Shown here piece by piece: positions 1-64,000 of a stretch of DNA of 64,000 bases. The translations under genes and the position numbers were made by a program. Origin of the DNA: Paracoccaceae bacterium. Its GTDB lineage: Bacteria > Pseudomonadota > Alphaproteobacteria > Rhodobacterales > Rhodobacteraceae. Position 1 is the stretch's first letter, and every line of letters begins with the position of its first letter. Location of the stretch: assembly GCA_020629115.1 (NCBI GenBank), contig JAHDDY010000001.1:1-64000 (forward strand). Direction: 5' to 3'. The notes beneath the pieces were generated by a model. That model was not told where the DNA came from, searched no databases, and worked only from the letters and a program-made list of their open reading frames with translations.

Positions 1-136
1 TCTCATCCTGATTGTCGCTGAACTCTCACCCAGATTGTCGCGCTACACGCGGCGGGCTAGCCCGCCAGACGGGGCACCACGGCGCTCAAAACTGGGGAAT
101 ATTCATTCGGCACTTCTGGGGAGTATTGAGCCGGTA
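1..136. mobile_element. Possible partial IS end (IS21-like repeats), cut by window edge
   Basis: Two pairs of direct repeats are visible. Positions 1-21 and 24-44 share TCTCA.CC.GATTGTCGC at a 23-bp period. Positions 92-112 and 116-136 share CTGGGGA.TATT and a following CGG at a 24-bp period. Multiple roughly 20-bp repeats at the ends are characteristic of IS21-family elements, and the CTGGGGA.TATT theme matches my memory of such ends. No istA or istB reading frame lies inside the window, so any transposase genes would be to the left. The repeats are seen; the family assignment is inference. Confidence 0.4.
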
Positions 137-152
137 CTCATATGGCATAACA

Positions 153-173
153 TACTTCGTATTATACGAAGTA
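153..173. repeat. 21-bp perfect palindrome with TTA spacer
   Basis: Arms TACTTCGTA and TACGAAGTA flank a 3-bp TTA. A degenerate copy of the arm (TTTACGAAATATG) follows at about 187-199. It lies in AT-rich DNA unlike the chromosome around it. It could be an operator, a partition-type site or a recombination site; nothing nearby decides. Confidence 0.6.
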
Positions 174-284
174 AGATACGGCATACTTTACGAAATATGT
201 CATACCCTTATCCCGTCACCGTTGGACCTGATCCGAACACAGTTAGTCCAGATTTCGCCTCAATCTAAATCGCCGCAGGGGTTT

Positions 285-613
285 TACAGGGGACCGCTGT
301 TTGCTACAGGACTAGGTCGGCCCTAAAACCTGTTTATTTTCAATGAGTACAGCGATTACAGGGGTACAGGACTTTTTTCCGACCATCTATATCTCCCTAT
401 ATACGCGTGTGTTTTATTTTTTTACGAGCGCGTCGTCGTCCTCCCCGTAATATCCCTATGGGAAAATAAAACATAAGGGCCGTACTCTCTATAAGGAGAT
501 ATAGGTAGATTCTAGTCCTGTAAGTCCTGCAACTCCTGTGGTTATTGATATTAAACGGCTATTTCACAGGACTTGTAAAAATAAAGTCCTGCACCGTGAA
601 TCGAAACCCCTGT
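285..613. repeat. 9-mer TACAGGACT/AGTCCTGTA array around a nested dyad
   Basis: TACAGG-type 9-mers lie at 285-293, 305-313, 357-364 (followed directly by 365-373) and 565-573. The reverse orientation (AGTCCTGTA type) is in three head-to-tail copies at 514-522, 523-531 and 532-540, and again at 585-593; a CCCCTGT remnant is at 607-613. Between the two inner groups lie exact 10-bp inverted arms at 387-396/495-504 and 411-420/463-472. The three nested pairs share a centre near position 442-445. The interior is AT-rich. This resembles an iteron-type origin or an autoregulated operator region of a mobile element, but no replication or regulator gene is in view. Confidence 0.55.
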
Positions 614-753
614 CCCCTTTGATTCCAAACGGTTTCTCCTTTCCTTGGCCCTTTATCCGTTTCTTTCCCTCGATCCTAACCATACACCCCTGGCCTGCTC
701 ATAGGGTCCGGGGGTGTGGGGGTGCGCCGCGCGTGAAACGGGCGGGCGGAGAC

Positions 754-908
754 GGCGGAGGTACCCGAGGTAGGGAGCTGGCGGAGGTAGGGTGAGGGAC
801 GAATTGTCGGAGGTATCCGAGGTAGGGTGAGGGACGGGCGGGCGGAGGTATCCGAGGTAGGGCGAACGGTCGGAGGTAGGGGTGCTGGCGGAAGTATCCG
901 AGGCGGGG
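754..908. repeat. G-rich imperfect tandem repeats
   Basis: A unit built from GGCGGAGGTA and CCGAGGTAGGG recurs in full at 754-775, 805-826, 841-862 and 887-908, with shortened copies lacking the middle at 780-792 and 869-881. The copies are separated by variable GGGACGG-type spacers. The strand bias is extreme (G-rich on the plus strand). No reading frame is preserved through the copies, so a coding repeat is unlikely. Function unknown. Confidence 0.6.
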
Positions 909-1326
909 GTGATGCGGTCGAGTTGAGTCGGTGGCGGCGCTTAAAGCTGCATAAACGGGGGACGCATGTCCGATTTCGTGGAAAAACAGCGTCTCTCACC
1001 GCGCTGAGGAGCGATGGGCCGAACGATTGACCGTCAGCGCCGTCTTAAACTGCGTTTTCGCTCGCCGATATTCGATACCGGGGCCCTGAAGCCGTTTCCC
1101 GCGCCGCTGGGTCATTCGGAAGACGGCTTTCGGCCTGTCAAAACCCGCCGGTATCCCTGAGGTTTGTGCAGCATTGGCACTGCCATGGCGAAAGCTGCGG
1201 AACACCTTACGAAGGTCCGTGACCCTGGCTTGCTCGCGCAAAGGGCGGCTTAAATTAAAATCGAGCGTCGGCCAGCGTGAGTTTTCGAGAGCAGGTTAAA
1301 GCGAAACGCCGTCAGTCCGCTTCTGA
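909..1326. other. No gene recognised
   Basis: GC-richer than the flanking repeat blocks. Only short overlapping frames with no recognisable protein are present, and no RNA gene or clear promoter was seen. Confidence 0.6.
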
Positions 1327-1400
1327 GCGTCGCTGAGGCCCCTCTAGGCCTCTTTACCTACTCACAACCATACAAAATTTTAGAAGGGCCTCAGCGACGC
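1327..1400. repeat. Perfect 15-bp inverted repeat with 44-bp spacer
   Basis: GCGTCGCTGAGGCCC at 1327-1341 is exactly complementary to GGGCCTCAGCGACGC at 1386-1400. The spacer is AT-rich in its second half. No T-run follows either arm, so a simple intrinsic terminator is unlikely. It may be a structured RNA, a protein-binding site or an end of the putative element beside tRNA-Ser. Confidence 0.55.
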
Positions 1401-1501
1401 CTAAATAGGCTCCTGCGCGAATGATCCGACACTGCCCGGCAAGTCATCAATTTGTGCGGTCTATTGCAAGCCTCGGCCCGCCTACATTCACCTACAAAAT
1501 A

Positions 1502-1528
1502 CCCGACTCTTTAAATCGGGAAATTTTT
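1502..1528 (-). terminator. Weak hairpin downstream of tRNA-Ser
   Basis: Arms CCCGA and TCGGG (1502-1506, 1516-1520) sit about 40 bp past the 3' end of the minus-strand tRNA, with short T-tracts around them. The stem is only five base pairs, so it may be a weak terminator or nothing. Confidence 0.3.
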
Positions 1529-1556
1529 AAACTATTGATTTTCATACTAAAAATTA

Positions 1557-1646
1557 TGGCGGAGGGACGGGGATTCGAACCCCGGAGACGGTTTCCCGCC
1601 TACACACTTTCCAGGCGTGCGCCTTCGACCACTCGGCCACCCCTCC
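1557..1646 (-). tRNA. tRNA-Ser (anticodon GGA)
   Basis: The minus strand folds as a class II tRNA. The 7-bp acceptor stem is GGAGGGG with TCCCTCC, the anticodon stem is CACGC/GTGTG, and the loop CTGGAAA gives anticodon GGA (reads UCC/UCU). A long variable arm typical of serine tRNAs and a T-arm of CGGGG-TTCGAAT-CCCCG follow. The discriminator is G and CCA is encoded. Its 3' end faces the repeat-rich, gene-poor DNA at the left edge, the usual orientation for a tRNA gene used as an integration site; the tRNA itself is intact. Confidence 0.95.
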
Positions 1647-1852
1647 GTCGGCGGTGGTTCTATACGGAAGCGGGAGGCTTTCGCAAGCATTTCGAGGCGG
1701 TGATGCGCCTTCTTCATGCCCCTCGATCCGGCGTATGCCGCATGCCGCACGGGCCGGGGTGGCGGGTGACCCGATGTCACGATTGACCGCCCCGCTCCGG
1801 CTCGTACATAAGGCTATCATTTCGGCACCATAGAGGCGGGGACCAGAGAGCG

Positions 1853-3508
1853 ATGACGGACGCGATCGAACGGGAATCGATGGAATACGACGTTGTGATC
1901 GTGGGGGCCGGCCCGGCGGGTCTCTCGACCGCCATCCGCCTCAAGCAGATCGACCCCGATCTCTCGGTCGTCGTGCTGGAGAAGGGATCCGAGGTCGGCG
2001 CGCATATCCTCTCGGGCGCGGTGCTCGATCCGGTGGGCCTCGACGCGCTGATCCCGGACTGGAAGGAGCGGGGCGCGCCGCTCGACGTTCCCGTCACCGA
2101 GGACCGCTTCGTCATGCTCGGCCCCGACGGGTCGATGCGCCTGCCCAACAGCCTCATGCCTCCGCTGATGAACAACCACGGCAACTACATCGTCTCGATG
2201 GGTAACGTCTGCCGCTGGATGGCGGAGCAGGCCGAGGCGCTGGAGGTCGAGGTCTTCCCCGGCTTCGCGGCCTCGCAACTGGTGATGGGCGGGGACGGGG
2301 TGGTCAAGGGCGTCGTCGCGGGCGAGTTCGGACGCGACGAGAACGGCGAGCCGGGACCGGACTACGAGCCGGGGATGGAACTTCTGGGCAAGTACGTCGT
2401 CATCGCCGAGGGCGTGCGCGGTTCGCTCGCCAAGCAGATCATCGCCCGCCACGGCCTCGACACCGATTCCGAGCCGCAGAAATACGGCCTCGGCATGAAG
2501 GAGCTGTGGGAGGTCAGGCCCGAGAAGCACCGCGAAGGGTCGGTGCTGCACACGATGGGCTGGCCGCTGGGCAAGAATGCGGGCGGGGGCAGCTTCGTCT
2601 ACCATCTCGACAAGAACCAGGTCTATGTCGGCTTCGTCGTCCATCTGAACTACGAGAACCCCTACGTCTTCCCGTACATGGAGTTCCAGCAGTTCAAGCA
2701 TCATCCGATGATCGCGGACCTGCTGGAGGGCGGCAAGCGCATCGCCTACGGCGCGCGGGCCATCGCCGAGGGCGGGTGGCAGTCGCGGCCGAAGATGAGC
2801 TTTCCGGGCGGGTTGATCGTCGGCTGCTCGGCCGGGCTGGTGAACGTGCCGCGCATCAAGGGCAACCACAATGCCATGATCTCCGGCAAGCTGGCCGCAG
2901 AGCAGATCGCCGGGGCGCTGGCCTCGGGCCGTTCGCACGACGATCTCGTGGAGTTCGAGCGCACGATCCAGAACAGCGATATCAAGCGCGATCTCTACCC
3001 CGTGCGCAACGTCAAGCCGATGTGGTCGAACTACGGGATGCTGGCGAGCCTCGGCCTCGGGAACCTCGACATGCAGTTGCAGAATCGGTTCGGCATTAGC
3101 CTGATGGGCACGTTCGCCCACGGCAAGTCCGACGCCGAGAGCACCGGCAAGGCGTCCGACTTCGAGCCGATCGCGTATCCCAAGCCCGACGGCAAGCTCA
3201 GCTTCGACCGCCTGACGAACGTCGCCTACAGCTTCACGAACCACGCCGAGGGGCAGAAGGCGCATCTGCACCTGAAGGACGACAGCGTGCCGGTCGAGAT
3301 CAACCTGCCCCGCTATGCCGGTCCGTCGCAGCGCTACTGTCCGGCGGGGGTCTACGAGTTCGTGAAGGACGGCGACGGCGAGGATCGCTTCCAGATCAAC
3401 TATCAGAACTGCGTCCACTGCAAGACCTGCGATATCAAGGACCCGTCGCAGAACATCGTCTGGACGGTCCCCCAGGGCGGCGAGGGGCCGAACTATCCGA
3501 ACATGTAG
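1853..3508 (+). CDS. Electron transfer flavoprotein-ubiquinone oxidoreductase
   Basis: Inner-membrane-associated flavo-iron-sulfur enzyme that passes electrons from reduced ETF, which is fed by acyl-CoA and amino-acid dehydrogenases, to ubiquinone. The 551-residue product opens with an FAD-binding Rossmann motif (GAGPAG, residues 18-23). It ends with the ferredoxin-like domain whose cysteines C496, C520, C523 and C526 match the single 4Fe-4S cluster of the family. Length is normal and all cluster ligands are present. The etfAB partner genes are not in the window. The next gene is an acyl-CoA ligase, which fits a fatty-acid oxidation setting, but a hairpin-forming palindrome between them suggests separate transcripts. 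Confidence 0.97.
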   Translation: MTDAIERESMEYDVVIVGAGPAGLSTAIRLKQIDPDLSVVVLEKGSEVGAHILSGAVLDPVGLDALIPDWKERGAPLDVPVTEDRFVMLGPDGSMRLPNSLMPPLMNNHGNYIVSMGNVCRWMAEQAEALEVEVFPGFAASQLVMGGDGVVKGVVAGEFGRDENGEPGPDYEPGMELLGKYVVIAEGVRGSLAKQIIARHGLDTDSEPQKYGLGMKELWEVRPEKHREGSVLHTMGWPLGKNAGGGSFVYHLDKNQVYVGFVVHLNYENPYVFPYMEFQQFKHHPMIADLLEGGKRIAYGARAIAEGGWQSRPKMSFPGGLIVGCSAGLVNVPRIKGNHNAMISGKLAAEQIAGALASGRSHDDLVEFERTIQNSDIKRDLYPVRNVKPMWSNYGMLASLGLGNLDMQLQNRFGISLMGTFAHGKSDAESTGKASDFEPIAYPKPDGKLSFDRLTNVAYSFTNHAEGQKAHLHLKDDSVPVEINLPRYAGPSQRYCPAGVYEFVKDGDGEDRFQINYQNCVHCKTCDIKDPSQNIVWTVPQGGEGPNYPNM

Positions 3509-3556
3509 GGGCCGCGGATAGCGGCTGCCGACGACCGTGCGTCCCGCGATGAGTAA

Positions 3557-3576
3557 ACCCGTGCGCGCGCACGGGT
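3557..3576. terminator. Perfect GC-rich palindrome after ETF-QO gene
   Basis: ACCCGTGCGC is followed directly by its complement GCGCACGGGT, about 50 bp past the stop codon. The transcript would form a strong hairpin. There is no proper T-run, so termination efficiency is uncertain. Confidence 0.4.
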
Positions 3577-3705
3577 GCGGCCCGCCCGGATGGCACCCTT
3601 CTCCCAACCTTCCCCGACGTCCTGTTGCGCCCCGTTCGTCCGCGTGCGAAACCGGGGCGGAAGACAAGGTACAAGGCGCGTCAGACGCCAAGGGAGAATC
3701 TGCCT

Positions 3706-5616
3706 ATGCCATGGGAACGCCGCATCGCGACGCAGGACGATATCCGCGTCATCGAAGAGACCCCGCTCGACAGCCGCATCACCGAGACCTCGACCTACGA
3801 GCTGGTGACCGGGGCCGCCGCGCGCGACCCGAACGGGATCGCCGTGTCGTTCCAGCTCAAGGGCGATCCGAAATCCAAGGTCTACGACTGGTCCTACCGA
3901 CAGCTCGAACAGGAGGTGACCCGCGCGGCGAACCTGTTCCACTCCCTCGGCGTGGCGGGCAAGGCGTCGGTCGCGACGCTGCTGCCCAACCTGCCCGAGA
4001 CGCTGGCGAGCCTGTTCGCTGGGCAGACGACGAACATCGTCAACCCGATCAACCCGCTGCTGGAGCCGGAGAAGATCGCCGCCATCCTGCGCGATTCGGA
4101 CGCGAAGGTGCTGGTGACGCTGCGGCCCTTCCCGAAGACCGACATCGCCGAGCGCGCGGCCGAGGCCCTGCGCCTCGCGCCGAACGTCGAGACGGTGATC
4201 GAGGTCGACATGCTGCGCTACGTCACGCCGCCGCTGTCTTGGATCATCCCCCTCATCCGCCCCAAGGTGAAGGCGCAGCACAACGCCAAGGTGCTCGACT
4301 GGGGCAAGTCGGTGGCGGGCCAGCCGGGCGACAGGCTGACCTTCGACATCCCCCCCGGCGGCAAGGATCGCGTCTGCGCCTACTTCCACACGGGCGGCAC
4401 CACGGGCGATCCGAAGCTCGCGCAGCACACCATCGGCGGCATCCTCTACCAGTCCCACGCGGTCAATGACGGCGTGTTCGGCGAGAAGGACACCATCCTC
4501 TGCGCCCTTCCCCTGTTCCACTGCTTCGGCGCCTACGTCATGGGCACCGCCGCCGCGCTGAACGGCGGACGGCTGGTGCTGATGACGCCCGCCGGGTTCC
4601 GGGGCGAGGGGGTGATCGACAATTTCTGGAAGCTGGTGGAGCGCTACAAGGTCAACTTCTTCATGGCCGTGCCTACCGCGCTCGCCGCGCTGAACCAGCG
4701 CGAGATCGACGGGGACGTGTCGACGCTCAACTTCTGCGTCTGCGGCTCGGCCCCCCTGCCGGTCGAGCTGTTCAAGCAGTTCGAGAAGAAGACCGGCATC
4801 CGCATCCTCGAAGGCTTCGGCCAGACGGAGGCGACGGTGGTCTGTTCGGTCAACCCGCCTGACGGCGAGCGCAAGATCGGGTCGGTCGGCTATCCGCTGC
4901 CCTATACCGAGATGGAGGCGATGATCGTGGACGGCGAGGGGAACTTCCAGCGCCTCTGCGAGACCGACGAGATCGGCGAGCTGTGCATCAAGGGGCCGCA
5001 CGTCTTCCCGGGTTACAAGGGCACGGACAAGAACAACGCGGTCTTCCTCACCGATGCGAATGGCGAGAAATGGCTGCGCTCGGGCGATCTGGGACGGCGG
5101 GACGCGGATAACTACTTCTGGATCACGGGGCGGGCGAAGGATCTCATCATCCGGGGCGGTCACAACATCGACCCCGGCATGATCGAGGAGGCGCTGATGA
5201 CCCATCCGGCGGTGGCCTTCGTCGGGGCCATCGGCCAGCCGGACGCCTATGCGGGCGAGGTGCCCTGCGCCTATGTCGAGCTGAACGAGGGGGCGAGCGT
5301 CACGTCCGAGGAGCTGATGACCCATGCCGCCACCAACGTGCAGGAACGCGCGGCGCGGCCCGTCTACGTCGAGGTGATGGACGAGCTGCCCAAGACCGCC
5401 GTGGGCAAGACCTTCAAGCCCGACCTGCGCGCGAGCGCCATCCGCCGCGTCCTGACCGGGACGCTGAAGGAACAGGGGATCGAGGCGGATGTGACGGTCG
5501 AGAACGACAAGCTCAAGGGCATGGTCGCGGTGATCGACGCGCAGGACGGCAAGGGCCGTGCCGATGTCGCTCCGGTGCTCGACAAGTTCGCCGTGGCGTG
5601 GCGGATGGCGGCGTAG
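3706..5616 (+). CDS. Acyl-CoA synthetase (AMP-binding, PRK07529-like)
   Basis: Predicted ATP-dependent ligase that activates a carboxylic acid, probably a fatty acid, to its CoA thioester through an acyl-adenylate. The 636-residue protein carries the P-loop-like signature HTGGTTGDPK (about 228-236), the SGDLG motif (about 459-463) with the hinge that follows, and the C-terminal catalytic lysine in GKTFK (K568), so both half-reactions look intact. The chosen ATG (MPWERR) has an AGGGAGA ribosome-binding site about 7 bp upstream; the frame stays open further 5' but those starts lack such a site. The N-terminal extension before the adenylation core is typical of the PRK07529 group as I remember it. 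Substrate cannot be read from sequence. Confidence 0.9.
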   Translation: MPWERRIATQDDIRVIEETPLDSRITETSTYELVTGAAARDPNGIAVSFQLKGDPKSKVYDWSYRQLEQEVTRAANLFHSLGVAGKASVATLLPNLPETLASLFAGQTTNIVNPINPLLEPEKIAAILRDSDAKVLVTLRPFPKTDIAERAAEALRLAPNVETVIEVDMLRYVTPPLSWIIPLIRPKVKAQHNAKVLDWGKSVAGQPGDRLTFDIPPGGKDRVCAYFHTGGTTGDPKLAQHTIGGILYQSHAVNDGVFGEKDTILCALPLFHCFGAYVMGTAAALNGGRLVLMTPAGFRGEGVIDNFWKLVERYKVNFFMAVPTALAALNQREIDGDVSTLNFCVCGSAPLPVELFKQFEKKTGIRILEGFGQTEATVVCSVNPPDGERKIGSVGYPLPYTEMEAMIVDGEGNFQRLCETDEIGELCIKGPHVFPGYKGTDKNNAVFLTDANGEKWLRSGDLGRRDADNYFWITGRAKDLIIRGGHNIDPGMIEEALMTHPAVAFVGAIGQPDAYAGEVPCAYVELNEGASVTSEELMTHAATNVQERAARPVYVEVMDELPKTAVGKTFKPDLRASAIRRVLTGTLKEQGIEADVTVENDKLKGMVAVIDAQDGKGRADVAPVLDKFAVAWRMAA

Positions 5617-5642
5617 CGTCCGCGGCGCAGTCCGGCCCGCGC

Positions 5643-6617
5643 CTACCCGGTGCAGCGCGCCAGCCGCTGCACCGCCAGCACATCGCCCGACAGGACGAGC
5701 GCGTCGCCATCCGGCTCCAGGCGGTAGAGCGCGCGTTGCGGCACGGCGTTGGGCACGTCGCTTTCCTGCATCAGGAGCGTGGTCAGGTCGTAGCCGTTCT
5801 CGCGGAACAGCGCGTTCTTGAACCGGGCCGTCGCCGCGCCGACGACGAGGCCGTTCGGCTGCACCGTCACGCGCGCCTCGCTCACCGTCTCGGTGCAGGC
5901 CCCGCCATCGGCATCCCAGGTGCCGAGCAGATGGGGGGGCAGTTCGGGGATGGTCGTCGTCGCGCCGGGGTCGATCGTCAGGCCCGTCGCGGCGGCGAGG
6001 CGCATGGCCTCGTCCGGGCGGGTTGGCATGGCGGGAACCGGCGCACCGCCCGCCGCCTCGGGGCCGAGGAAGCGCGTGGAGACCCAGCCGAGCGCCATCC
6101 CCCCTTCCCCGACCTCGCACCAGTCCGCCGTGGCGGTACAGTCGAGCACGTCGAGACCGCCGCGCCCGGCGGCAACGGTGGTGACGACGGCCCTGTCGGT
6201 GCCGGGACCGGCGCGCACGTTGAGGGCGCTGCCCGGCTGCACCCCGGTCACGGCATGGGTCGCGTCGGGCGGGAAACGTGCGTGCCAGGCAGGCGCGGCG
6301 ACGGGGTCGGGCGGCGGGGGCGCGCCCTCGTCCGGGGCGAGATAGGCGGCAGAGGCCCAGCCGTCAGCCCCGATCCGCGACCGGATGCGGCACCAGGCAC
6401 CCGCCGCATCGCAATAGAGCACGCTCAGCCCCGTCTGCCCCGGCGACAGCGTGCCGAGCACCGCGTTCGCGACGCCTGGCCCCTCGCGCAGGTTCAGCAC
6501 GCTTCCCGCCGCGATACCCTCTACCCGCACGACCGCGCCCTCCTCGAAGCCCGTCCCCTGTGCGAGGGCGGGAGATGAGAGAGCGAGAATGCAAGCAAGG
6601 ATGGCCGGGGATCTCAT
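5643..6617 (-). CDS. Secreted protein with two bacterial SH3 domains
   Basis: A signal peptide is clear (hydrophobic stretch ending ALAQ, residues 1-20). Two SH3b-type repeats follow, at about 28-95 and 118-180, each with the N-L-R-x-G-P-G pattern (VLNLREGPG and ALNVRAGPG). A C-terminal region of about 100 residues has several cysteines and may form a disulfide-stabilised domain. SH3b domains usually bind cell-wall or other envelope polymers, so an envelope or periplasmic role is likely. No catalytic domain is recognised. The gene is convergent with the acyl-CoA synthetase gene, 26 bp away. Confidence 0.8.
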   Translation of the reverse strand: MRSPAILACILALSSPALAQGTGFEEGAVVRVEGIAAGSVLNLREGPGVANAVLGTLSPGQTGLSVLYCDAAGAWCRIRSRIGADGWASAAYLAPDEGAPPPPDPVAAPAWHARFPPDATHAVTGVQPGSALNVRAGPGTDRAVVTTVAAGRGGLDVLDCTATADWCEVGEGGMALGWVSTRFLGPEAAGGAPVPAMPTRPDEAMRLAAATGLTIDPGATTTIPELPPHLLGTWDADGGACTETVSEARVTVQPNGLVVGAATARFKNALFRENGYDLTTLLMQESDVPNAVPQRALYRLEPDGDALVLSGDVLAVQRLARCTG

Positions 6618-6819
6618 CCGCGATTCTCCGATGGGCGTACGGGGAATACCGTATGGCCCGTCATGACGGAAATGCGGCGACGGCGAGCGAAATCAACGTC
6701 CGCCCCGGCGGGTAGCGGATCAGTTTCAAAATAACCGTAGAGTGTCTACCACCCGGTGCAGCGCGCGGCGCTCGACCGGATGGCTAGGGGCCATGGGCGT
6801 CGGCGCTCGCTGCCCCGGA

Positions 6820-6840
6820 TTGCCCGGTTCGACCGGGCAA
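6820..6840. terminator. Strong hairpin downstream of the kbp-like gene
   Basis: TTGCCCGG and CCGGGCAA form an 8-bp stem with a 5-nt loop (TTCGA), about 40 bp after the stop of the minus-strand LysM gene. No clear T-run follows. Confidence 0.4.
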
Positions 6841-6877
6841 CGCCGCCCTTCTTCCTACGGAGATTCGGCCCGACCGG

Positions 6878-7318
6878 CTATCGCCGGGGGATGCGCAGGA
6901 CCTGTCCGGGGTAGATCTTGTCCGGGTCCGACAGCATGGGCCGGTTCGCCTCGAAGATCTCCGTGTAGAGCGCGCCGTTGTCGTAATGCTGCTTGGCGAT
7001 TCCCCAGAGCGTCTGGCCCTTCTCCACGGTGTGGAAGGTCGAGCCGTCCTCCTCCTTCTGCGCCTCGATCCGGTCGTTGACCCGCGCGACCCCGGCGACG
7101 TTGCCCGCCGCGATGATGATCTTCTCGCGCAGTTCGTCGGCCATGCGCTTGCCGCGCAGCTCCACCTCGTCGCCCGTCACGTCGATCTCGACGTCCCGCG
7201 TGTCGAGGCCGTGGCTCTCGATTTCCTTGCGCAGTTCGTCGGCGGGGGGCGCCTTGTCCTCGTCGCCGCCGATGCCCAGCCGCTTGCCGGCGCGTCTTAC
7301 GAAGTCGATCAGTCCCAT
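6878..7318 (-). CDS. kbp: BON-LysM protein, Kbp/YgaU-like
   Basis: The 146-residue product has the E. coli Kbp architecture throughout: an N-terminus starting MGLIDFV, a BON domain at about 27-84 and a LysM domain at about 92-142 ending YPGQVLRIP. E. coli Kbp is a cytoplasmic K+-binding protein of about 149 residues; LysM domains otherwise bind peptidoglycan. No signal peptide is present, matching Kbp. The frame is open to an earlier ATG at 7339, but the MGLI start aligns with the family. Transcribed divergently from the Lin0512 operon. Confidence 0.85.
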   Translation of the reverse strand: MGLIDFVRRAGKRLGIGGDEDKAPPADELRKEIESHGLDTRDVEIDVTGDEVELRGKRMADELREKIIIAAGNVAGVARVNDRIEAQKEEDGSTFHTVEKGQTLWGIAKQHYDNGALYTEIFEANRPMLSDPDKIYPGQVLRIPRR

Positions 7319-7450
7319 TGGTCGCGGTATCCCTGCCATTGACGTGTCGGGCGAGGATGGCGATGGCGCGCGGGCGCGTCAACATCCGGTTTGAGGGATT
7401 GACAGGACCGGGTCCGCGCGGGAACGGTGCGCGCGAAAGGGAGGGCGATC

Positions 7451-7804
7451 ATGGCCAGACGCGCGATGCTGACGGAATTCGGGATCGGCACGTCCCTGCG
7501 GCGGCGCGACTACACCGAGGCCGCGTGCCGGGCGGTGCGCGACGCGCTGTGGCGCAATTCGATCAACGTGGCCGAGCTGTTCGGCTTTCCGAAGGAGGCG
7601 ATGCTCCTCGACGTGCGGGTCGCCGTGGCCGAGCCGGAGGCGGTCGACACGGCCGCCGTCGCCGCGCTCTTCCCCTACGGCAAGCCCACCGTGACCGCGA
7701 CGCGCGGCGGCCTCGACGTGCCCCGCGCCGACGGCGGCAATCCCACCGTCATCGCCAACGCCGCCATCACGGTCAGCTTCGACATGGAGGAGGCGGCGCC
7801 ATGA
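7451..7804 (+). CDS. Lin0512 family protein, copy 1
   Basis: A 117-residue protein of the conserved Lin0512 family of unknown function, recognised by the N-terminal TEFGIGTSLRRRDYTEAACRA stretch with GIGT and the GKPTVTATRGG segment in the middle. The start ATG follows an AGGGAGGG-type ribosome-binding site. The stop overlaps the next gene's ATG (ATGA). That neighbour is a paralogue, so the two may form a heteromer (inference). No catalytic motif is recognised. Confidence 0.8.
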   Translation: MARRAMLTEFGIGTSLRRRDYTEAACRAVRDALWRNSINVAELFGFPKEAMLLDVRVAVAEPEAVDTAAVAALFPYGKPTVTATRGGLDVPRADGGNPTVIANAAITVSFDMEEAAP

Positions 7805-8163
7805 GCGACGTGCAGCGCATCGTCATCGAGACGGGCATGGGCACCGACCTGCATGGCGGGGACGCGACGAAGGCGGCCCTGCGCGCGGTCGACGATGCGA
7901 TGCGCCGGTCCTCCCTGCCCATCCTCGGCGCGATCGGGCTGGACCACGCGGCGATGGAGGTCCGCGTGACCCTGGGCGCGCAGGACCCCGGCAGCATCGA
8001 CATGGATCGCATCGCCGCGCACATGCCGCGCGGGCGGGCGACGGTGACGGCGGTGCCGGGCGGCATGACGCTGGAGAGCGGGGCCGTGGTCGTCACGGCG
8101 GCGGTCGAGGCGTTCCTGCCCTCGCAGGCGGGCCGCTGGCGGCTGACGGACGGAGACGCATGA
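7801..8163 (+). CDS. Lin0512 family protein, copy 2
   Basis: Paralogue of the preceding gene, 120 residues. It shares the E-x-G-x-G-T-D/S-L motif near the N-terminus, the alanine-rich helix after it and the G-R-A-T-V-T-A-V-P-G-G segment. Function of the family is unknown. It overlaps both neighbours by 4 bp (ATGA), so it is very probably translated coupled with the upstream copy and with the methyltransferase that follows. Confidence 0.8.
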   Translation: MSDVQRIVIETGMGTDLHGGDATKAALRAVDDAMRRSSLPILGAIGLDHAAMEVRVTLGAQDPGSIDMDRIAAHMPRGRATVTAVPGGMTLESGAVVVTAAVEAFLPSQAGRWRLTDGDA

Positions 8164-8993
8164 GCGCGACGGCCCGGAGGGTGCGCGATTTCTATGCGGC
8201 GAACTCCCCCTCCTTCCTCGCCGACGAGGCCGATATCCGCTCCGGCGCGGCGGACCTGTCGATCCACCGGGCGCTACGGGACGAGGCGACAGGGGCCTAC
8301 TCGCCCGACGTCGTGAACGCCGATATCCTCGCGTTCCTGCGGGATCGCCTGTCCGGCATCGCGCGCCCGCGCATCCTGGACGCGGGGTGCGGCTGGGGCG
8401 GCACCCTGCGCCATCTGGCCGATTCGATGCCGATGAGCGGGGTGGGCGTGACGCTCTGCCCCGTTCAGGCCGAAACGGCGCGGCGCGCGGTGGCGGGCGC
8501 GGATATCGTCATCCGGGAGGGCGATTTTTGCGCCGCCCCGCCGGACGGCCCGTTCGATGCCATCGTCGCGGTGGAAAGCCTCGCCCATACCGCCGATTAC
8601 GCGGCATCGCTGCGTCTCCTAGCCGGGCGGCTCGCCCCCGGCGGGGTGCTGGTGGCGGTGGACGACTTCCTCGCCGAGGACGCCCCGCGCGGCGACCCGC
8701 TGCTCGCCCTGTTCCGCGCCGGGTGGATCACCGGGGCGGTGGACGCGCTCGGCCCCATCCGCGCGGCGCTCGGCCCCGCGCTCTCGATCAAGGTCGTCAC
8801 CGACTACACCCCCCGCGTCTTCCGCCGCGATCCGGAGACCTGCGCGTCCCTGCTGGCAGGCGTCACGCCCGATACCCTCGCCGCCGAGCCGGACGACCGG
8901 GAGCGATGCCGCCTGGGCGGGGTCGCGTTGGAGCAGCTCTACAATGCGGGGCGAATGCGCTATCTGATGGCCGCCGTCACCCGCCATGTCTGA
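8160..8993 (+). CDS. Class I SAM-dependent methyltransferase
   Basis: A 277-residue cytoplasmic protein with the SAM-binding motif [10 protein letters not shown] at residues 73-81, followed by a V-G-V-T-L-C loop resembling the methyltransferases acting on small metabolites or lipids (tocopherol/sarcosine or cyclopropane-synthase-like). The substrate is not predictable. It overlaps the Lin0512 gene upstream by 4 bp and lipB downstream by 8 bp, so it is embedded in one operon. Whether it acts with the Lin0512 pair is untested. Confidence 0.8.
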
Positions 8994-9651
8994 CCGCACG
9001 CCCGTCGAATGGCGCGTCTCGGACGCGCTCGTCCCCTATGCGGAGGCGCTCGCCTTCATGGATGCCCGCGCCGCGGCCATCCGGGCGGGCGCGGCGTCCG
9101 AATGCGTCTGGCTTCTGGAGCACCCGCCCCTCTACACCGCCGGTACGAGCGCCGACCCCGCCGACCTGCTGGACGCGCACCGATTCGAGGTCCATCGCAC
9201 GGGCCGGGGGGGCGAATACACCTATCACGGCCCCGGCCAGCGCGTCGGCTACGTCATGCTCGATCTCAAGGCCCGGGGCGGGGACGTGCGCGCCTACGTC
9301 CGCGACCTGGAGGAATGGGTCATCAGCACGCTGGCCCACTTCACCGTCACCGGCGAGCGGCGCGACGGGCGCGCGGGGGTCTGGGTCCGGCGTACGGACA
9401 GGGGCGCGCCGGGGCGGGAGGACAAGGTGGCCGCGCTCGGCGTGCGCGTGCGCCGCTGGGTTTCGCTGCACGGCATCGCGCTGAACGTCGAGCCGGACCT
9501 GTCGCATTACGACGGCATTGTCCCCTGCGGCATCGCCGGGCACGGGGTGACGAGCCTTGCCGATCTCGGCCTGACCGCGACGATGGAGGAGGTAGACATG
9601 GCCCTGCGCGCCGAGTTCGAAACCGTGTTCGGAAGCGGGACAGACGCATGA
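8986..9651 (+). CDS. lipB: Octanoyl-[acyl-carrier-protein] transferase LipB
   Basis: Transfers octanoate from acyl carrier protein to the lipoyl domains of 2-oxoacid dehydrogenases and GcvH, the first step of protein lipoylation. The 221-residue product shows the family signature around H70 to Q85 ([15 protein letters not shown]) and the two catalytic residues K147 and C181 (VPCGI). It overlaps the methyltransferase gene by 8 bp and the pterin dehydratase gene by 4 bp. LipA is not in the window. Confidence 0.97.
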
Positions 9652-9959
9652 GCCGACCCCGGACCCCGCCCCTGCCCCCCGGCGAGCGCGATGCCGCCCT
9701 CACGCCGCTGCTGGCGACCGGCTGGGCGATGGCGGAGGGGCGCGACGCGATCCGCAAGTCCTATCGCTTCCGCACGTTTTCGGAGGCGTTCGGCTGGATG
9801 ACCCGCGTGGCCCTCCATGCCGAGAGGATCGACCATCATCCCGAATGGACGAACGTCTGGAACCGGGTCGAGGTCACGCTCATCACCCATGACTGCGACG
9901 GCCTGAGCGCCCTCGACATTCGCCTTGCGACGGCGATGGACGCCCTCGCCGGACCATGA
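9648..9959 (+). CDS. 4a-hydroxytetrahydrobiopterin dehydratase (PCD)
   Basis: Small enzyme of 103 residues that dehydrates 4a-hydroxy-tetrahydrobiopterin after aromatic amino-acid hydroxylation. The active-site signature HHPEW is at residues 63-67, followed by [11 protein letters not shown]. No phenylalanine hydroxylase is nearby, so here it may serve pterin recycling in general or another role known for PCD proteins. It is the last gene of a tightly overlapping operon (Lin0512-Lin0512-methyltransferase-lipB-PCD). Confidence 0.92.
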
Positions 9960-10002
9960 CCGCGCCGTATGTCCGCCCCATTGGCGCTGCACGGTGCCCG
10001 TC

Positions 10003-10713
10003 ATGAGATATGCCCTTGCCATCGCCGCCGCCCTCGCGGCCGCGCCCGCCGCCGCGCAGGATACCCTGCGCTATACCGCAACCGTCATCGGCCTGCCCCT
10101 CGGCAGCCTCGCGCTGGATACGCGGACCGGGGCGACGGAATACGGGGTGGATGCCTCGTTCCGCATGATCCCCCTGCTGCGTCAGATTCTCGACGGCGAT
10201 GCCCGCGCGCGGGTCGACGGGGCGGTCGCCGGGGGGCGCTACGTCCCACGCACGGCGCTCTTCCGGTATGACGACCGCGATGGGGAGAACCGGCTGGCCA
10301 TCGCCTTCGACGAGACGGGCCGCCCCGTCGACCTGCGCGCCGATCCGCCCCTGAAGCGCAAATCCTACCATATGACGCTCGACGAGGCGGCGGGCGCGGT
10401 GGACCCGGCGACCGCCGCCGCCATCCTCCTTGCCCCGCGCCCCCGGCCCTGCGCACTCTCCGTCGATGTGTTCGACGGCAAGAAGCGCCACCGCCTCTCG
10501 CTCGTCGGCGCGCAGTCGCCCGTGGACGACGGCACCGTGACCTGCGCGGGCGTCTACGAACGGGTGGACGGGTTCAAGGACAAGTACATGACCCCCGAGC
10601 GCCGCACCTGGCCCTTCCGCGCAATCCTCGCCGCGCGGGGGGACCGCTGGCTGCCCCTCAAGATCACCGCCGACACGAAGTTCGGCCCGGCCAGCGCGAC
10701 GCTCGACCGCTGA
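10003..10713 (+). CDS. DUF3108 periplasmic protein
   Basis: The ATG at MRYALAIAAALAAAPAAAQ gives a textbook signal peptide cleaved after AQ (about residue 19); the frame is open further upstream but those starts would bury the signal. The mature part is about 217 residues, predicted beta-rich, and fits DUF3108, a family of unknown function in alphaproteobacteria with lipoprotein-carrier-like folds. Two cysteines (in RPCALS and VTCAG) could form a disulfide. It lies 43 bp after PCD. Confidence 0.7.
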   Translation: MRYALAIAAALAAAPAAAQDTLRYTATVIGLPLGSLALDTRTGATEYGVDASFRMIPLLRQILDGDARARVDGAVAGGRYVPRTALFRYDDRDGENRLAIAFDETGRPVDLRADPPLKRKSYHMTLDEAAGAVDPATAAAILLAPRPRPCALSVDVFDGKKRHRLSLVGAQSPVDDGTVTCAGVYERVDGFKDKYMTPERRTWPFRAILAARGDRWLPLKITADTKFGPASATLDR

Positions 10714-10809
10714 CGGGCATCATGCGACCCGCATCGCCTTTTCACCGGACACTTACAATTGCCGGACGAACGGACATGGCCAGGTCCTCCGTCGCGGAGC
10801 CACCGCGTC

Positions 10810-12093
10810 TTAGTCGAAGCGCGGCAAATTCCCGTCGGGCACCTCGTCGCGCCCCTTGCCCAGCCGCCGGTCGCGCATGGCGAGGAGGCGCAGGCGCAAG
10901 GCGTTGATCTTGATGAAGCCGGCAGCGTCCTTCTGGTCATAGGCACCCTGGTCGTCCTCAAAGGTGACGTGCTGCTCGGAATAGAGGCTGTCATGGTCGG
11001 ACCACCGGCCCACCACGTCGACGCTGCCCTTGTAGAGCTTGAGCCGGACGGTGCCGTTGGCATTCTCCTGGGACTTGTCGATGAGGGCCTGGAGCATCTC
11101 GCGCTCGGGGCTGAACCAGTAGCCGTTGTAGATCAGCTCGGCGTAGCGCGGCATCAGTTCGTCCTTCAGGTGCGCCGCGCCCCGGTCGAGGGTGATCTGC
11201 TCGATGCCGCGATGGGCCATCAGGAGGATCGTGCCGCCGGGCGTCTCGTAGATGCCGCGCGACTTCATGCCGACGTAGCGCCCCTCGACGAGGTCGAGCC
11301 GACCGATGCCATGGCGGCCGCCGTGTTCGTTGAGCCGGGTCAGGATCGTCGCAGGCGACATCGCCTCGCCGTCGATGGCCACCGCATCGCCCTTCTCGAA
11401 AGTGATCTCGATATGCTCGGGCGTGTCGGGCGCGTCCTCCGGCGCGACGGTGCGCTGGTAGACGTAGTCGGGCGCGGCCTCGGCAGGGTCTTCGAGGACC
11501 TTGCCCTCGGAGGAGGTGTGCAGCAGGTTCGCGTCGACCGAGAACGGGGCCTCGCCGCGCTTGTCCTTCGGCACGGGCACCTGATGCGCCTCGGCCCATT
11601 CGATCAGCTTGGTGCGAGAGGTCAGGTCCCAGTCGCGCCACGGGGCGATGACCTTGATGTCGGGGTTCAGCGCATAGGCGGCCAGCTCGAAGCGCACCTG
11701 ATCGTTGCCCTTGCCGGTCGCACCGTGGGCGATGGCGTCCGCCCCGGTCTCGGCGGCAATCTCCACGAGGCGCTTCGAGATGAGCGGGCGGGCGATGGAC
11801 GTGCCGAGGAGGTAAAGGCCCTCGTAGACCGCGTTCGCCCGGAACATCGGAAACACGAAGTCGCGAACGAATTCCTCGCGGATATCCTCGATGTAGATGT
11901 TCTCGTCGGCCAGCCCCATCAGCTTGGCCTTCTCCCGCGCGGGGCCGAGCTCCTCGCCCTGTCCCAGATCGGCGGTGAAGGTGACGACCTCGCAGCCGTA
12001 TTCCTTCTGGAGCCACTTGAGGATGATTGAGGTATCGAGGCCGCCGGAATAGGCGAGGACGACTTTCTTCGGGGCAGACTTAGGCGCGGACAT
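10810..12093 (-). CDS. argG: Argininosuccinate synthase
   Basis: Condenses citrulline and aspartate with ATP to argininosuccinate in arginine synthesis. The 427-residue product has the N-type ATP-pyrophosphatase loop AYSGGLDTS at residues 14-22 and the conserved [10 protein letters not shown] segment. It is a little longer than the roughly 405-410 residues usual in the order, because of a longer C-terminal tail. The gene stands alone with about 150 bp of leader shared with the divergent complex I subunit gene. Confidence 0.98.
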
Positions 12094-12244
12094 CGGCGGG
12101 GCCTCTCGCTGGCAGGGATTGAACCTTGGGCGTGGTGAAACCGCGCATGGGTCGGCGCGTCAACAGGAATCTCTGTATCCGGGCCTTGCAAGGACGCAGT
12201 CGAACGACGATACTGCGCGCGACACCGCATAATCCGAGGCCGCG

Positions 12245-12550
12245 ATGACCGCCCGCATCTATCAGCCCCCGAAAAGCTCGATGACCTCCGGCATGGGGAA
12301 GACGAAGACGTGGGTGCTCGATTTCGTGCATGACGGGCCGAAGCCGATCGACCCGCTCATGGGCTGGACCGGCTCGACCGACACGAGCCAGCAGGTCCGC
12401 CTTACCTTTCCGACGAAGGAGGCGGCGATGGACTATGCCGCCGATCACGGCATCGCCGCCACGGTGGAGGAGCCGCAGAAGCGCCGGCACCGCCCGCGCG
12501 GCTACGGCGACAACTTCTCCTCCTCCCGCCGCGTCCCTTGGTCCCACTAA
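12245..12550 (+). CDS. Complex I accessory subunit, NDUFS4/ETC_C1 type
   Basis: A 101-residue protein with the NDUFS4-like ETC_C1 pattern: RIYQPPKSSMTSG near the start, then W.L.F and GWTGSTDTSQQVRLTF, and a basic C-terminus. In alphaproteobacteria this 18-kDa-type subunit of NADH:quinone oxidoreductase is encoded outside the nuo operon, as here. It probably stabilises the N-module of the enzyme on the cytoplasmic side. It is followed 13 bp later by tRNA-Arg. Confidence 0.88.
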   Translation: MTARIYQPPKSSMTSGMGKTKTWVLDFVHDGPKPIDPLMGWTGSTDTSQQVRLTFPTKEAAMDYAADHGIAATVEEPQKRRHRPRGYGDNFSSSRRVPWSH

Positions 12551-12563
12551 GGCGCGCGCATAC

Positions 12564-12640
12564 GGTCCCGTAGCTCAACTGGATAGAGCATCTGACTTCT
12601 AATCAGGCGGTTGAAGGTTCGAGTCCTTCCGGGATCGCCA
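12564..12640 (+). tRNA. tRNA-Arg (anticodon TCT)
   Basis: A 77-nt cloverleaf. Acceptor arms are GGTCCCG and CGGGATC, the anticodon loop is CTTCTAA (anticodon TCT, reads AGA/AGG), the T-loop is GGTTCGAGTCC and CCA is encoded. These codons are rare in this GC-rich genome. Confidence 0.96.
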
Positions 12641-12658
12641 AACCCTATCCACAGACAG

Positions 12659-13060
12659 TCATCCGCGCGGCGTCTGCGATGCCGGCCGGCGGCGTTCGCC
12701 CATCCGGCGGCGCAGGGTCGGCAGGATGCGCAGGAAGAGGCGGTAGGCGCGTTCGAGCGTCCATCGGCCCGGCGCGGTGCGGCCCAGGCGGGCGGCCCAG
12801 CGCAGGGCGGGCAGGCGCTGCCAGATCTCGACGAAGGCGGCTCCTCCGCTGACGAGGCGGCCTGTGGCGTCACGGACGTGGAACTTGCCCAGCGCGGTCT
12901 CGCGGTCCAGCCCCGGCCCGAGCGCCTCGCGGCTCGCCGTGGCGATATCGAGCCAGTTGATGCGGTCGCCGCCGCGCATCCGCGAATAGAGGTCGATCTC
13001 CCAGCCGCAGATGGGGCACGTGCCGTCGTAATAGACGGTAAGGTCTTGCGTCCGTGTCAT
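12659..13060 (-). CDS. DUF393 thiol-disulfide oxidoreductase (DCC family)
   Basis: A 133-residue protein opening with the DCC-family signature YYDGTCPIC (residues 10-18), in which C15 and C18 form a CxxC pair on a thioredoxin-like fold. The C-terminus is very basic and arginine-rich. A disulfide-exchange role in the cytoplasm is predicted; the partner is unknown. It converges on tRNA-Arg, with 18 bp between their 3' ends. Confidence 0.85.
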
Positions 13061-13183
13061 AGGGCCTATCTATGGCGGCGCGGGGCGGATGCCATGCGGC
13101 GCGGCGTCGCCGGGAATTTCGGGGTCGGCTTGGCGGGGCTTTGCGGTTATATCGGTACCAGCCCCCGAACGGAGTTCCGCGCC

Positions 13184-14137
13184 ATGACCGCCAAGCCGCC
13201 CCTGACCATCCATCTCGCCGCGCCGCGCGGTTTCTGCGCCGGGGTGGACCGCGCGATCAAGATGGTGGAGATGGCGCTGGAGAAGTTCGGCGCGCCGGTC
13301 TACGTGCGCCACGAGATCGTGCACAACCGCTTCGTCGTGGATGGGCTGCGCGAGAAGGGGGCGGTGTTCGTCGAGGATCTGGACGAATGCCCTGACGACC
13401 GGCCCGTCATCTTCTCGGCCCATGGCTCGCCGAAATCGGTGATCGAGGCGGCCAAACGGCGGGACATGTTCGCGGTCGACGCGGTCTGCCCGCTGGTGAC
13501 GAAGGTGCACATGGAGATCGTGCGCCTGCACAGGCAGGGCTACGAGATCGTGCTGATCGGCCATGCGGGGCATGTCGAGGTCATCGGGACGATGGGGCAG
13601 CTTCCCCCCGGCGCGGTCACGCTGATCGAGACGGCGGAGGACGTGGCGGCGTTCGCCCCCGCCGACCCGGAGAAGCTGGCCTACGTTACGCAGACGACGC
13701 TGTCGGTGGACGACACGGCGGAGATCATCGCCGCGCTGAAGGGCCGCTTTCCGGCCATCCTCGGCCCCGGCAAAGAGGATATCTGCTATGCGACGACCAA
13801 CCGGCAGGCCTCGGTCAAGGCCATCGCGCCAAGGATCGACGCGCTGGTGGTGATCGGGGCGGAAAATTCGTCCAATTCGAAGCGGCTGGTGGAGGTGGGG
13901 GCGAAGGCGGGGTGCGATTACGCCGTGCTCGTGCCCCGGGCGGCGGCGATCGACTGGTCGCGGCTGGAGGGCGTGCGCGACGTGGGCATCACCGCCGGGG
14001 CGAGCGCGCCGGAGGTGCTGGTCAACGAAGTGGTCGATGCCTTCCGCGCGCGCTACGACGTGACGGTCGAGGTGGTCGAGACGGCGGTGGAGACCGTCGA
14101 GTTCAAGGCGCCCCGCGTATTGCGCGAACCGGCCTGA
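13184..14137 (+). CDS. ispH: 4-hydroxy-3-methylbut-2-enyl diphosphate reductase
   Basis: Last enzyme of the MEP isoprenoid pathway, yielding IPP and DMAPP. The 317-residue product has the three cysteine ligands of the iron-sulfur cluster, C18 (PRGFCAG), C102 (AVCPLV) and C201 (DICYAT), plus the TTLSVDDT and SSNSKRL segments of the family. The frame is open far upstream, but the chosen ATG ([16 protein letters not shown]) gives the standard length. Confidence 0.97.
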
Positions 14138-14234
14138 ACGCACGTCTTCGTGACCCCGCGGGAGGGCACGGCATATTGAAGCGGCGTCCGGGCGGTGCAG
14201 GTAGGCTTTCGAGTTCGAACGAAAGGATGCTTCC

Positions 14235-14759
14235 ATGCCCACCGCCCTCGCCGCCGCGCACCCCCTTCCCGACGTTTCCGTCCCGCAGCTCGGCGGCGGC
14301 ACGCTGACCCTCGGGCAGACGGATGGCGAGAGGTGGCGCATGGTCATCGTCTATCGCGGCAAGCACTGCCCGCTCTGCGCGAAGTACTTCCGCCAGCTCG
14401 AAGACCTGCTGCCCCGCTATCGCGACATGGGCGTCGAGGTGGTCGCGGTCTCCGCCGACCAGGAGGGGAAGGCGCGCGCCTTCGTCGAGGATACCGGGAC
14501 GAGCGTGCCGGTCGGGTACGACCTGAGCGTCGCACAGATGAACGCGCTCGGTCTCTACGTCTCGGACCCCCGCTCGCCGCAGGAGACGGACCGGCCCTTC
14601 GCGGAGCCGGGGCTGTTCGTGCTGCGCGCGGACGGGGCGCTCCAGATCGTGGATATCTCGAACGCGCCGTTCTCCCGCCCCGACCTGGAGGCGCTGGCGA
14701 ACGGCATCGCCTTCGTGCGGGAGAAGGACTATCCGGTGCGCGGGACGCACGTCGCGTAG
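14235..14759 (+). CDS. Peroxiredoxin-like (AhpC/TSA, redoxin) protein
   Basis: A 174-residue thioredoxin-fold protein of the AhpC/TSA-like group. The active-site segment is VYRGKHCPLCAKY, with C45 and C48 in a CxxC arrangement rather than the single peroxidatic cysteine of classic AhpC, so thiol reductase or PrxQ-like activity is equally possible. It is cytoplasmic, with no signal. A GAAAGGA ribosome-binding site precedes the ATG. Confidence 0.82.
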   Translation: MPTALAAAHPLPDVSVPQLGGGTLTLGQTDGERWRMVIVYRGKHCPLCAKYFRQLEDLLPRYRDMGVEVVAVSADQEGKARAFVEDTGTSVPVGYDLSVAQMNALGLYVSDPRSPQETDRPFAEPGLFVLRADGALQIVDISNAPFSRPDLEALANGIAFVREKDYPVRGTHVA

Positions 14760-14832
14760 CGCGGGCGCGAGAAAGGGGTGGCTTGCGGGGCGCGGTAGCC
14801 TACCTCCTCGGCAGACCGTCTCGGAGGACAGC

Positions 14833-15126
14833 ATGGACGACGCGACCCGCATCGAACTGGAAGCCGCCGCCTTCCGCCGCCTGCGCGATCACCTGCGCGA
14901 GCGGACGGACGTGCAGAATATAGACATGATGAACCTGACCGGGTTCTGCCGCAACTGCCTGAGCCGCTGGTACGACGAGGCCGCCGCCGAGCGGGGGGTC
15001 GAGCTGGGCAAGGCGAAGGCGCGGGAGATCGTGTACGGGATGCCGTTCGAGGAATGGCGCGACAGGTATCAGACCGATGCCTCGCCGGAGCAGCGGGCCG
15101 CCTTCGCGAAGACGCATCACGACTGA
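14833..15126 (+). CDS. DUF1244 family protein
   Basis: A 97-residue cytoplasmic protein of the DUF1244 family, known from a small helical structure and common in proteobacteria, function unknown. The conserved core is DMMNLTGFCRNCLSRWY (about 35-51), with two cysteines that could bind metal, and YGMPFEEWR. Good AGGACAGC spacing before the ATG. Confidence 0.85.
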   Translation: MDDATRIELEAAAFRRLRDHLRERTDVQNIDMMNLTGFCRNCLSRWYDEAAAERGVELGKAKAREIVYGMPFEEWRDRYQTDASPEQRAAFAKTHHD

Positions 15127-15254
15127 CCGTCCGTTGCCTTTGCGCGCACTTCGATAAGCATCCCTACGGGGACGGAGATGGTCGGATTTGACCGCTTCAC
15201 GGGAGTTGGATCCCTCCTCGTCGACCCGTCCGCGCCGATACCGAAAGATATTCC

Positions 15255-16166
15255 ATGAACCATGGCGGCGATCCGCTGAACTGGGTCCGGCTGGCTGCCC
15301 TGGGCCTTATCTGGGGCGGCTCCTTCATGCTGGTCGAGATCGCGCTGGAGGGCGTGGGGCCGTTCACGCTCGTCGCGGCGCGGATCGCGCTGGCCGCGCT
15401 CATCCTGTGGCCGCTGAGCTATCCGCTTTGCGGGGGGCTGCCGAGGCGGCGTGTCGTCTGGGTATTCGCCCTCGGGGCGGCCATCCTGTCGAACGCCCTG
15501 CCCTTCGCGCTGCTGACCTGGGCGCAGACCTATCTGCCCAGCGGGGTGACGGGGGTCTTCATGGCGGTGATGCCCTTCGTCGCGCTGGCCATGAGCCACT
15601 TCCTCGTGGCCGGGGAACGGATGACGGTGCGGAACACGATCGGGCTGGCCATCGGCTTCGCGGGGATGCTCGTCCTGTTCGGCCTCGACGCGATGCGTCA
15701 ACTCGCCGGCGGCGAGGGGACAGCACTGGCGCAGCTCGCGGCGCTGGGGGCGACGGTCTGCTATGCGAGCGGCTCCATCGTGATGAAGCGCGCGCCGAAG
15801 ACGCGGCCCATCGCCTTCGGCGCGGCGACGATGATGCTCGCCGCCGTCATCGCCGTGGGGGTGGCGCTGTGGACGGAGGGCGTGCCCCGGGCGATGCCTG
15901 ACGGAAAAAGCATGGCGGCGATCCTCGTGCTGGCCGTCGGACCGACCGCCGGGGCGCTGCTGCTCATGCTGCGCATCCTCGACGGTGCCGGGCCGCCCTT
16001 CCTGTCGCTGGTCAACTATCAGGTGCCGATCTGGGCGGTGCTCTTCGGGGCGGTCTTTCTCGGGGAGACGGTCTCGCCCCGGCTCGGCGTCGCGCTGGCG
16101 CTGATCCTGCTCGGGCTGGCGGTGAGCCAGAACCTCGCGGCCAGGCTGCGCGGGCATCCGGCATGA
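15255..16166 (+). CDS. DMT superfamily transporter (EamA), copy 1
   Basis: A 303-residue integral membrane protein with ten predicted transmembrane helices arranged as two EamA repeats (about 10-140 and 155-290), as in drug/metabolite exporters. The GLIWGGSFMLVEIAL start of repeat 1 is typical. Substrate unknown. Its stop overlaps the next DMT gene's start (ATGA), so the two are co-translated. Confidence 0.88.
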   Translation: MNHGGDPLNWVRLAALGLIWGGSFMLVEIALEGVGPFTLVAARIALAALILWPLSYPLCGGLPRRRVVWVFALGAAILSNALPFALLTWAQTYLPSGVTGVFMAVMPFVALAMSHFLVAGERMTVRNTIGLAIGFAGMLVLFGLDAMRQLAGGEGTALAQLAALGATVCYASGSIVMKRAPKTRPIAFGAATMMLAAVIAVGVALWTEGVPRAMPDGKSMAAILVLAVGPTAGALLLMLRILDGAGPPFLSLVNYQVPIWAVLFGAVFLGETVSPRLGVALALILLGLAVSQNLAARLRGHPA

Positions 16167-17065
16167 GCGACATCGCGGCGCTGGGGAAGCCGACCGTCGC
16201 GTCCTACGCCATGGTCGGCTCGCTCGTGGTCATCTGGGGGACGACCTTCCTGATGGTGAAATTCGCGCTGGAGGAAGCCTCGCCCGCCATCGTCGCCGCC
16301 GCGCGGGTGCTGATCGGCGGGGCGGCGGTGATCCCCTTCGCAGTGCTGACGGGGCGGACGATACCGCGCGGGCGGGGGCGATGGGGCGGCGCGCTGGCGC
16401 TGGGGGTCTTCTCGCTCGCGCTGCCGATGTCGCTGCTATCCTGGGCGCTTCAGGTCGTGCCGAGCGGGGTGGTGGGGGTCTACATGGCGGTGATCTCGCT
16501 TCTCGTCCTGCCGCTCGCGCATTTCTTCTCGCCGGGAGAGCGGATGACGCCGCGCCGGGTGGCGGGATTCTCGGTGGGCTTCTCCGGCATCCTCGTGCTG
16601 ATGGGGTGGGAGACCCTTGGCGCGCTCGGCTCCGCGGACGGTCTGGCGCAGCTCGCCTGCCTCGGCGCGGCGGCCTCCTATGCCGTCGGCTCGATCCTGA
16701 CCCGGCGGACGCCGCCGACGGACCCCATCGCCTTCTCGGCGCTGGGCTTCGCCTTCGGCGGGGCGATCATGGCGCCGTTCGCCGTCGCGGCGTGGCCGGC
16801 GGAGCCGCTGTCGATGCAGACCTGGGCCATCCTGATCGGCATCGGGGCGATCTCGTCGGGGCTGGCCATGGTGCTGCGGGTGGCGATCATCACATCGGTC
16901 GGGTCGGTCTTCATGTCCGGGGTCGGCTATCTGGTGCCGGTCACCGCGCTGGCGGTGGGGGTCGCGTTCGGCGGCGAGACGGTCGGCGTGTCGGACGCCC
17001 TTGCCTGCGCGCTCGTCCTCAGCGGTCTGGCGATTGCGGCGTCGTCGCGTCGAAGAACGTCGTGA
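16163..17065 (+). CDS. DMT superfamily transporter (EamA), copy 2
   Basis: A 300-residue paralogue of the preceding gene with the same ten-helix, two-EamA design (for example VVIWGTTFLMVKFAL in repeat 1). Coupled tandem copies can form heteromeric exporters, but independent function is also common. Its 3' end overlaps the convergent DUF389 gene by 47 bp. Confidence 0.88.
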   Translation: MSDIAALGKPTVASYAMVGSLVVIWGTTFLMVKFALEEASPAIVAAARVLIGGAAVIPFAVLTGRTIPRGRGRWGGALALGVFSLALPMSLLSWALQVVPSGVVGVYMAVISLLVLPLAHFFSPGERMTPRRVAGFSVGFSGILVLMGWETLGALGSADGLAQLACLGAAASYAVGSILTRRTPPTDPIAFSALGFAFGGAIMAPFAVAAWPAEPLSMQTWAILIGIGAISSGLAMVLRVAIITSVGSVFMSGVGYLVPVTALAVGVAFGGETVGVSDALACALVLSGLAIAASSRRRTS

Positions 17066-18059
17066 GGTCGGCGAAGACCACGGCAAGGGCAAAGAGCGCG
17101 AGCAGCCCGCCGAAGACGGCGAAGGCCCTGCGCCGGGATTGGCGCGCCTCGAACTTGCGCAGCCATTCGCGCGGCTCCACGCCGCGGTAGCGGAAGACGG
17201 CAAGCGCCGAGAGGTTGACGCTGGCAACGTTGACGCCGAACAGTTCCGCCGCGCCGAGGGCCGCGCGCCAGTCGCCCGCGCCGAGCATCATCCCGAACGC
17301 CACCGCCGGGGGCAAAAGCGCGACGGCGACCATCACGCCGACGAGGGACGCGCTCGCCCCGCTCGTCAGGGCAAGGGCCGCGCAGGCCCCGGATGCCAGC
17401 GCGACGGCCATGCCGTCGAGGCCGATGAACGTGCGGTCGAGCAGTTCCTTCGCCTCCAGATCGAGGGGCAGGATGGCGGCGGCGAGGATCGACAGGCCGA
17501 CGGCGACCGCGAAGCCCGCCGCGAGCGATTTCGCGGCCTCGCCCATCAGCGTCCGGTCGCCCAGCGCCGCGCCGAAGGCGAAGCCGAGATTTGGACCGAG
17601 GAACGGGGCGATGACCATGGCCCCGATGAGCACGGCGACGTTGTTCGTCACCAGTGCCGCCGCCGCCACGACGGTCGAGAGGGCGACGAAGAGGAGGTAG
17701 TCGTTCGTCAGGCGCGCGCCGCGCTCGATCTGGCCGTAGAGAACCTCGCGGGTGGTGGCGCGGCGATGCGCCTCGCGGGCGGCGCGGTCGTTCTCGTCGG
17801 GATCGGCCTTCGGGATGACGGCGTCGACGGGTTGCAGCACGATATGCCAGCCCTCGGTGCCGGAGAGGGCGTCCTGAAGGGCGTCGAGGGTCGATTGCTG
17901 GTAGTCGGGATCGACGAGGGCGCGGACCACGACGCGCCGCCCGCCCTCCTCCTGCTCCGCGACGGCCCAGGATTCGATGGGGCGATGCTCGGCGAAGACC
18001 TTTCGGATGGTCGCGCCCCGCTCACCGGGCGCGACGATCTCGATGACGCGCAGGGCCAT
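17019..18059 (-). CDS. DUF389 / TIGR00341 family membrane protein
   Basis: A 346-residue inner-membrane protein. The N-terminal cytoplasmic part of about 115 residues resembles an ACT-like domain. It is followed by five or six transmembrane helices with the family core NNVAVLIGAMVIAPFLGPNLGFAFG and GVMVAVALLPPAVAFG. Function unknown; some members are annotated as hydrophobic-domain or transport proteins. It begins directly next to the folP stop, at the place where glmM is usually found after ftsH-folP in related genomes (from memory). Confidence 0.82.
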   Translation of the reverse strand: MALRVIEIVAPGERGATIRKVFAEHRPIESWAVAEQEEGGRRVVVRALVDPDYQQSTLDALQDALSGTEGWHIVLQPVDAVIPKADPDENDRAAREAHRRATTREVLYGQIERGARLTNDYLLFVALSTVVAAAALVTNNVAVLIGAMVIAPFLGPNLGFAFGAALGDRTLMGEAAKSLAAGFAVAVGLSILAAAILPLDLEAKELLDRTFIGLDGMAVALASGACAALALTSGASASLVGVMVAVALLPPAVAFGMMLGAGDWRAALGAAELFGVNVASVNLSALAVFRYRGVEPREWLRKFEARQSRRRAFAVFGGLLALFALAVVFADLTTFFDATTPQSPDR

Positions 18060-18869
18060 CTACAGACCCCGCAGGGCGGCATCGACCGCAAGTGCCTGCG
18101 CCGTCTCGCGCACGTCGTGGACGCGCAGGACGGCTGCGCCGTGGCGGGCACCGTGAAGCGCCACGGCGATGGAGCCGGGAGCACGGCGGGCGGCGTCCCG
18201 CTCGCCCGACAGCGTGCCGATGAACCCCTTGCGCGATGCGCCCAGCAGGACGGGGCAGTCCAGCACGGCGAAGGCGTCGAGGTCGCGCAGGAGGGCGAGG
18301 TTATGCGCAAGCGTCTTGCCGAAGCCGATGCCGGGATCGACGATCAGGGCGGCGCGGGGTATGCCCGCCGCCTCGCAAGCCGCGATGCGGGCGGCGAGGT
18401 AGTCGCGCACCTCGGCCACCACGTCGGCGTAGCGCGGGTCATCCTGCATGGTGCGCGGGTCGCCGAGGGCGTGCATGAGGCAGATGCGCCCGCCCGCCTC
18501 GGCATACGCGCGCGCGACGGCCATGCTGTCCGAATCGTAGGTCAGGGCCGATACGTCGTTGAACAGCCGCGCACCCGCCGCCAGCGCCCGGCGCGCGACC
18601 TCGGCCTTGCGGGTGTCGACGGAGACATAGGCCCCCGCCGCGACCCCCGCCTCGATGGCCGGGGCGATGCGCCGCCATTCCTCCTCGACCGGGACGGGCT
18701 GCGCGCCGGGGCGGGTGGACTCGCCGCCGATATCGAGGATGTCGGCCCCCTCCTCCCGCATCGTCGCGACCCGCGCCGCGAGGGCGGCCTCGGGGACCAT
18801 GCCGCCGTCCGAGAAACTGTCGGGGGTGGCGTTGAGGATGCCCATGATCTCGGGTCGCAACGGCTTCAC
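18060..18869 (-). CDS. folP: Dihydropteroate synthase
   Basis: Condenses 6-hydroxymethyl-dihydropterin diphosphate with p-aminobenzoate in folate synthesis; the sulfonamide target. The signature MGILNATPDSFSDGG lies near the N-terminus, followed by DIGGESTRPGA and the later DPGIGFGK and GASRKGF motifs. The frame is open to an ATG at 18935, but that extension runs through a strong hairpin ending in T residues that looks like the ftsH terminator. The GTG at 18869, with GAGG 8 bp upstream, gives a product of 269 residues and normal spacing to the first motif. I favour this start; 18935 is the alternative. Confidence 0.88.
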   Translation of the reverse strand: MKPLRPEIMGILNATPDSFSDGGMVPEAALAARVATMREEGADILDIGGESTRPGAQPVPVEEEWRRIAPAIEAGVAAGAYVSVDTRKAEVARRALAAGARLFNDVSALTYDSDSMAVARAYAEAGGRICLMHALGDPRTMQDDPRYADVVAEVRDYLAARIAACEAAGIPRAALIVDPGIGFGKTLAHNLALLRDLDAFAVLDCPVLLGASRKGFIGTLSGERDAARRAPGSIAVALHGARHGAAVLRVHDVRETAQALAVDAALRGL

Positions 18870-18890
18870 GGTACGGACCTCACCAGACGG

Positions 18891-18924
18891 AGAAAGCGCC
18901 GCCGGTTTCCCGGCAGCGCTTTCT
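18891..18924 (-). terminator. Intrinsic terminator after ftsH
   Basis: AGAAAGCGC and GCGCTTTCT form an outer stem, and GCCGG and CCGGC an inner stem around a TTTC loop, with one mismatch between the two. On the minus strand the stem ends in CTTTCT. It lies 45 bp after the ftsH stop. Confidence 0.7.
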
Positions 18925-18968
18925 AACTGGTTCAAACGGATCGAGCGGCAAGCCTCGTCGCGTGGCGA

Positions 18969-20879
18969 TCAGGTCGGCTGTGGCTCCATCCCGCCCGTAT
19001 CGGGCTTGGGCTTCTTCGTCTTCGGAACCGACGTGATCGAGGGCGGGCCGCTATCGGTCGGAGAGCCGTCGTCGTTGCGGTCGAGCGGCTCGCCGGCGAT
19101 GACCTTCTTGATCTCGTCGCCCGTCAGCGTCTCGTATTCCAGAAGACCCTGGGCGAGGCGCTCGAACTCGACGGACTTCTCGGTCAGGATGCGCTTGGCC
19201 GTCTCGTACCCCTCGTCGATGAGGCGCTTGACCTCCTCCTCGATGGTCTGCTGCGTCTCGGTCGAGATCTGGATGCCGCCGGCCTGGTAGGAGCCGAGGA
19301 AGCTGTCCTGCTCGGACGAGTAGTTGACGTTGCCGACCTTGCTCGACATGCCGAACTGCGTGACCATCGCGCGGGCGATCTTGGACACCTGCTGGATGTC
19401 GCTGACCGGGCCGGAGGAGACGTTGTCCTCGCCGAAGGTCAGGACCTCCGCCGCCTTGCCCGCCATGGCCATGGCGATCTTGGATTCGTACTTGGTCTTG
19501 GAGACCGAATACGTGTCGCGCTCCGGCACGCTCATCACGAGACCCAGCGCGCGCCCGCGCGGGATGATGGTCGCCTTGTAGACCGGGTCGTGCTGGGGCA
19601 CGTACATAGCGACCAGCGCATGGCCCGCCTCGTGGTAGGCGGTGGTCTTCTTCTCCTCCTCGGTCATCACCATGGAGCGGCGTTCGGCGCCCATCATCAC
19701 CTTGTCCTTGGCGAACTCGAAATCGTCCATGGTGACGAGGCGCTTGCCGAGGCGCGCGGCGGTCAGCGCCGCCTCGTTGACGAGGTTCGCCAGGTCCGCA
19801 CCCGAGAAGCCGGGGGTGGAACGGGCGATGCGGCGCAGATCGACGCCGGGGGCCAGCGGCACCTTGCGGGCGTGGACCTCCAGGATCTTGTTGCGGCCGT
19901 TGATGTCGGGGTTGTTCACCGTCACCTGACGGTCGAAGCGGCCCGGGCGCAGGAGCGCGGGGTCGAGCACGTCGGGACGGTTGGTCGCGGCGATGAGGAT
20001 GACGCCCTCGTTCGCCTCGAACCCGTCCATCTCGACCAGAAGCTGGTTCAGCGTCTGCTCGCGCTCGTCGTTGCCGCCGCCGTAGCCTGCGCCGCGATGG
20101 CGGCCCACGGCGTCGATCTCGTCGATGAACACGATGCAGGGCGCGGATTTCTTCGCCTGCTCGAACATGTCGCGCACGCGGCTCGCGCCGACGCCCACGA
20201 ACATCTCGACGAAGTCCGAGCCGGAGATGGTGAAGAAGGGCACGCCCGCCTCGCCCGCGATGGCACGGGCCAGAAGCGTCTTACCCGTGCCGGGAGGGCC
20301 GACGAGCAGCGCGCCCTTGGGGATCTTGCCGCCCAGGCGCGAATATTTCTGCGGGTCGCGCAGGAACTCGACGATCTCCTGAAGTTCCTCCTTCGCCTCG
20401 TCGATGCCGGCCACGTCGTCGAAGGTGACCCGGCCCTGCTTTTCCGTCAGGAGCTTGGCCTTGGACTTGCCGAAGGACATCGCCCCGCGCCCGCCGCCCT
20501 GCATCTGGCGCATGAAGAAGACCCAGACGCCGATCAGCAGGAGGAAGGGGAGCCAGCCGAGCAGCACCGCGAGCAGCGGGTTGCGCTCCTGCGGGTCGAC
20601 GACGATGTTCGTGTCGGAATTCTCCAGCTTCTCCATCAGGTTGCTGTCCTGAGGGATGTACGTGTAGAAGGTGTTGCCCGAGCTTTCGAGCGTGCCGGTC
20701 AGGCGCTCGCCGGAGATCGTGACCTCGCTCACGGCACCCGACTCGATATTGCGGACCAGCTCGGAATACGTCATCTCCCGCGAGTTGCGGTCCGCCCCGT
20801 TCTGCCCGAACATGTTGAACAGGGCGACGAACAGGATGATGATGACGAGCCACAGGCCCAGATTCTTGATGTTGTTCAC
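18969..20879 (-). CDS. ftsH: ATP-dependent zinc metalloprotease FtsH
   Basis: Membrane-anchored AAA+ protease that degrades misfolded membrane proteins and regulatory proteins. The 636-residue product has two N-terminal transmembrane segments (about 6-22 and 100-120) enclosing a periplasmic domain, a Walker A motif GPPGTGKT at 194-201, the AAA second region of homology, and the zinc motif HEAGH at 416-420. It is the last gene of the tol-pal-tilS-ftsH series and is followed by a likely terminator. Confidence 0.99.
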
Positions 20880-20933
20880 GAACAGGCTCCCGGTGGGATG
20901 CGTCCCCGAAAATCGGGACGATCTTATGTTCTT

Positions 20934-22241
20934 CTAGATAAAGGCTTCGTCGGCAGGATCAACCGCCGCCGCCGCTTCATGTCGTACCGCCACCGCGCGG
21001 CATTCCGACGCCGCCGGGGTCGCGGCGTATCCGGCGAGGGGGATGGCGAGGGGCGTATCCCCCTGCCAGAGCGCGGGCGTGCAGGCGCGGGCGGGGCGCG
21101 GGGCGGCGGTCCAGCCGGGCGGAAGCGGGGCCTTGGCGCGCTTCAGATGACGCAGGCCCGCCTCGCCCGTCGCCGCGATGCGGGTACCGGGAGGCGGGTC
21201 CGGCGGGAGGGCGACGTGGAAGCGTCCGTCCCACAGGCCGCCGCGCGCGGGGGACGCGATGGCTGTGCAGGCGCGCGGCTCGCGCTGGACGACGAGCATC
21301 CCGCCGGGGATATCGACACGGCAGCCGTGCAAGGTCGCGCCGCCGAAGCCGGGGCGGGTGGCGCGGTCCATCAAGGCGGCGAGTGCATCGAGACGGGGGC
21401 GGTAAGGGGCGCCGGACACCTCGCACAGAAGACGCGCGAAGACGCGCCGGGCGGTCTCGACCGGCGCGTCGCGCAGGGAGGCCGGGGGCAGGGTGATATA
21501 GCCGAGGGGCGAGACGGTGCAGTGCTGTGCCCGGAAGGCATCGGCGCAGGCGTCGAGGACCACGCGTGCCTCGTGCATCGATCGGGCGGTCGCGGCGAGG
21601 CGGGCGGGGGTGATGCCGGTATCGGCCAAGGCCGGGAGGGCGTCGCGGGCGCGGATGCGGGCGTAGTCGCGATCCTCGTTGGTGGGATCGTCCGCCCAGG
21701 GGATATCCTCCGCCGCGAGGATGCCGCGCAGGGGCGCGCGCGGCATATCGAGCAGGGGGCGCAGGATACGCAGGCCCCACAGGGCGGTCACGGGGCGCAT
21801 ACCGGCCAGCCCATCGACGCCGGAGCCGCGACCGAGGCGCAGGAGCACAGTCTCCGCCTGGTCGTCCAGCGTATGGCCGGTCAGGAGCGCGGCGATGCCG
21901 CGCGCGGTGCAGGCGTCGGCCATGGTGCGATAGCGTCCTTCGCGGGCCTTCGCCGACAGGTTGCCCGTACCGTCGCTCCGCCACACGAGGGTCTCGTGGG
22001 CGATTCCCCGCCGGGCGCAGAAGGCTTTCACCATCGCGGCCTCCGCCGCGCTCTCAGTACGCAGGCCGTGATCGACGGTCAGGGCCTGGAGGGCGGTGCC
22101 GCGGCGGCGTGTCCATCGGTCCGCCAGATGCAGGAGCGCCATGCTGTCGCCGCCCCCCGAGACGGCGACGGCGATGCGGGCTTCATCGGAAGCGGCTGTG
22201 AAGAGAAGGTCGAGGTCGTCGTCGGTAAACCCCGCCGTCAT
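20934..22241 (-). CDS. tilS: tRNA(Ile)-lysidine synthase
   Basis: Converts C34 of the CAU-anticodon isoleucine tRNA to lysidine, which changes its reading from AUG to AUA. The PP-loop SGGGDS lies near residues 28-33, followed by the GHTLDDQAETVLLRL segment. The 435-residue product starts at an ATG that overlaps the cpoB stop (ATGA); another ATG 9 bp upstream is possible. The C-terminal part is divergent, as usual for the family. Confidence 0.95.
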   Translation of the reverse strand: MTAGFTDDDLDLLFTAASDEARIAVAVSGGGDSMALLHLADRWTRRRGTALQALTVDHGLRTESAAEAAMVKAFCARRGIAHETLVWRSDGTGNLSAKAREGRYRTMADACTARGIAALLTGHTLDDQAETVLLRLGRGSGVDGLAGMRPVTALWGLRILRPLLDMPRAPLRGILAAEDIPWADDPTNEDRDYARIRARDALPALADTGITPARLAATARSMHEARVVLDACADAFRAQHCTVSPLGYITLPPASLRDAPVETARRVFARLLCEVSGAPYRPRLDALAALMDRATRPGFGGATLHGCRVDIPGGMLVVQREPRACTAIASPARGGLWDGRFHVALPPDPPPGTRIAATGEAGLRHLKRAKAPLPPGWTAAPRPARACTPALWQGDTPLAIPLAGYAATPAASECRAVAVRHEAAAAVDPADEAFI

Positions 22242-23314
22242 CCCCCGCATCGGGTACGTTCAGCCTCGATCTGCGCGCGTTGCAGGAGAGACGGGTCCGC
22301 ATTCGGGAAACGGCTGGGGAACTCGGTGAAGGTCAGGCACGCTTCGTCGCGCTGGCCGAGGCCGGAAAGGGTCATCCCGAGCTTGAGCAGGCTGTCGGGC
22401 GCCTTCGGCCCGTTCGGCCATCCCTTGAAGGAATCGAGAAAGGCCTTGGCCGCCTCGTTGTAGCGGCCCAGGCGCAGATGCATGTCGCCGAGCCAGTAAT
22501 GCGCGCTGCCCGCGACCGGGGCCTGCGGGTACTGGATCACGAGCGATTCCAGGGCCGTGCCTGCGGCATCGAACTCGCCGAGGTTGAGCAGGCGCAGAGC
22601 ATCGTCGTACTGCATCTGCGGATCGGACTGCGCAAGGACGACCGGGGCGGGAGCGGGCGGCTCCGGCATCGCAGGCGCGACCGACGAGCCGGCAAGAGCG
22701 ACGGCGGTCCCGGCGGTCTGGGATTGCGCCCGGGGCGTCGTTCCGGGAGCGGCCCGGGACGGCTCGACGGGGATGGTCGGGAAGGGCAGCGCGGCAAGGT
22801 CGGGGATGGTGTCCATCTGGCGCGGTGCGCCGAAGGCCACCGCCGGGCCGCCGCCGAGATTCACCATGGGCTGCGCGGGGGCCATCGGTTGCACGAACGG
22901 CGCGGGCGGCGATGCGGCGGGCGCGGGAGCCGCCGCGACGCCGGGATCGGAGACGAACGGGGTCGGCGGGCGCGATTCGAGGGCCTGGAGCCGCGTCCCA
23001 AGATCGAGCATCCTCTTGTCGTAGGTCTCGGCGCGGCGGGCGGCGTCGTATTCGAGCCGCTCGACCAGCCCGGTGAGACGGCGCAACTCGGCCTCGATCT
23101 GGTCGATCCGGGTCATCACCTCGCCCGACGCGCCCGCAGGGCGCTGACGCAGGAGGACGACCTCCGATTCGAGCCTGTCGAGCCGACCGAGGATGGAGCT
23201 GACGGGGATACGCTGGACCGCCTGCTGCTGGGCTTGGACGGTCGGGACCGGCACGGCGACGGCGGCGAGAAGAAGCGCGCAGGCGAGGGCGGGCGCGCGG
23301 AAGGATACTGCCAT
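22238..23314 (-). CDS. cpoB: Tol-Pal system protein CpoB (YbgF)
   Basis: Periplasmic protein that links outer-membrane constriction by Tol-Pal with cell-wall synthesis. The 358-residue product has a signal peptide (about 1-28, ending VQA), an N-terminal coiled coil (about 40-95) that would trimerise and bind TolA, a Pro/Ala-rich linker, and C-terminal TPR repeats (about 235-350, with the YDDALRLLNLGEFDAAG and AHYWLGDMHLRLGRYNEA pattern). It overlaps tilS by 4 bp and is separated from pal by a 218-bp gap with hairpins. Confidence 0.93.
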   Translation of the reverse strand: MAVSFRAPALACALLLAAVAVPVPTVQAQQQAVQRIPVSSILGRLDRLESEVVLLRQRPAGASGEVMTRIDQIEAELRRLTGLVERLEYDAARRAETYDKRMLDLGTRLQALESRPPTPFVSDPGVAAAPAPAASPPAPFVQPMAPAQPMVNLGGGPAVAFGAPRQMDTIPDLAALPFPTIPVEPSRAAPGTTPRAQSQTAGTAVALAGSSVAPAMPEPPAPAPVVLAQSDPQMQYDDALRLLNLGEFDAAGTALESLVIQYPQAPVAGSAHYWLGDMHLRLGRYNEAAKAFLDSFKGWPNGPKAPDSLLKLGMTLSGLGQRDEACLTFTEFPSRFPNADPSLLQRAQIEAERTRCGG

Positions 23315-23436
23315 GCGAAATCTCCTTCGGGGGTGGGAACGGACATGGCCCGCTTTCGTACAGGTAGTCCGCCTCGTCTCGTCGACACCATCGAACGGGA
23401 CGACCCGGGCATTTTGAGGGCGATCACCCGAATTAT

Positions 23437-23462
23437 CGCGGCGGAACGATCATCCCGCCGCG
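23437..23462. terminator. Hairpin between pal and cpoB
   Basis: CGCGGCGG and CCGCCGCG make a perfect 8-bp stem with a 10-nt loop. A second, imperfect stem (GGTGGG with CCCACC-like arms) is at about 23483-23511. There are no long T-runs, so partial attenuation or mRNA stabilisation of the pal transcript is as likely as termination. Confidence 0.4.
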
Positions 23463-23532
23463 CGACCGGGCATCTGCGACAAGGTGGGAGGGCATACCGT
23501 CATGCCCCACCTCCTCCGGACGGCTCCCCGCC

Positions 23533-24417
23533 CTAGAAGCTCGCGCCGCCGCCGATGACGGTCTCGACGCGGCGGTTCTTCGCCCAGTCGTTCGGGCCGG
23601 AGCCGAGCGAGAGCGGGCGCTCCTTGCCGTAGGACACGGTGCGCAGGCGCGCGGTCTCGACGCCGAGGGAGGACAGGAAGGCCCGCACCGCATCGGCCCG
23701 GCGCGCGCCGAGGGCGAGGTTGTACTCGCGGGTGCCGCGCTCGTCGGCATGGCCTTCGAGGATGACGGCGCGATGCTCGGGGTGCAGCTGGAGCCAGGCC
23801 GCCTGACGGCGCAGGGTCTCGCGCGCGTCCGACGTGAGGATCACGCTGTCGGTCTCGAAGAGGACGCGGTTGCCGACCTGGGTGGTCAGGTAGCTCTGCT
23901 GACCCGTGTCGCCGGGGAAGGAATAGCCGTTCAGGGACGCGCCGCCCTGGTCGGTATAGGTGCTGAACTGGGTGCCACCGCCCGTCACGACGCCGGTGTC
24001 GTCGAACAGGGTCGCGTCGTAGGGCTGGGTGAAGGAGCCGTCGTTGTAGGTGGTGGTATCAGTGTAGATCGTGCCGTCCTCGTATTGCGGGGCGGCGGAG
24101 ATGATGCCACCGTCCACGAGACCGCCGTCGGACCCGTAGATGCCGACCCCGCCCAAGGCCGTGCCGTCGATGGGGCCGGTGCCGCCCGCCCGGCCGTAGA
24201 TATCGGCACCGCCGCCGGGAATGTCGTCGCTGCCGAGGACGTAGGGTGCTGCACCGACGCCGGCACCGACGCCGCCCTGAAGGGGCGCGCCGGGATTGCC
24301 CAGCCCCGCGGCCGAGGTGGTCGTCTCGGCGGTCGGGTCCTGCGTGCCCGCGCATCCGGCGAGGGCAAGCGCCGCCGTGGCGGCGAGGGCGAGGGAACGG
24401 AGGGGGATGGGGCGCAT
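23533..24417 (-). CDS. pal: Peptidoglycan-associated lipoprotein Pal
   Basis: Outer-membrane lipoprotein that binds peptidoglycan and TolB. A lipobox ALAGC gives lipidation at C22. The OmpA-like domain is C-terminal (about 185-290) with the diagnostic ILEGHADERGTREYN segment. At 294 residues it is much longer than the roughly 160-180 of usual Pal. The extra length is a low-complexity Gly/Asp/Thr/Tyr-rich region between about 30 and 165, which could act as a long tether across the periplasm. It lies directly downstream of tolB. Confidence 0.95.
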   Translation of the reverse strand: MRPIPLRSLALAATAALALAGCAGTQDPTAETTTSAAGLGNPGAPLQGGVGAGVGAAPYVLGSDDIPGGGADIYGRAGGTGPIDGTALGGVGIYGSDGGLVDGGIISAAPQYEDGTIYTDTTTYNDGSFTQPYDATLFDDTGVVTGGGTQFSTYTDQGGASLNGYSFPGDTGQQSYLTTQVGNRVLFETDSVILTSDARETLRRQAAWLQLHPEHRAVILEGHADERGTREYNLALGARRADAVRAFLSSLGVETARLRTVSYGKERPLSLGSGPNDWAKNRRVETVIGGGASF

Positions 24418-24517
24418 GGGTGGCTCCTTTCGCGGCCCGCGTCCTGCGGGGCCTGTCCTTGTACTTCTCTGCGCCGGAAGATCGGCGCGCGCATCCGTCG
24501 AATCGTGCGGAGACGGT

Positions 24518-25867
24518 CTAGCGCATGACCGGCCCCCAGGCGGGGTCGGAGGCGGGGCCGGGGGTGGCGACTCGGGTCTCGCGCCCGCCCCGGATGTCGA
24601 TGGAATAGAGCTGCGGCCTGCCCCGCTCGCCTTCTGTCTCGCGGAAGAACATCAGCCGCCGCCCGTTCGGTGCCCAGGTGGGGCTTTCGTCGAGGAAGCT
24701 GTCGGTCAGCAGCCGCTCGCCGCCGCCGTCGGGCGACATGACGCCGATGCCGAAGCGCCCGTCCGCGATGCGGGTGAAGGCGATGAGGTCGCCGCGCGGG
24801 GACCAGACGGGCGTGGCGTAGCGCCCGTTGCCGAAGCTGATCCGCTTGGCCGAGCCGCCCCGGGCGGGCATCACGTAGAGCTGCTGCGAGCCGCCCCGGT
24901 CGGATTCGAACACGATCCGCCGCCCGTCCGGCGAGTAGGACGGCGCGGTGTCGATGGCGGTGTTGGAGGTCAGGCGCGTGATCTGGCGCGAGCGCAGGTC
25001 CATCTCGTAGATGTCCGTATTCCCGCCGCGCGCGAGGCTCATCAGAACGCTCGTCCCGTCGGGCGAGAAGCGCGGGGCGAAGGTCATGCCCGGGAAACGG
25101 CCGAGGATTTCCTGCCGCCGCGATTCGATGTCGAGGAGGTACACGCGCGGCAGGCCGTCGCGGTAGGAGATGTACGTGACCTCCTGCGACCGGGGCGAGA
25201 AGCGCGGGGTAAGGACGAGGGACGCGCCTCCGGTCAGGTATTCGAGGTTCTCGCCGTCGTAATCCATGACGGCGAGGCGCTTGACGCGCCGGTTCTTCGG
25301 CCCGCGCTCGTCGACGAAGACGATGCGGGTCTCGAAATAGCCGGCCTCGCCGGTCAGGCGCTCGTAGATGGCGTCCGAGGCGCGATGCGCCATGCGCCGC
25401 CAGGCCGCGCGGTCGCCGGTATACTGGAAGCCGGCGATCTGCTGCTGCGCCACCACGTCCCACAGGCGGAAGCGCAGGGCGAAGCGTCCGTCGGGGGTGG
25501 CGCCGATCTCGCCGGTGACAAGGGCGGCGGCGTTCGAGAGGGTGCGCACGTCGTTGAAGCGCGGCGGCGCGCCGAAGCTGGGCACGAGAGGCGCGATGGC
25601 CGCGTCGGGGACGGTGCGGAAGATGTTGGTGCTGGCCAGGTCGGCCTCGATCACCTGCGCGAGCTGCGGCCCCAGGGGGTCGGCCACGCCGCCTTCGCCG
25701 AAGAAGTCGAGCACGGCGATGGGCAGCGGCTCGACTACGCCCCGGTCGAGGGTCAGCTTGAGCGGCTGCGACTGGGCAAGCGCGGCGACGGGCAGGACGA
25801 GGCACGCGGCGACACCGAGGCAGGCGGCTCCGACGACACGCAAGGCTCTGGAAAGGGTCTGGGTCAT
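24518..25867 (-). CDS. tolB: Tol-Pal system beta-propeller protein TolB
   Basis: Periplasmic protein that shuttles between Pal and TolA. The ATG chosen overlaps the tolA stop (ATGA) and gives a 449-residue precursor with a signal peptide ending ALAQ. The N-terminal domain (about 30-165) precedes a six-bladed propeller with repeated F-S-P-D-G-x-x-x and [16 protein letters not shown] blades. An in-frame ATG 48 bp further upstream would spoil the signal peptide. Confidence 0.97.
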
Positions 25868-27543
25868 TGGAGCACCATCTGAGCTGGATCGAAGCGGATC
25901 ACGATGTCCCGCCACGCGTTGTATTTCTGCGGCGGCAGGGCGAAGGGCTGGCAGCGCATGTCCTGAAGCGCCGTCCGCGCGCGGTCGACCGCGATCTGGA
26001 AATCGGGCGGCGTCGGGCGCGGCTCCAGCAGGGTAATCGAGTTCTGGTTAACGAAACCGTTCTGCCTAATCTCGGCGCGAAAGGTGACGACAAGATTGCG
26101 GGCATTGGCCGAAACGGTGTCGACACGCCAGCACCGGCGAAGCTGGTCGAGAACGGCCTGCGTTTCTCCGGCGGTGAGGCTGACGCCGGGCGTGGCCGTG
26201 CGCCCCTGTCCGAAGCTGGGGCCGGTGCGGGCGGACTGGGCAGCATTGTTGGCCGCGCCGAGGATGCTGGCCAGGGCGCTGTCGCCGCCGAGAAAGCTGT
26301 CCTGAGGCGGCGCGGCGGGGGTATCGACGATGTTGCTCGCCCGATCCTCGGGGCTGCTGTCCGCGTTCAGGGCGGCGAGCTGCTGCTGGCGCAGGGCGCG
26401 CTGGCGGGCCTCCTCCTCGGCGCGGCGACGGCTCTCGAGTTCGGCACGGGCGAGGCGCTCCGCCTCCGCCTGATCCGCGCGAAGGCGCTCGGCGAGGCGC
26501 TCCTGCTCGCGTCGTTCGGCCAGTTCGGCGGCGCGGCGCTCCTGCTCGGCGACGCGATCCTGCTCGGCGCGGGCCGCTTCCTCGCGGCGTCGGCGTTCCT
26601 CCTCGACAAGGGCGGCCACCCGGGCGCGGTCCTCTTCGAGACGCCGCTGCTCGGCGGCACGTTCCTCGGCGGCGCGTTCCTCGGCCTGCACCATCTCCAT
26701 GAAACGGCGCTGGGCCTCGGCGAGGGCGGCCTCGTCGACCTGCGGCTCGGGCGCGGCCTCCGGTGTCGCCGGGGCGGGGGCCGGCTCCGGTTCGGGGGCC
26801 GGCGCAGCGGCGGGCCGGCGCGGCTCCTCGGCGCTGGCCACGGCGAGCGAGCCGCGCGGCTTGCGCGACGGGAGCGGCGTCGAGAGTGGGGCGAGGTCCT
26901 CCTCCGCAGCCGCCGCCGTCTCGACGGGATCGGGCGCGGGGGCCGGTTCGGGCGCCGATTCGGCTTTCTCGCCCTCGCCTTCGGTCTCGGCGGGGGGCGG
27001 CGGCTCGTCTGAACTGGTGTCGATCTGTGGCAGCGCGTCCATCACGCCGCGCGGAGGCTTGGGCGCGGGGGGCGCGATGGCGACCTCCACGTCGTCGGGG
27101 GGGCCGAGATCGGCGGGGTCGACCTCGCGATCGGCGAGGGCGTCGTCGTCCAGCACGAGGGGCTTCGGCGCGGGCGCCGCCGTGACGCTGGGCGCGTCGG
27201 GTTCGGGCGCTTCGGGTTCCGGGAGTGCGTCGACCACCGGCTCGGGCAGGCGCATGGCCAGTTCGACGGACGGTTCCGGCGCGGGGGGTGGCTCGTCCAG
27301 CGCATCGGGAACCGGGTCGGCATCGGCGAGGACAGGCGCGCGGGGCGGCTCGGGGGCGGCGACCGTCGACGGGGTGGGAGCGCGGGAGGTCAGCGCGTTG
27401 TACTCGTCGACGGAAATGATATCGACCGCCATCGCCGTGTCGGACCCCATGGGGATCAGCGGTTCGGGCGCGCGCGCGGTCAGGAGCAGGAACAACCCGC
27501 CCACATGCAGCGCCGCCGATGCGATGATCCCGACATACGTCAC
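25864..27543 (-). CDS. tolA: Cell envelope integrity protein TolA
   Basis: Inner-membrane energy transducer that connects TolQR to TolB-Pal. The 559-residue product has one transmembrane helix (about 5-24) and a long Pro/Ala/Glu-rich region (about 45-265). A highly charged Ala/Glu/Arg helix (about 265-385) would span the periplasm, and a globular C-terminal domain (about 440-559) ends [21 protein letters not shown]. It is longer than E. coli TolA because of the proline-rich segment. It starts 25 bp after tolR. Confidence 0.93.
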
Positions 27544-27568
27544 GCTTGGCTCTCGTCCTTTCCGTGTC

Positions 27569-28041
27569 TCAAGGGTCGGTGCGGCGGGCGGGGGCCGCCT
27601 GTCCGCCCGGATCGGTGACGAGGCCGATGTTGCCGAAGCCGTTGGCGTTGAGCGTGCCCATCACCTCCATGACGCGGCCGTAGCCGACCTCGCCGTCGCC
27701 GCGCAGGAAGACCCGCTCGTCGGCACCGCGCTCGGCGGCGATGGCGGTGAGGCGCGCGGGCAACTCGCCCATGGCCACCTCGTCGCCGAGGAGGTAGATG
27801 CGGCCCTCCATGTCGACGTTGATCGAGACCGGCTCGCGCTGTTCGGTCGGCAGGGGGTTCGCCGCCGTCTTGGGCAGCTTGACCGGCACGCCCACCGTCA
27901 GCAGCGGCGCGGCGACCATGAAGACGATGAGCAGCACGAGCATCACGTCGACGAAGGGCGTCACGTTGATCTCGGACATGCGGGCGTTGCGGCGGGAGCC
28001 GCGCCGTCCGCCGCCGCCCCGGGGCCTGACCGACGCCCCCA

Positions 28042-28042
<1 letters not shown>
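27569..28042 (-). CDS. tolR: Tol-Pal system protein TolR
   Basis: ExbD/TolR family subunit of the proton channel. The 157-residue product has an arginine- and glycine-rich cytoplasmic head, one transmembrane helix (about 28-48) containing D32 in TPFVDVMLVLL, which corresponds to the proton-conducting aspartate, and a periplasmic domain. Its ATG shares one base with the tolQ stop (TGATG). Confidence 0.97.
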
Positions 28043-28749
<707 letters not shown>

Positions 28750-28860
28750 TTCAGTCTATCCTCTCATCCAGCCGCGAGGCGGGCGGTGCCTGCGTCCGAA
28801 AGCCGCGCGAAAGCAGTCGGGGTGAAGTGTGACAAAAGTTGGACCCGGCGGGCCGCTCGT

Positions 28861-29331
28861 TCATTCGGGCGGGGCCGTGTTGCCCGCCTGCGCCACCGGG
28901 AAACGATCGCGCAGGAGCGCGGGCAATCGCAGGGGCCGGTCGTCGTCGTCGATCGCCGCACACAGGACTTCGGCCTCCACCATCGTCTCGGCCCCGCGCC
29001 GGACCCGCTGATGCAGGGTCAGGCTCGCGGCTCTCAATCTCGTACACTGTGTGCAAATCATAAGTGAATCATCGAATAACGCGGGACGACGAAATTGAAC
29101 CGAAAGGGATTTGACGACGAACCGTGTCCCGGATGCACGCAAGGCCCACTGATTCAGGCCGAGCGCGCGCAGGTATTCGGTGCGCCCCCGCTCCATCCAG
29201 CGGACGTAACTGGCATGATAGACGATGCCGCCCGCATCCGTGTCCTCCCAGTAGACGCGCAGGGGAAGGCGGTGGGTGGTGCCGTCGAGCGCGCCCGTGG
29301 GCACGGGCGGATCGCCCTCCTCCGGGCGCAC
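28861..29331 (-). CDS. ybgC: Tol-Pal-associated acyl-CoA thioesterase YbgC
   Basis: Hot-dog-fold thioesterase encoded at the head of most tol-pal operons. The 156-residue product has the active-site segment YWEDTDAGGIVYHASY, with D32 and H39 in the catalytic positions. It probably hydrolyses acyl-CoA or acyl-ACP linked to phospholipid synthesis at the membrane. It begins only 9 bp after the popZ stop, so it may be co-transcribed with popZ. Confidence 0.93.
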   Translation of the reverse strand: MRPEEGDPPVPTGALDGTTHRLPLRVYWEDTDAGGIVYHASYVRWMERGRTEYLRALGLNQWALRASGTRFVVKSLSVQFRRPALFDDSLMICTQCTRLRAASLTLHQRVRRGAETMVEAEVLCAAIDDDDRPLRLPALLRDRFPVAQAGNTAPPE

Positions 29332-29340
29332 CGGCGCGGC

Positions 29341-31080
29341 TCAGTCCTCGTCCGAGGCGCGGGAGTAGCGACGCGATTTCGCGCTGATGCGCTCGACCTC
29401 GCCGCGCACGGCCGATTCGACCATGGAGGGCAGGTTGTCGTCCAGCCACTCGCGGAGCATGGGCCGCAGCATCCCGCGCACCATGCCCTCGATGCTTTCG
29501 GAGCCGTCCTTCTCGCTGACCTGCATCGACGCGTACATGCGCCGGCTCGCCTCGCCCTCGACATCGGCGAGGGAGGCCAGCGCGCGGGCGGAGATCTCCT
29601 CGCTGGTCATGGAGACGAGGGCGGCGGGGTCGGCGTAGTCGACCGGGTCGCGCTCCATCGCGTCGCGGACCATGCCGCCCACAGTCTCCATGTCGTCGTG
29701 ATTCCCCGGTTCGTCCGACGCGGCGCGGGCGGCGACGGGTTCCTCCGGCGCGTCGAAGCTGCGGCTGTAGTCGTCGTCCAGTTCCGGCGGATCGTCGTGA
29801 TAGACGTCCGACGCGCCGAACGTGTCCGTGAATCCTAGCGGCTCCTCCTCGGCATCGAGCGAGAAGGCGTCGAGGGGCGCGTCGGCCTCCTCGGCATGGT
29901 CCGGTCCGTACGTGGCGGCGGGCTCCTCGGGTTCGGGTTCGTCGTCCAGCCGGGCGAAGTCGGCACCGTAGGGGGCATCATAGACCTGCGCCGTTCCGGC
30001 TTCCGGGTCGGCATCCGTTTCGCTCTCGGCATCCACTTCGGCTTCGGTCGCGGTTTCGGCGGGAACGCTCTCTTCCTGCACGACCTCCTCGACCGGCGCG
30101 TCCACGGGCATCGTCCGGCTTCGCTCGGCATCCTCGGCGGGTTCGTCGTGCGGTGCGTCCTCTTCGGGTGGCAAGCTGTCGAAGCGGGAGTAGGTGTTCG
30201 CCGACGGCATGAAGGCGGCGTCATAGTCCGCTTCGTCCGCTTCGTCCGCTTCGTCGGAGAGCGGCGGGACGATGGACTCGGCGCCCGCGGCATCGCCGCG
30301 CTCTTCGGGACCGGCGAGGGATTCCTCGTGATCGACCTCCGGCGTCTCCTCCTCCTCCGGTTTCGGCATCGCCGAGACGTGGAAGCTGTCGCCGCTCTCG
30401 ACATGGCCCGCCTCGACGCCGTCCGCCTCCTCGCCGATGGGCGTGGTCAGGTCGAGGATATCGTCGTCCCCAGCGGGGTGTTCGGGCATCTCGGGCAATT
30501 GCGGCGCGGCGGGGGCGGTGGAGGACAGGGTCTCGCGCGCGTCGCTCAGATCGACGGTGTCGGTCAGGTCGAGGACGCGGCTCTCCTCGACCTCGGTCGA
30601 ATCGAAGTCGGTCGGCGTGTCGGCCATGCCCAGGCGTTCGTCGCTGCGATGCTCGGCATCACGGGCGCGTGCGGCGAGACTCTGCATCCGTTCCCGGGCG
30701 CTGGGGCGGTTGGTGGCGTCGAGCTTGTTGCGGGCGCGGGTGAAGATATCGGTCGGGCCGGATGCCCGGTCGGCATCCCCCGCGGCCTCGGGCTCGTCGT
30801 TCCCTTCGTCCCGTCCGGTGGCGCGCGACCAGAAGGGGCTTTCGCGCTCGGGGAAGATCGCGTCGCCCTCCCCCTCGCCAGCGGTCTCCTCCTCGGAAGC
30901 GTCGCGGTCGGGGGACGCGGCGGTCATCACGGGCAGCGCGCCGTCGGCCACCTCCGGCTCGACCGCATCCTCGGCGGCGGGGCGGGCATCGCGCGAATCC
31001 TCCTCGTCGATGATTCGCCGGATGGAGGCCAGGATGTCTTCCATGCTCGGTTCGCGGGCGGTTGCGGTGCTATCGCTCAT
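29341..31080 (-). CDS. popZ: PopZ/DUF2497 polar organising protein, unusually long
   Basis: Recognised at both ends. The N-terminal helix SMEDILASIRRIIDEED (about 13-29) binds client proteins in PopZ, and the C-terminal segment GMVRGMLRPMLREWLDDNLPSMVE (about 520-550) drives oligomerisation. Between them lies about 480 residues of acidic, disordered-looking sequence rich in Asp, Glu, Ala and Pro, including a DEA triplet repeat (from a 9-bp DNA repeat at about 30229-30258). Caulobacter PopZ is 177 residues, so this is roughly three times longer. PopZ forms polar condensates that anchor the ParB-parS origin. It sits between tolC and ybgC. Confidence 0.85.
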   Translation of the reverse strand: MSDSTATAREPSMEDILASIRRIIDEEDSRDARPAAEDAVEPEVADGALPVMTAASPDRDASEEETAGEGEGDAIFPERESPFWSRATGRDEGNDEPEAAGDADRASGPTDIFTRARNKLDATNRPSARERMQSLAARARDAEHRSDERLGMADTPTDFDSTEVEESRVLDLTDTVDLSDARETLSSTAPAAPQLPEMPEHPAGDDDILDLTTPIGEEADGVEAGHVESGDSFHVSAMPKPEEEETPEVDHEESLAGPEERGDAAGAESIVPPLSDEADEADEADYDAAFMPSANTYSRFDSLPPEEDAPHDEPAEDAERSRTMPVDAPVEEVVQEESVPAETATEAEVDAESETDADPEAGTAQVYDAPYGADFARLDDEPEPEEPAATYGPDHAEEADAPLDAFSLDAEEEPLGFTDTFGASDVYHDDPPELDDDYSRSFDAPEEPVAARAASDEPGNHDDMETVGGMVRDAMERDPVDYADPAALVSMTSEEISARALASLADVEGEASRRMYASMQVSEKDGSESIEGMVRGMLRPMLREWLDDNLPSMVESAVRGEVERISAKSRRYSRASDED

Positions 31081-31229
31081 GGTGTCACTCCAATCGACCG
31101 TATGGTGGCGGTCAGGGTTCCTCGCTCCCGTCGCGGGGAATCAGCGTATCCGGTATGTAGGGTCGTTCGACTTTCATCCCGCACTCAATACGGAAATTAA
31201 TCATTTTCGGTTAACAGGCAATCGGTTGC

Positions 31230-32654
31230 TCACGGTCGCCAGGGAAAACGCCATGCCGCCTCGGGGTTGGCGACGACGCCATAGGGGGAAAGCGGCTCCA
31301 CCCCCGCCGTGCCGCCCTCCCGTCCGATCACCGGCACGATGCCGAAATAGTCGGGGCCGAGGCGGCCCATCGCCGACAGGAGGGTGTAGGCGGCCACGTT
31401 GAGCTGGCGCACGGAATTGACGAGGGAGGTCCGCGCATCAAGGAGCGCCTGTTCCGCGTCGAGCACGTCGATGGTCGAGCGCGCGCCGACCTGAAGCTCC
31501 TCGCGGATGCCGTCGAACGCGATGCGGGCGGCGCGCACCTGCTCCTCCCCCGCCGCGATGGCCCCGCGCGCGGTGACAAAACTCTGCCACGCGATGTTGA
31601 CCGAACGCTGCACCTCGCGCACGGCGGCGTGGTAGTCGGCGCGGCGCTGGGCGGCGATGTGCTGGGCCTGCCGGATGCGGCTGTCCACCTGCCCGCCCTG
31701 GTAGAGGGGTGCGCGCAGGGTGAGGTTGACCCCGGCGGAGAGGCGGTTGTCGAAGCGCGAGGAGAAGCCGCCCTCCGTCGTGTCGTTGAACCGGCCGTCC
31801 AGCGAACTGCCGAAGGAGACGGTGGGCAGCTTATCGGCATTGATGACGCGGATGTTGTAGACCGCCGCCCGCTCCGCCGACCGGGCCGCGCGGATGGAGG
31901 GGTGGAAGGAGACGCCGGCATCCTCCGCCGCGCGGGCGGTGGGGGGCAGCTCGGGCAGGAACTCGGGCGGCTCCAGCGCGCCGGGGAGACGGCCCACCAC
32001 GGCGCGGAAGCCTTCGGCGCTGGCGCGCAGGTTGCCGTCGGCCTGGATGACGTTGGCGTTCGCGGCGGCGACGCGGGCCTTGGTCTGGGCAACGTCGGTG
32101 ATGGTCACCTCGCCCGCCTCGAACCGCGCCTCGCTCGCCTCCAGCTGCTGCACGAGGATGCGCAGGCTGTTGACAGCCAGATCCCGAACCTCCGCATCGC
32201 GCAGCACGTCGAAATAGGCGCTGACGGCGCTCAGGATCGTCGACTGCTCCTGCGAAGCGAGCTGGGCGTAGGCCGAATCAACACTGGCGCGGGCCTGGGA
32301 TATGGTGTTCGCGGTGCGCCCGCCGTCGTAGAGCGGCAGGTTGCCGTCGACGCCGAGCGTGAGGGGGGCGGTGGTATCGTCGGGAAGCGGGTCGGGAACC
32401 CAGGTCCGGCTGACCCCGTAGGTGGAGGAGAGGTTGACCGTGGGCAGGCGTCCGGCATTGGCGATGGCCACGCTCTCGCCCTGGGCCAGCAGCGCGGCGC
32501 GGGCGGCGTCGATCGAGGGATTGTAGAGGTAGGCATCCTCGACGATGCGCGGCAGACCCTCCGCTCCGGCGCGGCCGACGAGGAGCACACCGATGGCGAT
32601 GCCCGCGAGGGCCCCGCGCATCCCCCCGCGTCGCCGGTGCCTGACATGCTTCAT
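31230..32654 (-). CDS. tolC: TolC family outer-membrane channel
   Basis: Outer-membrane exit duct for type I secretion or RND efflux. The 474-residue product has a signal sequence (basic start, hydrophobic stretch ending AGA at about 31) and two OEP repeats (about 40-225 and 250-440) with the A-Y-x-x-N-P-S-I pattern at the start and the RSTIDVLDAEQALLDARTSLV motif near the end. The pcm-like/tolC/popZ order is common in alphaproteobacteria. Confidence 0.93.
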   Translation of the reverse strand: MKHVRHRRRGGMRGALAGIAIGVLLVGRAGAEGLPRIVEDAYLYNPSIDAARAALLAQGESVAIANAGRLPTVNLSSTYGVSRTWVPDPLPDDTTAPLTLGVDGNLPLYDGGRTANTISQARASVDSAYAQLASQEQSTILSAVSAYFDVLRDAEVRDLAVNSLRILVQQLEASEARFEAGEVTITDVAQTKARVAAANANVIQADGNLRASAEGFRAVVGRLPGALEPPEFLPELPPTARAAEDAGVSFHPSIRAARSAERAAVYNIRVINADKLPTVSFGSSLDGRFNDTTEGGFSSRFDNRLSAGVNLTLRAPLYQGGQVDSRIRQAQHIAAQRRADYHAAVREVQRSVNIAWQSFVTARGAIAAGEEQVRAARIAFDGIREELQVGARSTIDVLDAEQALLDARTSLVNSVRQLNVAAYTLLSAMGRLGPDYFGIVPVIGREGGTAGVEPLSPYGVVANPEAAWRFPWRP

Positions 32655-32673
32655 CGCGCCTCGGGCCTCTCGA

Positions 32674-33330
32674 TCAAAATGCGAATGCGGGGGTGGCCTC
32701 GAAACCGGGGAGGACGGGCGCGCTGGCGTCGAAGACCCAGCGGGTGGCGATGTCGTCGCCGGATCGCACGGACATACGCGCCTGCCCGGTGCCGTTCTGC
32801 ATCCAGATCGCGATCAGGCGTCCGTCCTCGGCGAGCTGGTCGTAGAGCGCGGCGGGGGCGGTCGCGACGGCACCGCCGGAGACGACGATCACGTCGTAGG
32901 GGCCTTCGCCCGGCACACCCTCGGACAGCGGCCTGTCGAGCACCACGGCGTTGTCGATGGCCATGCCGCGTAGGTTCGCCTCCGCCGCACTCGCCATGGA
33001 CTCGTTGGATTCCACGGCGATGACGCCGCGGCAGAGCCGAGCGACGACAGCGCTCGAATAGCCCAGCCCGCATCCGATATCGAGGACGGTCTCGCCCAGC
33101 CCGATCTCGGCGGTGTCGAGCATCTTCGCGAAGGTGCGGGGCGCGAGGAGGACTCGCCCGTGGCCCATCGGCACGTCCCGATCCACATAGGCGACGGCGC
33201 GCTGGGAGGCGGGCACGAAGGTCTCCCGGGGGGTGGCCAGCATCGCGTCGATGATATTGTGGCGCGTCACGTCGGCCGGGCGCACCTGCCCGTCCACCAT
33301 CATCTCGCGCGCCTGAGTGTAATCCAGCAT
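32674..33330 (-). CDS. Protein-L-isoaspartate methyltransferase-like protein
   Basis: PCMT-family SAM methyltransferase of 218 residues. The start at MLDYTQAREMMVDGQVRP matches the alphaproteobacterial subfamily found upstream of tolC. SAM motif I is VLDIGCGLGYSS (82-93). The active-site region of true PCMT is only partly kept, so repair of isoaspartate is uncertain. It lies 19 bp upstream of tolC. Confidence 0.85.
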   Translation of the reverse strand: MLDYTQAREMMVDGQVRPADVTRHNIIDAMLATPRETFVPASQRAVAYVDRDVPMGHGRVLLAPRTFAKMLDTAEIGLGETVLDIGCGLGYSSAVVARLCRGVIAVESNESMASAAEANLRGMAIDNAVVLDRPLSEGVPGEGPYDVIVVSGGAVATAPAALYDQLAEDGRLIAIWMQNGTGQARMSVRSGDDIATRWVFDASAPVLPGFEATPAFAF

Positions 33331-33500
33331 CGTCAATCCCGTGCATCGCCGTTTCGCGCCCGACCATAACGGTTGCACGCGCACCATTCCAGCGGCGAAA
33401 TGCCGTGGGTGCGAAAACGCTTGTGTTGGCACGGCGGGGGTGCGGTGGTGGTGGTGAGCGACGCTCCGCGCGGCGCGGCAATCGAGAGGGGAACACCGGC

Positions 33501-34604
33501 ATGAAGATCACACGCATCGGCATCCATCGGGTCGATCTGCCGATGAAGGAGGGGGCCTACAGTTGGGGCGGGCAGTCCTTTCCCGCCTTCGACAGCACCG
33601 TCGTTCTCGTGGAGACCGACGCGGGCATCGTCGGGGCGGGCGAGAGCTGTCCCCTCGGCCCGGCCTACCTGCCCGCCTACGCGCAGGGGGTGCGCTCGGG
33701 CATCGAGGCGATGGCCCCGGCGCTCCTCGGCGCGGACCCGAGGCAGGTGGAGGCGGTCTACGACCGGATGGACCTGGCCCTGCGCGGGCATCCTTATGTG
33801 AAATCGGCGGTGGACATGGCCTGCTGGGACATTCTCGGCAAGGCCGTCGGCCTGCCCTGCTACATGCTGCTCGGGGGGCTGCGGAACGAGAGGGTCACGC
33901 TCTTCAAGGTGCTCTCGCGGCAGGACCCCGACCGGATGGTCGAGATGCTGGGACGGTATCAGGCGCAGGGCTTCAGGAAGTACCAGATCAAGGTCGGCGG
34001 GGATGCGGACAGCGATATCGAGCGCATCACCGCGATCCTTGCCGCGCGAGGGCCGGGAGAGATCTTCTGCGCCGATGCGAACACGACCTGGAAGATGCAC
34101 GACGCCATGCGGGTCGTCGGCGCGACGAGGGGCCTCGACTACTCCATGGAACAACCCTGCATCTCGTACGAGGAATGCCTGTCGGTGCGCCGCCACTGCG
34201 ACCAGCCGATGATCCTCGACGAATGCATGGACAGCGTGCGCATGCTGATGCGCGGCCATGCGGACAGCGCGATGGACCAAGTGAACCTCAAGATCAACCG
34301 CATCGGCGGGCTGACCAAGGCGCGGGCCTTCCGGGACCTGTGCGTCGAGCTGGGCATCACCATGACCATCGAGGATAGCTGGGGCGGCGAGATCGCCACC
34401 GCCGCCATCGCGCATCTGGCGCATTCGACGCCCGCGGTCTTTCACTCGCAGTCGTCGGCCTTCCACGAATACACCGATACGGTCATCGCCGATGGCGGGC
34501 CGGAGATCGCGGACGGCACCATGACCGCCGCGGATGCGCCGGGCCTCGGGGTCGTGCCGCGCATGGACGTGCTGGGCGAGCCGGTCTTCGAGGTCTCGGC
34601 ATGA
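33501..34604 (+). CDS. Enolase-superfamily enzyme (mandelate racemase/MLE type)
   Basis: A 367-residue enzyme with the capping domain (1-120) and TIM barrel of the mandelate racemase/muconate lactonising group. Metal ligands are visible as D192 (CADAN), E217 (MEQP) and D240/E241 (LDECM). Acid-base lysines are K164 (QIKVGG) and K264 (NLKINRIGG), a two-lysine active site. This layout resembles cis-3-hydroxy-L-proline dehydratase and hydroxyproline-betaine epimerase, so an imino-acid or betaine substrate is a reasonable guess; no transporter or partner enzyme is adjacent. Confidence 0.85.
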   Translation: MKITRIGIHRVDLPMKEGAYSWGGQSFPAFDSTVVLVETDAGIVGAGESCPLGPAYLPAYAQGVRSGIEAMAPALLGADPRQVEAVYDRMDLALRGHPYVKSAVDMACWDILGKAVGLPCYMLLGGLRNERVTLFKVLSRQDPDRMVEMLGRYQAQGFRKYQIKVGGDADSDIERITAILAARGPGEIFCADANTTWKMHDAMRVVGATRGLDYSMEQPCISYEECLSVRRHCDQPMILDECMDSVRMLMRGHADSAMDQVNLKINRIGGLTKARAFRDLCVELGITMTIEDSWGGEIATAAIAHLAHSTPAVFHSQSSAFHEYTDTVIADGGPEIADGTMTAADAPGLGVVPRMDVLGEPVFEVSA

Positions 34605-34697
34605 GGATGGCATCCCGCAGGGAACATACCGGCCCGACGGAACTTGTCGTGGAGAGGCGACGGCCTCGTATCTTTTGAGCTACCCAAGGAGAGACCC

Positions 34698-35198
34698 ATG
34701 GCCATTCAGAACCTCAAGGAAGTCTATCAGCACATGCTGCAGGATCTCTACAGCGCCAACAAGCAGTCGCTCGACATGACCACCAAGCTGGGCCGCGCCG
34801 CCGAGGACAAGGATGTCAGCCAGGCGCTGATCGACGGGGCCAACGGCATCACGAAGGGCATGGACGAGGTCGCATCCCTCTGCGCCGAGCATGGCATCGA
34901 CCCGACGGGCGAGCACTGCAAGGGTATGGAAGGGCTGGTCGCGGAGGCCAAGGCCCACGGCATCGACGAGGAATACGGCGACAGCGATTCGCGCGACGCG
35001 ATGATCATCGCGCAGTACCAGCGGATGGTGCATTACGCGATCGCCGGGTACGGCACGCTCGCGGCCTATGCGAACCGCCTCGGCCTCGACGGCGATGCGG
35101 CAGTCCTGAAACGCTGCCTCGACGAGACCTATGACGGCGACCGCCGCATGACCGAGATCGCGACCAAGGGCGGCGTCAACAAGGCCGCTGCCGCCTGA
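34698..35198 (+). CDS. Ferritin-like DUF892 protein (YciE/YciF type)
   Basis: A 166-residue all-helical ferritin-like protein of the DUF892 family (YciE/YciF), linked in enterobacteria to stress. It starts MAIQNLKEVYQHMLQDLYSAN after an AAGGAGAG ribosome-binding site. The E-x-C-x-G-M-E-G segment and the AQYQRMVHYAIAGYG helix carry possible diiron ligands. It is followed by two strong hairpins. Confidence 0.85.
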   Translation: MAIQNLKEVYQHMLQDLYSANKQSLDMTTKLGRAAEDKDVSQALIDGANGITKGMDEVASLCAEHGIDPTGEHCKGMEGLVAEAKAHGIDEEYGDSDSRDAMIIAQYQRMVHYAIAGYGTLAAYANRLGLDGDAAVLKRCLDETYDGDRRMTEIATKGGVNKAAAA

Positions 35199-35232
35199 CG
35201 ATCACGCGGGTTCGGTGACGGAGAAGCGAACC

Positions 35233-35260
35233 GGGGGGCCGTGCGGGAGCACGGTCCTCC
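35233..35260 (+). terminator. GNRA-capped hairpin after the DUF892 gene
   Basis: CCGTGC and GCACGG form a stem closed by a GGGA tetraloop, extended by a G-run pairing with TCCTCCCC. No T-run follows, so it may pause or stabilise rather than terminate. Confidence 0.45.
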
Positions 35261-35308
35261 CCGACGCTTCCCGCCCGAGCCGACTTCGGCCATTACCCGA
35301 GATGCCAA

Positions 35309-35348
35309 AATGCCGCCGCAAGCTCCGTCAGAGCCTCGCGGCGGCATT
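35309..35348. terminator. Bidirectional terminator between convergent genes
   Basis: AATGCCGCCGC and GCGGCGGCATT are perfect 11-bp arms, with an inner GCTC/GAGC stem in the loop. Read on the minus strand the stem runs into ATTTTGG; on the plus strand into ATTCTTG. It lies between the DUF892 gene and the radical SAM gene, which point at each other. Confidence 0.65.
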
Positions 35349-35398
35349 CTTGTGTCCGGCGACACGCCGTGTCGGCGAAGAACGGGCGCAGCTGTGCC

Positions 35399-36397
35399 CT
35401 ATGCGGAGCAGCTTCCGCCGCCGAGGACGCAGAACTTGGCGCAGTGGGGGTGGTTGAGCTTGATGGGCGCTTCCGCCGCCTCCAGCGTCCCGCCCAGCTC
35501 GAACTGGTCGTCATAGGGCAGGAGCGTGCAGGCCAGTACCGCCGGAGCGTCCGCCCCCTTGCGCTTCACCACCATGCGGGAGGTGGCGCACATGATATCG
35601 GCGGGGGACTTGTCCAGGATGCCCCAGCAGGCCCCCGTGATCTCCGGCACGTCGACGGTATCGTCCATCTCGGGAAAGAGGATGCAGCGCGACGGGTCGG
35701 CGGCGTCGATGTCGACGCCGGTCTCGGCGAAGAGCGCGGCGTAGCCCGTGCGCGCGTCGGCCTCGTCCTCGCCCCAGCAGGTGCGCCCCGCGGCGTCGAG
35801 CCGGAAGCCCTCCCCCGCCAGCCAGCGCATCCCGCGCATCATGCGGTCGAAGCTGCCCTGCCCGCGCTCGCGGTCGTGGAGGTCCGCCGTATGGTGGTCG
35901 ATGGAGATGCGCAGGGTGAGCGCGTCGCCGAAACGCTCGCGCAGGGCCTTGAGGCCCTTCTTCACGCGCGGGCGCATCATCGGGGCCATGGCGTTGGTGA
36001 GGACGAGAACCTTGTATCCCCGCTCCAGCGCAGCCTCGGCCATTTCGTTCATCTCGGGGTTCATGAACGGCTCGCCGCCGGTGAAGCCGATCTCGGAGAC
36101 GGGCCAGCGGGACGATCCCGCCGCGCGGCGGGCCTCGATCTGGTCGAGATACCCGCGCACCTCGTCGGCGGTGAGGTAGACGAGGGCGTCGTTGGTCGGG
36201 CTGGAGAGGATGTAGCAGTTCTCGCACTCGATGTTGCAGAGCGTGCCGGTGTTGAACCACAGCGTCTCGACGCCCCTAAGCGGCACCCGCGCGCGGGCTT
36301 CGCCCTTCGCCGTAACGTCGGGATCGACGAACTTGCCCAGGGAGGTCAGTGCCCCGTCCCGCGCCGCACCGCCGCCTATCGGGCCGCTGCCATCCAT
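35399..36397 (-). CDS. Radical SAM protein with C-terminal cysteine cluster
   Basis: A 332-residue radical SAM enzyme. C54, C58 and C61 (CNIECENC) hold the catalytic 4Fe-4S cluster, followed by the GGEPFMNPE motif that contacts SAM. Additional cysteines in the last third (in CILFPE, CWGIL, MCATS, ACTLL) and the tail C319, C323 and C330 suggest one or two auxiliary clusters, as in SPASM or twitch-type enzymes that modify peptides or complex substrates. No precursor peptide is seen next to it. The chosen ATG (MDGSGP) has AGGAGA upstream; the longer open frame has no such site. Divergent from the GspL-like operon. Confidence 0.82.
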   Translation of the reverse strand: MDGSGPIGGGAARDGALTSLGKFVDPDVTAKGEARARVPLRGVETLWFNTGTLCNIECENCYILSSPTNDALVYLTADEVRGYLDQIEARRAAGSSRWPVSEIGFTGGEPFMNPEMNEMAEAALERGYKVLVLTNAMAPMMRPRVKKGLKALRERFGDALTLRISIDHHTADLHDRERGQGSFDRMMRGMRWLAGEGFRLDAAGRTCWGEDEADARTGYAALFAETGVDIDAADPSRCILFPEMDDTVDVPEITGACWGILDKSPADIMCATSRMVVKRKGADAPAVLACTLLPYDDQFELGGTLEAAEAPIKLNHPHCAKFCVLGGGSCSA

Positions 36398-36594
36398 GTC
36401 TCGTTCTCCTCTCTCGCGATATCGGGCGCACCGTCGCGCCACAGCACCATGTATTGCAAGAGAAATCGCATGACGCACGCTTCGCGTTTTCGTCATCGGA
36501 CGCGGTCTCGGGGCGGGGCGGGACGTTTTGCACTTTGCATCCGACCGCCACCTGTGCGACTCCGTGCGGCAACGGAACCCACAGGGCACGGCGG

Positions 36595-37629
36595 ATGAAC
36601 AGGATCAGGGCCTTCTTCGCATGGTGGTTCGGAGAACTGCGCATGGTGTTCTCCGGACGGCGCCGGCTGCCGCTGGCGCTGATTTTCTCGCAGCACGAGA
36701 TCGCCCTGACGGAGCGCGGCACGGATGCGCCGCTGGGGGTCGTGACGCATGATGCCGTGGACAGGGCGGCGCGGATCGAGACCCTGCGGTCCATCGTCGA
36801 GAAGCGCACGGGGCCGGGGGCGCCGGTGGAGCTGCGCCTGCCGCGCGAGCAGGTCGTCTTCCGGGAGATCGAGACGCCTGTTTCCGAAAGCGGCACGCGC
36901 AATCTCGCCGTGCGGATCGCCGAGACCTGTGGGCGCAAGGCGCACGAGCTGACCGCCGTGACCGGCCCCGCCATCCGCCTGAGCGAAGGGGGCAGGCCGG
37001 GCATCCTCGCAGCGGCGGCCCTGACGGAAAGCATAGACGACGCGGTGCGGATGGCCCGCGAATGGGGGTTCGAGCCGCTGCGCGTGACGAGCGTCGACTG
37101 GCCCGCGCGCTTCACCGACGGCCCGGCGTTCCGCAGCCAGGAGGTGCGCCTGCGCTCGCCCCTGCGTGCGCGGGCCGTGCTGGCCCTCGGGGCGGTCGCG
37201 CTGCTGCTGACGGTCGCGGCGGGGACGCGGGTGGTGATGGCCCGGTCGGCGCTGGCGGAGGACGTGAGCATCGAGGCGACGCGCACGACCAAGCCGAATG
37301 TCGACATGATGCAGGTGGAGCTGGACCTGGCGGAATTCGCCCATGCCGCCTCCTCCGCCATCGAGGACCGCTCGGCCACGGTGCCGGCCTGGTACATCCT
37401 CTCGGAACTGGCCGCGCTGCTGCCCCCCGATATCGCGCTCGATTCCATCGACTACCGCTCCGGCGAGATCGCGCTGCGCGGCGAGGGGGCGTCGATCGAC
37501 ATCCTGAAGCGCAACCTGGAACGCTCCCTCCTGTTCAGCGGCGCGCGCATCCGCGAAACGACGGGGCGCGGGCGCGGGGTGGCGAGCTTCGACATCGTCG
37601 CCGACGTGAACGCGCGGGGGCCGACATGA
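36595..37629 (+). CDS. GspL/PilN-like inner-membrane protein
   Basis: A 344-residue bitopic protein. The N-terminal cytoplasmic part (1-190) contains the LPREQVVFREIETP stretch typical of the GspL/PilM actin-like fold. One transmembrane helix lies at about 194-213. The periplasmic C-terminal part (about 225-344) has the GspL/PilN ferredoxin-like pattern (AWYILSELAALLPPDIALDSIDY). In type II secretion systems GspL couples the ATPase GspE to the pseudopilus platform. No gspE, D, F or G-K gene is nearby. It overlaps the next gene by 4 bp. Confidence 0.72.
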   Translation: MNRIRAFFAWWFGELRMVFSGRRRLPLALIFSQHEIALTERGTDAPLGVVTHDAVDRAARIETLRSIVEKRTGPGAPVELRLPREQVVFREIETPVSESGTRNLAVRIAETCGRKAHELTAVTGPAIRLSEGGRPGILAAAALTESIDDAVRMAREWGFEPLRVTSVDWPARFTDGPAFRSQEVRLRSPLRARAVLALGAVALLLTVAAGTRVVMARSALAEDVSIEATRTTKPNVDMMQVELDLAEFAHAASSAIEDRSATVPAWYILSELAALLPPDIALDSIDYRSGEIALRGEGASIDILKRNLERSLLFSGARIRETTGRGRGVASFDIVADVNARGPT

Positions 37630-38177
37630 CCGCCACCGGACGCTCCACGGCCGCCGCGCTGATGCTGCTCTGCGCGCTGGTGCTTGCGCTGGTGGTCGCC
37701 CTCGCCGTGCCCGCCTTCCTGAGCTGGACGAAGGACGGGCGCAGCATCCGGGCCGACCGCGCCCGCATCGCCTCGATCGAAGCCTCGCAGACGACCTTCA
37801 TCCGCGTGAAGCACGCGACCGACGGGTGGGAGCTGTTCGCGCGCTCGCCCGCCGCCGGATTCCTCGACGCGACATCGCTGGACGAGGCGGTGGCGGTCGC
37901 GCGGACCCACGTGGAGACCGTGCTCGCCCGCCATGGCGGCGAATTGTCGGGCATCGGCTTCGAACCGGGCGAGACGCGACGCGCGCAGGTGGAGACGGTG
38001 CGGATGGACCTGGCGGTCACGCTGCCGAAGGCCGCCCTCGCCGCGTTTCTGGCGGATCTGGAGGATACGCCCCCCTACACGCTCGTCACCGCATTCCGGG
38101 CGACCGAGGAGGACGAGGCGCGGATGGCGCTGGTGCTGGGCGGGCGGATGCAGTGGCTGGCGGAGGCCGGGCCATGA
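37626..38177 (+). CDS. GspM/PilO-like inner-membrane protein
   Basis: A 183-residue protein with a short cytoplasmic start, one transmembrane helix (about 9-29), a coiled segment and a C-terminal alpha/beta domain (about 100-183), the build of GspM and PilO, which partner GspL and PilN. Sequence similarity is weak and the call rests mainly on architecture and position between a GspL-like and a GspC-like gene, with 4-bp overlaps on both sides. Confidence 0.6.
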   Translation: MTATGRSTAAALMLLCALVLALVVALAVPAFLSWTKDGRSIRADRARIASIEASQTTFIRVKHATDGWELFARSPAAGFLDATSLDEAVAVARTHVETVLARHGGELSGIGFEPGETRRAQVETVRMDLAVTLPKAALAAFLADLEDTPPYTLVTAFRATEEDEARMALVLGGRMQWLAEAGP

Positions 38178-38878
38178 ACCGCGATGTCGGATACGCGCTC
38201 ATCGCCGCCCTGACGCTGACGGCGCTGGCCAGCCTGTGGGTGCTGTTCAACGCCGCCAGCCTCGCCGACCCGGACGATGCGACGCGGGTGCGGGGGTCGT
38301 CGGGGTCGGTGCCCGTGCGGCCGAGGCCTGTCGACAATGCGAAGGCCATCGAGAAGGCCGTCGCCGTGCTCGGCACGCGGGACCTGTTCGAGGCCGCGGC
38401 ACCGGCGGACATGGCGGCCCTCGACCGGCTCGCCCGGGCGCGCATATCGCCGCCCGTCGAGCTGGTGCCGGTGACCCCGGAACGGGACGAGCCGGCGGCC
38501 GGCATCCAGACCTTCCTGCCGCCGCCCCCGCCGGCGGCACCCGTGGCGAGGCCGGAGGATCTGCGCCAGGCCGAGAATCTGGCGTCGACGCCCTCCCCGG
38601 CCCCGCAGGCCGCCCCACCCCGCCCCGCCGCGCCCGCGCCCTCTTCGCAGGCGGCGGTCACGGTCAGCGATCCGCGCTTTCCGCTGACCCTGCGCGGTGT
38701 CTTCCCGGACCCGAGTACGGGGGGGCGCGCACATCTGGCTCTGCCGGACGGGCGGGTGGTGATGGCGCGGCCGGGGGTGATGGTCGAGGGGTTCTTCGTC
38801 GTTCGCATCAATCCGGCCTCCATCGTCGTGCAGGGCCGGGGCGGGCCGCCCATCCGCCTGGAGATGCCGGGCTACTGA
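38174..38878 (+). CDS. GspC/PilP-like protein with HR-type domain
   Basis: A 234-residue protein with one N-terminal transmembrane helix (about 7-26), a proline/alanine-rich periplasmic linker (about 95-165) and a C-terminal beta-rich domain (about 168-234). The pattern P-L-T-L-R-G-V-F, then G-R-A-H-L-A-L and V-x-R-I-N-P-A-S-I-V-V-Q fits the homology region of GspC, which contacts the secretin. No PDZ domain follows. Convergent with the DUF1365 gene, overlapping it by 7 bp. Confidence 0.62.
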   Translation: MNRDVGYALIAALTLTALASLWVLFNAASLADPDDATRVRGSSGSVPVRPRPVDNAKAIEKAVAVLGTRDLFEAAAPADMAALDRLARARISPPVELVPVTPERDEPAAGIQTFLPPPPPAAPVARPEDLRQAENLASTPSPAPQAAPPRPAAPAPSSQAAVTVSDPRFPLTLRGVFPDPSTGGRAHLALPDGRVVMARPGVMVEGFFVVRINPASIVVQGRGGPPIRLEMPGY

Positions 38879-39639
38879 TCCGGCTGGCGGTCGTACAGCC
38901 CCGCATTGCCCGGATGGCGGTAGAAGCGCGCGCCCTTGAGGCGCAGGCGCAGGGCTTCCCAGTAGATGCCCGCGACGACCGTCAGCGTCATGGCCGGGAG
39001 GGCCGCGACGGTGGCGAGGAGGTTCCGGTCCGTCAGCGGCGCGGGGGCCGCGTTCTCGGTCGCGATCATGGTCAGGCCCGCGCGCCCGTCGACCCGGATG
39101 CGCAGGGCGATGCCCCCGTCATCGGCGTTCAGGGTGAAGGCGTAATCCTGCTCCGGCGAGATGAAGGGGGAGACGTAGAACGCCTTCGCCCCGCCATGAC
39201 GCCAGGGGGGCGGGCCGGACAGGCGATGGACGTAATGCGTCATGTCAGCGTCGGTATTGCGCACCTCGTAGATCACCGCCGTCGGCTCATCCCCGGCATC
39301 GAAGCCGACGATCATCGAGAGCGGGTTGAAGGCGTAGCCGAACAGGCGCGGGAAGGTGTAGAGCATCAGCCGCGCGGGGCGGGCGATGCCGTGACGGGCC
39401 AGCAGCGCATCCGCCCAGGGGCGCAGGGGACCGCCGTCGCGGGGACCGTGGTCGCGGTCGCGGACGGAGAGCAGGTTGGCGCGGTTGTGCGAGAGCCAGC
39501 GCGATCCCGTCCGGTCCATGCGGTCGAGATCGAGCCAGACGCGGAAGACGCGGTAGGAGAAGCGGTGCACGCGCCGCCCGTCGGGCATCCGGCGCAGGTG
39601 CATGACGCGGGCGCGGTAGAGTGCCGGCCGGGGCGTCAC
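38872..39639 (-). CDS. DUF1365 family protein
   Basis: A 255-residue protein of the DUF1365 family, with the conserved start ALYRARVMHLRRMP..HRFSY, the RLFGYAFNPLSM segment and the C-terminal helix region MTLTVVAGIYWEALRLRLKGARF. Family members sit beside FAD amine-oxidase-like and cyclopropane-synthase genes and are thought to act in modified fatty acid synthesis. The likely start is a GTG overlapping the stop of the FAD gene (GTGA). A possible membrane helix lies near the C-terminus. Confidence 0.85.
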   Translation of the reverse strand: MTPRPALYRARVMHLRRMPDGRRVHRFSYRVFRVWLDLDRMDRTGSRWLSHNRANLLSVRDRDHGPRDGGPLRPWADALLARHGIARPARLMLYTFPRLFGYAFNPLSMIVGFDAGDEPTAVIYEVRNTDADMTHYVHRLSGPPPWRHGGAKAFYVSPFISPEQDYAFTLNADDGGIALRIRVDGRAGLTMIATENAAPAPLTDRNLLATVAALPAMTLTVVAGIYWEALRLRLKGARFYRHPGNAGLYDRQPDQ

Positions 39640-40967
39640 GCCGCCGCGTCTCGGGGCGGGTGGATGGGGTCCCGGGTATCGCGCGCCCAGTCGGGCCGCA
39701 CGCCCAGCGCCTCGGCCACGCGCAGGGCCGAGCGCAGGCCATCCTCGTGGAAGCCGTAGCCGAGCCAGGCACCGGCATGCCAGATGCCGCCCCGCCCCTG
39801 CACGCGGTCGAAGGCGCGCTGCGCCTCGAATGCGCCGGTGTCGTAGAAGGGATGGGCGTAGGCGTATTCGCCGAAGACGGTCTCGGGCGCGGGCTCGCGA
39901 TGGGGGTTGAGGGTGACGAAGAGGGGCATCGCGCGGTCGATGTTCTGGAGGCGGTTCATCCAGTAGGTGAGACTCGCGCGTCCGTCGGCCCCGTCCCCGA
40001 CCACCGTGTTCCAGCTCGACCACGCCTTGCGCGTGCGCGGCATCAGGGTCGGGTCGCGGTGGAGGACGGCGCGGTTGGGGATGTAGCGGATCTTCGCCAG
40101 CAGGGCGCGGGTCTCGGCATCGGCATCGGGACGCAGGGCCAGGGCCTCGTCGGAATGGGTGGCGAGGATGGCCTGGTCGAAAAGCCCGGTCGTGCCGTCG
40201 GCGAGGGTCACCTCGACGCCGCCCTCGACGGGCGAGACCCGGGCGACCGGCGCGTTCCGGCGCACCCGCTCGCCCAGTTCCGCCGCCGCGCGGTCGACGT
40301 AGGCGCGCGAGCCGCCCGTGACCGTGCGCCACTGCACCGCATCCCCGAGGCCGGCGAAGAGATCGTGATTCTCGTAGAAGGCGAAGAGGCTGCGCGCCGG
40401 GAAGGCGGCGATGTCGGCGCTGCGGGTCGACCAGATGGCCCCGGCCATGGGGTAGAGATAGAGCCGTCTGAAGGCCGCCGAGTAGCCGCGCGCGTCGAGC
40501 CAGTCCTCGATCGGCTCGTCATGGGGCGCATCCGAGGCGAGCGCCGCCTGCGCCTCGCGGTTGAAGCGCAGGACGGCGCGCATGGCCCCGACGAAGGACG
40601 GGCGCAGGAGGTTGCGGCGCTGGGCGAAGATCCTGTCGAGGTCGTCCGCCGCCCATTCGATGCGCCCCCCGTCCACCGTGAAGCTGAGCGACATGTCCGA
40701 CCATTCGGTCGGCACGCCGTAATGCGCGAAGAAGGCGGTGAGGTTGGGGTAGGTCTTCTCGTTGTAGACGATGAAGCCGGTATCCACGGCGACCCGGCGC
40801 GGACCCGGGTCGGTCGGGTAGTCGATGCGCACCGTGTTCGCATGGCCGCCGAGGCGGTCTTCCTTCTCGAACAGGGTCACGTCGTGACGGGGGGCGAGCG
40901 CGAGGGCCGCGCCGATGCCGGAGATGCCGGAGCCGACGATCGCGATGCGCTGGGGGGATGGGGTCAT
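39636..40967 (-). CDS. FAD-dependent amine oxidase-like protein
   Basis: A 443-residue flavoprotein with an N-terminal dinucleotide-binding motif (VGSGISGIGAALAL, about 11-24) and the following LFEKEDRLGGHANT ribose/FAD loop. It belongs to the NAD(P)/FAD protoporphyrinogen-oxidase-like group that regularly accompanies DUF1365. In Rhodobacter a related neighbourhood takes part in unusual (branched and furan) fatty acid formation under singlet-oxygen stress; that role here is inference. Coupled to the DUF1365 gene by a GTGA overlap. Confidence 0.82.
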   Translation of the reverse strand: MTPSPQRIAIVGSGISGIGAALALAPRHDVTLFEKEDRLGGHANTVRIDYPTDPGPRRVAVDTGFIVYNEKTYPNLTAFFAHYGVPTEWSDMSLSFTVDGGRIEWAADDLDRIFAQRRNLLRPSFVGAMRAVLRFNREAQAALASDAPHDEPIEDWLDARGYSAAFRRLYLYPMAGAIWSTRSADIAAFPARSLFAFYENHDLFAGLGDAVQWRTVTGGSRAYVDRAAAELGERVRRNAPVARVSPVEGGVEVTLADGTTGLFDQAILATHSDEALALRPDADAETRALLAKIRYIPNRAVLHRDPTLMPRTRKAWSSWNTVVGDGADGRASLTYWMNRLQNIDRAMPLFVTLNPHREPAPETVFGEYAYAHPFYDTGAFEAQRAFDRVQGRGGIWHAGAWLGYGFHEDGLRSALRVAEALGVRPDWARDTRDPIHPPRDAAA

Positions 40968-41040
40968 TGCGGTCTCCGAGAAGGATACTCCGTCCCGGAG
41001 CGGCCGGTGGAACGGTCTGTAGCAGAAGTGGGTCGCGGGG

Positions 41041-42456
41041 TCAGTCCCGCATCGCCTTGTACGCCGCCAGCGCGCGCTCGCGGCCTTCCTTCAGGCCGAT
41101 GATTGGCTTGGCGGGGCGCGCGTCGCCGATGCTCATGTCCCACGCGCGCGGGATGGCGGCGAAGAAGTTCCGCGCATCCTCCGATCCCTCGTCGAGCCAG
41201 CGGGAGACGTAGCGGCCCTTCGGGTCGAACTTCTCGACCTGGGTCTCGGGGTTGAAGATGCGGAAGAAGGGGGTCGCGTCGGGACCGGACCCGGCGACCC
41301 ACTGCCAGCCCATCGCGTTGGACGCGGGGTCCCAGTCGGTGAGGCAGTCGCGGAACCATGCCTCGCCGACGCGCCAGTCGGTCATCAGGTGCTTGGTCAG
41401 GACGCTGGCCGTGAGCATGCGCATGCGGTTGTGCATATATCCGCTGGCGTACAGCTCGCGCATGGCGGCATCGACCCCGGCGATGCCGGTGGTGCCGCGC
41501 CGCCAGCGTTCCGCATCCTCGTTATCCTCGCGCCAGGGAAAGGCGTTCCACTCCTCGCGCCAGTTCTCGGATGCCAGGTCGGGGTAGTGGTAGAGGAGGT
41601 GATAGGCGAACTCGCGCCACAGAAGCTCCTGGAGATAGACGGTCGGGCCGTCGCCGGCGTTGCGGGAGCGGGTCATGTAGGACCGGATGCGGTGCCACGC
41701 GGTCCGGGTGCTCAGCTCGCCCCAGGAATAGTTCTCGGAAAGGCGGGAGGTGCCCGCATGGCCCAGGGCGTTGCGGCCGCTGTCGTAGTCGGCGACGATG
41801 CCGACGAACGCCTCCAGGCGGGCAAGGGCGGCGGCCTCGCCGACATTGGCGTATCGCGCGACGATGTCGCCGCCCCGGTTCATCCCCGCGCCGAGGTTCC
41901 AGCTTTCGAGGGCGTCGCTTTCGGGCCAGGCGTCGGGCGGGGCGAGATCGTTCGGGGTGGGGAGGGGGTCGCCGATCTCCTCCTCGCGGTCGAGGCAGGC
42001 GCGCTTGTAGGGGGAATAGACACGGTAGGGACCGCCGGTCTTGGTCTCGATGGCCCACGGCTCGAACATCAGGTGGGAGCATACGCTGACCGCGTCGACC
42101 CCGTCCTCCTTGAGCGCGAATTTCACGTCGGCGTCGCGCTCGCGGGTGGGCCTGTCGTACTGGCGGCCCCAGACGACGCGGCGCGCGCCGGTCTCCGCTA
42201 TCAGGGCGCGCAGGATTTCCAGCGCGTTGCCACGGCGCAGGACGAGGCGCTGGCCCTTCGCGGCGAGGGTTTCGGCGAAGCAGTCGAGGGCACGTTCGAG
42301 CCGCCAGAGCGCCGCGGCACCGTACGACTTTAGGATGGCGTCGTCGAGAACGAAGACCGGGATCACCGGGCCGTCCCCCGCCAGGGCCTCGGCGAGGGCG
42401 GGGTTGTCGGCGAGTCGGAACTCCTTGCGAATCCACCATATCGTGGGGTCGGCCAT
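41041..42456 (-). CDS. phrB: Deoxyribodipyrimidine photolyase
   Basis: Repairs cyclobutane pyrimidine dimers with blue light, using FAD and an antenna pigment. The 471-residue product has the photolyase domain (1-130) and the FAD-binding domain, with ENYSWGELSTRTAW, the LLWREFAYHLL segment, and HNRMRMLTASVLTKHL. The WDPASNAMGWQWVAGSGPDATPFFRIFNP stretch is the class I signature region. The ATG starting MADPTIWWIRKEFRL is the family start; the open frame upstream is not. It lies 73 bp upstream of the FAD gene, in the same direction. Confidence 0.95.
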   Translation of the reverse strand: MADPTIWWIRKEFRLADNPALAEALAGDGPVIPVFVLDDAILKSYGAAALWRLERALDCFAETLAAKGQRLVLRRGNALEILRALIAETGARRVVWGRQYDRPTRERDADVKFALKEDGVDAVSVCSHLMFEPWAIETKTGGPYRVYSPYKRACLDREEEIGDPLPTPNDLAPPDAWPESDALESWNLGAGMNRGGDIVARYANVGEAAALARLEAFVGIVADYDSGRNALGHAGTSRLSENYSWGELSTRTAWHRIRSYMTRSRNAGDGPTVYLQELLWREFAYHLLYHYPDLASENWREEWNAFPWREDNEDAERWRRGTTGIAGVDAAMRELYASGYMHNRMRMLTASVLTKHLMTDWRVGEAWFRDCLTDWDPASNAMGWQWVAGSGPDATPFFRIFNPETQVEKFDPKGRYVSRWLDEGSEDARNFFAAIPRAWDMSIGDARPAKPIIGLKEGRERALAAYKAMRD

Positions 42457-42655
42457 GCGCGTCTCGTCCGTCCGTGGTCCCTGTCGCCCGGCCACATAGC
42501 CCCCGCACGACCCACGGCCACCCGCGGGATCAAACCCGTTGCGGCCACATCGCCGCATTGTCATCGCACCGGCCTTGGGCTAGGTCTCGCCCATCACGAT
42601 TATCCGGTATCGGCCCCCTCCCGGGCCGTGCCGAGCGAACGAGGGAGCGTTTCGC

Positions 42656-44290
42656 ATGACGGAAGTGACTCAGGGCCACGACCATGCCCATGACGACGGA
42701 CATGGCCACCCGAGCTTCTTTACCCGGTGGTTCTGTTCGACGAACCACAAAGACATCGGCATCATGTACCTGTGGATCGCGGGCTTCTTCGGCCTGATCG
42801 CGATCGTCTTCTCCATGATCATGCGTGCGGAGCTGATGTATCCGGGCGTGCAGTTCATGACGATGGAGGACGGCAGCCCGAACGGTCAGTACTGGAACGT
42901 CGCCATCACGGCGCACGGCATCCTGATGATGTTCTTCGTGCTGATCCCCGGCCTGTTCGGGGGCTTCGGCAACTTCTTCATGCCGCTCCAGATCGGCGCG
43001 CCGGACATGGCGTTCCCGCGCCTGAACAACCTCAGCCTGTGGCTGTTCACCGCCGGCGGCCTGCTCGCGGTGCTGTCGGTCTTCGTGGGTGACGGGGCGG
43101 GGGTCGGCTGGGTGCTCTACGCGCCGCTGTCGACGACGAACACGATGGACAACATGTCCGTCGATCTCGCGATCTTCGCGGTCCACCTGTCGGGGGCCTC
43201 GTCGATCCTGGGCGCGATCAACATCATGACGACCTTCCTGAACATGCGCGCGCCGGGGATGACCCTGTTCCGCGTGCCGCTGTTCGCATGGTCGATCTTC
43301 GTCACCGCGATCCTGATCCTGCTGGCCCTGCCGGTCCTGGCGGGCGCGATCACGATGCTGCTGACGGACCGCAACTTCGGCACGCACTTCTTCGATCCGG
43401 CGGGCGGCGGCGACCCGATCCTGTACCAGCACCTGCTGTGGTTCTTCGGGCATCCGGAAGTGTACATCATCATCCTGCCCGCCTTCGGCATCATCAGCCA
43501 CGTCATCGCGACCTTCTCGAACAAGCCTGTCTTCGGCTATCTCGGGATGGTCTGGGCGCTGATCGGCATCGGCCTGCTCGGCTTCGTCGTGTGGGCGCAC
43601 CACATGTACACGTCGGGCATCAACGCCGACACGCAGGCCTACTTCATGCTCGCGACGATGGTGATCGCGGTGCCCACGGGCATCAAGATCTTCTCCTGGA
43701 TCGCGACGATGTGGGGCGGGTCGATCCGGTTCGAGACCCCGATGCTCTTCGCCATCGGCTTCATCTTCCTCTTCACGCTCGGCGGCGTGACCGGGATCGT
43801 GCTGTCGCAGGCGGGCGTCGACCGGGTGATGCACGATACCTACTACGTCGTGGCGCATTTCCACTACGTCATGTCGATCGGCGCGGCGATGGGCGTGTTC
43901 GCGGGCATGTACTACTGGCTCGGCAAGATGTCGGGCCGGCAGTATCCCGAGTTCTGGGGCAAGGTGCATTTCTGGACGTTCTTCGTGGGCGTGAACATCA
44001 CCTTCTTCCCGCAGCACTTCCTCGGCTTCGCCGGGATGCCCCGCCGCTACATGGACTACAACGAGGCCTTCGCGGGCTGGAACTGGTGGTCCTCGATCGG
44101 CGCGTTCATCTCGGGTGCCAGCTTCCTGCTGTTCATCGGCATCGTGTTCTACACGATCCTGCGTGGCCAGCGTATCGCGGAGAACCCCTGGGGCGAAGGC
44201 GCGGACACCCTGGAATGGACCCTGCCCTCCCCGCCGCCGGCGCATACCTTCGAGACGCTGCCGGTCATCCGGGACAGCGGACACCACTAG
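42656..44290 (+). CDS. ctaD: Cytochrome c oxidase subunit I (aa3 type)
   Basis: Catalytic subunit of the terminal oxidase, inner membrane, twelve helices. The 544-residue product shows all key residues: haem ligands H87 and H403, the haem a3 ligand H401, CuB ligands H266, H315 and H316, the Tyr cross-linked to H266 (Y270), E268 at the end of the D-channel and D117 at its entrance. Subunits II and III are not nearby, which fits the separate ctaD locus of Rhodobacter and Paracoccus. GAGGGAG precedes the ATG and a strong terminator follows. Confidence 0.99.
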
Positions 44291-44300
44291 GCGAGACGAC

Positions 44301-44327
44301 GAGAGCCAGCCGCGAGGCTGGCTCTTT
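44301..44327 (+). terminator. Intrinsic terminator of ctaD
   Basis: GAGCCAGCC and GGCTGGCTC form a perfect 9-bp stem around a GCGA tetraloop, followed by TTTC. A second hairpin (AGGGCGA/TCGCCCT) and a nine-base C run follow at 44333-44360. Confidence 0.9.
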
Positions 44328-44422
44328 CGGTTAGGGCGACCGGGTCGCCCTCCCCCCCCCTTTATCCGAACGATCCGGCAAGGCTACATCCCCTCCGCCC
44401 GGTCGATATGTCGAGGTCCGCC

Positions 44423-44944
44423 ATGGATGCCGCAACGCTCGATCCGAACGCCGAACCTGCCTGGCAGGTCATGCTCTGGCCGCATCGCTCGCTCTCGCCG
44501 CGCGGGTTGCGCATCTTCCTGACGGTGCTGGGCGGCCTGTTTGCGGGATTCGCGGCGATGACCTTCCTGATGCCGACGCCGGCAAATATCGACTGGGGGC
44601 TGCATCTGGGCGTCGTCGCCGTGATCCTGGGCTTCATGGGCGGGGCCTTCGCCCTCGTCTGGGGGATGTTCCTGCGCAGCTACAGCGACGCGCGCTATCA
44701 CGAGCGCATCGCCATCGAGCAAGATATGCTGGTCATCGAGGCGCGGCATCCGAAGCGCCCGCTGAAGCGGTGGGAATTCCGCCCCTACTGGACGAACGTC
44801 CGCACGCGCACGACGCGCCACGTGGAGAATCAGCTCCTGCTTTCGTCATCGGGACGGGTGGTCGCCGTGGGGGCGTTCCTGACGCCGGAGGAGCGCGCAG
44901 ACCTGGCCGTCGAGATCGAGGACGCCATCGCACGCTACGCCTGA
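44423..44944 (+). CDS. DUF2244 membrane protein
   Basis: A 173-residue protein of the DUF2244 family, with two transmembrane helices (about 30-50 and 60-83) and a cytoplasmic beta-rich tail. The family often lies next to cytochrome oxidase genes, as here, and is annotated as an integral membrane protein of unknown function. The ATG chosen has GAGG 6 bp upstream; an in-frame ATG 15 bp earlier lacks a good site. Confidence 0.82.
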   Translation: MDAATLDPNAEPAWQVMLWPHRSLSPRGLRIFLTVLGGLFAGFAAMTFLMPTPANIDWGLHLGVVAVILGFMGGAFALVWGMFLRSYSDARYHERIAIEQDMLVIEARHPKRPLKRWEFRPYWTNVRTRTTRHVENQLLLSSSGRVVAVGAFLTPEERADLAVEIEDAIARYA

Positions 44945-45018
44945 TCCGCAAAGCGTCTTGCATCGCGGCCGCTCCGACCTAACTCCGGTCTTGAATGCAT
45001 TACCGGGGGAGCCGGACG

Positions 45019-46374
45019 ATGGTGGAACGATCCCCCGAGCAACTCGACCCGTCCCTCGCCGACCGGGTTTCCGACGCCCTCGACCACGATGACCGGGGCG
45101 AGCTTCTCGATGCCATCGAGGATGCGCATCCGGCGGACGTGGCCGATGTGCTGGAGCAGATCAAGCCGGGCGCGCGCGAGGATTTCGTGCGGCTCGCCGC
45201 CGACGACTTTCCCGCCGAGGTGCTGCCCGAGCTGGAGGAAGGGCTGCGCGACGACATCGTCACGCTGGTCGATCCCGAATACCTCGCCGAAGCGGTGGGG
45301 GAACTGGAAAGCGACGATGCGGTCTACCTGGTCGAGAATCTCGACGAGGACCTGCGCCGGGAGGTACTCGATGCCCTGCCCACCGCCGACCGCATCGGGA
45401 TCGAGCGCTCGCTGGAATATCCGGAGGACTCGGCCGGGCGCATCATGCAGCGCGACGTGGTCGCCGTACCGCCCTTCTGGAACGTGGGCCAGACCATCGA
45501 CAGCCTGCGCGCGCGGGCGGACCTGCCGGAGACGTTCTACGAGATCATCGTCATCGACCCGTCCTACAAGCCGATCGGCACCATCCCGCTGTCGAGGATC
45601 ATGGCCTCGCGCCGCCCGGTGATGATCGAGGCGATCATGGAGCGGGACTTCCGCGCCCTGACCGTCGAGGACCCGCCGGAGGACATCGCCTACGCCTTCA
45701 ACCAGTATCACATCGTCTCGGCCCCGGTCCTCGACGGGGACGGCCGGCTCGCCGGCGTCATCACCATCGACGATGCGCTGGAGGTGCTGGGCGAGGAGAC
45801 GGAGGAGGACATGAAGCTGCTGGCCGGTGTGGGGGACGAGGAGCTGACCGATTCCGTCTGGGAGATCACGCGCCAGCGCCTGCCATGGCTGGCGGTGAAC
45901 CTGCTGACGGCCATCCTCGCCTCCCTCGTCATCGCGCAGTTCGACGCGGTGATCGAGAGCATCGTGGCGCTGGCCATCCTGATGACCATCGTCGCCTCGA
46001 TGGGCGGAAACGCGGGGACGCAGACGCTGACGGTCGCCGTGCGCGCGCTGGCGACGAAGGACCTGACGACGACGAACGCCCTGCGCATCGTGACGCGGGA
46101 GGGACTGGTAGGCTTCTTCAACGGCATGGTTTTCGCCGTGCTGATGGGGGGGCTGACCTGGGCCTGGTACGGAGACCCGGCGCTGGGCGCGGTGCTGGGG
46201 GTGGCGATGGTCATCAACATGCTCGTCGCCGCCTTGGCGGGCATCCTCATCCCCATCGGGCTGGAGAAGGCGGGCGCGGACCCGGCGCTGGCCTCGGCGG
46301 TCTTCGTCACGACGGTGACCGACGTGGTGGGCTTCATGGCGTTCCTGGGACTGGCGGCCCTCGTGCTGCTCTGA
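45019..46374 (+). CDS. mgtE: Magnesium transporter MgtE
   Basis: Mg2+ channel of the inner membrane. The 451-residue product has the MgtE N domain (about 20-125), two CBS domains (about 135-255) that sense Mg2+, and five C-terminal transmembrane helices with the conserved SMGGNAGTQTLTVAVRALA segment forming the pore. The start MVERSPEQ follows a GGGGGAG site; an in-frame ATG 24 bp upstream is the alternative. Confidence 0.96.
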   Translation: MVERSPEQLDPSLADRVSDALDHDDRGELLDAIEDAHPADVADVLEQIKPGAREDFVRLAADDFPAEVLPELEEGLRDDIVTLVDPEYLAEAVGELESDDAVYLVENLDEDLRREVLDALPTADRIGIERSLEYPEDSAGRIMQRDVVAVPPFWNVGQTIDSLRARADLPETFYEIIVIDPSYKPIGTIPLSRIMASRRPVMIEAIMERDFRALTVEDPPEDIAYAFNQYHIVSAPVLDGDGRLAGVITIDDALEVLGEETEEDMKLLAGVGDEELTDSVWEITRQRLPWLAVNLLTAILASLVIAQFDAVIESIVALAILMTIVASMGGNAGTQTLTVAVRALATKDLTTTNALRIVTREGLVGFFNGMVFAVLMGGLTWAWYGDPALGAVLGVAMVINMLVAALAGILIPIGLEKAGADPALASAVFVTTVTDVVGFMAFLGLAALVLL

Positions 46375-46473
46375 TCGGGCCGCCGACCGGCTCGCGTCCC
46401 GGCGCGGGAGGCCGCGGTCGGCCGGTGCTTCATATCGTCCTATTCAATCCATTCCGGGAAAAGTATAGTCGAT

Positions 46474-46493
46474 TTGACATATCGAACTGTCAA
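46474..46493. promoter_or_regulatory. Dyad upstream of the cyclopropane-type methyltransferase gene
   Basis: TTGACA and its exact complement TGTCAA are separated by 8 bp in a locally AT-rich stretch just 18 bp before the ATG. It could be an operator; TTGACA alone would also pass as a -35 box, but no -10 at proper spacing follows. Confidence 0.35.
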
Positions 46494-46511
46494 CCGAACC
46501 CGAAAGACGGC

Positions 46512-47738
46512 ATGCCCATGATCCCCGATACTCCGATCGCCGACCTGAGCGGCGTGCGCGACCTGCCGCGCTGGTTCGCCACCGTCTTCGAAACGGTCAA
46601 CTGCCTCGCGCGGGGGCGGATCGACATCCAGCTGCCGGACGGGCGGTGGTTCCGGGCCGAGGGGGCGGCCCCGGGGCCGCACGGGGTGGTCATCTGCCAC
46701 GACAACCGCGTCTGGGGGCGCACCGTGCGGGAGGGGGCGGATATCGGGTTCGCGGAGGCGTACGTGGACGGATGGTGGTCGTCGCCCGATCTCCAGGCCG
46801 TGCTCGACGTGTCGCTGCTGAACAACGAGGAGATGGCGCGCAACCTGTCGCTCGGGCTGCTGGCCCGGCTCGTCGAGCGGACGCGGCACTGGCTGCGCCG
46901 CAACTCGCGCGCGGGATCGCGGCGGAACATCATGTCGCATTACGACCTCGGGAACGCCTTCTACGAGACGTGGCTCGACGGGTCGATGACCTATTCCTCC
47001 GCCCTGTTCCACCGGCCGGGCGAATCGCTGGAGACGGGACAGGCGAACAAGTATGGCGCCCTGTGCGACGCGCTGGCGCTCAAGCCGGACGAGACGGTGC
47101 TGGAGGTGGGCTGCGGCTGGGGCGGGTTCGCGGAGTACGCGGCGCTTGAGCGGGGGGCGAAGGTGCGGGGGATCACCATCTCGCCCGCGCAGCTCGACTA
47201 CGCGAAGAAGCGCATCCACCACGCCGGGCTTGCCGAGCGGGTGACGCTGGAATTGCGGGACTACCGCGCGCAGGAGGGGCAGTTCGATCACGTCGCCAGC
47301 ATCGAGATGTTCGAGGCGGTGGGGGAGCGCTACTGGCCGGTCTACTTCGACACCCTGCGCGACCGGCTGAAGCCGGGCGGGACGGCGAACCTCCAGATCA
47401 TCACTATCGCGGATCGCCTGTTCGAGAACTACCGCCGGAACGTGGATTTCGTGCAGAAGCACATCTTTCCGGGCGGGATGCTGCCATCGCGGGCGGCCCT
47501 GCGCCATCAGACGGATCGCGCGGGGCTGGTCTGGCGCGATTCTATCGAGTTCGGGGACAGTTATTCCGAGACGCTGCGGCGGTGGTCGACCGCGTTCAAC
47601 GCGCGGTGGGACGAGATCGCGCCGCTGGGGTTCGACGACCGGTTCCGGCGACTGTGGAACTTCTATCTGGCGAGCTGTGCGGCGTGCTTCCTGGCGGGAA
47701 CGACGGACGTGACGCAGGTGCGCCTGTCGCACGCCTGA
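46512..47738 (+). CDS. cfa: Cyclopropane-fatty-acyl-phospholipid synthase family protein
   Basis: SAM-dependent enzyme acting on double bonds of membrane phospholipid acyl chains. The 408-residue product has the SAM motif LEVGCGWGGFAEYA (197-210), the earlier MSHYDLGNAFYETWLD signature (about 138-153) and YWPVYFDTLRDRLKPGG. Either cyclopropanation or methylation giving branched or furan precursors is possible; sequence does not decide. The start is one of two nearby ATGs (46512 or 46518). Not linked directly to the DUF1365/FAD genes. Confidence 0.9.
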   Translation: MPMIPDTPIADLSGVRDLPRWFATVFETVNCLARGRIDIQLPDGRWFRAEGAAPGPHGVVICHDNRVWGRTVREGADIGFAEAYVDGWWSSPDLQAVLDVSLLNNEEMARNLSLGLLARLVERTRHWLRRNSRAGSRRNIMSHYDLGNAFYETWLDGSMTYSSALFHRPGESLETGQANKYGALCDALALKPDETVLEVGCGWGGFAEYAALERGAKVRGITISPAQLDYAKKRIHHAGLAERVTLELRDYRAQEGQFDHVASIEMFEAVGERYWPVYFDTLRDRLKPGGTANLQIITIADRLFENYRRNVDFVQKHIFPGGMLPSRAALRHQTDRAGLVWRDSIEFGDSYSETLRRWSTAFNARWDEIAPLGFDDRFRRLWNFYLASCAACFLAGTTDVTQVRLSHA

Positions 47739-47741
47739 GCC

Positions 47742-49169
47742 TCATGCCGGGTCGCGCACGGGGAGCGGGCCGCCATGGGCCAGCTCGACGAAGCGCGCGA
47801 CGCGCAGCAGTTCGGCCTCGCCCCTCGGCCGCCCGACGAGCTGCACCCCGACGGGCAGGCCGCGCGGGCCGAGGCCGACGGGGACGGACAGGGCCGGCAG
47901 GCCCGTGACCGTGGCGAGGAAGGCGAAGCGGAGCCAGTCCATGTAGCCCTCCAGCACCTGCCCCCCGACCTGCCGCACCCATTCCTCTGTCTGCGGGCGG
48001 GGCATGCAGCCGACGGTGGGCAGGGCGAGCACATCGTGGCGCTCGAAGAAAGCGAGCATCGCGTGGAACAGGCGGGAGCGGGCGACCTGCGCCTCGGCGA
48101 TGTCGTGGATGGTCAGCGATTCGCCGAAGACGGTGTTCTCCTCCAGCGTCGCCTTGAAGTGGCGGCGGATGGCGGGAGAGATGGTCCTGGCGGCGGTGGC
48201 CCAGGTCAAGCCGCGCAGGGTGTGGTAGGTGCGCTCCAGCCCGTCGATGTCGGGGGTGGCCTCCTCGACGATGGCCCCGCTGCGCTCCAGAAGGGCCATG
48301 GCCGCGGTCAGGTGCTCGCGCATCTCGGCATCGACCGCGCCGTAGCCGCCGAGATCGGGGCTGAAGCCGATGCGCGGAGCGGCGGCCTCGCGGCGGACAG
48401 CCTCGCGGAAGGGGGTCGGCGGGGCGGGGTAGGAGGTGGGAAAGCGCGGCTCGAAACCGGACATGGCGTCGAGGAACAGGGCGCAGTCCGTGACGGATCG
48501 CGCCATCGGGCCTTGCGCCCCCTCGATGAGGAAGGCCGCGTCCGGCGCACCGCCGCCCGCGCGTCCGGGCGAGGGGCGCAGGCCGACGATGCCGCAATAG
48601 GCGGCCGGGGTGCGCAGGGAGCCGCCGTGGTCGGAGCCGTGGCTGAGCCAGACCTCCCCCGTCGCCAGCCCCGCCGCCGCCCCGCCCGACGAGCCGCCCG
48701 CGTTCAGCACCGGGTCGTAGGGATTGCGGGTGACGCCGAAGACGTCGTTGAAGGTGTTGGCCCCCGCGCCCAGCTCGGGCGTGTTGGTCTTGCCGACGAC
48801 GAGACCGCCGCGCGCCTCGATCCGCTCGACGAGAGGGTCCGACGCGTCGGGGACGTGATCGGCCATGCCTATCGTGCCGAGGGTGGTGCGCACGCCCGCG
48901 ACGGGGGTGAGATCCTTGATGCCGAGGGGCAGGCCGCCGAGCCAGCCGGGATCGTCGCGCTCGCCCGCGTCGAGCCGGTCGACGGCCGCGTCCGCCCGGT
49001 CCCAGCAGGTCGTGGGCATGGCGTTGAGACGCGGCTCGACGGCGTCGGTCCGCTCGCGGGCGGCGGCGAGCAACTCGCGGGGCGAGACCTCGCGGCGGGC
49101 GAGCATGTCCACCACCTCGTGCGCCTCGCGGCGGCAGAGATCGGGGCCGGTGTAGGGAGCGTCGGTCAT
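47742..49169 (-). CDS. Amidase (amidase signature family)
   Basis: A 475-residue hydrolase with the Ser-cisSer-Lys triad: K85 in PLGIKDL, S160 in AGGSSGGAAAG and the nucleophile S184 in SDHGGSLRTPA. The gatA-specific context (gatB, gatC) is absent, so it is a general amidase rather than a tRNA amidotransferase subunit. Substrate unknown. The start MTDAPYTGPDLC is preferred over upstream in-frame codons. Convergent with the cfa gene, 3 bp apart. Confidence 0.92.
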   Translation of the reverse strand: MTDAPYTGPDLCRREAHEVVDMLARREVSPRELLAAARERTDAVEPRLNAMPTTCWDRADAAVDRLDAGERDDPGWLGGLPLGIKDLTPVAGVRTTLGTIGMADHVPDASDPLVERIEARGGLVVGKTNTPELGAGANTFNDVFGVTRNPYDPVLNAGGSSGGAAAGLATGEVWLSHGSDHGGSLRTPAAYCGIVGLRPSPGRAGGGAPDAAFLIEGAQGPMARSVTDCALFLDAMSGFEPRFPTSYPAPPTPFREAVRREAAAPRIGFSPDLGGYGAVDAEMREHLTAAMALLERSGAIVEEATPDIDGLERTYHTLRGLTWATAARTISPAIRRHFKATLEENTVFGESLTIHDIAEAQVARSRLFHAMLAFFERHDVLALPTVGCMPRPQTEEWVRQVGGQVLEGYMDWLRFAFLATVTGLPALSVPVGLGPRGLPVGVQLVGRPRGEAELLRVARFVELAHGGPLPVRDPA

Positions 49170-49263
49170 GGGGTCTCTCCGTGTCGGACGCCCCATCCTA
49201 TCCGCCTTCCGATGGCTCCGGCCACGAAATACGCGTATGACCCGTTCCCGGGGAGGAACGCGC

Positions 49264-49920
49264 ATGATGGACGAGGAACGGCTGCTGCGGACGGAGATCG
49301 TGGCGCGGTGCCGGGAGATGAACGCGAACGGGCTGAATCAGGGGACGTCGGGCAATATCTCGGCGCGGTGGGGCGGGCGGATGCTGGTGACGCCCTCGGC
49401 CACGCCCTACGACGCGATGACGCCGGAGAGTATCGCCTCGGTTGTGCTGGAGGACGCGGGGGGTGCGTATGACGGGCCGCTGAGACCCTCGACGGAGTGG
49501 CGGTTTCACCGGGCGCTGCTGTGCGCGCGGGCGGAGGCGGGGGCGGTGATCCACACGCACGCGCCTTGGTGCACGACGCTGGCGGTGGCGCGCAGGGCCA
49601 TTCCGGCCTGTCACTACATGGTCGCGGCCTTCGGGGGGAACGACGTGCGGTGCGCGGGGTATGCCCGGTACGGGACGGAAGCCCTGTCCGACCTGGTGCT
49701 GGAGGCGATGGAAGGCCGGACCGCCTGCCTGATGGCCAATCACGGGATGATCGTCATCGGGGAGACGCTTGAGCGGGCGATGTGGCGGGCGGTGGAGCTG
49801 GAGACGCTGGCGCGGCAGTATTGCCAGAGCCTGACCATCGGGGGGCCGGTGCTGCTGAGCGATGCGGAGATCGAGGACGCGCTGTCGGCCTTTGCCGGAT
49901 ACGGGTTGCGCAAGGCATGA
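49264..49920 (+). CDS. Class II aldolase/adducin family protein
   Basis: A 218-residue zinc enzyme of the fuculose-phosphate aldolase type. The N-terminal NGLNQGTSGNISAR phosphate-binding segment and the zinc histidines H97, H99 and H160 are present. It would cleave or epimerise a phosphorylated sugar; the substrate is unknown and no sugar kinase is adjacent. GGGGAGGAA precedes the ATG. Its stop overlaps the next gene (ATGA). Confidence 0.88.
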   Translation: MMDEERLLRTEIVARCREMNANGLNQGTSGNISARWGGRMLVTPSATPYDAMTPESIASVVLEDAGGAYDGPLRPSTEWRFHRALLCARAEAGAVIHTHAPWCTTLAVARRAIPACHYMVAAFGGNDVRCAGYARYGTEALSDLVLEAMEGRTACLMANHGMIVIGETLERAMWRAVELETLARQYCQSLTIGGPVLLSDAEIEDALSAFAGYGLRKA

Positions 49921-50549
49921 CGCCGGAGGACCTCGCGGCGCGGCATCCGCGCCTCTACCACGTCACGACACCGGGAATGCTGAGGTCGATCCGTCGTCAC
50001 GGATTGCTGAGCACCGCGCGAATCCGGGCGTTGATGGGTGTGGCGGATACCGGGCGGCGAGCCGATTCGGTGACGCTGACGCATCCCGACCATGGGACGA
50101 TGATCCTGACGGACCAGAAGCCGCTCGTCGAGGCGGGGCTAGCGCGGTGCCTGGACGACGGGCTGGAGCCGGACGACTGGCGGGCGATGCTCGACGGGCG
50201 GGCGTTCTTCTGGCCGAGCCGGTCGCATGCCGAGGGGCTGCTGCGGGCGGCGACGAATCGGGACCGGGCGCGGGACGTGCTGGTCCTCGATACGCTGGGC
50301 CTGGCGCGGGCGCATGGGGATCGCATGGCGCTGTCGCCGATCAATTCGGGGAACACGCGGCGCAGGCCCGCGCGGCGCGGGCTGGCGACGTATACGCCGC
50401 TGGGCGCAATGCCGCTCGCGAACTGGCGCAGGATGCGGCGGCGGGCCGGGGTCGTGACAGGGCTGGACGATATCCGGGAGGTCACGGTCGAGGGGGCGGT
50501 GCCCGATGCGGCCGACCATCTGCTCGACGTGATCGAGCATCGCCCCTGA
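49917..50549 (+). CDS. DUF7002-like protein
   Basis: A 210-residue protein starting LAARHPRLYHVTTPG and containing SIRRHGLLST, then D-Q-K-P-L and CLDDGLEPDDWRAMLDGRAFFWP and LSPINSGNTRRRP. I recognise this as the DUF7002 family of unknown function. The YH..T and GLLST elements recall ADP-ribosyltransferase folds, but no assignment is safe. Coupled to the aldolase gene by a 4-bp overlap. Confidence 0.65.
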   Translation: MTPEDLAARHPRLYHVTTPGMLRSIRRHGLLSTARIRALMGVADTGRRADSVTLTHPDHGTMILTDQKPLVEAGLARCLDDGLEPDDWRAMLDGRAFFWPSRSHAEGLLRAATNRDRARDVLVLDTLGLARAHGDRMALSPINSGNTRRRPARRGLATYTPLGAMPLANWRRMRRRAGVVTGLDDIREVTVEGAVPDAADHLLDVIEHRP

Positions 50550-50558
50550 TGCCGGGCC

Positions 50559-51275
50559 TCAGCCGCGCCAAGTGCGGACCGGGCCGGTATCGAGGTGGAT
50601 GAAGCCGGCGCGCGGGTAGTAGCCGACGCCGCCGGCCGCCATCTTCAGCGCCAGCTTGCGCACGGTATTGGTGGAGACGCCGGTGAGGCGGATGTCGGCG
50701 GCCATGCCGCGGACGTGGTAGCTGTTCTTCGCCACCGCACGGTTGCTGCGGCGGAGCATGCGGTTGGTGGCCTCGGAGCGGTAGCCGGAAACGACCGTGA
50801 TGGGATTGTCGAACCCGATCTCCTCCTGCACGAGGGACAGGAGGTCAATGAGGCCGCGGTCGATCTTCCGCACCTCGTCCCGGCGCCAGTCGCGCAGGAG
50901 GTGGTCGATCTCGCCGAGCGCGTCGTCGAACATGACCGGGCCGGAGCGGAATACGTCGTCGAAGATCTCGCCCGTGCGCTGGGCGCGGATCTTCAGCCGG
51001 TGCTCGCGGTTGTCGGCGTATCCGGCGACGACGCGCAAGGGCTTGCGCATCGGCTCGGGTACATCGAGGAAACGGGCGAGGGCCGGTTCGGGCTGAACCT
51101 CGGACAGGGTGTGGTACTCGACCCGCGCGCCCCATCCGCGATTGGCGCGGTAGGTGGCCACGGCGGCCCCGTCGAGACGGTCGTAGATCGGGCTCATCCC
51201 GGCGAAGGCGGGGCTTGCGCTCGCGGCGGCGCAGGTCGCGGCGGTCAGGAAGGAGCGGCGGGTGGTATCGGCCAT
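50559..51275 (-). CDS. DUF882/YcbK-type murein endopeptidase-like protein
   Basis: A 238-residue exported protein with a Tat-type signal (TRRSFL at 5-10) cleaved near residue 25. The C-terminal peptidase M15-like domain has zinc ligands H187 (SYHVRGMAADI), D194 and H227 (GFIHLDTG). These are the MepK/YcbK residues, so cleavage of peptidoglycan cross-links is likely. An N-terminal region of about 90 residues precedes the domain. Divergent from lysS. Confidence 0.88.
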   Translation of the reverse strand: MADTTRRSFLTAATCAAASASPAFAGMSPIYDRLDGAAVATYRANRGWGARVEYHTLSEVQPEPALARFLDVPEPMRKPLRVVAGYADNREHRLKIRAQRTGEIFDDVFRSGPVMFDDALGEIDHLLRDWRRDEVRKIDRGLIDLLSLVQEEIGFDNPITVVSGYRSEATNRMLRRSNRAVAKNSYHVRGMAADIRLTGVSTNTVRKLALKMAAGGVGYYPRAGFIHLDTGPVRTWRG

Positions 51276-51457
51276 GGCACGGATCGTCCCTTGTCGTACG
51301 GCGTATCGCTTCGTGTCCGGATGACCGTAAGGGTCGCTGGTTTAACAATCGTTAACGGCGCGAAAGGCCCCCCGTGCATTGACGCAAGCATTACCGGGGG
51401 GTTAGGGACCTGAAGCTCAGAAATCATTCCTTAACGTTCGTGACCGGATCCCGACCG

Positions 51458-53026
51458 ATGACCTCATTGCGCGACGCCGCCGAGACCGCGAAAGCCTGGC
51501 CCTTCGAAGAGGCGCGGCGACTCGTCAAGCGCTTCGAGCGCAAGCCGCCGGAAAAGGGGTACTGCCTGTTCGAGACGGGCTACGGCCCTTCCGGCCTGCC
51601 GCATATCGGCACGTTCGGCGAGGTGGCGCGGACGACGATGGTGCGCCGCGCCTTCGAGGCGATCAGCGACATTCCCACGCGGCTGGTCTGCTTCTCGGAC
51701 GATATGGACGGGATGCGGAAGATCCCCGACAACGTGCCCGATACCGACATGCTGGCCGCGCATCTGCACAAGCCGCTGACGGCGGTGCCCGACCCGTTCG
51801 GGACGCATGACAGCTTCGGGGATCACAACAACGCGATGCTGCGCCGGTTCCTCGACACGTTCGGCTTCGAGTACGAGTTCATCAGCGCGACCGAGTTCTA
51901 TCGCTCGGGCCGGTTCGACGCGACGCTGCTGCGCGCCGCCGAGCGGTACGACGACCTGATGGCGATCATGCTGAAATCGCTGCGCGAGGAGCGGCGGCAG
52001 ACCTACTCGATCTTCCTGCCGATCTCGCCGCAGACGGGGCGGGTGCTCTACGTGCCGATGAAGGAGGTGAACGCCAAGGACGGGACCGTCATCTTCGACG
52101 ACGAGGACGGGACGGAGACGACCCTGCCGGTGACGGGCGGAAACGTGAAGCTTCAGTGGAAACCCGATTTCGGGGCGCGCTGGGCGGCGCTCGACGTGGA
52201 TTTCGAGATGTACGGCAAGGACCACTCGACCAACACGCCAATCTACGACCGCATCTGCAAGACCCTGGGGGGTCGGGCGCCGGAGCATTTCACCTACGAA
52301 CTGTTTCTCGACGAGACCGGCGCGAAGATCTCGAAATCCGCCGGGAACGGGCTGACGATGGACGAATGGCTCGCCTATGCCCCGACCGAGAGTCTGAGCT
52401 ACTACATGTACCAGAAGCCCAAGACGGCGAAACGGCTGTATTTCGACGTGATTCCCAAGGCTGTGGACGAGTATCACCAGCAGCTTCGCGCCTTCCCGGA
52501 GCAGGATGTGGCCAAGCGGATCGCGAACCCGGTCTGGCACATCCACCGGGGCCGGCCGCCCGAGAGCGACATGCCGGTGAGCTTCTCGATGCTGCTGAAC
52601 CTCGCCAGCGCGGCCGGAGCGGAGGACAAGGAGACGCTGTGGGGCTTCATCCGACAGTACGCGCCCGAGGCGTCGCCCGAAAGCCATCCGGCGCTCGACG
52701 CGGCGGCGGCAGGGGCGGTGCGCTACTACCACGACCGGATCGCGCCCTTCAAGCAGCGCCGCGCACCCGACGAGAAGGAGCGCGCCGCACTGACGGACCT
52801 GCGCAACCGGCTCGCCAACGCGCCTGCGGGCCTCGACGGGGAGGCGCTTCAGTCCATCGTCTACGAGGTGGGCATGGCGCACGGGTTCGACCCGCTGCGT
52901 GACTGGTTCACGGCGATCTACGAGACCCTGCTCGGGCAGTCGCAGGGACCGCGCTTCGGCGGGTTCGTGGCGCTCTACGGGGTCCCGGAGACGGTGGCGC
53001 TGATCGACGGGACTTTGGAGATGTGA
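51458..53026 (+). CDS. lysK: Lysyl-tRNA synthetase, class I
   Basis: Charges tRNA-Lys; the class I form, unrelated to the common class II LysRS, is found in archaea and many alphaproteobacteria. The 522-residue product has the HIGH-like motif PHIG (48-51) in a Rossmann fold and the KMSKS-like KISKS (290-294). The [14 protein letters not shown] is preferred; a GTG 18 bp upstream is in frame. Confidence 0.96.
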
Positions 53027-53085
53027 CGCCGGGCGCGATCGGTTTAGTTCAACGCCACGACGCGCCACCCCGAGGAGACCGTGCC

Positions 53086-54777
53086 ATGCCGAAGGATGTA
53101 TCCACCCCCGTCCCGCCCTGGGCGGCGGGCACCGAAGGACGAATGGACGAGCTGAACCCCGGCCTGACGGAGGAGCAGATCGCCATCGTCTGCAGCTACG
53201 GCGAGGAAGCGCGGTTCGAGGATGGCGCGTGGCTGTGGCGGGCGGGGCAGCGCGACACCGGCTTTCACCTCGTCCTGTCGGGCGAGGTCGAGGTGGTGGA
53301 CAGCAAATGCGCCGAGGAGCGCGTGATCATCACCCACGGGCGCGGCCATTACGGCGGCGAGATCTCCACCATGATCGGGCGCGGGGCGCTCGTCGGCGGG
53401 CGGGCCAAGGGCGAGGTGTCGGCCATCCGGCTCAGTTCCGCCCGCCTGCGCGAGATGATCGCGCTCGAATCGGAACTGGGCGAGACGGTCCTCCTGAGCT
53501 TCATCCTGCGGCGGATGCGGATGATCGCGGAGACGCAGGGGGACGTGACGCTCTACGGCATCGCGGCGGAGGCCGAGACGGGGACCCTGCGCTCGTTCCT
53601 GTCGCGCCACGGCGTACCGATGCATTTCGTCGATCTGGCGGAGGACGGGGCGGCGGCAAAGCTGGAACATCTGGGGGTGACGGCGGAGGATCGGCCCGTC
53701 GTGACGACGGGTCAGGGGATGCTCGTGCGCCCGTCCATCCGGGACCTGGCCGAGCATATCGGGATCGCGGCCGAGATCGAGAAGGACGCGCATTTCGACG
53801 TGGTGATCGTGGGCGGCGGTCCGGCGGGGCTGGCGGCGGCGGTGTACGGGGCGTCCGAGGGGCTGAGCGCGCTGGTGATCGAGAGCATCGCGCCGGGCGG
53901 GCAGGCGGCGACCTCTTCGCGGATCGAGAACTTCTTCGGCTTTCCGACCGGCATCTCCGGCCAGGCGCTGACGGGGCGCGGGTTCCTGCAGGCGCACAAG
54001 TTCGGTGCCGAGATCGCCCCCGCGCGCTGCATCGAGCGCATCGAATGCGGCACGCCGCATACCCTGTTCCTGGACGGGGGCGACCGGGTGACGGCGGGGG
54101 CGGTGGTCATCGCCTCGGGGGCCATCTACCGCGAGCCGCCCATCGAGAACCTCGACGATTTCACGGGGGGCGGCGTGCATTACGGCGCGAGCCACGTCGA
54201 GGCCCAGCTATGCAAGAATCGCGACGTGGCCATCGTGGGGGGCGGTAATTCGGCGGGTCAGGCGGCGGTGTTCCTCGCGGGTCACGCGCGCTGCGTGCGC
54301 ATCCTGATCCGAGGCGAGAGCCTCGCGTCGAGCATGTCGCAATACCTCATCGACCGGATCGAGCGGACGGCCAACATCGAGGTGCTGAACCATACGGAGG
54401 TCGCGGAGGCGCGGGGGGATACGCGGCTGGAGACGCTGTTGTTGAAGGACAGTCGCGACGGCTCGACGCGCGAGATCGAGACGCCGCAACTCTTCATCTT
54501 CATCGGCGCGGTGCCCGCGACCGGGTTCGTGCCCGGGAAGGTGACGCTCGACGGCAAGGGGTTCGTGCTGACCGGGCCGGACCTGGACGCAGAGGCGCTC
54601 GACGCGGCGGGTTGGCCGCTGGAGCGCAGGCCGACCCATCTGGAGACGAGCTGTCCGGGTATCTATGCCGTGGGGGACGTGCGCTCCGGGTCGGTGAAGC
54701 GGGTCGCCTCGGCGGTAGGCGAAGGGTCGGTCTGCATCCAGTTCGTGCATCAGGTGCTGGCCGACAGGGCCGGGTAG
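53086..54777 (+). CDS. cNMP-binding / Grx-like / TrxR-like flavoprotein fusion
   Basis: A 563-residue three-part protein: a cyclic-nucleotide-binding domain (about 25-140), a glutaredoxin/thioredoxin-like domain without a cysteine pair (about 150-232), and a thioredoxin-reductase-like FAD/NADPH module (from about 236, with GGGPAG 243-248 and a second GGGNSAGQAA). The redox CxxC of thioredoxin reductase is replaced by Y-G-A-S around 366-369, so it cannot work as a normal TrxR. A cyclic nucleotide- or metabolite-gated NAD(P)H oxidoreductase is inferred. AGGAGA precedes the ATG. Lies just upstream of an exporter gene. Confidence 0.85.
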   Translation: MPKDVSTPVPPWAAGTEGRMDELNPGLTEEQIAIVCSYGEEARFEDGAWLWRAGQRDTGFHLVLSGEVEVVDSKCAEERVIITHGRGHYGGEISTMIGRGALVGGRAKGEVSAIRLSSARLREMIALESELGETVLLSFILRRMRMIAETQGDVTLYGIAAEAETGTLRSFLSRHGVPMHFVDLAEDGAAAKLEHLGVTAEDRPVVTTGQGMLVRPSIRDLAEHIGIAAEIEKDAHFDVVIVGGGPAGLAAAVYGASEGLSALVIESIAPGGQAATSSRIENFFGFPTGISGQALTGRGFLQAHKFGAEIAPARCIERIECGTPHTLFLDGGDRVTAGAVVIASGAIYREPPIENLDDFTGGGVHYGASHVEAQLCKNRDVAIVGGGNSAGQAAVFLAGHARCVRILIRGESLASSMSQYLIDRIERTANIEVLNHTEVAEARGDTRLETLLLKDSRDGSTREIETPQLFIFIGAVPATGFVPGKVTLDGKGFVLTGPDLDAEALDAAGWPLERRPTHLETSCPGIYAVGDVRSGSVKRVASAVGEGSVCIQFVHQVLADRAG

Positions 54778-54856
54778 GACCGGAGCCGGCGGAGAAAGCG
54801 TGGCCCCCGGAGGCGGAAACGGGTATACGGACGCCGAGAACAGGAGTCCGCATATC

Positions 54857-56680
54857 TTGACCGACGCCATCGACCCCCCCTCTCCTGCCCCCCCCACCAA
54901 GCGGATGAAGGCGGAGGGTCTGACCCTCGCCGAGCCGGAGGCAAAACGGCTGCTGTCGCGGCTGTGGCACGATTACGTGCGCCACCACCTGAAGACGCTC
55001 GGCATCGCCGTCGTGCTGATGATGATGGAGGGGAGCGTCCTGGGCGGACTGTCCTACATGGTCGCGCCGATGTTCGATCAGGTGCTGATCGACAAGGATC
55101 GCAGCGCGATGTTCGGCATCGGGGCCTTCGTCTTCGGCCTGTTCGCCATGCGGGCCGTCGCGGGCTTCTTCCAGCGCATCCTGATGACGCAGGTCGGGCT
55201 GCAGGTGGTGAACGATATCCAGAAGGACCTGCTCGGGCATCTGCTCTCGCTCGACACGTCGTTCTTCCAGCACCATTCGCCCGGCATCCTGATCGAGCGG
55301 GTCCGGGGCGATGCGCAGACATTGCAGAGTATCGCGTCGAGCACGCTGACGAGCATCGGGCGCGATACGGTGAGCCTGATCTCGCTGGTGGCGGTGGCGC
55401 TCTACTACGACTGGAAACTGACGCTCATCGCCTTCGTGGGGGTGCCGCTGCTGGTATGGCCCATGGTCCTGACGCAGCGATGGATCCGCTCCTATTCGCG
55501 GGTCTCGCGGCAGGCTTCGGCGGAGATCTCCAACCGTCTGGACGAGGTCTTCCACGGGGTCCACGCCATCAAGGTCAACAAGCTTGAGACCCACGAGCGG
55601 GACCGCTTCGAGAGGGAGGTGGACGGGTTCATGCGGCTCAGGATGCGGGCGGAATACGGGCAATCCGCCCTGCCCGCCCTGGTGGACGTCTTGGCGGCGG
55701 CGGGCTTCCTCGGCGTGCTGGTCTACGGCGGGAGCCAGATCATCGAGGGAAACCAGTCGCCGGGCGAGTTCCTGAGCTTCTTCGCGGCGGTGGGCCTCCT
55801 GTTCGATCCGCTGCGGCGGCTGAGCAAGATCGCCGGGCGGTTCCAGTCGGCGCTGGCATCGCTGGAGCGGCTCTACGGCCTGTTCGACGCGCGCCCCGAC
55901 ATCACCGACCCGCCCCCGGCCACGGCGCGCGACCTGTCGGGCGATACGACGATCCGGCTCGACGACGTGCATTTCCGGTACGAGGACGCGCCCGTGCTGC
56001 GCGGTCTGTCCTTCACGGCGGAGGCGGGCAGGACGACGGCGCTGGTCGGGCATTCGGGGGCGGGCAAGAGCACGGTCTTCCACATGCTCGCCCGGCTCAT
56101 CGACCCGCAATCGGGGGAGGTGAGCATCGGCGGGGTGCCGATCTCCACGTTGCCCCTCTCCGACCTGCGCGGCCTGTTCTCGGTCGTCAGCCAGGAGGCG
56201 GCACTGTTCGACGAGACGATCCGGTTCAACTTCCGCCTCGGACGGCTGGACGCAACCGATGCGGAGATCGAGCGCGTGGCGGACGATGCCTTCGTCAGCG
56301 ACTTCGCGAAGGATCAGCCCGACGGCCTCGACACGCGCGTCGGGCCGCGCGGCGGCTCGCTCTCGGGCGGGCAGCGCCAGCGGATCGTCATCGGACGGGC
56401 AATGCTGCGCGATGCGCCGATCCTGCTGCTGGACGAGCCGACCTCCGCGCTCGACGCCTCGGCTGAAGCGACGATACAGGAGGCGCTGAACCGCCTGTCG
56501 CAGGGTCGGACGACCCTCGTCATCGCCCACCGCCTCGCCACCATCCGGGACGCGGACAAGATCGTGGTGATGGATAAGGGGCGCGTGATCGACGAAGGGC
56601 GGCATGAGGAACTGCTGTCGCGGGGCGGCCTGTACGCGCATCTGTACGACCTGCAGTTCAGGACGGACAAGCCTTTCTGA
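54857..56680 (+). CDS. ABC exporter, MsbA/lipid A flippase type
   Basis: A 607-residue fused half-transporter: six transmembrane helices (about 30-320), then an ATPase domain with Walker A GHSGAGKS (398-405), the LSGGQ signature (502-506) and Walker B ending LLLDEP (D526). It is closest in build to MsbA-type lipid or drug exporters. The start is uncertain. TTG at 54857 has AGGAG 10 bp upstream and is chosen; GTG at 54800 and ATG at 54905 are alternatives. Confidence 0.88.
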   Translation: MTDAIDPPSPAPPTKRMKAEGLTLAEPEAKRLLSRLWHDYVRHHLKTLGIAVVLMMMEGSVLGGLSYMVAPMFDQVLIDKDRSAMFGIGAFVFGLFAMRAVAGFFQRILMTQVGLQVVNDIQKDLLGHLLSLDTSFFQHHSPGILIERVRGDAQTLQSIASSTLTSIGRDTVSLISLVAVALYYDWKLTLIAFVGVPLLVWPMVLTQRWIRSYSRVSRQASAEISNRLDEVFHGVHAIKVNKLETHERDRFEREVDGFMRLRMRAEYGQSALPALVDVLAAAGFLGVLVYGGSQIIEGNQSPGEFLSFFAAVGLLFDPLRRLSKIAGRFQSALASLERLYGLFDARPDITDPPPATARDLSGDTTIRLDDVHFRYEDAPVLRGLSFTAEAGRTTALVGHSGAGKSTVFHMLARLIDPQSGEVSIGGVPISTLPLSDLRGLFSVVSQEAALFDETIRFNFRLGRLDATDAEIERVADDAFVSDFAKDQPDGLDTRVGPRGGSLSGGQRQRIVIGRAMLRDAPILLLDEPTSALDASAEATIQEALNRLSQGRTTLVIAHRLATIRDADKIVVMDKGRVIDEGRHEELLSRGGLYAHLYDLQFRTDKPF

Positions 56681-56700
56681 ACCGGGCACATGCCGCATCG

Positions 56701-57792
56701 TCAGGTCACGGCGACGCCCGCATCCGTCTTGATGAAATCGAAGCCCGCGGAAGGATCGAAGGATGCACCGGGATTAACCTTCGACGCGTAGACCCCTCCA
56801 TTCGTATGGTATTCATTGGCTTCGAACCAGACGTAGACGCTGCTTGAAGTTTTCGTCGCACCCATCGCGAGACCCGTATTGGCACGATCGAGAAAATGGG
56901 TCTTGATGACCGTACTCGTGGTGGGCGGGTAGTTGTACCCGGTGAAGACCATGTCCAGCGCCCGTCCGCTGCCATAGGCATATCCCTGGATCTGAACGTA
57001 GAATGCCGCCGGTCGCGTGACATCCAGCCCCTTCAATCGCAGGTTGAAGCGCTTCAACCCTCCGAGCGAGGAGACCGTAAAGTTGCCCATGTAGGTCAGG
57101 CGGTTGAACTGGGCCTCGTTGGCCGGGAAGCGGACCGTGCCATCGGCATGATCGACGATCATGGCTTCGTGGAAGGTCGTGCCGTCGGGGGAGACCTTCA
57201 GGTGGGTATCGTCGTCGCCGGTCAGGCCGATCTGCGCGCGGGTCGAATAGGCTGTCTGGAGGGTGAGGGACGTGTCGGCGGCGGGGGCGGCCTTGTTCAG
57301 GGTCAGACGCATGTCTCCCGTGCCGGGGTCCGCATCGTCATGGGTAAAGAGGGCCGCCTCGGACTTGACGGCGAGGCGGTTGGTCGAGTCGGCGGTCGTG
57401 TTCACCCCGACCGAAGCCGGATTGAGCGCTGTATCGTCGCTCCCGCCGCCCACCGCCCGCCATCCGTCGTCGGTGAAGACGACGAGAGTATCCTCGTCGG
57501 CGATCCAGAGCCGCCAGCCGACATGGGGGGTCAGGAACGTCCAACCCATGGCCGCGCCGTCCCATGCGGCGATATCGCCGTCGTGGCCGGACCATGCTCC
57601 GGTCGGGGGGACGGCAACGAGGTAGCGGTCGCCATCGGCGGGGGCGGCGGGAGGCGCGGCGAGATCCCGGTCGAGAACCGCGAGCTGCGTCGCGGCGTCG
57701 ATCCGGGCCAGGGCCTCGTTGACGGTGACGTGCTTCTGAGCCTGGGCGGAGACGAGGAGATCGAGGGCCAGATTGGGGGTCTTTTCGGTCAT
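56701..57792 (-). CDS. DUF2793 phage-tail-like protein, isolated
   Basis: A 363-residue protein. The N-terminal 100 residues are DUF2793 (NLALDLLVSAQAQKHVTVNEAL, then DGDRYLVA and GWRLWI), a module found in phage and gene-transfer-agent tail regions, where it attaches to the tail tip. The rest is beta-rich, repetitive and resembles a fibre or receptor-binding domain. Base composition of the 3' half is clearly lower in GC than the neighbours. No other phage gene is near. AAGGA precedes the ATG. Confidence 0.82.
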   Translation of the reverse strand: MTEKTPNLALDLLVSAQAQKHVTVNEALARIDAATQLAVLDRDLAAPPAAPADGDRYLVAVPPTGAWSGHDGDIAAWDGAAMGWTFLTPHVGWRLWIADEDTLVVFTDDGWRAVGGGSDDTALNPASVGVNTTADSTNRLAVKSEAALFTHDDADPGTGDMRLTLNKAAPAADTSLTLQTAYSTRAQIGLTGDDDTHLKVSPDGTTFHEAMIVDHADGTVRFPANEAQFNRLTYMGNFTVSSLGGLKRFNLRLKGLDVTRPAAFYVQIQGYAYGSGRALDMVFTGYNYPPTTSTVIKTHFLDRANTGLAMGATKTSSSVYVWFEANEYHTNGGVYASKVNPGASFDPSAGFDFIKTDAGVAVT

Positions 57793-58041
57793 GGAATCGT
57801 CCTTCGATGGGGAAGGTGAGAGAAAATCCGGTGGGGAACGCCCCTGCGTCCGCCGGAAAGGTAGACGGGTCGGACGGAGTTCGATTGCCTTCGGGGGCGC
57901 TCCGGCCGGACCCTGCGCTTGTCCGGAGAATACGGGCGGCCGTCGGTCACGCGATATCGCTCGCCGACGAGGGTACCTCGTGGCGGGAAACGCCTTCACA
58001 GCCCGCGAGGGGGCGGTCGGTGGGTGAGCGACGGGAAAGGG

Positions 58042-58860
58042 CTACCCGGCGGCTTTCGGCGGCTCGGGGGGGAGGAAGCGGGCGACAAGCTCGCCTTGCA
58101 GCGGCTCGGCGGCGGCGACGAGGCCGGGGATCTTCGGAACCGGGGCGTTGTAGCGGATGGCCTCGCCCGCGCGGGTCGTGATGCGCCCGCCTGCCTCCTC
58201 GAACACGACCTGCGCGGCGGCGAGGTCCCATTCGCTGAAGGTGCCGGAGATGATGGTCGTGTCCCAGCGGTCGGTGGCGGCCTTGCAGACGCGATAGGCG
58301 AGGGAGTTGACGTAGCCGTGCCGCCCGCCGGGAGCGATGCCATCCGCCCAGCGGGCGGGCTTGATGACGGATTTGGTGGAGAGGATGCGGGCCTCGGCCA
58401 GGGTCGGGGCGGGGCCGATGCACAGGGGAGCGCCATTCAGGGTCGCGCCCCGGCCCAGCGCGGCGAAGAAGAACTCGTCGCGGGCGGGGTTGAAGACGGC
58501 ACCCGCGACCGCCCTGCCCTCCACGGCGAGGGCGGCGCAGACGGTGAATTCGGGCTTTCCAGCGATGAAGGCGCGGGTGCCGTCGATGGGATCGACGATC
58601 CACAGGCGGCTCCGGGAAAGGCGTGCGGAATCGTCGGCGCTTTCCTCGGACAGCCAGCCATGGCTGGGGAATGCGGTGCGCAGGCGCTCTTCCAGAAGGG
58701 CGTTCGCGGCGAGGTCGGCCTCGCTCACGGGGCCTTCGCCGGGCTTGTCCCAGGTCTCTGGGTCCTGCCGGAAATAGCCCATGACAAGCGCGCCCGCCGC
58801 GCGGACGGCCTCGACCAGCGCGGCGGTTTCCGCCTCGGTGGGGTCAGTTTCCGGCGACAT
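58042..58860 (-). CDS. cysQ: 3'(2'),5'-bisphosphate nucleotidase CysQ-like
   Basis: Inositol-monophosphatase-fold enzyme that removes PAP formed in sulfate assimilation. The 272-residue product has metal ligands E72/E73 (SEES), D90 and D93 in WIVDPIDGTRAF, and the C-terminal SEWDLAAAQ motif. It overlaps pmbA by 17 bp, a common alphaproteobacterial pair. Confidence 0.92.
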   Translation of the reverse strand: MSPETDPTEAETAALVEAVRAAGALVMGYFRQDPETWDKPGEGPVSEADLAANALLEERLRTAFPSHGWLSEESADDSARLSRSRLWIVDPIDGTRAFIAGKPEFTVCAALAVEGRAVAGAVFNPARDEFFFAALGRGATLNGAPLCIGPAPTLAEARILSTKSVIKPARWADGIAPGGRHGYVNSLAYRVCKAATDRWDTTIISGTFSEWDLAAAQVVFEEAGGRITTRAGEAIRYNAPVPKIPGLVAAAEPLQGELVARFLPPEPPKAAG

Positions 58861-60178
58861 GACAGCCCTCGATGCGCAGGGTGGGCACCTTGAGGGAGCG
58901 GTCGGCGGGCAGGTCGTCCGCCGCCTCCAGCGCGCCGAACATCTCGATCAGGTTGCCGACGACCGTGGCCTCGGTCACCGGGTAGGCCACTTCGCCCTTC
59001 TCGATCCAGAAACCGCTCGCCCCGCGGCTGTAATCGCCGGTGGTGGGATTGATGCTGGCACCGAGCATCTCGGTGACGAAGAACCCCTCCTCGATCTCGG
59101 ATATCAGGTCGGCGGGGGAGCGGGTGCCGGGAGCGAGGGTGACGTTGGACGGGGACGGACGGGGCGGGGAGCCGACGGCGAACGAGGCGCTGGCCGTGGA
59201 GGCGAGGCCAAGCTGCCGGGCGGTCGCGCAATCGAGAAGCCAGCCCTGCAGCATGCCGTCCTCGACGAGGACGCGCCGGGCGGGGGCCAGTCCCTCTCCG
59301 TCGAACGGGCGCGATGCGAGACCCCGGCGCTGGAGGGGATCGTCGGTCACGGTAACGCCCGCCGGAAAGAGGCGCTTGCCCATGCGGTCCGCCAGATAGC
59401 TGCTGCCCCGGGCCACGCTCGCGCCGTTGATCGCGCCGAGGAAATGGCCGACGATGGAGGATGCGAGGCGCTGATCGAAGACGAGGGGGACCGATTTCGT
59501 CGGGGCCTTGCGCGGGGAGACGCGCCTCGCCGCCCGCTCCCCCGCCTCGCGCCCTATGGCGTCGAGCGCGCGCCGATCCTCGTGCCAGCGGGCGACCGCG
59601 TAGGCGTAGTCGCGCTCCATGCCCTGCCCCTCCCCGGCGATGGCCGAGCACGAGGCGCTCCAGACGCTGCCCTCCCGCGTGGCGGAGAACCCGTTGGACA
59701 GCCGCATCGCGATGCGGCTGCGCCGCCAGCTTGCGCCGGCGCTTTCGGACTTGGCGACGCCGGGGACGGCGCGCGCGGCGGCGTCGATGGCCAGCGCGTC
59801 CTCGCGCAGTCGTTCGGCATCGCCGGTGGCGGGGTCGCACAGGTTGAGATCGGGAAAGTCGGTGGCGACGCGCTCCACCTCGGGCAGGCCGCAATAGGGG
59901 TCCTCCGGGGCCTCGCGGGCCATCGCGACCGCACGCTCCGCCATCTCGGTAAGGGCCGAATCGGCGTGGCTGGATGCGGAGACGCAGGCCTGCCGCCGTC
60001 CGACGATGACGCGCACGCCGATATCAAGGGTCTCGGAACGGCCCACATCCTCGATGGCCCCGTCCCGCGCCGACGCCTCCAGCCCCTCCGTCATCGCGGC
60101 GGACGCGGCCGCCTCGTCGGCCCCGGCCTTTCGGGAAAGGTCGAGCAGCCTGTCGCAGAGGGCGATGAGATCGGGCAC
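58844..60178 (-). CDS. pmbA: Metalloprotease-related protein PmbA/TldE
   Basis: A 444-residue member of the TldD/PmbA family. PmbA (TldE) is the subunit without the zinc motif, which partners TldD in degrading unfolded or modified peptides such as microcins. The typical segments DIGVRVIVGRRQA near the start and TGDYSRGASGFWIEKGEVAYPV near the end are present, and no HExxxH is found. TldD is not in the window. Confidence 0.93.
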   Translation of the reverse strand: MPDLIALCDRLLDLSRKAGADEAAASAAMTEGLEASARDGAIEDVGRSETLDIGVRVIVGRRQACVSASSHADSALTEMAERAVAMAREAPEDPYCGLPEVERVATDFPDLNLCDPATGDAERLREDALAIDAAARAVPGVAKSESAGASWRRSRIAMRLSNGFSATREGSVWSASCSAIAGEGQGMERDYAYAVARWHEDRRALDAIGREAGERAARRVSPRKAPTKSVPLVFDQRLASSIVGHFLGAINGASVARGSSYLADRMGKRLFPAGVTVTDDPLQRRGLASRPFDGEGLAPARRVLVEDGMLQGWLLDCATARQLGLASTASASFAVGSPPRPSPSNVTLAPGTRSPADLISEIEEGFFVTEMLGASINPTTGDYSRGASGFWIEKGEVAYPVTEATVVGNLIEMFGALEAADDLPADRSLKVPTLRIEGCHVAGN

Positions 60179-60277
60179 GATACGGTCTCCGGATTACGGG
60201 GGTTCGGGGTTAGATGGGCGAAAGCCGGCCCGAAATCAAACGTCCCGTCCCATGCACCTTGCCATCGCGCGCGTTTA

Positions 60278-60294
60278 TGCACTTAAAAAGTGCA
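60278..60294. promoter_or_regulatory. 17-bp palindrome upstream of luxI
   Basis: TGCACTT and AAGTGCA flank a 3-bp AAA spacer. Two further half-sites, ATGCAC at about 60252-60257 and ATGTGCAT at 60317-60324, are nearby, all in AT-rich DNA 75-115 bp before the luxI ATG. A binding site for a regulator, possibly a LuxR protein, is plausible; the sequence is not a canonical lux box. Confidence 0.5.
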
Positions 60295-60367
60295 CATTAT
60301 CTATGTTTCTCTCAATATGTGCATCTGGTAGGGATATCCCGACGAAGGCAGGCGCGGGAATACATTG

Positions 60368-60994
60368 ATGATCAAACAGGTAACGGTCCGGAACGCCCAT
60401 GCCAACGGCGCGCTCCTCGACGAGATGTATCGCGCCCGAGGGCGGCTGTTCGGCGAACGGCTCGGATGGCCGGTCTCCGTAGACGAGAAAGGACGGGAGC
60501 GGGATCGCTTCGACGGGCTGTCGCCGCATTACCTGATCGCCGTGGATGCGGACGGGCACCATCGCGGGTCGCTGCGGCTGCTGCCGACGACGGGCGAAGT
60601 GATGCTGCGCGACCAGTTCACCGCCGCCTTCGACGGCACGACGCTCGAATCGGCAATGATCTGGGAATGCACGCGCTTCTGCGTCGAGGGGGAGGGGCAG
60701 GCGGTGGCGGCAACGACCGCGAAACTGCTGCTGGGCCTGTGCGAGTTCGGGCTGGAAACCGGACTGACGCAGATCGCCGGGATCTTCGATGGCCGGGCGG
60801 TGGAGTTCTATCGCGAGGCAGGATGGTCGCCGGAGGTCATCGCGCGCAATGGGCGAGGCAAGAGGACCGTGTTCCTCGCCCTGTGGGACGTGGACGAGGT
60901 ACATGCGGAGAAATTGCGCGCCCGGGCCGGAATCACGGGGGCGATCCTGGAAAACGGCGCGTCAGGCGCTTGGGATGGACGACCGGGTCCGTAG
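60368..60994 (+). CDS. luxI: Acyl-homoserine-lactone synthase (LuxI family)
   Basis: Makes N-acyl-homoserine lactone signal from acyl-ACP (or acyl-CoA) and SAM. The 208-residue product keeps the family's invariant residues at canonical spacing: R24, F28, W34, D46, D49, R70, F84, E100 and R103. No LuxR-type receptor gene is in the window, so its partner is elsewhere. A TTG just upstream of the ATG is in frame. The last 33 bp overlap the convergent aroB. The AT-rich leader with palindrome differs from the neighbouring DNA. Confidence 0.93.
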   Translation: MIKQVTVRNAHANGALLDEMYRARGRLFGERLGWPVSVDEKGRERDRFDGLSPHYLIAVDADGHHRGSLRLLPTTGEVMLRDQFTAAFDGTTLESAMIWECTRFCVEGEGQAVAATTAKLLLGLCEFGLETGLTQIAGIFDGRAVEFYREAGWSPEVIARNGRGKRTVFLALWDVDEVHAEKLRARAGITGAILENGASGAWDGRPGP

Positions 60995-62104
60995 AGCCTC
61001 TTCGAGAACGGCGGTAACGGCTTCGGGGGGGACGTCGCGGCTGACGAAGGCCTCGCCGATGCCGCGGGCGAGGATGAAGGCGAGAACGCCGCCGCTGACC
61101 TTCTTGTCCTGGGCCATGAGCGCGAGGAGGTCGTCCGCGCCGGGCAGGTCGCCGGGAATGTCGGCAAGCGAGCGCTTCAGGCCCATCGCGGCGAAATGCT
61201 CGGCGATGCGCGAGGGGGTCTCCTGCGAGCACAATCCGAGGCGGGCGGAGAGCGCGAAGGCGAGACCCATGCCGATGGCGACGCCCTCTCCGTGGAGGAG
61301 GCGGTCGGAATAGCCGGTGGCCGCTTCGAGCGCATGGCCGAAGGTGTGGCCGAGGTTGAGGAGCGCGCGCTCGCCGTGCTCCTTCTCGTCGCGGGAGACG
61401 ATCCCCGCCTTGGCGGCGACCGACCGCTCCACGGCCTCGATGCGCAGGGCCTTGTCCCCGCTCTTCAGGCGCGGCCCGGCCTCGACGAGCCAGTCGAAGA
61501 AACCGGCATCGCCGAGCAGGCCGTATTTCACGACCTCGCCGTACCCGGCGAGGAACTCGCGCCCGCTGAGGGTATCGAGCACGTCGATGTCGATCAGGAC
61601 ATGGCAGGGCTGGTGGAACGCGCCGATCAGGTTCTTGCCGAGGGGCGAGTTGATGCCGGTCTTGCCGCCGACGGAGCTGTCGACCTGGGCGAGGAGCGAG
61701 GTGGGAATCTGGACGAAGGCGACGCCGCGGCGCAGGACGGCGCAGGCAAAGCCGGCCAGATCGCCGATGACCCCGCCCCCCAGGGCGATGACGGTATCGT
61801 CCCGCTCGACCTTCGCGGCGAGGAGCGCCTCGACCACCCGCTCCAGGACGGGCCAGCTCTTGGATTTCTCCCCCGCCGGGACGACGATGGCCTCGGATTC
61901 GATGCCGGCCCGGGCCAGTCCGGCGCGCAGGGTTTCCAGATGCAGGGCGGCCACGGTCTCGTCGCTGACGATGACGGTGCGGGGCCGGCGGAACAGCGGG
62001 GCGAGATGCGCGCCCGCCTCCGGGAGAAGGCCCGCGCCGATCTCGATGTCGTAGCTGCGCGCGCCGAGAGCGACGGGCACCGTGCGGGTCCGCAGGGCGT
62101 TCAT
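60962..62104 (-). CDS. aroB: 3-dehydroquinate synthase
   Basis: Second enzyme of the shikimate pathway; makes 3-dehydroquinate from DAHP with NAD+ and a metal. The 380-residue product has the ALGGGVIGDLAGFAC and QIPTSLLAQVDSSVGGKTGIN segments and the metal motif NLGHTFGHALE. It overlaps aroK by 4 bp (ATGA), so the two are translated coupled. Confidence 0.98.
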   Translation of the reverse strand: MNALRTRTVPVALGARSYDIEIGAGLLPEAGAHLAPLFRRPRTVIVSDETVAALHLETLRAGLARAGIESEAIVVPAGEKSKSWPVLERVVEALLAAKVERDDTVIALGGGVIGDLAGFACAVLRRGVAFVQIPTSLLAQVDSSVGGKTGINSPLGKNLIGAFHQPCHVLIDIDVLDTLSGREFLAGYGEVVKYGLLGDAGFFDWLVEAGPRLKSGDKALRIEAVERSVAAKAGIVSRDEKEHGERALLNLGHTFGHALEAATGYSDRLLHGEGVAIGMGLAFALSARLGLCSQETPSRIAEHFAAMGLKRSLADIPGDLPGADDLLALMAQDKKVSGGVLAFILARGIGEAFVSRDVPPEAVTAVLEEALRTRSSIPSA

Positions 62105-62664
62105 GGGACGAGGTCCCCGCGATCGCGCAGCGCCCCGACGATCGCGTCCATCGCGATCTCGTAGGGTTCGTCGCGGCTCTCCACCACGATATCGGCGTGC
62201 CGGTAGACGGGATGGCGCGTCTCGATCAGTCCGGCGAGGGTCGCGCGCGGGTCGCCGGTGCGCAGGAGGGGGCGGTGGTTGCGCTTGGCACAGCGGCGGA
62301 CGAGAACGTCCAGCTCGGCGCGCATCCAGATCGTCGTCGCCCGCTCGGACAGCAGCGCGCGGGTATCGTCGTTCATGTAGGCCCCGCCGCCGGTGGCGAG
62401 GATCATCGGCGGCTCGCCGAGAAGGCGGGCGATGACCCGGCGCTCCCCGGCGCGGAAATCGGCCTCGCCGTGGACGGCGAAGATATCGGCGATACTCATG
62501 CCGGCGGCCTTCTCGATCTCAGTGTCCGAGTCGCGGAAGCGCGCGCCGATGCGGGTGGCGACCCGGCGGCCGATGGCGCTCTTGCCCGCCCCCATCAGGC
62601 CGACGAAGACCACGTGCCGTCGCAGGACGGCGCGGGTTTTCACGGTCTGTTGATCTTTCGCCAT
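62101..62664 (-). CDS. aroK: Shikimate kinase
   Basis: Phosphorylates shikimate at the 3-hydroxyl. The 187-residue product has the P-loop GLMGAGKS (22-29), the shikimate-binding DSDTEIE (about 46-52) and FRAGE segments, and ATGGGA. First gene of the aroK-aroB pair; divergent from the small membrane protein gene. Confidence 0.97.
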   Translation of the reverse strand: MAKDQQTVKTRAVLRRHVVFVGLMGAGKSAIGRRVATRIGARFRDSDTEIEKAAGMSIADIFAVHGEADFRAGERRVIARLLGEPPMILATGGGAYMNDDTRALLSERATTIWMRAELDVLVRRCAKRNHRPLLRTGDPRATLAGLIETRHPVYRHADIVVESRDEPYEIAMDAIVGALRDRGDLVP

Positions 62665-62789
62665 ATTTTACCGTCACCACGAAAACGCCGTGTGACACGG
62701 GCGCTTGCGAATTATACAAGAGCGGACACGTTCATCGGACCCGGGTGACGGATATAATCCGGCGCGGGACGCATTGAAAGGGGAATGCG

Positions 62790-62936
62790 GTGGGCCGCTT
62801 CTTGAGGTTTTTGCTCCTTCTGGTGCTTCTGGCGCTGCTGGTGGCGGCGGCGTACGTGGTGATCGTCGATATCCCGTCGCCGCTTCGCGAACTCGAACAC
62901 GAGGTACCGCAGGATGTACTGTTCCAGGATGACTAG
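62790..62936 (+). CDS. Small single-pass membrane protein (48 aa)
   Basis: A short frame with a GTG start, AAAGGGG about 8 bp upstream. The product begins MGRFLRF, continues as one very hydrophobic helix of Leu, Val and Ala (about 7-26), and ends in an acidic tail with VPQDVLFQDD. Its stop region overlaps the ATG of the next gene by 8 bp, which argues for coupled translation and real function. No family recognised; similar short membrane proteins upstream of a secreted protein next to aroK occur in relatives (from memory). Confidence 0.65.
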   Translation: MGRFLRFLLLLVLLALLVAAAYVVIVDIPSPLRELEHEVPQDVLFQDD

Positions 62937-64000
62937 GGCGGGGCTGTCGATGGCGGTCGCCTTGATGGTCGGGGCGGTGCCGGCGCTGGCGCAGGATGCG
63001 GCCCTGGGCCAGCCGGCGGCCGTGTCCGACCCGGACGAGCCGATCACGGTATCCCCGTCCGACGATCGGTCGAGGGACGGGGCCGGGTTCGAGGCGGATA
63101 TCGGCTCGACGAGCCTGGCGGCACCATCGGTCGAGGCGGCGGGCCTGACGGGGGCCGGGGCGCTGGGGCTGGATGCCGGGATGTGGGGGACGACGCCGGG
63201 GGCGCGCGCCATCGCCCTGGTCGAGGCGGTGGAGCCGACGCGGCTGCATTCGATGAACCGGCTGGTCCGCCGGGTCCTGGTCGCCGGGGCGACGCCGCCG
63301 GACGGCTCGGACGGCCTGCTCGCCAGCCGGGCGCAGGCGCTGATCCGGTTCGGTGCCGCGGAGGAGGCGGCGAGCCTGACCGGGGCGGCGGGGCGCGATC
63401 CGGGGCCGATGCTGCGCCGGACGCGGGCCGAGGCCGCGCTGATCGTGGGGCGGGAGGAGACCCTGTGCGAACGCGATGTGCTGGGGGCCGACGCGCCCCC
63501 GGTCGCGGCGGGGGATACGGACAGGTTCTGGTCGTCGCTGCGGGCCTATTGCCTCGCGCGGACGGGCGAGCCGCTGGCGGCCGTGGCGGTGAATGCGATG
63601 GTCGAGCTGGGCAGCGTCGCGCCGACGGATGCGCCGCTGCTGGAGGCGCTGATCGACGACAGCCTGATCGACTACGTGCCCGTGCCCCATGCGAGCATGC
63701 TCACCCCCCTGCGCATCGCGATGCTGCGCAGCCTTGGTCGGGCGAACCGTCCCGCCATCGAGAGCGCGCCGCTGCCGATGATCGCAGGGCTGTTCGCGCT
63801 GGAGAGCACCGGCGCGGACGGGGCGCTGATCGCCGCGGAGAGACTGGAATCGGTGGGGGCCATCGAGACGCAGGTGCTGCGCGAGATGTACGTCTCCTTC
63901 GCCGATGCGGTGGACGGGGATCTGGCCAAGCGGGCGCAGGCCGTGCGCGCGGCGCAGCAGGCCCCGGCGGTGCAGGGCATCGGGCAGGCGCTGCTGGAGG
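62929..64000 (+). CDS. Secreted protein of unknown function, partial (3' end outside)
   Basis: The frame is open from an ATG to the right edge of the window without a stop, so at least 357 residues are present. A signal peptide ends at ALAQ (about residue 22). The mature part after an acidic linker is alpha-helical, with repeated Ala/Leu/Glu patterns suggesting TPR-like or similar helical repeats (for example IRFGAAEEAASLTGAAG and LAAVAVNAMVELGSVAP). Two cysteines are seen. Coupled to the small membrane protein upstream. Not recognised as a named family. Confidence 0.7.
   Translation, partial: MTRAGLSMAVALMVGAVPALAQDAALGQPAAVSDPDEPITVSPSDDRSRDGAGFEADIGSTSLAAPSVEAAGLTGAGALGLDAGMWGTTPGARAIALVEAVEPTRLHSMNRLVRRVLVAGATPPDGSDGLLASRAQALIRFGAAEEAASLTGAAGRDPGPMLRRTRAEAALIVGREETLCERDVLGADAPPVAAGDTDRFWSSLRAYCLARTGEPLAAVAVNAMVELGSVAPTDAPLLEALIDDSLIDYVPVPHASMLTPLRIAMLRSLGRANRPAIESAPLPMIAGLFALESTGADGALIAAERLESVGAIETQVLREMYVSFADAVDGDLAKRAQAVRAAQQAPAVQGIGQALLE

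Follow-up and report, generated by a model that had tools for sequence, protein, structure and literature searches.

A large dyad of short repeated words near tRNA-Ser(GGA) of a Paracoccaceae bacterium as the candidate replication origin of an integrated mobile element

Classical iteron origins are arrays of words in the same orientation, located on one side of an AT-rich region. Repeated words are also found at the ori and crr of P4, a satellite replicon with a helicase-primase initiator. The origins of PICIs (SaPI, EfCIV583, and EcCICFT073) are described by Fillol-Salom et al. 2018 (PMC6092414) as two iteron sets around an AT-rich region directly downstream of rep, and the PICI rep-ori was shown to drive plasmid replication. 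The preliminary description of the locus reported here knew of no described element with its layout, a statement that is overtaken by the published PICI origins. The likeness is one of layout: in both cases two sets of short words flank an AT-rich region, in association with an integrated element. Unlike the PICIs, the present dyad has no adjacent rep or pri gene in view, and its assembled flank shows no PICI genes. Because the published PICI origins fit the description, the dyad is most likely an origin of the PICI functional kind, but it cannot be assigned to the PICIs, as neither rep nor pri nor int can be seen. With the P4 ori and crr it shares the use of repeated words, whereas the P4 type I iteron, GGTGAACA, is absent.

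The window, that is, the whole stretch of DNA analyzed, comprises the first 64 kb of a 156-kb contig (C218) from a 4.3-Mb genome in 304 contigs. Since it is the left end of that contig, 285 bp separate the finding from the place where the assembly breaks. The features of the region are collected in Table 1.

Table 1. Features at the left end of the window (positions are those of the window)
Feature	Position	Strand	Basis
Debris of two IS21-family element ends (~1-43, ~89-137) at contig break	1-140	.	Sequence matches
Palindrome TACTTCGTAT-T-ATACGAAGTA in 22-bp imperfect arms; third related half-site at 189-206	141-206	.	Sequence
Large imperfect inverted repeat (dyad), proposed replication origin	276-613	.	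Symmetry tests, folding
Outer left 9-mer TACAGGACT	305-313	+	Word search
Inner left word pair, TACAGGGG (degenerate) then TACAGGACT	357-373	+	Word search
AT-rich core, 41% GC, candidate melting region	374-513	.	Holds pairs 387-396/495-504 and 410-420/463-473
Inner right array, three 9-mers head to tail, no spacer: TACAGGACT, TGCAGGACT, CACAGGAGT	514-540	-	Word search
Outer right 9-mer CACAGGACT, orientation opposite to inner right array	565-573	+	Word search
Outer right 9-mer TGCAGGACT	585-593	-	Word search
Second repeat array, eight exact [CG]GAGGTA words and two degenerate	757-907	+	0.25 exact words expected
tRNA-Ser(GGA), 3' end towards dyad	1557-1646	-	tRNA search; 3' side variable in genus

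Four inverted pairs (276-284/604-612, 365-373/514-522, 387-396/495-504, and 410-420/463-473) are concentric, with centers at 441.5 to 445.5. The preliminary description had placed three of them around one center, and all three are present as placed, the innermost pair being 11 bp long. Its extent of about 160 bp falls short of the full dyad, which is about 340 bp, and the outermost pair had been missed. The two arms (281-420 versus 463-630) align nearly end to end, with 106 of 129 aligned columns identical and a local alignment score of 92 against a maximum of 57.5 in 300 shuffles. When pairs of at least 9 bp were counted in dinucleotide shuffles, two concentric pairs appeared in 0 of 1,000. 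The raw dyad score is not decisive alone because GC-rich coding windows score about as high; corrected for composition, the 340-bp window at 281 gives a z of about 10, versus at most 5.6 when the 64 kb are sampled on a coarse grid. The GC content of the dyad is 43%, compared with about 68% in the neighboring coding DNA.

The words in the arms are likewise far from random. ACAGGACT, with at most one mismatch, occurs seven times in 380 bp where 0.23 copies are expected, and not at the chance frequency that the preliminary description had allowed for. The seven words of the CAGGACT type, three of them head to tail, fall within 330 bp. With AGTCCTG taken as forward, the order is a reverse word at 307, a reverse pair at 357-373, the 140-bp core, a forward triple at 514-540 with a 9-bp period, a reverse word at 567, and a forward word at 585. 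The left outer words are an imperfect mirror of the right outer words, which counts against the origin reading given below. The abutting head-to-tail 9-mers noted earlier on the right side are borne out at 514-522, 523-531, and 532-540, the third with two mismatches. A literature search on the word itself yielded no relevant paper.

From this architecture, the dyad is probably the site where replication starts in an integrated mobile element (a phage satellite, a prophage, or a plasmid-like island) whose replication depends on an SF3 primase-helicase; as an origin it may be orphaned. The case for an origin is one of architecture, and family membership is unproven. The preliminary description had left the choice between a replication origin and a strongly autoregulated operator; the origin is now the better supported, since the same architecture is found beside SF3 primase-helicase genes of plasmids and phages, and the operator is retained as a rival. 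In the proposed mechanism, initiator subunits would bind the CAGGACT words, and the mirror-arranged inner and outer sets would seat two opposed helicase hexamers that flank the 140-bp AT-rich core. The core would then melt and be replicated outward in both directions. The initiator gene would once have stood to the left of the dyad, beyond the IS21 insertions.

The comparison with plasmids was made on 14 loci chosen by helicase homology only, along each of which large dyads were scored. In 7 of the 14, the best dyad of the locus was located 3' of the helicase gene at a distance of no more than 700 bp, and in none (0/14) was it on the 5' side. The count on the 3' side compares with 9% expected (binomial p 9e-5), a comparison uncorrected for the 3' flanks being noncoding, and the remaining 7 of the 14 plasmids are without the 3' dyad pattern. 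Six of the seven 3' dyads were well beyond chance in dinucleotide shuffles, the one on Citrobacter pIsolateG_E (L190) being weak (z 3.0). They consist mostly of repeated words around a core of about 80 to 140 bp, with the right inner words often at 8- to 9-bp spacing. A 9.7-kb Roseomonas plasmid (NZ_CP024585.1, L181), found by protein homology alone, carries 9-mers GTGTCCAGG head to tail and inverted; they surround an AT-rich core directly 3' of a DUF5906 gene, and arm identity is 99/114. This plasmid, pSR14, pKNA06, and pC-202212 resemble our locus in having a large imperfect dyad of about 300 bp with mostly head-to-tail words around a core. L181 and similar small SF3 plasmids differ from it in using other words, in having the helicase gene directly adjacent, and in being autonomous plasmids. 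On Vibrio vulnificus pMP1 (L187), a very strong palindrome with a dyad score of 135 lies at about 6521-6860, far from the helicase gene.

Among viral contigs, IMGVR_UViG_3300033553_000577 (L100) has AAGTCCTG words, nearly the same as the dyad word, in the gap between a CHC2 primase gene and a D5_N/DUF5906 helicase gene. The inner and outer words are in opposite orientation around a TA-rich core, the same arrangement as in the dyad, whereas the outer array has a spacing of 11 bp rather than 9 bp, and no primase and D5-type helicase genes are visible beside our locus. Another contig (L105) carries a large dyad 3' of a VapE gene. In a further group (L107, L137, L150, L165, and L166), the 3' end of primase-type genes holds AGTCCTG triples and, after a spacer of about 33 bp, two to three copies of CAGGACW; the Toprim domain was found in L107 and L137, and the L150 and L165 pieces, which have no Pfam match, align with those by eye. 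The triple in the window has its inverted copy 35 bp on, which is nearly the same spacing. The L107-type arrays form part of the coding sequence at the 3' end, where most are translated as SPASPxSP...GHAGHAGH. In L137 the AGTCCTG/CAGGAC dyad is outside the frame, which suggests a function at the DNA level, and dyads of this type occur in beta/gamma elements. Viral matches to the 9-mer arrays are mostly coding repeats. The exact word in convergent layout was found in IMG/VR only in L091 and L195, the latter apparently a chance match in coding sequence. L091 (1-1666) has a T7-like RNA polymerase gene beside 500 bp of noncoding DNA, in which 12 CAGGACT words occur in either orientation. A match in Rhodovulum steppense (L146) was rejected as a simple tandem array with neither a dyad nor a replication gene.

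The setting of the dyad is that of a contig end with insertion sequence debris on one side and a tRNA gene on the other. The IS21 debris ends about 135 bp to the left of the dyad; positions 78-136 match DNA directly upstream of istA in IS21 elements on rhizobial plasmids, 1-43 are identical to the end of contig C97 of the same genome, and 89-122 are close to the ends of its contigs C76 and C289. The palindrome that follows the debris is a candidate operator or dimer-resolution site; the latter could apply because recombinase genes lie near the SF3 gene on L181, L189, L190, L191, and L192. This palindrome has ACTTCGTAT...ATACGAAGT in common with the arms of loxP, but it lacks the 8-bp spacer. 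The [CG]GAGGTA array to the right of the dyad is partly a 35-bp tandem repeat, and a 20-bp inverted repeat (1327-1400, 95% complementary, 34-bp loop) lies between the arrays and tRNA-Ser. ORF inspection of 141-1556 gave no convincing coding gene.

The gene after tRNA-Ser(GGA) is the core gene ETF-QO. In 13 relatives the 3' side of this tRNA gene is variable, different in nearly every species of the genus, and the 5' side is largely conserved. Near the 3' side, G007 has a phage integrase at a distance of 150 bp, G018 a serine recombinase at about 370 bp, and G006 an HsdM, and this variability is consistent with an integration hotspot. A second copy of the tRNA-Ser end, as in an attL/attR pair, was not found, and the short left flank has no integrase. 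Synteny breaks at 1647-1767: in the genus, tRNA-Ser(GGA) has another conserved 5' neighbor, and ETF-QO is elsewhere. Because the 5' neighbor here is ETF-QO and not the usual gene, this genome too has been rearranged. Contigs of several relatives likewise break near tRNA-Ser(GGA) or ETF-QO.

Several results count against the origin reading. Neither an initiator nor an integrase gene was found in the assembled flanks of the dyad, so that the constant adjacency of an initiator gene proposed as a check in the preliminary description does not hold within them. Three helicase/primase searches of the 98.8%-complete genome (304 contigs) gave nothing above threshold: no VapE (PF05272), no L107-type primase, and for DUF5906 (PF19263) only a match below the cutoff, to an AbiEii/SMC-like ATPase. 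The SF3 initiator gene may be situated on the far side of the IS21 insertions, or it may have been lost. At the DNA level, the dyad tract had no homologue in 60 relatives, about 298 genomes of the family, plasmids, and phages, the IS21 end excepted, and evolutionary constraint cannot be shown because the searched sets hold no homologue. A three-copy 9-mer pattern had no match in 395 genomes of the order, a pattern that misses the window itself as well.

An ordinary theta plasmid captured in the chromosome, with a non-SF3 initiator, would also bring an oriV with short iterons, AT-rich DNA, and a second repeat array; the GAGGTA array would then be a partition or copy-control site, and the palindrome at 141-206 could be its resolution site. 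We consider this unlikely, as classical iteron origins are one-sided arrays and not a 340-bp dyad, the dyad had no match among 72,556 plasmids, and positions 1-1560 contain neither a DnaA box nor a repABC-type parS. A chromosomal origin was rejected: there is no DnaA box, ETF-QO is at 406 kb in the 3.56-Mb G016, and relatives carry nothing alike upstream of ETF-QO.

It is still less probable that the dyad is an operator region, such as that of a phage repressor or an autoregulated switch, with its regulator gene once beyond the IS21 insertions. The words are symmetric, and one viral array (L117) stands behind a CI-like repressor, but the dyad is far too large and too symmetric for a simple operator, no regulator ORF is adjacent, and no sigma-70-like promoter was found in 1-1900. 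We give slightly less credence again to the remnant of an inverted duplication, or a MITE-like or hairpin-forming structural element without a replication role, in which the 9-mers would be passengers: the single strand does fold as one long imperfect hairpin (z -5.5) and IS debris adjoins it, but the locus is single-copy in the genome, Rfam returned nothing reliable except the tRNA, and the 9-mers are also head to tail and inside the arms, unlike a simple inverted duplication. A hairpin telomere was discarded, the center of the dyad not being a perfect palindrome. Least probable in our estimation is a non-autonomous replicon, in which the chromosome would retain an SF3-type origin that has no initiator of its own. 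An incoming phage, satellite, or plasmid would supply the helicase that fires this origin in trans, and the neighboring locus would thus be amplified or mobilized by another element.

If the dyad is indeed the origin of an integrated element with an SF3 primase-helicase, an alphaproteobacterium would carry the origin of a replicon resembling a phage satellite or a plasmid, and this origin would be recognizable by DNA symmetry alone, even with the helicase gene missing from the contig. The comparisons suggest that many otherwise unannotated plasmids and phages share a large dyad built of words just 3' of their SF3 primase-helicase genes, the word varying and the layout staying constant. Should that recurrence hold, it would offer a route to predict the origins of such elements and to pair their initiators with binding words.
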